Source of the DNA: a virus
Length of the DNA stretch: 22,543 nucleotides
IMG/VR virus record: IMGVR_UViG_3300020442_003935
Location: 1-22,543 of that record
Direction: 5' to 3' (one strand)
The translations under genes were made by a program, and so were the position numbers. Below, one piece after another: positions 1 to 22,543 of this stretch. The notes beneath the pieces are model-generated. The model saw nothing but the letters and a program-made list of their open reading frames with translations. It did no database searches and had not been told where the DNA came from. Numbering within the stretch: position 1 is the first letter of the stretch; each line of letters starts with the position of its first letter.

Positions 1-167
1 CGACTGTGAATACGTGGTCTCAAGGAGCTGGATCCTGTATTTTAGATTGTTCGGAGAACGATGAACTTAAAATTACAGCGGCGGGTGGTGCTAATGTCAC
101 TGTGCAAATATATGGTGCCACTGTTGCGGCCGCAGTTGGTAACTGGACTATCTATAAATTAGGATAA
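1..167 (+). CDS. C-terminal end of a phage fibre-type protein (5' partial)
   Basis: Reading from base 3, the frame is open from the window edge to a TAA at 165-167, giving about 54 residues with no start codon in view. The visible tail is rich in Gly, Ala, Thr and Val and ends in NWTIYKLG. It looks like the beta-rich end of a small tail-fibre or structural protein. The next gene starts four bases after the stop, so this is probably the upstream member of the same fibre operon. The rest of the protein lies outside the window, so family and function cannot be fixed. Confidence 0.6.
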   Translation, partial: TVNTWSQGAGSCILDCSENDELKITAAGGANVTVQIYGATVAAAVGNWTIYKLG

Positions 168-171
168 GAAT

Positions 172-579
172 ATGACCGGAAAAATTACAGTAGGAACCAT
201 ACAAGATACTGCCGGAGATACGATCGCCTCTACTTTTGTTGTGAATGGTAGTGCAAAATATTGGTCTAATTTTGATGGAACAAGCACACCTTCATTGCGT
301 GATAGTTTAAACGGAAGTAGTATAACAGATGTAGGAACAGGTTTGTATCACTTACTTTTTACTAATAACATGGGCAATACTACACACGCACCGTTAGCTG
401 TTTCTAATAATCATGCATCAACTGATAATTTTGGAGGTGCATCTGACGTTGGTGTAGGTACAACTTATAGTAGCCTTACAATTGGCATTGCAACAACAGG
501 CTTTTCTGTTTCAACTTATGACGGTGGAGTTATTGATGCTGTACTCAATCAAGCAGTAACTTTTGGAGATCTCGCATGA
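172..579 (+). CDS. Small tail-fibre-type protein (135 aa)
   Basis: The protein starts MTGKITVGTIQDTAGDTIAS, a head seen on many short fibre proteins of marine T4-like phages. A Ser/Thr/Gly-rich beta-type body follows, with an FDGTST segment and a F-x-N-x-x-x-N-T-x-x-A-P segment. It is similar along its length to the protein at 19634-20032: both share FDG-S/T-S-T, SLN-x-S-S-x-TD, N(T)xxAP and end in GDLA. An AGGA at 161-164 precedes the ATG. The stop overlaps the next start as ATGA, which implies translational coupling with the LamG adhesin downstream. The likely role is an accessory fibre subunit or a fibre tip; binding specificity cannot be read from the sequence. Confidence 0.65.
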   Translation: MTGKITVGTIQDTAGDTIASTFVVNGSAKYWSNFDGTSTPSLRDSLNGSSITDVGTGLYHLLFTNNMGNTTHAPLAVSNNHASTDNFGGASDVGVGTTYSSLTIGIATTGFSVSTYDGGVIDAVLNQAVTFGDLA

Positions 580-3095
580 GTAAAAGCTTAAATAGAAATC
601 TTGCCGAACTTATTGACGGAACCGGTTCTGCAGTTGCCGGCGGTCTTACAGTATATGCAACAAAAGAAAATTTACCATCAACTGGACTTACATCAGGCGA
701 TCAAGCATACGTTACAAACACAAGTAGATTTTATATTTCAAATGGATCCGGATGGTACAATGTAGCACTAGTGAATGCAAATCCTGCTTTGACCATTAGT
801 CCAAGTGGCGTGATAGAATTGGATAATGAAGGATCGGCTACAACTATTACATTAACTGCCACAGATTCAGATAATGCTGTGGCTGGATTAATATTTAGTG
901 TAGAATCAGATGGCGATTTCTTTAAATTGGCCACATTATCTCAAGATTCCTCAGTGTTTACTATTACTCCAAGATCTAAAGATTCGGCAACTTCACTTAA
1001 TTTTGATGGTACATCCACCCTTACATTTAAGGCATCTGATGGAGTTAGTTTTGGTACAGGTACCTCAACACTCACACTTACTTTTGCAATACAATATTCT
1101 CAATATACAACTATGTTGTTAAAAGCGGATACTGGCAGTAATGATAATCAGGTTGATGCCTCTACAAATTCTACTAGCATTACTGAATATGGTAGTGTAA
1201 CATCTAGTGCATTTTCACCATATCACCCTGGCGGATACAGTTATTATTTTGATGGTACTGGTGATTGGATAACAATTGCCAATGGCAGTGAACAGATGTT
1301 GCCAGAAACTGGTGACTTTACAGTAGAATTTTGGTTTTATACTGCTAATGCTAGTACTCGTATGGATCCATATTCAAGTTATACTGGAACAACTGGATTT
1401 GGTATTATATTAAGTTATGGTTCTGCAGGTACAGTAACAACATATAATGGTAATACACTCACAAACCAATCCGCTGGTGGGCAATTTAGTGCAAATGTTT
1501 GGAATCATCTAGCTGTTTCTAGAAGCGGTACAACTACTAAAATTTTTATTAACGGCACTGCAATTCATACGAATACAAGTGATAGTACAGATTACAGCGG
1601 CACATCTGCTCTTTATATCGGTGCTGCAGGAAATGCAACACAACCTTACACTGGGTATTTAAGAGATGTAAGATTCGTAAAAGGAACTGCAGTTTATACC
1701 TCAAATTTCACAGCACCAAGTGAACCTCTTACAGCAATTAGTGGTACACAATTATTGGCTTGTCACTTACCGTATATTAGAGATGGATCTGCCAACGATT
1801 ATACACTTACCGTTAACGGCACACCACAGGCCAAAAGATATACACCTTATGACCATGAAGGCACATATGTGAAAACAAGTCATGGCGGTTCGGTACACTT
1901 TAATGGAACAAGTGATTATTTGGATATCGAGACTTCCACTGCAGCAGATTTTGGAACAGGTGACTTTACTGTAGAGGTGTGGTGGTATCCAACAACGCCT
2001 ACACAAAATGGAGTCCTTTGGGCTGGATTCACAAATGCCACAAATACAAGTAATAATGTTTGTGAGTTTTATCTCGGATTATCTACTGGATATTTGAGAC
2101 CGCATATTAATACCAACCTTAGCGGCACATGGACTACACGTATATCAACGACTGAATTTTGCTATGATAAAACTTGGAATCATGTAGCATATGTACGGAA
2201 CGGAAACGTTGGTAACATTTATATTAATGGTAAAAAAGGTCCAGATACTGCTATTGATGCATCTGCACAATTTAACAATCCATTTACTGCATTACGAGTT
2301 TTCAGAAGTAGACAAACCACAACTTCTTATGGTAAGGGATATTTGGCAGATTTACGAATTGTTAAAGGTACTGCAGTTTATACAGCAGACTTCACACCAC
2401 CGACTGCACCTTTAACTGCAATTACAAATACCGAAGTCCTTACAATGACAAATAAACATAGCACTTGGGACCAAGGGTCTGGAATAAGAATAAAACCAGT
2501 TGGTACAGCAGCTGCAAGTAATACTACAAGGAAATTCACATCATCATCTGCAATGTATATGGATGGCAATAGTGATTATTTTGATATTTCTTCCAGTGAT
2601 CCAATGGTGGATTTAATAAATTTTGGAACTCAAGATTTTACCATTGAGGTATTTGTACGTCCTGAAATGACAAACCAAAATTATCCTAGCTTTATATCAA
2701 GTACTTCAGGTTGGAATTCCGGAGCAAGTGGACATAGATTTGATAATATAGGATATGGTACTAAATTCTGGTTTGGACTAAATGGAGCATCAGGTAGAAA
2801 TAACGGAGATCCGTTTATGCATTCTACTAATAATTTCTTGCATGAATTATGGCACCACTATGCAATAACAAGATCAGGTAATACATTTAGAATGTTTGTA
2901 AATGGTGCACTAGAAGATACACAAACATATACCGGAGCCTATAATATGGCTCATGGCGGTTGCAGACTTGGGTGGGCCACTTGGGATGGCGGCGCTGGAT
3001 ATTTTTATGGATATATACAGGATTTAAGAGTTACCAAAGGGTTTGCAAGATATACCTCATCATTTACTGCACCAACTGCAACTTTTGAAGGATAG
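576..3095 (+). CDS. Large fibre/adhesin with three LamG-like domains
   Basis: This 839-residue protein has no signal peptide or membrane segment. Residues 1-65 form a short head. Residues 66-170 look like an Ig/cadherin-type beta domain (ALTISPSG, then TLTATDSDN). Three concanavalin A/LamG-type repeats follow at about 222-396, 437-625 and 655-839. Each opens with (Y/H)F-x-G-x-(S/G)-D-(Y/W), has FTVE(F/V)W-like and WNH-(L/V)-A strands, and closes with Y-(L/I)-x-D-(L/V)-R-(F/I/V)-x-K-G. The first two also share PLTAI. LamG folds bind glycans or proteins, so a host-recognition fibre or whisker is likely. It sits just before gp13, where T4 carries its fibre and fibritin genes (12, wac), but shows no sequence likeness to them. 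It overlaps the preceding gene by four bases (ATGA). Confidence 0.75.
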   Translation: MSKSLNRNLAELIDGTGSAVAGGLTVYATKENLPSTGLTSGDQAYVTNTSRFYISNGSGWYNVALVNANPALTISPSGVIELDNEGSATTITLTATDSDNAVAGLIFSVESDGDFFKLATLSQDSSVFTITPRSKDSATSLNFDGTSTLTFKASDGVSFGTGTSTLTLTFAIQYSQYTTMLLKADTGSNDNQVDASTNSTSITEYGSVTSSAFSPYHPGGYSYYFDGTGDWITIANGSEQMLPETGDFTVEFWFYTANASTRMDPYSSYTGTTGFGIILSYGSAGTVTTYNGNTLTNQSAGGQFSANVWNHLAVSRSGTTTKIFINGTAIHTNTSDSTDYSGTSALYIGAAGNATQPYTGYLRDVRFVKGTAVYTSNFTAPSEPLTAISGTQLLACHLPYIRDGSANDYTLTVNGTPQAKRYTPYDHEGTYVKTSHGGSVHFNGTSDYLDIETSTAADFGTGDFTVEVWWYPTTPTQNGVLWAGFTNATNTSNNVCEFYLGLSTGYLRPHINTNLSGTWTTRISTTEFCYDKTWNHVAYVRNGNVGNIYINGKKGPDTAIDASAQFNNPFTALRVFRSRQTTTSYGKGYLADLRIVKGTAVYTADFTPPTAPLTAITNTEVLTMTNKHSTWDQGSGIRIKPVGTAAASNTTRKFTSSSAMYMDGNSDYFDISSSDPMVDLINFGTQDFTIEVFVRPEMTNQNYPSFISSTSGWNSGASGHRFDNIGYGTKFWFGLNGASGRNNGDPFMHSTNNFLHELWHHYAITRSGNTFRMFVNGALEDTQTYTGAYNMAHGGCRLGWATWDGGAGYFYGYIQDLRVTKGFARYTSSFTAPTATFEG
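1236..3092 (+). repeat. Three diverged LamG repeats within one gene
   Basis: The closing motif of each repeat is also similar at DNA level. The stretch around 1672-1740 (YLRDVRFVKGTAVYT) resembles 2341-2424 (YLADLRIVKGTAVYT) closely, and 3010-3080 (YIQDLRVTKGFARYT) less so. The units are about 600 bases each and clearly diverged, so they are old domain duplications rather than recent tandem copies. Confidence 0.7.
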
Positions 3096-3111
3096 TGTAA
3101 TCCAAAAACCA

Positions 3112-3119
3112 TATAAATA
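3112..3119 (+). promoter_or_regulatory. T4-type late promoter (TATAAATA) for the gp13-gp17 operon
   Basis: An exact TATAAATA lies in the 58-base gap between the LamG adhesin and gp13. T4 late promoters consist of this -10 element alone and are read by gp55-containing RNA polymerase. A start about six bases after the last A (near 3125) would give a 29-base leader containing the CGGAG ribosome site at 3141-3145. It is followed by GTAG, as is the weaker box before gp20. Confidence 0.8.
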
Positions 3120-3153
3120 GTAGCATACACTTTTAAAAGTCGGAGACTATTTT

Positions 3154-3909
3154 ATGGCACCACCTAATTCCAGAGATACGCTGATAGATTATTGTAAGCG
3201 TCGCCTTGGTGATCCAGTACTGGAAATCAACGTTGATGAAGACCAGATTGAAGATCGTATAGACGAGGCCTTACAGTATTATCAAGAGTATCATTCAGAT
3301 GCTACTGTCCGTACTTATTTAAAACATTTGGTAACATCTACTGATGTTGCAAATGAATATATTTCAATATCGTCTGATATTCTTTACATTACTAAATTAT
3401 TTCCAATGTCCTCTTCATTTGGAACTTCCTTTAATTTTTTTGATATTAAATATCAAATGATGTTAAATGATATTGCTGACTTTGCCACATTTGCTGGTGG
3501 GTTGGCTTATTATGAACAAATGCAACAATATTTGTCACTATTGGATATGAAATTAAATGGACATCCACAAACACAATTTTCCAGACATCAAGACAGACTT
3601 TATATATTTGGGGATTTTCAAGATGAGGATATTAAGGCTGGAGAATATTTAGTTGCAGAAGTATATACAACTTTAGATCCAAATACACATACCTCAATAT
3701 ATAATGACCTATGGTTAAAGGAATATGCCACTGCTCTTATTAAACAACAATGGGGTATGAATTTAATTAAGTTTGAAGGTGTACAATTGCCAGGTGGTGT
3801 TATATTAAACGGTAGACAATTATATGATGATGCAACTTCAGAAATAGAAACACTAAGACAAAGAATAAGAGATGAGTTTGAGTTTCCCGCTGACTTTTTT
3901 GTAGGTTAA
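3154..3909 (+). CDS. 13: Neck protein gp13 (head completion)
   Basis: The 251-residue protein matches the gp13 family of T4-like phages: an N-terminal RDTLIDYCKRRLGDPVLEIN segment, the acidic helix around DEDQIEDRIDEALQYYQEYH, and a C-terminal LWLKEYATALIKQQWGMNL followed by LPGG-VxLNG. In T4, gp13 and gp14 close the filled head at the portal vertex and make the surface to which the tail docks. It is shorter than the T4 protein (309 aa), as marine homologues usually are. A CGGAG ribosome site lies eight bases before the ATG. It is the first gene after the late promoter at 3112, and gp14 begins one base after its stop. Confidence 0.92.
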   Translation: MAPPNSRDTLIDYCKRRLGDPVLEINVDEDQIEDRIDEALQYYQEYHSDATVRTYLKHLVTSTDVANEYISISSDILYITKLFPMSSSFGTSFNFFDIKYQMMLNDIADFATFAGGLAYYEQMQQYLSLLDMKLNGHPQTQFSRHQDRLYIFGDFQDEDIKAGEYLVAEVYTTLDPNTHTSIYNDLWLKEYATALIKQQWGMNLIKFEGVQLPGGVILNGRQLYDDATSEIETLRQRIRDEFEFPADFFVG

Positions 3910-3910
3910 T

Positions 3911-4507
3911 ATGGCACGTAATTTTTATTTTTCTGAAAAGGTCAGATCGGAGATCAACCTATATGAAGACCTCATTATAGAGGCTTTAAAGGTATATGGT
4001 CAAGATGTTTATTATCTTCCTAGAACAATTGTAAATGAAGACACCTTGCTTGGTGATGATCCATCATCTACGTTTTCCGATTCACAGAAAATTGAAATGT
4101 ATATTGAAAATGCTGAAGGGTTTGATGGTGAAGGTGATTTATTTACAAGGTTCGGAGTGGAAATTCGTGATGAGGCAACATTTGTTGTTTCAAAATCTAG
4201 ATGGTCAACACAAGTAAATAGAGCAGATAATTCGTTACAGGGTGATCGACCTACTGAAGGTGATTTAATTTATTTACCTCTCAGCAAGTCTATGTTTGAA
4301 ATACGCCACGTTGAACATGAACAACCGTTTTATCAAATAGAAAATGTTCCAGTTTATAAAATGCGCTGCACACTCTTTGAATATAGTGGAGAGGATTTTG
4401 ATACTGGTACTGCAACTATTGATTCCATTGAAAGGGATTATGCATATCAATACAGGGTATCATTATTGGCGCCTAAGGTTGCCACAGCAACGGCGAGTAT
4501 TACATAA
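3911..4507 (+). CDS. 14: Neck protein gp14, core domain (appears split from its C-terminal extension)
   Basis: The 198-residue product carries the gp14 core: RNFYFSEKVRSEINLYEDL, then EALKVYGQDVYYLPRTIV, then FGVEIRDEATFVVSKSRW. gp14 works with gp13 at the head-tail neck. T4 gp14 is 256 aa, so this copy is short. It ends in ATATASIT and its TAA overlaps the ATG of the next gene (TAATG). The residues across that junction together resemble one complete copy of a repeat found whole inside the next protein, so the downstream gene probably carries a detached gp14 extension. The core domain is complete and should be functional. Confidence 0.88.
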   Translation: MARNFYFSEKVRSEINLYEDLIIEALKVYGQDVYYLPRTIVNEDTLLGDDPSSTFSDSQKIEMYIENAEGFDGEGDLFTRFGVEIRDEATFVVSKSRWSTQVNRADNSLQGDRPTEGDLIYLPLSKSMFEIRHVEHEQPFYQIENVPVYKMRCTLFEYSGEDFDTGTATIDSIERDYAYQYRVSLLAPKVATATASIT

Positions 4508-5745
4508 TGGCAAAGGTATCAAGTTTAACATTAACTGATTCAGGCAATTATTATACCACACCGCCAACAGTGGTAATAGATTTTCCAATACCGTCTGATA
4601 GTGACTTTCAAGGAAAAATAGATAGTGCAAATCCATATTTTGGATTTAGTTCATTGGTACATGATTCAGCCGATACTACCGTTGTAGCAACTCTTGCAGA
4701 TTCATATGGTGGTATTAATCAACAACCGGTGGAATTGGCATTTTGGATTAAACCTACTTCCATTCATGCATGTACAATAGCATGGTCTGATGATTTTAGA
4801 ATTGTAATGGACAGTAATGGTTTACCTGGTATGGCGTTTACAGTTGACTCTGCAGGTGCTGCTGATTCACATGCTGTAGGTATAACACAGACACGATATG
4901 CAAATCATGCACTTGATTCCAATCAATGGAATTTTATACACTTTGAACTTTTGAATAATGTTTTTAGACCAAATGTGGATAGTGTAAAAGGTTCTGATTT
5001 TACTTTGGCAATTACTAATAATTATCCTTATGATAGTGGAGATATAATAAGAATTGGTGCAGATCTAAATGATTCATCTCCTATTGCAACTTCAACAGGA
5101 GTTGGTAAAATTCCATCAAAAGGTTTTACTGGTTACGTTGACCACTTTACCTTTACAAAGAAAACATCACAGCCTATATTCGATAACGTACAATCAAATC
5201 GATTTGCCGAATCTGCCGCAGATTATTATTTTGGCCAAACTCCAGAAATTATAGAAACATTTGACTATAAAAGGGCAACTGCAGCTGCAACGATTGATTC
5301 TGCATCTGGTAAAGTAACAGGATTGATTATTGCGGATTCTGGTTCTGGTTATTCTTCAATACCAAATGTGAGATTAATAGGTGGTAGATCTGCAGCATTT
5401 GATAGTCAATATGAAATTGGAGATGATATTACTCAAACACTTGCATCTGGTGTAAAAATAAAAGGTGAAGTACAAAGGTATCAATTAGATTCCGACAGTG
5501 ATGGAAGTAGGTATTTGTTTTTAGCACATGTTGGTGCTGATGATGGAGAATTTAGAACATTTGTTAACGGTATCACGTTAAATAAAACACTACCGGCCGG
5601 ATCTGTAGGATTACAAGTTACCGGTGTAAATGAAATAAATAATATAAGTGAAACGGAACAAAATGATATATTTACATCTTCATTAGTGGATGACTTCCTA
5701 GACTTTAGTGAAGATAATCCATTTGGTGATCCGGAGGCAAATTAA
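4507..5745 (+). CDS. Probable detached gp14 C-terminal extension with a LamG-like domain
   Basis: The 412-residue protein has three parts. Residues 5-26 hold a SLTLTDSGNYYTTPPTVVID repeat. Residues ~33-235 look like a LamG/concanavalin A-type domain (ELAFWIKP, WNFIHFEL, KGFTGYVDHFTFTKK). Residues ~257-292 hold a second repeat (KVTGLIIADSGSGYSSIPNV). The remainder ends acidic (DFLDFSEDNPFGDPEAN). DSGxGYxxxP repeats are common in phage structural proteins. Start and stop overlap both neighbours as TAATG, so it is translated coupled with gp14 and gp15. It is probably a neck-surface decoration or binding domain. It could instead be read as a fusion with gp14 by a rare -1 shift. The family was not recognised by name. 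Confidence 0.65.
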   Translation: MAKVSSLTLTDSGNYYTTPPTVVIDFPIPSDSDFQGKIDSANPYFGFSSLVHDSADTTVVATLADSYGGINQQPVELAFWIKPTSIHACTIAWSDDFRIVMDSNGLPGMAFTVDSAGAADSHAVGITQTRYANHALDSNQWNFIHFELLNNVFRPNVDSVKGSDFTLAITNNYPYDSGDIIRIGADLNDSSPIATSTGVGKIPSKGFTGYVDHFTFTKKTSQPIFDNVQSNRFAESAADYYFGQTPEIIETFDYKRATAAATIDSASGKVTGLIIADSGSGYSSIPNVRLIGGRSAAFDSQYEIGDDITQTLASGVKIKGEVQRYQLDSDSDGSRYLFLAHVGADDGEFRTFVNGITLNKTLPAGSVGLQVTGVNEINNISETEQNDIFTSSLVDDFLDFSEDNPFGDPEAN

Positions 5746-6536
5746 TGTTTGGTGGACATTATTATCACGAAAGGATTAGAAAATCGGTTTCCATATTTGG
5801 CAGACTGTTTAATAATCTATACGTGATACGTAAAAATTCATCAGGTGGTGTTTTAAATCAATTAAAGGTTCCTTTGGCATATGCACCTAGGCAAAAATAC
5901 TTGGAAAGGATCCGTGAAAATCCAAGTCTTGAAGATGATACAAGAGTTGCAATTAAATTACCTAGAATGTCATTTGAAATTACAGATATATCATATGACC
6001 TTACAAGACAGTTGGCAAAGGTAAGTAATTTTAATACAAAAGGATCTGCACCATCAAAAAGACAAAAATTTTATTCACCTGTACCGTATAATATTGGATT
6101 TTCTTTAAGCATATATGCAAAGAATCAAGATGATGCATTACAAATAGTGGAACAAATTTTACCAACATTTAATCCACAATATACACTTTCAATATATCCT
6201 TTTAAGGACATTTATCCAGATTTTATTGAAGACGTACCTATTGCAATTACAGGTGTTACATTTGAAGATGATTATCAAAGTACACTTGAACAAAGAAGAA
6301 CAATTATATACAATATTACTTTTGAAATGAAAGTACAGTTTTACGGGGATATTGAAAATAAAGAAATTATTCGTCTTTCAAATGCAAAATTATTTAATAT
6401 GAATGCTGGTTTAAATGATTCAGATATATACTTAGAAAGGGTTACTGTAACTCCAAATCCAACGTCTGTAATAGGATTACCAGATAGTGATTTTGGATTT
6501 ATAACGGAAATAGTTTCAGCGGGAGATAGTTCATAA
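5745..6536 (+). CDS. 15: Tail terminator / sheath stabiliser gp15
   Basis: The 263-residue protein matches gp15 in length (T4 272 aa) and motifs: an N-terminal FGGHYYHERIRKSVSIFGRL, then VPLAYAPRQKYLERI, the strongly conserved RMSFEITDISYD, and a late TFEMKVQFYGDI strand. gp15 forms a hexameric ring on the head-proximal end of the finished tail, holds the last sheath ring, and joins the tail to gp13/gp14. It lies directly after the gp14 pair with a TAATG overlap, and the next gene overlaps its stop the same way. In T4, gp16 follows gp15 at once; here four fibre-type genes intervene. Confidence 0.92.
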   Translation: MFGGHYYHERIRKSVSIFGRLFNNLYVIRKNSSGGVLNQLKVPLAYAPRQKYLERIRENPSLEDDTRVAIKLPRMSFEITDISYDLTRQLAKVSNFNTKGSAPSKRQKFYSPVPYNIGFSLSIYAKNQDDALQIVEQILPTFNPQYTLSIYPFKDIYPDFIEDVPIAITGVTFEDDYQSTLEQRRTIIYNITFEMKVQFYGDIENKEIIRLSNAKLFNMNAGLNDSDIYLERVTVTPNPTSVIGLPDSDFGFITEIVSAGDSS

Positions 6537-7591
6537 TGCCAATAGTATTAAGATTAAATAAAGGTTCAGAACTTACCTTTGCAGAACTAGATGGTAACTT
6601 TACAGATTTAGATGATCGTGTAGATACCATTGAAGCTTTAAATCTTGGCTCACGGGTTACTAGATTGGAACAAGCGGGTACTCCAATCTATTTTGACTCT
6701 GACGATGTTATGGTTATGCTAGATTCCATTTGGGCAGGTGGTGTGGATTCATTTCTTGCAACTACGGATTCAATTGGACTGGCATCTTTTGATTCATCCA
6801 GATTTAGTGTTACAAATGGTCATGTCTCTTGGATTGAAAGACTTGCAACCATTGATAGTGATGGTACTGCTTCATTTGACTCTCAAGACTTTGTTGTTAC
6901 AAACGGTCATGTAACAATTAATCCTAACAGTCCTGGTGGTAGAGTGGCTGGTATTACACCAATTGATTCTACTGGTGTTGCTTCATTTGCAGATGCAGAT
7001 TTTAATGTAACGACTAATGGCCATGTATCACTTACTGATTCTGCTGTTAGGACAAGAGTTAGTGCTGTAGATGCGAGTGGGGATGGATCATTTGTATATG
7101 ATCAAACTACCGGTGAATTCACATACACTGGACCTAGTGCATCTGAAGTAAGAGCACATTTTTCTGCCGGTACAGGTATTAGTATTACGAATGGTGTTAT
7201 TGCAACAACAGGTGGCAGTGGTATACCAGTAAGTAGTGGTATCAATGTTGTAGGTTCTATAATGTTTTTACAAACTAGTGGTATGTCAAATGGTCAAGTA
7301 TATGCGCCAGGTGATAGTGTACCAGGAAGTAAATTAGTATATGGAAATAATAAAAATAATACTGGCAGTTTCGGATTTAGAAAAGAATTAGGTAGTAATG
7401 TTAGCACGCAAGGTTCGGTATATGTAGGCGTAGCTACTTTTCCAGGCTATAACTCGAGTAATGGCACTGCAGCAGGAGTGTCTGGCACATGGAGAAATTT
7501 AGGACCTGGTGTAGTAGGTTATAAATCAGGCTGGTTTACGAGTGGTAATACAGGTAGTACTGGTTACGGATTATTTCAAAGGATCTCATAA
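6536..7591 (+). CDS. Fibre-type structural protein A1 (first copy of a duplicated cassette)
   Basis: The 351-residue protein begins MPIVLRLNKGSELTFAELDG, a head found on many virion proteins of marine T4-like phages. Residues 22-47 form a heptad-like coiled coil (LDDRVDTIEAL, SRVTRLEQAG), which suggests a trimer. Four ~30-residue repeats follow at about 78-97, 107-126, 144-164 and 178-198, with the pattern DSxGxASFDSxxFxVxxGHV. After residue 200 comes SEVRAHFSAGTGISITNG, then a Ser/Gly-rich tip ending GTWRNLGPG...LFQRIS. Its N-terminal 200 residues are close to those of A2 at 7806-8861, which is also exactly 351 aa. It sits between gp15 and gp16, so a neck- or tail-attached fibre is likely; attachment site and receptor are unknown. 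Confidence 0.75.
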   Translation: MPIVLRLNKGSELTFAELDGNFTDLDDRVDTIEALNLGSRVTRLEQAGTPIYFDSDDVMVMLDSIWAGGVDSFLATTDSIGLASFDSSRFSVTNGHVSWIERLATIDSDGTASFDSQDFVVTNGHVTINPNSPGGRVAGITPIDSTGVASFADADFNVTTNGHVSLTDSAVRTRVSAVDASGDGSFVYDQTTGEFTYTGPSASEVRAHFSAGTGISITNGVIATTGGSGIPVSSGINVVGSIMFLQTSGMSNGQVYAPGDSVPGSKLVYGNNKNNTGSFGFRKELGSNVSTQGSVYVGVATFPGYNSSNGTAAGVSGTWRNLGPGVVGYKSGWFTSGNTGSTGYGLFQRIS

Positions 7592-7803
7592 TGGCAATTA
7601 CATGGACAGAAGTTAGAAATTTACAGTGGTCTGACGGATCATATACAGATATTGATATGGAAGTTAATTTTGATCATATAAATGACCAATGGATTCCATT
7701 CACAGCAAGTGCAAATGACGATGAACCACATGGTAGGGATTTACACGCAAGAGCTATGAATGGAGAATTTGGCACTGTATCTCCACCACCTGAAGGGAGT
7801 TAG
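7591..7803 (+). CDS. Small conserved protein B1, partner of fibre A1 (70 aa)
   Basis: The product starts MAITWTEV and carries PFTASANDDEPHGRDLHARA followed by NGEFGTV. The PFTA.AND.E.HG...A..G.(F/Y)G motif recurs in small phage tail-associated proteins and at the ends of some tail proteins. No function is established here. It overlaps the A1 stop (TAATG), and a homologue (B2) follows A2 in the same way, so A and B behave as a pair. A fibre chaperone, cap or attachment subunit is plausible, but this rests on context only. Confidence 0.6.
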   Translation: MAITWTEVRNLQWSDGSYTDIDMEVNFDHINDQWIPFTASANDDEPHGRDLHARAMNGEFGTVSPPPEGS

Positions 7804-7805
7804 AA

Positions 7806-8861
7806 ATGCCTATTGTACTACGGCTTATAAAAGGTAGTGAGTTAACCTTTGCAGAACTGGATGGTAATTTTACAGATCTAGACGGCCGACTTGATACAAT
7901 TGAAGCCTTTAATTTAAACAGTAGGGTTACTAGACTTGAACAGGCTGGCACTCCTATTTACTTTGACTCCGATGATGTCATGGTTATGCTTGATTCTATA
8001 TGGGGTGGTGCAAGAGGTAATGATTTCTTTGCTAGTACGGATAGTGTAGGTCTTGCTTCATTTGATTCTGCACGATTTACTGTTAATGATAGTGGTCATG
8101 TATCTTGGATTGAAAGATTGGCTTCTATTAACAGTGATGGTACGGCATCGTTTGACAGTGAAGACTTTATAGTTTTAAACGGACATGTCACAATTAATCC
8201 TAATAGCCCTGGCGGTAGAGTTGCAGGAAAAATAGAAATAGATTCAACTGGTGTGGCATCCTTTGATTCCGATGATTTTAATGTAAATACAAACGGACAT
8301 GTAACACTTACTGATTCTGCAGTACGTACAAGAATTAGTGCAATTGATAATGGCGGTGCAGGTTCGTTTACGTATAACGAAACATTAGGAACATTCATTT
8401 ATACTGGTGCACCTGATGCATCGACTAGTACAAAAGGTATTGCAAGTTTTAATTCATCTGACTTTAATGTATCATCTGGAGTTGTATCACTCGCGCAAAG
8501 CGGCGCAGCATTTAGTACATCGTTTGGTACGGTAGGATCCTTAGGATTTTTTATAGTTGCTAGCGGATCGGCAGCAGTTGGAAGTAATATTGCCGGATCA
8601 AATTTAAAGTATGGTGTTGGAGGAAGTAGTGACGGATCGGGGCATAGAATAAATCAATTTGCAGTAAACACCAGTGCGCTATATAATGATGGAGTCGGGC
8701 AAAATACTCAGTTCACTGCAGTGTCATTTAAAAGAGCCACTGGTAATAAACAAGCATCACCAGGTGGAACATGGAAAAACCTTGGACCGGGTCATGCAGC
8801 CAATGGTGGACAAAAACCTTATCAAGGTCATGGTTTAAATTTATTTGTAAGGGTATCTTAA
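7806..8861 (+). CDS. Fibre-type structural protein A2 (second copy of the cassette)
   Basis: The 351-residue protein has the same architecture as A1: head MPIVLRLIKGSELTFAELDG, coiled coil at 22-47, and repeats at about 79-99, 109-128, 146-165 and 180-200. It then has a fifth repeat (GIASFNSSDFNVSSGVV, ~209-229) where A1 carries the EVRAHFSAGTGISI module. The remaining tip is unlike that of A1 until the shared GTW(R/K)NLGPG and F-x-R-(I/V)-S end. Conserved shaft and diverged tip are what paralogous fibres with different binding surfaces would show. A hetero-oligomer with A1 is also possible. The ATG lies two bases after the B1 stop. Confidence 0.75.
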   Translation: MPIVLRLIKGSELTFAELDGNFTDLDGRLDTIEAFNLNSRVTRLEQAGTPIYFDSDDVMVMLDSIWGGARGNDFFASTDSVGLASFDSARFTVNDSGHVSWIERLASINSDGTASFDSEDFIVLNGHVTINPNSPGGRVAGKIEIDSTGVASFDSDDFNVNTNGHVTLTDSAVRTRISAIDNGGAGSFTYNETLGTFIYTGAPDASTSTKGIASFNSSDFNVSSGVVSLAQSGAAFSTSFGTVGSLGFFIVASGSAAVGSNIAGSNLKYGVGGSSDGSGHRINQFAVNTSALYNDGVGQNTQFTAVSFKRATGNKQASPGGTWKNLGPGHAANGGQKPYQGHGLNLFVRVS

Positions 8862-8862
8862 A

Positions 8863-9072
8863 ATGGCAATAACATGGACAACAGTAGCAAATCCTAGATG
8901 GGCAGACAGTGATCAAACTATGATTAACTTAGATGTGAATTTTACCCATTTACCAGAAGAAACAACACCATTTACTGCAATGGCAAATGATGTTGAAGTA
9001 CATGGTCAAACACTTTATAATAACGCACTTAATGGAGACTACGGTACAATAGCCGCATATAGTGATGAATGA
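8863..9072 (+). CDS. Small conserved protein B2, partner of fibre A2 (69 aa)
   Basis: It is a paralogue of B1: both start MAITWT, contain PFTAxANDxExHGxxL and end with A-x-NG-(D/E)-(F/Y)-GT. The spacer between those parts has diverged. It begins one base after the A2 stop, and its own stop overlaps the start of gp16 by eight bases. That ties the fibre cassette into the terminase message. Function is unknown; it would share whatever role B1 has. Confidence 0.6.
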   Translation: MAITWTTVANPRWADSDQTMINLDVNFTHLPEETTPFTAMANDVEVHGQTLYNNALNGDYGTIAAYSDE

Positions 9073-9430
9073 AAATAATAAAAATATCAAAAATGATTAT
9101 GATTATTCCCGCCAAACATATTACGACCTAATAGAAAAAGGTCGTGAAAGTCTGGAGGATATGATCGAGGTTGCAAGATCATCCGAGCATCCAAGAGCCT
9201 ATGAAGTCCTATCTGGTATGATTAAAAATATATCAGATGTAAATGATAAATTAATGGATTTAAATAAAAAACAAAAAGACATTAATAAAAGTGATGAGGA
9301 ACCTAAACAACTTGGGAATACAACCAATAATGTGTTTTTAGGTTCAACTGCAGATCTACAAAAATTATTACAACAAGATGAAAATATAATTGATGTTACA
9401 CCAGACGCAGACATATCTAGGGAATCCTAA
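9065..9430 (+). CDS. 16: Small terminase subunit gp16
   Basis: The 121-residue product contains the block typical of marine T4-like gp16: YYDLIEKGRESLEDMIEVA, then SSEHPRAYEVLSGMIKNISD and VNDKLMDLNKKQKDI. This is a helical oligomerisation region that in T4 forms rings and stimulates the gp17 ATPase. T4 gp16 is 164 aa. The in-frame GTG at 9062 is one codon earlier, but ATG 9065 is the better start. The gene overlaps B2 upstream by eight bases and gp17 downstream by about 38 bases. Confidence 0.87.
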   Translation: MNENNKNIKNDYDYSRQTYYDLIEKGRESLEDMIEVARSSEHPRAYEVLSGMIKNISDVNDKLMDLNKKQKDINKSDEEPKQLGNTTNNVFLGSTADLQKLLQQDENIIDVTPDADISRES

Positions 9431-11027
9431 TGTAAAACGTGATGGTGTATTGCAATCTTGGACTGATGAAATGGTTCGGGAATATGCAAAATGCATGAAA
9501 TCACCGTCATACTTTGCAAAACAGTATTGTAAAATTATATCATTGGATCAAGGTCTCGTACCTTTTGAACTGTATCCTTATCAAGAAAAAATGTTTGAGG
9601 CATTTAATGAGCATCGGTTTAACATTGTACTGGCTTGCAGACAATCGGGAAAATCGGTATCCGCGTGCGCGTACCTTCTCTGGTATGCATTATTTAATTC
9701 GGAAAAAACAGTTGCGATTCTTGCAAACAAAGGGGCAACTGCTAGGGAAATGTTATCTCGTGTCACGCTTATGTTGGAGAACATTCCGTTCTTTTTACAG
9801 CCGGGTACGAAGGCACTTAATAAAGGATCTTTGGAATTCTCTAATAATAGTCGTATCATCGCCGCGGCGACTTCCGGTAGCTCTATTCGCGGTTTATCTG
9901 TTAGCTTGCTTTACTTGGATGAGTTTGCATTCGTCGAACGAGCTGCAGAATTTTATACGTCAACATATCCGGTTATTTCAGCTGGAACGGGTACAAAAAT
10001 CATAGTTACATCTACCGCCAATGGTATTGGCAACACTTTTCATAAAATATGGGAAGGGGCAATACAGGGTGTAAATGAATTTAATTCATTTAGAGTTGAT
10101 TGGTGGGATGTACCAGGCCGTGATGAAAACTGGAAAAAACAAACTATTTCAAATACCAGTCAGTTACAGTTTGATCAGGAATTTGGTAATACATTTTTTG
10201 GAACAGGTGATACACTTGTATCCGCGGACTGTTTATTGTCGTTAAGAGCAAAGGACCCTATTAAAACACTAGAAGGTGGATCTTTTAAAATATATAAGGA
10301 ACCTATTAATAAACACGATTATATAATGACAGTTGATGTAAGCAAGGGAAGAGGACAGGATTACTCTACATTTAATTTAATCGATATTAGCTCTAGGCCT
10401 TTTGAGCAGGTGGCTGTATATCGCAACAACACTATCTCTCCATTACTCTTCCCTAATATTATATATAAGTACGCAAAAAGCTACAACGAATCATACGTTA
10501 TAATTGAGTCAAATGATCAAGGGTCATTAGTATGTAATGGATTATATCATGATTTAGAATACGAAAATGTACACGTTGAATCTGCTGTTAAGGCAAATGC
10601 AATTGGTATTGAAATAACTAGAAAAACGAAACGTCTTGGGTGTTCTGCAATTAAAGATATTTTGGAATCAAATAAACTTAATGTTGTCGATGAACAAACA
10701 ATACTAGAAATTTCTACATTCGAAGCTAGAGGGCAATCATATGAGGCAACAGATGGTAACCATGATGATTTAATGATGAATTTAGTTATGTTTGGATATT
10801 TTGCATCCACACAATACTTTGGTGATATGACAGATATTAATTTAAAGGATATGTTATTTAAACAAAAAATGAAAGAAATTGAAGATGATGTGGTACCGTT
10901 TGGATTTATAGATGATGCATCAAATCATATGGAAGTGCTAGAAGGATCTGAAAAGGATACTTGGCAAATTAAGGACTTCGATCCTGATTTAGCAGGACAT
11001 GATGGGGTTTTCGGTAAGGATTATTAG
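9393..11027 (+). CDS. 17: Large terminase subunit gp17 (packaging ATPase and nuclease)
   Basis: From ATG 9393 the protein has 544 residues (T4 gp17: 610). The N-terminal ATPase shows Walker A CRQSGKS at 82-88, Walker B LLYLDEF with D176 and E177, and the coupling motif TSTANG at 206-211. The C-terminal RNase H-type nuclease has D315 in TVDVSKGRGQDYS, an acidic residue in IIESNDQG (E372) and HDD at 457-459, corresponding to the metal-binding acidic triad. gp17 cuts concatemers and drives DNA into the prohead through gp20. The start is uncertain: TTG 9390 and ATG 9471 are in frame, none has a clear Shine-Dalgarno site, and ATG 9471 would still leave the ATPase whole. Confidence 0.95.
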   Translation: MLHQTQTYLGNPNVKRDGVLQSWTDEMVREYAKCMKSPSYFAKQYCKIISLDQGLVPFELYPYQEKMFEAFNEHRFNIVLACRQSGKSVSACAYLLWYALFNSEKTVAILANKGATAREMLSRVTLMLENIPFFLQPGTKALNKGSLEFSNNSRIIAAATSGSSIRGLSVSLLYLDEFAFVERAAEFYTSTYPVISAGTGTKIIVTSTANGIGNTFHKIWEGAIQGVNEFNSFRVDWWDVPGRDENWKKQTISNTSQLQFDQEFGNTFFGTGDTLVSADCLLSLRAKDPIKTLEGGSFKIYKEPINKHDYIMTVDVSKGRGQDYSTFNLIDISSRPFEQVAVYRNNTISPLLFPNIIYKYAKSYNESYVIIESNDQGSLVCNGLYHDLEYENVHVESAVKANAIGIEITRKTKRLGCSAIKDILESNKLNVVDEQTILEISTFEARGQSYEATDGNHDDLMMNLVMFGYFASTQYFGDMTDINLKDMLFKQKMKEIEDDVVPFGFIDDASNHMEVLEGSEKDTWQIKDFDPDLAGHDGVFGKDY

Positions 11028-11030
11028 TAT

Positions 11031-11038
11031 TATAAATA
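11031..11038 (+). promoter_or_regulatory. T4-type late promoter (TATAAATA) for gp18-gp19
   Basis: An exact TATAAATA lies four bases after the gp17 stop. A predicted start near 11044 gives a leader of about 58 bases, AT-rich, ending with an AGGAAG ribosome site (11090-11095) before the gp18 ATG. No terminator is seen after gp17, so gp18 could also receive read-through. Confidence 0.8.
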
Positions 11039-11101
11039 ATAGCAAATATTGAAAACAACCGTATTATGATCACATATCATTAAAAAAAAGGAAGAACCAA
11101 A

Positions 11102-12856
11102 ATGGCATTAGGTACACCGTCAGCAAGTCCTGCGGTTGTTGTCAAAGAAATAGATCTGACTGGTGGCGTTCCAAACGTACAGTCAACTACTGGCGCAATT
11201 GTAGGTAACTTCCGCTGGGGACCTGTTGCAGAAAGGGTATTAATTAACAATGAGGCAACTCTTGTTGATACTTTTGCAACACCAGACTCAGCGTCGACCA
11301 TTGACTTCCACTCTGCTCAGTATTTTCTACGCTATTCAAGTAGTTTACAAGTGGTTAGGGAAGCAACAAGTGCGGCCAAAAATGCTCGTTCACCAATAGG
11401 ACAACTAGGTACAGATAGTAACGGTACACTACCTACTGAATTTGTTAAGAACGATGCAGATTTTGATGCACAACAATCCGCACTAGATTCAGATTCACAC
11501 ACAATTATTGGGAGATACCCAGGAGCACTTGGTAACTCACTACAAGTTCAGATTTGTCCATCAAATGCAACACAGTTTAATAACTGGGCATATAAGGATG
11601 AATTTGACAAGGCCCCATCAACATCCGATTATGCATCAGATCGTAATGCATCAAATGATGAAATTCATATTGTAGTTGTCGATCAAGATGGCAAATTTAC
11701 TGGAACAAAAGGTACGGTTTTGGAAACATATCCTTTTGTATCAATTGCATCAGATGCAAAAAATCCGGATGGAACTACAAACTATGCTTTGGATATTGTT
11801 AACGAACGTTCAGAGTATATTCATATGGTTGGATGGGATTCCGATTACCAGGCAGCAGGAGCATCAACACAAGTAGACAGTGGTGATAATTTCTCCATGG
11901 GTTCACCTGCTATTATTAATCATAGTTTATTAAAAGGTGAAAATTCAGGATCACTTACAACTTCTGAAGTATTAAGTGGTTATGATCTTTTTGAAGATAA
12001 AGATCAAGTTGAAATTGATTTCCTTATTTCACCAAGCATGATAACAACAACGGACCAAACAACAGTTGTAAACGATTTGGTTGCTACAGCTCAAGCACTT
12101 CGTAAAGACTGTATCGTATGTGCTTCACCGGCACGAGATGATGTGGTTAATTTAACAAGTGCAGCTGATATTACAACTAATATCATTGCAACTGCAAATG
12201 CATTTACAAATTCATCATACCTCGTTGCTGATAATAACTTCCTAAAAGTTTATGATAAGTACAACGATGGTTACATTCACATTCCTGCGGCATCATCGAC
12301 TGCAGGTATTTGTGCATTTACTGATCTTAATAGGGCCCCATGGTTCTCACCTGCAGGTTCAAGACGTGGTCAGTATCTCGGAATTACTGGTTTGGCATAT
12401 ACACCAAACAAGTCACAAAGAGATCAATTGTACAAAGCTGATGTGAATCCTATTGCCAATATTCCTGGACAAGGTACTCTTCTGTACGGTGATAAGACAA
12501 TGCTTGGACGTCCGTCCGCATTTGATCGAGTTAATGTACGTCGTCTGTTCCTTATTCTGGAAAGGGCAATCGGTAGAGCAGCTCAACAAGTATTGTTCGA
12601 ATTCAACGATGAATTTACTCGTGCAGAATTTGTAAATATTGTAGAGCCTGTACTCCGTGAGGTTCAAGGTAGACGTGGAATTACAGACTTCCGTGTAGTC
12701 TGTGATGAAACAAATAATACCCCAGCTGTTGTCGATCGTAATGAATTCATCGCAAACATCTTCATCAAACCGGCACGTTCGATTAACTTTGTCACATTGA
12801 ATTTTGTGGCTGTTCGAACAGGTGTTGACTTTGAAGAAGTTGTAGGCACAGTTTAA
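11102..12856 (+). CDS. 18: Contractile tail sheath protein gp18
   Basis: The 584-residue protein (T4: 659) has the gp18 ends: N-terminal ASPAVVVKEIDLTGGVPNVQ then GAIVGNFRWGPV, and C-terminal REVQGRRGITDFRVVCDETN and FIANIFIKPARSINFVTLNF. These ends carry the linker strands that join sheath subunits, while the variable middle is shortened compared with T4. It assembles as hexameric rings around gp19 and contracts on infection. It is the first gene after the 11031 late promoter. Its codons look more G/C-ending than those of the fibre genes, as expected for an abundant protein. Confidence 0.95.
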   Translation: MALGTPSASPAVVVKEIDLTGGVPNVQSTTGAIVGNFRWGPVAERVLINNEATLVDTFATPDSASTIDFHSAQYFLRYSSSLQVVREATSAAKNARSPIGQLGTDSNGTLPTEFVKNDADFDAQQSALDSDSHTIIGRYPGALGNSLQVQICPSNATQFNNWAYKDEFDKAPSTSDYASDRNASNDEIHIVVVDQDGKFTGTKGTVLETYPFVSIASDAKNPDGTTNYALDIVNERSEYIHMVGWDSDYQAAGASTQVDSGDNFSMGSPAIINHSLLKGENSGSLTTSEVLSGYDLFEDKDQVEIDFLISPSMITTTDQTTVVNDLVATAQALRKDCIVCASPARDDVVNLTSAADITTNIIATANAFTNSSYLVADNNFLKVYDKYNDGYIHIPAASSTAGICAFTDLNRAPWFSPAGSRRGQYLGITGLAYTPNKSQRDQLYKADVNPIANIPGQGTLLYGDKTMLGRPSAFDRVNVRRLFLILERAIGRAAQQVLFEFNDEFTRAEFVNIVEPVLREVQGRRGITDFRVVCDETNNTPAVVDRNEFIANIFIKPARSINFVTLNFVAVRTGVDFEEVVGTV

Positions 12857-12862
12857 GGAGGT
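12855..12862 (+). promoter_or_regulatory. Perfect Shine-Dalgarno site of gp19, overlapping the gp18 stop
   Basis: AAGGAGGT begins inside the gp18 TAA stop codon (12854-12856) and lies eight bases before the gp19 ATG. It is the strongest ribosome site in the window. The layout lets ribosomes finishing gp18 pass straight to gp19, fitting the near one-to-one need for sheath and tube subunits. Confidence 0.75.
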
Positions 12863-12870
12863 AAGGTAAA

Positions 12871-13398
12871 ATGGCTGTTCTCGGCGTAGATGATTTTAAA
12901 TCGAAACTGAGAGGTGGCGGTGCACGCCCTAACCTCTTTAAGGTAACAATTAACTATCCAGGTTTTGCAAACGGAGATCCTGAACTCACATCCTTTTTAT
13001 GTGAGGCAGCTGCACTACCGGGATCAACATTTGGTATCATACCAGTATTCTTCCGTGGAAGAATCCTAAAAATGGCTGGTGATCGTACATTTGCTGAATG
13101 GGCGACAACAATCATTAATGATACTGATTTTGCTATTCGCGATTCAATTGAACGTTGGATGAATGGTATTAATGCACATTCTGCAAATACTGGACTTACA
13201 ACACCAATTGCTTACGAAGCAGACTTGAAAGTAGAACAACTTGACCGAAATGGTGATACATTGAAGACATACACCTTTAGAGGTGCATATCCTCAAGACC
13301 TTTCAGAAATTGCATTGTCATATGCAGACAATGATAATATTGAAAGATTTACCTGTACCTGGGCATACCAGTACTTTGAGTCAAATACTACGGACTAA
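12871..13398 (+). CDS. 19: Tail tube protein gp19
   Basis: The 175-residue protein (T4: 163) has the gp19 pattern: NLFKVTINYPG at 21-31, SFLCEAAALPGS at 41-52, a SIERWMNGINA helix, and a final AYPQDLSEIALSYAD followed by FTCTWAYQYFE. It stacks in hexameric rings to make the inner tube through which DNA passes. It follows gp18 after a 14-base gap that contains the perfect ribosome site. A paralogue with the same fold lies at 18837-19349. Confidence 0.95.
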   Translation: MAVLGVDDFKSKLRGGGARPNLFKVTINYPGFANGDPELTSFLCEAAALPGSTFGIIPVFFRGRILKMAGDRTFAEWATTIINDTDFAIRDSIERWMNGINAHSANTGLTTPIAYEADLKVEQLDRNGDTLKTYTFRGAYPQDLSEIALSYADNDNIERFTCTWAYQYFESNTTD

Positions 13399-13405
13399 AT
13401 AAATA
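13398..13405 (+). promoter_or_regulatory. Probable weak late promoter (AATAAATA) for gp20
   Basis: AATAAATA matches TATAAATA at seven of eight positions, and is followed by GTAG exactly as the gp13 promoter is. It starts at the last base of the gp19 stop. The predicted transcription start (~13411) falls at the foot of the hairpin at 13410-13431. Support is positional and by pattern only. Confidence 0.5.
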
Positions 13406-13409
13406 GTAG

Positions 13410-13431
13410 GGAGCCGAGTCCGCTCGGCTCC
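13410..13431 (+). other. GC-rich hairpin between gp19 and gp20 (5' leader stem-loop or terminator-like)
   Basis: GGAGCCGAG (13410-13418) pairs perfectly with CTCGGCTCC (13423-13431) over nine base pairs with a four-base TCCG loop. No run of T follows (TAACTCTAATTT), so it is a poor intrinsic terminator, unlike the hairpin at 18787. It could end or slow the gp18-gp19 message, mark its 3' end against exonucleases, or form the 5' cap-like stem of a gp20 message begun at ~13411. Confidence 0.75.
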
Positions 13432-13454
13432 TAACTCTAATTTAAGGATTTAAT

Positions 13455-15008
13455 ATGGCTGAATACGCAGGACAAGATGGCATTAAATTATTTGGTTTTG
13501 AAATTAAACGTGCCAAAAAGAAGGAAGATGATAAAGCGCCTTCCATAGTTCCGCCAAGAGACGATGAAGGTGGTAGCTATGCCACTGCATCTGGTTCACA
13601 TTATGGCCAGTATCTCAATTTAGGTGATGATGATTCCAAAGACAACTATCAATTAATCATGAAATATCGTGGTAATGCCATGCATCCAGAAGTTGATATG
13701 GCAGTTGAAGATATTGTAAATGAATCAATTACAGGGTCCGAATTGGAACAAACTCTTGATCTTAATCTTGAGGATGTTGAGGCTCCCGATAGAATTAAAA
13801 AGACAATAAAAGAAGAATTTGATAAAATATATGGAATGCTTAATTTTAAAGAATTAGGTCATGACATTTTCCGACGTTGGTATGTAGACGGTCGTATGTA
13901 CCATCATTTAATAATTAATGAATCAAATCCTAAGGAAGGAATTGTTGAAATTAGACCTATTGATGCTGCAAAAATGCGCAAAGTCAAAAAGGTAAAAAAG
14001 AAAAAGGATCCAGTTACAGGTGCCGATATTATACAAAACACTGAGGAATTTTTTATATATCAAGAAAAACCAGGTTCATCCACAAATGGCGTGAAAATGA
14101 CAAACGATTCGGTAAGTTATGTCACATCCGGATTGTTATCTGAAGATCGTAAAAAAATTATTTCATTTTTGCATAAAGCCTTAAAACCAATTAATCAATT
14201 ACGCATGATGGAAGATGCATTGGTTATTTACAGGCTTGCACGTGCACCGGAACGTAGAATTTTTTATATTGATGTTGGCAACTTACCTCGAGGTAAGGCA
14301 GAACAATATATGAAAGACATTATGGCCAAGTATCGTAATAAACTTGTATACGATGCAAAGACCGGTGAAATACGAGATGATCGTAAACACATGTCAATGC
14401 TTGAGGACTTTTGGTTACCACGTCGTGAAGGTGGTAGAGGAACTGAAATATCTACACTTGCCGGTGGTGAAAATTTAGGCCAAATTGAAGATGTGCTTTT
14501 CTTCCAGAAAAAGGTTTACAGATCACTTAATGTACCTATTAATCGTTTAGAGCAAGAAGCACAATTTAGCCTCGGCAGATCAACAGAGGTTAACAGAGAT
14601 GAATTAAAATTCCAAAAATTTATTGATAGGTTACGTACAAGATTTGCTCATCTATTTTATGGTATTTTGAAAAAACAATTAATTTTAAAAGGCATTTGTA
14701 CTGAAGAGGATTGGGAATCATGGAAAAATGATATCACAGTAGACTTTGTAAAGGATAACCACTTTACAGAAATGCGTGATATTGAAGTATTAAGGGAACG
14801 TGTGCAAACATTAGATATGGTCCAACAATATGTTGGTGAATATTATTCAAAGGAATGGGTACAAAAGCATATTCTTATGCTTTCTGAAGAAGATATTGAG
14901 AATATGAAAAAGGAAATTGATGGTGAATCAGAAGAAGAACCAAATGATGAACCAGAACAACAACCACAACAAGATGAAATGACTCAAGCAGGAGATGACA
15001 ATGAGTGA
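13455..15008 (+). CDS. 20: Portal protein gp20
   Basis: The 517-residue protein (T4: 524) shows gp20 hallmarks: KYRGNAMHPEVDMAVEDIVN, DIFRRWYVDGRMYHHLII, the Lys-rich KVKKVKKKKD loop at ~176-185, RLARAPERRIFYIDVGNLP, the DFWLPRREGGRGTEISTLAG segment and RSLNVPINRLEQEAQFSLGR. It forms the dodecameric portal on which the prohead starts and through which gp17 packs DNA. The C-terminal ~30 residues are rich in Glu, Asp and Gln. An AAGGA ribosome site lies seven bases before the ATG. The stop overlaps the start of the next gene by eight bases. Confidence 0.95.
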   Translation: MAEYAGQDGIKLFGFEIKRAKKKEDDKAPSIVPPRDDEGGSYATASGSHYGQYLNLGDDDSKDNYQLIMKYRGNAMHPEVDMAVEDIVNESITGSELEQTLDLNLEDVEAPDRIKKTIKEEFDKIYGMLNFKELGHDIFRRWYVDGRMYHHLIINESNPKEGIVEIRPIDAAKMRKVKKVKKKKDPVTGADIIQNTEEFFIYQEKPGSSTNGVKMTNDSVSYVTSGLLSEDRKKIISFLHKALKPINQLRMMEDALVIYRLARAPERRIFYIDVGNLPRGKAEQYMKDIMAKYRNKLVYDAKTGEIRDDRKHMSMLEDFWLPRREGGRGTEISTLAGGENLGQIEDVLFFQKKVYRSLNVPINRLEQEAQFSLGRSTEVNRDELKFQKFIDRLRTRFAHLFYGILKKQLILKGICTEEDWESWKNDITVDFVKDNHFTEMRDIEVLRERVQTLDMVQQYVGEYYSKEWVQKHILMLSEEDIENMKKEIDGESEEEPNDEPEQQPQQDEMTQAGDDNE

Positions 15009-15417
15009 AGCAGAAGCACAGGTAATGGCGCCAGAACCAGAAGCAAATGAACTACCAACGGCAGAAATTCAAAATATGATTCAACATGCAATGGATCAAG
15101 AATATTCACAAGCAAATAATCTATTTGGTGAATTAATGACCGTTAAATTAAATGATGTACTTGATCAAGAACAAATTAGACTTGCAGATCAAATCTATAA
15201 TGGAGTTGAAGATGATGAAGAAGAATTCGATCCATCTGAAGACGAACAGCTCGAACTTGACCTTGAAGGAGAGGGGGAGTTTGAATCCGATGAACAGGAT
15301 GAAGAGGAAGATGACGAAATCGACGAGGACGAATATGATGAGGACGAATATGATGAAGATGAAGGAATAGAGTTAGAAGATGATGAAGATGATATTGATT
15401 ATGAAGATGAAAAATAA
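15001..15417 (+). CDS. Very acidic protein, likely prohead core component (gp67 position)
   Basis: The 138-residue product has a mixed helical N-terminal half and a C-terminal half that is mostly Asp and Glu, with a DEDEYDEDEYDED run. In T4 the small acidic core protein gp67 is coded right after gp20, so position and charge suggest an equivalent; no residue-level match was recognised. ATG 15001 was chosen over ATG 14995 because AGGAG (14990-14994) is six bases before the first and touches the second. It overlaps gp20 by eight bases. An acidic core protein could be cleaved by gp21 to peptides, but no convincing (I/L)-x-E|A site was found in it. Confidence 0.7.
   Translation: MSEAEAQVMAPEPEANELPTAEIQNMIQHAMDQEYSQANNLFGELMTVKLNDVLDQEQIRLADQIYNGVEDDEEEFDPSEDEQLELDLEGEGEFESDEQDEEEDDEIDEDEYDEDEYDEDEGIELEDDEDDIDYEDEK
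15325..15354 (+). repeat. Perfect 15-bp tandem repeat coding an acidic run
   Basis: GAGGACGAATATGAT occurs twice without a gap and adds the pentapeptide EDEYD twice. Partial, degenerate GAT/GAA copies flank it. It is a likely slippage site for changing the length of the acidic tail in steps of five residues. Confidence 0.85.
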
Positions 15418-15439
15418 TTAAAATAAAAAAACAAAAACT

Positions 15440-15447
15440 TATAAATA
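15440..15447 (+). promoter_or_regulatory. T4-type late promoter (TATAAATA) for the 15460-gp23 head operon
   Basis: An exact TATAAATA lies in the 42-base gap after the acidic protein. The predicted start (~15453) leaves a leader of only about seven bases before ATG 15460, with no recognisable ribosome site. It is the nearest exact late box upstream of gp21, gp22 and gp23. Confidence 0.75.
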
Positions 15448-15459
15448 ATAAGAAATTAA

Positions 15460-15672
15460 ATGAAAACATTTTTTCAATTAAGAGAATTAACTGGTAGAAA
15501 ACCATCTGGCCAATTATTGGTTAATAAAAAGATAGGTAAAATACAAGTTGCAATTTATAAGGAACCTACCGGGTTTGTTACATATATTGACGGTGATAGA
15601 CTTGATCGTTATAAATCTAAAAAAGAAGCCGAAAAGGCCGCAATGGAATTCATAAAGGTAATTAAAAAATGA
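15460..15672 (+). CDS. Small basic conserved protein between portal and protease (70 aa)
   Basis: The product starts MKTFFQLRELTGRKPSG, has a short beta-type centre (KIGKIQVAIYKEPTGFVTYI) and ends in a Lys-rich helix (KSKKEAEKAAMEFIKVIKK). It is strongly basic, in contrast to its acidic neighbour. T4 has gene 68, another prohead core protein, at this place, but at 141 aa that protein is twice as long and no clear sequence match was recognised. A role in the core or in core-shell contact is inferred from position alone. Its TGA overlaps the gp21 ATG (ATGA). Confidence 0.6.
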   Translation: MKTFFQLRELTGRKPSGQLLVNKKIGKIQVAIYKEPTGFVTYIDGDRLDRYKSKKEAEKAAMEFIKVIKK

Positions 15673-16325
15673 AACTGATTTCTGAATATACCGAAGATCA
15701 ATTGGAATTTATTACAGAAGCCAATGAAAAAGGTGGTAAAACATATGCCATTGAAGGTGTATTCATGTCAGCCGAACAAAAGAATCGAAACGGTAGAATA
15801 TATCCACGCGATGTTATGGAATCTGCAGTTGACAAATATGTTGGCGAACAGGTATCAAAAGGTCGTGCTGTTGGTGAATTAAATCACCCTGAAGGACCTA
15901 CCGTTAATCTAGATAAAGTTTCTCACAAAATCGAAAACCTTGATTGGAAAGGTAACGATGTTGTGGGTAAGGCGACTATTTTGGAAACTCCTATGGGACA
16001 AATTGTAAAAGGTTTGTTGGATGGAGGAGTCAAACTAGGCGTATCAACTCGTGGAATGGGAAGCCTTGAAAATCGTGGTAACGCAATGGTTGTTAAACCA
16101 GACTTTCTACTCAATGCAGTAGATATTGTTCAAGATCCATCTGCACCTAGCGCATTTGTTAATGGGGTCATGGAAGGTGTTGAATGGGTATGGAACAACG
16201 GTATCATAGAGGCTCAGGCAATTGAAAAGATAGAGACTGAAATTAAAAAGGCTCCGCGTGCAAATCTGTATGAAACAGAGGTTCGTGAGTTCAAAAATTT
16301 CCTCTCGTTGCTCAAATCTAAATAA
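15669..16325 (+). CDS. 21: Prohead maturation protease gp21
   Basis: The 218-residue protein (T4: 212) has the S80-family serine protease pattern. His73 lies in AVGELNHPEGPTVNL and Ser126 in KLGVSTRGMGSLE, matching the catalytic His and Ser of T4 gp21; FLLNAVDIVQDPSAPSAFVN follows. The enzyme is built into the prohead core, activates itself, and cuts core proteins and gp23 after (L/I)-x-E. A candidate self-cleavage site, FITE|A, lies after Glu17. It overlaps the preceding small gene by four bases and is followed 11 bases on by gp22 with an AAGGAG ribosome site. Confidence 0.93.
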   Translation: MKLISEYTEDQLEFITEANEKGGKTYAIEGVFMSAEQKNRNGRIYPRDVMESAVDKYVGEQVSKGRAVGELNHPEGPTVNLDKVSHKIENLDWKGNDVVGKATILETPMGQIVKGLLDGGVKLGVSTRGMGSLENRGNAMVVKPDFLLNAVDIVQDPSAPSAFVNGVMEGVEWVWNNGIIEAQAIEKIETEIKKAPRANLYETEVREFKNFLSLLKSK

Positions 16326-16336
16326 AGGAGTCAATA

Positions 16337-17407
16337 ATGACTGAAGATCAAACAGTTGAAGATCAGGACATTGAACTCCATGACGATGACAACGATGTCG
16401 TGGAAGAAGCAATGGCTCACGATCCAAAAAATGCTGAAGCTCAATCAGTAGCGGCTGTAGCCAAAGCTGATGATGGAGTTAAGCGCGCACCTGCACGTAA
16501 AGGTGATAATATGAAACAAGATCCAATGCCAAAAACCAAAGCAGCTATGATGTCGGCTGCGGTTGGTGCAATGCAAGGTATGCCAAAGGAAAAACTTTCT
16601 GGTGTTCTGTCAACTCTAATGCAGAGTACAGATGCAGATACATTCGATGGTGAAGCAATTGCAGAAGCACCTGAACTTGAATATAATGCAGATTTCAAAG
16701 ATGACCTAAATGCATTGGTCGCTGAAGAAGCTACATTGTCCGAAGAGTTCAAGGAAAAGGCAGAGGTTATCTTTGAGGCAGCAATTAAATCAAAGCTGTC
16801 AGAAGAGATCGACCGTCTTGAAGAAAAATACAACGAGGAACTGGCTGAAGAAGTTGCTACTACTAAAGCTGAACTTGTTGAAAAAGTCGACAGCTATCTT
16901 AACTACGTAGTTGAGAATTGGATGGAAGAAAATAAACTTGCCGTCCAAACTGGCCTTCGTACTGAAATCGCAGAAAAGTTCATGAACAGTCTTAAGGATC
17001 TGTTTACTGAATCATACATTGAGGTTCCAGAATCAAAGGTTGACCTAGTTGACGAATTGGCTGCAGAAATTGAAGAACTCGAAGAGGCACACAATACTGC
17101 AATTGCCAGGTCACTTGAAATGCAAGAAAAAGTAGAAGTATTATCACGCGAAAAAATTATCCGTGAGGCTTCAGATGATCTTGCTGAAACACAAGTGGAA
17201 AAACTCAAAGATTTGGTTGAAGATGTAGAATTTGAAGATGAGGAGACTTTTGCTAAAAAGGTTGCCACAGTCAAAGAATCATACTTTACCAAAAAAGTAA
17301 CTGAGTCTGCTGACATTGAGGAAGAAAGCGATGGTGATGAAACACCGGTTGTTGCTTCTGATACAATGGCTCAGTATCTAACAGCAATCCAAAAAACTAA
17401 CAAATAA
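16337..17407 (+). CDS. 22: Prohead core scaffold gp22
   Basis: The 356-residue protein (T4: 269) is highly charged and mostly helical, with long Glu/Lys/Ala-rich coiled-coil stretches (for example EELEEAHNTAIARSLEMQEK) and an acidic N-terminus. The segment PKTKAAMMSAAVGAMQGMPK at ~63-82 resembles the conserved gp22 core. Scaffold is assembled inside the prohead and degraded by gp21. A good protease site, AIAE|A, follows Glu110. Position between gp21 and gp23 fits T4 order. It ends QYLTAIQKTNK, and gp23 starts 17 bases after its stop. Confidence 0.88.
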   Translation: MTEDQTVEDQDIELHDDDNDVVEEAMAHDPKNAEAQSVAAVAKADDGVKRAPARKGDNMKQDPMPKTKAAMMSAAVGAMQGMPKEKLSGVLSTLMQSTDADTFDGEAIAEAPELEYNADFKDDLNALVAEEATLSEEFKEKAEVIFEAAIKSKLSEEIDRLEEKYNEELAEEVATTKAELVEKVDSYLNYVVENWMEENKLAVQTGLRTEIAEKFMNSLKDLFTESYIEVPESKVDLVDELAAEIEELEEAHNTAIARSLEMQEKVEVLSREKIIREASDDLAETQVEKLKDLVEDVEFEDEETFAKKVATVKESYFTKKVTESADIEEESDGDETPVVASDTMAQYLTAIQKTNK

Positions 17408-17424
17408 TTTTGGGAGTCCAAAAA

Positions 17425-18762
17425 ATGCAAACTGTATCTTACGATAAGTTGATCGAAAAATGGGCACCGGTACTGAACGAAGAGTCAGCGGGCACTATTA
17501 AAGATCATCACAGAAAAGCTGTTACCGCAGCAATTCTGGAAAACCAGGAGATTGCCTTCCGGGAAGAAGCAATGCTTACCGAAGCTGCTCCAACTAACTC
17601 TGTTGCAAGTGGTAACGTTCAGAACTGGAATCCAGTACTGATTGCACTTGTACGTCGTGCAATGCCAAACCTTATGGCCTATGACATGTGTGGTGTTCAG
17701 CCAATGTCTGGTCCAACAGGTTTGATCTTTGCAATGAAATCAACCTTTGAAACAACCAAAGCTGGTGTATCTGCCGGTGATGAGGCTCTCTTCAATGAGG
17801 CCGCAGTTGGTTACTCAGGTGATTCAGCAACAACTGGAAATGGTGCAGCAGGCCCATCAGGCTTGACTGGTGTATCCGATACTGACGGAGACGCAACAAT
17901 TGCTGACTCTGCAATTGATCCATACAAAGGCGATCCATATACAACAGCTGAGGCAGAGGCCTTGGGTGATGGTTCTGGAGAAAACTTTGCAGAAATGGGT
18001 TTCACCATTGAAAAAGCTACAGTCACAGCCAAGAGCCGTGCACTGAAGGCCGAGTATTCGCTGGAACTGGCTCAGGATCTTAAAGCTATTCATGGCTTGG
18101 ATGCTGAAACAGAGTTGGCTAATATTCTGTCAACTGAAATCATGGCTGAAATTAACCGCGAAGTTGTTCGTACGGTTAACTCACAAGCCAAGATTGGTGC
18201 TCTAACTGCAAACACTGCTATTAACGGTGTGTTTAACCTGACATCAGATGCTGATGGCCGGTGGTCAGTTGAGAAATTTAAAGGCTTGATCGTACAGATC
18301 GAGCGTGAGTCAAACGTAATTGCCAAAGAAACACGTCGGGGTAAAGGTAACTTTATCATCTGTTCATCAGATGTTGCTTCTGCTCTGTCATCATCTGGTA
18401 TGCTTGACTACACACCTGCAATGTCAACAACACTAAATGTTGATGATACAGGTAATACCTTTGCTGGTGTACTTAACGGTCGTACACGGGTTTACATTGA
18501 TCCGTATGCAACAACCGATTATGTCAACGTTGGCTATAAGGGAACAAACCCATACGATGCAGGTCTCTTCTATTGCCCATACGTACCACTAACAATGGTT
18601 CGTGCGGTAGGTGAGAACACATTCCAGCCAAAAATTGGATTCAAGACTCGTTACGGTATGGTTTCAAACCCATTCGTTGGAGCTTCTCCATCAAGCGGTC
18701 TGGCTTCTGCACGTACCAACCAGTACTATCGTATCTTCCGCGTTGATAACATCCTCGCATAA
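17425..18762 (+). CDS. 23: Major capsid protein gp23 (precursor)
   Basis: From ATG 17425 the precursor has 445 residues. The upstream in-frame TTG (17410) lies over the GGGAG ribosome site and is not the start. Family motifs include NWNPVLIALVRRAMPNLMAY, CGVQPMSGPTGLIFAMKS, KSRALKAEYSLELAQDLKAI and the C-terminal TRYGMVSNPFVG with YYRIFRVDNIL. A gp21 site, MLTE|A, predicts removal of 53 residues (65 in T4). The mature protein would be ~392 residues with the HK97 fold. It is shorter than T4 gp23 (521 aa). No late box lies directly before it; the nearest exact one is at 15440. A strong terminator follows. Confidence 0.97.
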   Translation: MQTVSYDKLIEKWAPVLNEESAGTIKDHHRKAVTAAILENQEIAFREEAMLTEAAPTNSVASGNVQNWNPVLIALVRRAMPNLMAYDMCGVQPMSGPTGLIFAMKSTFETTKAGVSAGDEALFNEAAVGYSGDSATTGNGAAGPSGLTGVSDTDGDATIADSAIDPYKGDPYTTAEAEALGDGSGENFAEMGFTIEKATVTAKSRALKAEYSLELAQDLKAIHGLDAETELANILSTEIMAEINREVVRTVNSQAKIGALTANTAINGVFNLTSDADGRWSVEKFKGLIVQIERESNVIAKETRRGKGNFIICSSDVASALSSSGMLDYTPAMSTTLNVDDTGNTFAGVLNGRTRVYIDPYATTDYVNVGYKGTNPYDAGLFYCPYVPLTMVRAVGENTFQPKIGFKTRYGMVSNPFVGASPSSGLASARTNQYYRIFRVDNILA

Positions 18763-18786
18763 TAACGATAATAAAAATAATAAACT

Positions 18787-18812
18787 GAGGCAGCTTCGGC
18801 TGCCTCTTTTTT
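18787..18812 (+). terminator. Intrinsic terminator after gp23
   Basis: GAGGCAGC (18787-18794) pairs perfectly with GCTGCCTC (18799-18806) around a TTCG tetraloop, and six T residues follow (18807-18812). This is a textbook Rho-independent terminator and closes the head operon. The TTCG loop adds extra stability. Confidence 0.95.
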
Positions 18813-18823
18813 CATATTTTTTA

Positions 18824-18831
18824 TATAAATA
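18824..18831 (+). promoter_or_regulatory. T4-type late promoter (TATAAATA), apparently giving a leaderless message
   Basis: An exact TATAAATA lies 12 bases after the terminator T-run. Only five bases separate it from the ATG at 18837. With the usual spacing of about six bases from box to start, transcription would begin at or next to the A of that ATG, leaving no room for a ribosome site. Confidence 0.75.
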
Positions 18832-18836
18832 GAAAC

Positions 18837-19349
18837 ATGGCGACCTTAACTGAAAATTTTAATTACCTACAACCCACCAGTTTTAAACTGGTTATTGATA
18901 GGCGTAATTATCCTAATTTAGAATTTTTTTGTCAAAGTATTACACATCCTGGTATGATTTTAAATCCAGTTGAACTAGGTATACCTAGACTTGCTGGTGT
19001 ACCTATCCCAGGTGAATCACTTACATTTAATGAATTATCTACAAATATTATATTGGATGAAAACTTGCAAGGTTATTCTGAAATGTATAATTGGATTCTT
19101 CGTTTAGTAAATAATAATATAGGACAAGGTAGCAGTAGAGGTAATACAGCAACTGACACTAATACTCCGACATATGCAGATATATCATTATCAATTTTAT
19201 CAAGTCATAATAACCAGACAAAACAAGTCAGATATATAGATTGTATACCTACTGCACTTGGTGATATTCAATTTGAGTCAACTGCAGACGGTCAAACTTT
19301 TATTACATTTGCAGCATCGTTTAGATTTAATTACTTTAAGTTGGTATAA
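18837..19349 (+). CDS. Tail tube-fold protein (gp19 paralogue; candidate tail completion or baseplate tube protein)
   Basis: The 170-residue protein lines up with gp19 of this window: TSFKLVIDRR at 14-23 against NLFKVTINYP; FFCQSITHPGM at 30-40 against FLCEAAALPGS; a YNWILRLV helix against ERWMNGI; and C-terminal CIPTALGDIQFESTADGQ then FNYF against AYPQDLSEIALSYADNDN then YQYF. The tube fold also occurs in proteins that start or cap the tube (T4 gp54, gp48, gp3). Its length and its place right after gp23 would suit gp3 of marine T4-like phages, but gp54-like baseplate use is equally open. N-terminal FNYLQPTSF is a family-typical opening, which supports ATG 18837 despite the missing leader. 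Confidence 0.75.
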   Translation: MATLTENFNYLQPTSFKLVIDRRNYPNLEFFCQSITHPGMILNPVELGIPRLAGVPIPGESLTFNELSTNIILDENLQGYSEMYNWILRLVNNNIGQGSSRGNTATDTNTPTYADISLSILSSHNNQTKQVRYIDCIPTALGDIQFESTADGQTFITFAASFRFNYFKLV

Positions 19350-19637
19350 ATGGCAGAATCAAAAGCAAGATTTATTGCGGCTAATTTTAGGACTAATGGG
19401 CGTCCAAGAAATGTTACTGGAGCCACAGGTGCGGGTGGCGGAGGTGGCGGAGGAGGAGTTGATTCTGCCAGTACACTATCATTAGTCGGTTTTGAAAAAG
19501 ATGTTTTTAGGGTAAACAATGATAACGTTTCCTCTAATCATACGATTGATTCGGCAGATCGTGCAATGTCTGCTGGTCCAGTTTCAGTTGATAGCGGTGT
19601 TACAATAACTGTGAATGGGTATTGGAGTGTAGTATGA
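19350..19637 (+). CDS. Short fibre-type protein with a polyglycine hinge (95 aa)
   Basis: It begins MAESKARFIAANFRTNGRPR, has an uninterrupted run of eight Gly at about residues 29-36 and ends in GPVSVDSGVTITVNGYWSVV. That ending is a common closing strand of small marine phage fibre proteins. The ATG abuts the stop of the preceding gene, and its own stop overlaps the next start (ATGA). The polyglycine may act as a flexible joint between an attachment end and a beta tip. No specific function is known. Confidence 0.6.
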   Translation: MAESKARFIAANFRTNGRPRNVTGATGAGGGGGGGGVDSASTLSLVGFEKDVFRVNNDNVSSNHTIDSADRAMSAGPVSVDSGVTITVNGYWSVV

Positions 19638-20032
19638 GTACATTAAAAGCAAATACAATAGAAACATCATCAGGTGGTCCAGTTACGCTGACTAGTCAAG
19701 TTGCTGATAGATATTTTGCAAGATTTGATGGTAGTTCCACATATACTGTGAATAGTTCTTTAAATCAATCCTCAGTCACTGACACTAGTGCTGGTGCGCA
19801 TACTGTAAATTTTACAACCAATTTTGCAAATACAAATTATGCTCCTGTTGCATTTTGTTCAAATGAAAGAACACAAAGATTATGGGCGCAGATGGATGGT
19901 AATTTTGGTGGCACACCAAACACATATGGTATATTGTCAACATCTCAATTTGCGCATTTTGTAGGAGATGAAGCATCCACTGTTGTAGATGTATACCTAA
20001 ATACAATTAGGATTGTAGGAGACCTTGCATGA
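19634..20032 (+). CDS. Small tail-fibre-type protein (132 aa), paralogue of 172-579
   Basis: ATG 19634 is the proper start because it overlaps the previous stop as ATGA; the TTG 12 bases earlier lacks support. The head MSTLKANTIETSSGGPVTL is a frequent opening of marine phage fibre proteins. The body matches the protein at 172-579: FDGSST, SLNQSSVTD, FTTNFANTNYAPVAF and final GDLA. It therefore belongs to the same fibre family as a gene on the far side of the structural block. It overlaps the next start by four bases (ATGA). Confidence 0.65.
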   Translation: MSTLKANTIETSSGGPVTLTSQVADRYFARFDGSSTYTVNSSLNQSSVTDTSAGAHTVNFTTNFANTNYAPVAFCSNERTQRLWAQMDGNFGGTPNTYGILSTSQFAHFVGDEASTVVDVYLNTIRIVGDLA

Positions 20033-20559
20033 CCACAGCAAGATTAGAAAGCATTAACGGATTTCTGATTCCTCCGTCAGGCGGTATTATTCAAACTCAA
20101 TATACACAATTAGTAACAACATCGTCTGTTGCTACAACAGCTAATGTTATAAAAGAAATAAATGCCCTTACAGTTACTATTACACCTAACAAATTAAATA
20201 GTATTATAAAATTAGAAGCACAGCTTATGGGCGAATTTGACAATACCTCAGGTATTTGGAATTCTTTAGGAACTTTTACAAGAGATGGTTCTAACGTTGT
20301 AACACAAGTAGGTTCTAGAGAATGTGGTATATCGGCGTTTATGATAAACTATGATCAAAACAATGCGGCAACGACAATGGAAAGTTGTCATCTGACATTT
20401 TTTGATACGCCAAATACTCTCAGCGAAGTAACATATAAAGCAGCGATTAATAGTGCTTATAGTCTCACATGGTATATTAACAGGGGTGTTGACGACACTG
20501 ATGCCAATAATAGAGAAAGAGCGACATCATTTATATCAGCAACAGAGATAGCGGGTTAA
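20029..20559 (+). CDS. Small fibre/structural protein (176 aa)
   Basis: The protein starts MTTARLESINGFLIPPSGGI and then shows a beta-rich pattern (VIKEINALTVTITPNKLNSI, then LEAQLMGEF) typical of a domain found in many phage structural proteins. It has one Trp-containing segment (SLTWYINRG) near the end. It is joined to the previous gene by an ATGA overlap and is followed by a six-base gap. A fibre or baseplate-associated role is inferred from fold style and neighbours; no named family was recognised. Confidence 0.6.
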   Translation: MTTARLESINGFLIPPSGGIIQTQYTQLVTTSSVATTANVIKEINALTVTITPNKLNSIIKLEAQLMGEFDNTSGIWNSLGTFTRDGSNVVTQVGSRECGISAFMINYDQNNAATTMESCHLTFFDTPNTLSEVTYKAAINSAYSLTWYINRGVDDTDANNRERATSFISATEIAG

Positions 20560-20565
20560 AAAGAT

Positions 20566-21030
20566 ATGAGAATACAAAGTCAATTTGGTCAATTATTATA
20601 TCCGGATTTGCCGATTTTTTACGCTGCCAGTGGCGGTGGTGGTACTAACGGTATGGCCTTGGGTACTTCGGCTGCTGAAATAACAATTTTTACTGAGGTT
20701 GCTATTAATAGAGGTGGTCATTATAATCCCTCTACATGTAGATTTACTGCTCCAGTTGCTGGTATATACGAGTTTTATATCCAGATACTGACTGGTACTG
20801 CAAATACTGTTTATAGATTCGGTTTTTATAAAAATGGTATTGCACAGAATCCACAGTTAAGACTTGATTGCACTGATAATACAAATACTGATTATCAAAC
20901 TGGCACAATGGGTGTTTATTATGATTTATTAAAAGGAGATTATATTTCTGTATATGGTTATTCAACCGATGGCAGTGATGGGTATTCTAACACTACATAT
21001 GACGTATTTCGTGGAAGGTTAATAGGATAA
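20566..21030 (+). CDS. C1q/TNF-like tail-fibre tip protein (154 aa)
   Basis: Residues ~35-152 fit a C1q-like jelly roll: ITIFTEVAINRGGHYNPSTC then RFTAPVAGIYEFYIQI, and a late LLKGDYISVYGYS strand before the final FRGRLIG. The F-x-A-P-x-A-G-x-Y-x-F core is the C1q signature. Such domains form trimers, which suits a trimeric fibre tip that binds a host surface ligand. The N-terminus is short and has a GGGG linker. The stop overlaps the next start (TAATG). Confidence 0.7.
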   Translation: MRIQSQFGQLLYPDLPIFYAASGGGGTNGMALGTSAAEITIFTEVAINRGGHYNPSTCRFTAPVAGIYEFYIQILTGTANTVYRFGFYKNGIAQNPQLRLDCTDNTNTDYQTGTMGVYYDLLKGDYISVYGYSTDGSDGYSNTTYDVFRGRLIG

Positions 21031-21491
21031 TGGAATTGAAAGAACTACATTTATTTGACAGATTGTGTTGGGCAAAGGAAAACCTAGAACCATATCAGTC
21101 AGACTATCGTGTTGTCTTTGAAGATAACGTTGATGAACCGGCAAAGATACTTGTACCTGATCCAAATTGGATGGCATGTGCAATGAATGGTGGCATTTTA
21201 CCACCCGTATGGGTTTATCATGAACTTGCCGATGATGAAGCAAAACCAGATTTTAAAAAACATACTCGAGGTTATCTGTTACATGAAACAGAACCGATGC
21301 CTTCTATGAGTGAGGAAGAAGCAATTGAGTATCTTATTATGAAAGACATCCCAAGACATGTATGGAAAACTTGGAATGAAGGTAATAAACCGAAAATAGT
21401 TATCTGTAGAAAAGAGCAACTGCCACAAACAAGAGAGTGGCGAAATGCTTGGAAGATAGATCCTAATATAAATAGTAAAGTAGCTGCTTAA
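21030..21491 (+). CDS. Conserved protein of unknown function in the fibre operon (153 aa)
   Basis: It is not beta-fibre-like. It is a charged, soluble protein opening ELKELHLFDRLCWAKENLEP, with VVFEDNVDEPAKILVPDPNW, then SEEEAIEYLIMKDIPRHVW, and ending PQTREWRNAWKIDPN. The final P-x-x-R-x-(F/W)-R-x-A-W motif recurs near the start of the next protein (PSDRHFRGAWSL). In several phages that motif belongs to tail-fibre assembly chaperone proteins, so an assembly rather than a virion role is possible. It overlaps the C1q-like gene upstream and contains the late promoter for the next gene in its last codons. Function is not established. Confidence 0.6.
   Translation: MELKELHLFDRLCWAKENLEPYQSDYRVVFEDNVDEPAKILVPDPNWMACAMNGGILPPVWVYHELADDEAKPDFKKHTRGYLLHETEPMPSMSEEEAIEYLIMKDIPRHVWKTWNEGNKPKIVICRKEQLPQTREWRNAWKIDPNINSKVAA
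21467..21474 (+). promoter_or_regulatory. T4-type late promoter (TATAAATA) inside the end of the preceding gene
   Basis: An exact TATAAATA followed by GTAA lies in the last codons of the 21030-21491 gene. The predicted start (~21480) leaves a leader of about 23 bases containing the AAGGAG ribosome site (21490-21495) before ATG 21503. It would drive the chaperone-like gene and the glycine-rich fibre after it. Confidence 0.75.
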
Positions 21492-21502
21492 GGAGAAATA
21501 AA

Positions 21503-21874
21503 ATGCCAACTACTTATATCGTTGACAAGGATGGAAATCAGGCTGATGCAAGTGCAGTAACTGTACCATCCGATCGTCATTTCCGTGGTGCTTGGTCTTT
21601 GTCTGGTGACGTCATCAGCGAGGATCTAGCAACTGCAAAAACAATTTTTAAAGACAAAATTCGTGAGGTTCGTAAACCTTTATTAGAAGCACAGGACGTA
21701 GCTTATATGCGAGCAATTGAAGCAGATGATGCATCTGCAAAAACTGCCGCGGCAAATACTAAGACTGCACTTCGTGATGCACCTGCTGCAAGTGCTATTG
21801 ATGATGCCACAACAATTGCAGAACTAAAAGCTGCATGGGATACATCTGTACTTGGTGATTCACCTTACGCATAG
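21503..21874 (+). CDS. Probable tail-fibre assembly chaperone (123 aa)
   Basis: The protein opens with TYIVDKDGNQ, carries PSDRHFRGAWSLSGDVISED at ~24-43, then a helix IFKDKIREVRKPLLEAQDV. The C-terminal part is Ala/Asp/Lys-rich and contains TALRDAP, a late IAELKAAW and GDSPY. The R-x-x-(L/F)-L-x-x-x-D...LRD-x-P layout is that of the small phage tail assembly chaperones coded beside fibre genes. It has its own late promoter and an AAGGAG ribosome site, and lies directly before a fibre gene, as such chaperones often do. Exact family assignment needs a profile search. Confidence 0.65.
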   Translation: MPTTYIVDKDGNQADASAVTVPSDRHFRGAWSLSGDVISEDLATAKTIFKDKIREVRKPLLEAQDVAYMRAIEADDASAKTAAANTKTALRDAPAASAIDDATTIAELKAAWDTSVLGDSPYA

Positions 21875-21882
21875 GTAATTAA

Positions 21883-22543
21883 ATGAGTCGTTCACGTGAT
21901 ATAGCAGAAATGCTTGGTAAAACTGAAGCAACAAATACTACAAATGTTGCTCTTGGTACAGGTGGTACTACTGTATCATTTATAGATTCGGATGGATTAC
22001 TACCAAGCGCAGATTTAACTGGCGATTCGGGAGATCTTGTTTTCTCTCGTTCAACAAATGCTGTGTTCGTTGGCGAAGGCACATATTATAGAAGGTTATC
22101 TACTAGTAGTTTGGTTACTGCCGAACTTCTCATGGTTGCTGGTGGAGGCGGTGGAGCATCTGGTGGAGGAGGAGCAGGTGGACTGCTTTATTATGGATCA
22201 GAAACGCCAAAAACTCCAAACGGTTCTGCAATAGAAATCGACGGCGGTAAAACATACACGGTCACGGTTGGTACCGGTGGTGCGTCTGCAACCAAAGGTA
22301 ATGATACAACAGTTACTGCAACTGGAGTAAGTTATACTGCTGAAGGTGGTGGTCGTGGTAACGGTGGTGCTGCTATCGGATCTGGACAAGCAGGTAGTCC
22401 TGGCGGTTCAGGAGGCGGTGGTGGTGCTAATGCTGCAACTGGAGGAGCAATATTAACTGGTGGCGCAGGAACTGCAGGTCAAGGTAATGATGGTGGTTAT
22501 GGTCGAGAGATTGGTAACTCCCCAGCTGGAGGTGGCGGTGGGG
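21883..22543 (+). CDS. Glycine-rich tail-fibre/receptor-binding protein (3' partial)
   Basis: The frame starts at ATG 21883 and stays open to the window edge, giving 220 residues so far. It starts MSRSRDIAEMLGKTEATNTT, a standard opening of marine phage fibre proteins. After VTAELLMVA, from about residue 88, it becomes glycine-rich (GGGGGASGGGGAGG, later repeats of GG(A/S)GG). Glycine-rich blocks of this sort in T-even gp38 adhesins fold into packed polyglycine helices that display variable loops. A receptor-binding function is inferred. The ATG lies eight bases after the chaperone stop. The C-terminus is not visible. Confidence 0.75.
   Translation, partial: MSRSRDIAEMLGKTEATNTTNVALGTGGTTVSFIDSDGLLPSADLTGDSGDLVFSRSTNAVFVGEGTYYRRLSTSSLVTAELLMVAGGGGGASGGGGAGGLLYYGSETPKTPNGSAIEIDGGKTYTVTVGTGGASATKGNDTTVTATGVSYTAEGGGRGNGGAAIGSGQAGSPGGSGGGGGANAATGGAILTGGAGTAGQGNDGGYGREIGNSPAGGGGG

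Follow-up and report, generated by a model that had tools for sequence, protein, structure and literature searches.

The neck protein gp14 of a marine T4-like phage is encoded, in the virus record analysed here, not in one open reading frame (ORF) but in two, which overlap at the stop codon of the first and together cover the protein from its N-terminal ring domain to its C-terminal region. It is probable, in our assessment, that this gp14 is made as two chains, which are cut at the turn of a beta-hairpin and rejoin by strand pairing, with the second ORF (ORF2) expressed by termination-reinitiation and the middle of the protein being an exchangeable segment. Judging from their sequences, uncultured relatives repeat this split, and in them too the end of a head-tail-joining protein would be made separately.

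Locus and gene order

The window, that is, the whole stretch of DNA that was analysed, is an IMG/VR virus record of 22,543 bases with the T4-like gene order gp13, gp14 and gp15. The features of the locus are as follows.

3154..3909, + strand: gp13 (head-tail adaptor Ad2), upstream neighbour; phrog_211, E 2.7e-41.
3911..4507, + strand: N-terminal part of gp14 (ORF1, 198 aa), the neck-protein ring/core domain; PF11649, and phrog_460 positions 15-208.
4481..4504, + strand: ATATASIT, C-terminal beta-strand of ORF1 and first strand of the severed hairpin; equals strand 192-198 in the model of the fused gp14 L014 (block pLDDT about 91).
4493..4509, + strand: junction element GCGAGTATTACATAATG, with the last gp14 codons, the stop and the overlapping ORF2 start; from exact-pattern scan, codon fixation and flank comparison.
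4507..5745, + strand: ORF2 (412 aa), a separate protein that corresponds to the C-terminal part of gp14; phrog_460 positions 230-377, E 1.4e-9, with a C-terminal end common to fused gp14s.
4513..4539, + strand: KVSSLTLTD, N-terminal strand of ORF2 and second strand of the severed hairpin; pLDDT about 85 and partnerless in the ORF2 model, strand 201-209 in the fused L014 model.
4582..5268, + strand: predicted LamG / concanavalin A-like domain between repeat 1 and repeat 2; VIA-align Z about 16 over model residues 26-254, missing here in the close fused relatives L024 and L186.
5266..5382, + strand: intact repeat copy within ORF2 (about residues 254-292); alignment score 60 against a shuffled mean of 20.6, strands 258-264 and 269-277.
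5404..5742, + strand: conserved gp14 C-terminal region, ending DDFLDFSEDNPFGDPEAN; kept in fused and split gp14, and tail-side (gp15-contacting) by comparison with T4.
5745..6536, + strand: gp15 (tail sheath stabilizer), downstream neighbour, also with a TAATG overlap; PF16724 219.5 bits, phrog_227 E 3.4e-71.

The position between gp13, recognised by phrog_211 upstream, and gp15, recognised by PF16724 downstream, is that of T4 gp14, and the ORF1 product has the N-terminal neck domain, with 127.9 bits against PF11649 (T4_neck-protein; cut-off 25). Among PDB sequences ORF1 matched T4 gp14 (E 3.6e-26), and ORF2 had no match.

One neck protein in two reading frames

The profile of head closure protein Hc2 (phrog_460, 385 positions) covers the two ORFs in succession, matching ORF1 at positions 15-208 (E 4.5e-73) and ORF2 at positions 230-377, so that ORF1 and ORF2 together make one gp14. 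T4 gp14 is a single polypeptide, gp15-docking C-terminal region included; in the window that region sits on ORF2, and gp14 is therefore assigned to the pair of ORFs and not to ORF1 alone. ORF1 ends in ATATASIT and ORF2, in the -1 frame, starts with MAKVSSLTLTDSGNYYTTPP, the stop and start sharing one A within TAATG. When the end of ORF1 and the start of ORF2 are joined and aligned to the intact repeat of ORF2 (KRATAAATIDSASGKVTGLIIADSGSGYSSIPNV), the BLOSUM62 score is 60, a value reached by none of 2000 shuffled controls (mean 20.6, SD 4.2). The earlier note, made from the letters of this DNA, had placed the break inside a repeat unit, with a TAATG overlap and a shift to the -1 frame, and this description holds for the ORFs at 3911-4507 and 4507-5745.

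Fused homologues run straight through both ORFs at the junction, with ATATVTMDSSGVATISLVNGGRYYTT-type hairpins; for example, the fused L186 reads ATATVTMDSSGVATISLVNGGRYYTTVPTV where the window has ATATASIT-stop/M-AKVSSLTLTDSGNYYTTPPTV. Single proteins spanning both ORFs are what the earlier note had suggested looking for in other phages. The alternative that two genes of unrelated origin always lie side by side here does not hold. A sequencing or assembly frameshift, or a gene in decay, would be a trivial account, and an indel would indeed produce a -1 offset; but dozens of contigs, drawn from different samples, have the same junction, ORF2 is intact and its C-terminus is conserved, which leaves such an artefact a practically negligible probability.

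The severed hairpin

In the AlphaFold model of the fused L014, in which the N-terminal half is poor (mean pLDDT 62.9) and the hairpin good, residues 192-198 and 201-209 form strands with pLDDT of about 91, separated by the turn to which the cut maps. The model of ORF2 (mean pLDDT 73.4) retains the second strand at pLDDT of about 85, with no partner strand. Neither the register nor the length of the severed strands changes across the split lineages. The stop falls at almost the same residue in further split lineages, which have different words there (KVELD, VASLD, TVTLS and TASL), and in a group whose GYV-type inserts are longer the cut is in the same loop. We infer that the ORF1 and ORF2 chains rejoin non-covalently through the two severed strands. 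In engineered split reporters, split proteins are restored by strand complementation; these and gp14 are both broken at the loop between two strands, but the gp14 case is natural and lies in a virion part, and its pairing is putative.

Variable inserts of the YVDSGYVxxGYV type occupy the hairpin loop in fused and split gp14 alike (L188, L196, L250, L251, L002 and L189), and the loop looks like an insertion hot spot.

The junction element

The junction GCGAGTATTWCRTAATG is conserved as nucleotides. An exact scan for it in viral contigs of IMG/VR gave 65 matches, of which we counted 56 as gp14 junctions followed by an ORF2 and nine as lying elsewhere. The GCG and AGT codons of the element are fixed in all 20 non-redundant motif-bearing splits, and none of 90 conserved core residues keeps one codon throughout; among the Ala codons of the gp14 genes GCG accounts for 9%, and among the Ser codons AGT for 22%. 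That set of 20 was chosen by the motif, and the fairer figures come from 37 splits fetched by protein, which carry before the stop GCGAGT (17), GTGAGT (one), GTGGAG or GTGGAA (14, mostly one clade) or none of these (five), so that 32 of 37 have such a sequence. Fused homologues of at least 371 aa have no GCGAGT or GTGAGT at the junction position, and six of them have GGAG there. In pairs with less than 60% core identity the 17-mer is 91% identical, and the 60-nt flanks are 50% and 34% identical.

The position of the element fits a start site, with the GAG core at a spacing of 9 nt from the ATG. The match of GCGAG to the anti-Shine-Dalgarno sequence is weak, at -3.1 kcal/mol, and 43% of random 20-mers of the window reach -3. 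A canonical Shine-Dalgarno sequence was rejected as the full reason for the conservation, the binding energy being no better than background. The 17-mer was also tried for pairing with parts of E. coli 16S rRNA other than the anti-Shine-Dalgarno, and this was likewise rejected, as 90 of 100 shuffles were at least as stable. Start signals outside the gp14 junctions are commonly GGAG- and AGGA-like.

The weakness of the anti-Shine-Dalgarno match, together with the clear exchange of the middle segment among phages (see below), would also suit a junction kept as a recombination boundary and not for translation. This appears improbable, since the flanks have diverged to 50% and 34% and no long homologous tracts are carried along, GCGAGT and GTGAGT are missing in fused phages, and GGAG is present in other split lineages at about this distance.

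The 17-mer GCGAGTATTWCATAATG was also seen at the start of unrelated ORFs (MSDPNKFINTYIDT... and MAKLTTKQRKALPKG...) in L108, L120, L127 and L081; this fits a start-site role and could be chance.

Expression of ORF2

Stop and start overlap as TAATG in the window, and as ATGA or TAATG in nearly all splits. Overlaps of -1 nt are known to couple translation by termination-reinitiation, and subunits of one complex are over-represented among the genes that have them (PMC10666635); the overlap seen here thus supports this route for ORF2. With known termination-reinitiation pairs of -1 or -4 nt overlap (PMC10666635, PMC6728339) the locus has in common the TAATG or ATGA and products that are probably subunits of one complex; it differs from them in that one gene is cut within a beta-hairpin and in that the junction nucleotides are unusually fixed.

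The earlier note had offered a programmed -1 ribosomal frameshift, by which some gp14 would be made at full length, as another reading. ORF2 does lie in the -1 frame, and that frame is open for 30 nt ahead of the ATG in the window. However, a -1 frame is automatic with TAATG or ATGA overlaps and is found at neighbouring pairs such as gp14/gp15; 35 splits checked have no slippery heptamer (X_XXY_YYZ); L212 and L284 have a -1 stop 3 nt ahead of the ATG; in L327 the ORFs are separated by a gap and ORF2 is in the +1 frame; and RNAalifold found no conserved RNA structure (-0.12 kcal/mol, two pairs, 17 sequences). A programmed shift is largely refuted by these observations, and we regard it as very improbable.

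Split and fused forms among relatives

Protein searches independent of the motif retrieved at least 37 distinct split and at least 125 distinct single gp14 genes among the best 80 matches per query, numbers that are not population frequencies. L063, with a gp14 of 200 aa and an odd frame, was left out as a probable frame error. Among cultured phages gp14 is one gene in P-RSM6, P-TIM40, P-HM1, S-CAM9, HTVC008M, S-SSM7, C48C1, Mosig, Melnitz-3, S-H38, S-CAM22, S-WAM1, S-RIM2, DLP_6 and T4, and none of the genome contigs of eight relatives has the split. The arrangement is therefore unusual, as had been supposed, in that the cultured phages examined are without it, and the literature searched, of incomplete coverage, holds no description of a split gp14.

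A further split lineage has the junction GTGGAGCTTGATTAATG (L283, L284, L285, L293, L294, L281, L296, L289, L290, L286 and L292), with ORF2 starting M[SGT]HRWKR and reaching about 490-1000 aa.

Repeated change and exchange of the middle segment

A tree of the core (first ~175 residues, 115 sequences) requires 20 changes between split and single states, of which at least five are forced by well-supported branches; this tree, like the one of the C-terminal 125 residues, was quickly built and has many weak forks. A single origin of the split is contradicted by the core tree, on which split forms are scattered. Several split forms have close single relatives, with core identities of 96% (L250/L245), 93% (L212/L024 and L267/L274), 92% (L215/L021), 91% (L188/L189), 88% (the window and L002) and 86% (L184/L186). 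The pairs L212/L024 and L184/L186 are grouped also on the C-terminal tree, and in their alignments the C-terminal regions are near-identical and the middle is different. As both the core and the C-terminus are shared, only the middle differs, and in these pairs the change was a segment exchange and not a one-base slip. In L267/L274 the downstream part is strongly different as well, which indicates that wider exchange occurs too.

The earlier note had imagined one ancestral gp14 broken by a one-base change and rescued by stop-start coupling. One gene split inside a repeat, with coupled stop and start, is retained from that account; the one-base break is not, since the same split is kept in dozens of contigs and the DNA of close split/single pairs differs across the whole middle, on which ground a point-mutation origin was rejected. 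The best reading is that the split state is a property of an exchangeable middle segment, which comprises the stop/start, the first half-repeat and the extra domain.

The LamG-like domain and the size of ORF2

The earlier note had also spoken of a separately translated neck extension carrying a LamG domain, and structural comparison agrees: residues 26-254 of the ORF2 model match laminin-G and pentraxin domains (Foldseek, VIA-align; Z about 16, rmsd mostly 2.3-3 A). By its predicted fold the domain would be of a sugar-binding type. No Pfam model matched ORF2 of the window at the cut-off, and Laminin_G_3 lay below the cut-off in L184 and S-SSM7. Chains of clostridial neurotoxin complexes also appear in the list of structural matches; they share the same common lectin-type fold at about 10% identity, and no functional relation is implied.

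All 30 non-redundant ORF2s that were measured have at least 267 aa, and 79 of 80 fused tails have at most 257 aa, the exception being S-CAM9 with 472. Of the independent split/fused pairs on supported branches, five of five agreed with this size difference (p 0.0625, too few pairs for significance). A profile of the LamG-like domain of the window matched 16 of the 30 splits, with a weak match in L094 set aside, and none of the 80 fused forms; further LamG-like stretches were seen by eye in L212, L215, L239, L184, L004 and L323. Outside those 80 stands the cultured phage S-SSM7, whose fused gp14 of 762 aa has a LamG-like domain, so that the domain does not require the split. This protein has the same order of core, repeats, LamG-like domain (Laminin_G_3 at 26.6 bits, just below the cut-off) and NPFG end as the window, and differs in being one continuous ORF with no stop/start.

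Function and proposed mechanism

T4 gp14 forms a hexameric ring docked on gp13. It acts as a gate for the packaged genome and, by way of its C-terminal region and gp15, docks the head on the tail; until the tail attaches, residues 178-256 are disordered, and afterwards they bind gp15 (PMC12270204). The gp14 of the window resembles that of T4 (Hc2; PF11649, phrog_460; PDB 9LU4, 9MKB) in the N-terminal ring domain, in the order gp13-gp14-gp15 and, by eye, in a C-terminal end like ...SSPFDNDFMD of T4, the likeness of the last residues of ORF2 being short. It differs in having two ORFs instead of one, a repeat insert, usually a LamG-like domain, and the tail-side region on its own chain. By homology, then, the gp15-docking region would be a separate protein in split phages.

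ORF1 and ORF2 might instead be separate proteins with separate roles, ORF2 serving as an adhesin or decoration attached to the neck, with no rejoining of the hairpin. Such a role would be in keeping with an ORF2 larger than all but one of the 80 fused tails, with its frequent LamG-like domain and with its untethered N-terminus. Yet ORF2 retains the gp14 C-terminal region, whose T4 counterpart docks on gp15, and both severed strands keep register and length across lineages; we consider separate roles unlikely, if still a serious alternative.

Under the preferred reading of a two-chain gp14, the protein would be cut at the beta-hairpin turn that separates the N-terminal ring domain from the tail-side C-terminal region. 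ORF1 would supply the ring domain, ending in the first hairpin strand; ribosomes stopping at the TAA would re-start on the overlapping ATG; and ORF2 would supply the second strand, the LamG domain, a further repeat and the C-terminal region. The chains would pair non-covalently via the two strands, and the neck would then work as in T4. Phages would gain or lose the middle segment with core and C-terminus kept, and a bulky extra domain could be made as a separate, coupled subunit. A wider proposal, which we put forward tentatively, is that marine T4-like phages may repeatedly make the neck protein as two chains reassembled across a severed beta-hairpin, that the 17-nt termination-reinitiation element may set the chain ratio, and that the freed chain may display lectin-like domains at the neck.

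A separate C-terminal gp14 protein in many marine phages would be a natural experiment on the way in which a virion joint tolerates gene fission. The exchange of the middle segment shows a route for adding domains to the neck, and the short conserved junction element offers a test case for termination-reinitiation.

Neighbouring genes

Between gp14 and gp15, a gene of about 80-87 aa (MSDD.FDFGFTAVDE..., or MAHKISFSRKLP...) lies in L137, L196, L327, L094 and others, and is absent from the window. Just upstream of gp13, positions 576-3095 encode a protein of 839 aa, in which about three LamG-like stretches can be made out by eye and phrog_24074 matches in three stretches; the domain is possibly of the same kind as in ORF2. 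Downstream of gp15, a pair of genes (351 aa and 70 aa; MPIVLRL...KGSELTFAELDGNF and MAITWT...) occurs twice in tandem, at positions 6536-7803 and 7806-9072, with starts alike and ends diverged; the 70-aa member at 7591-7803 has matches to phage tail fibre families.
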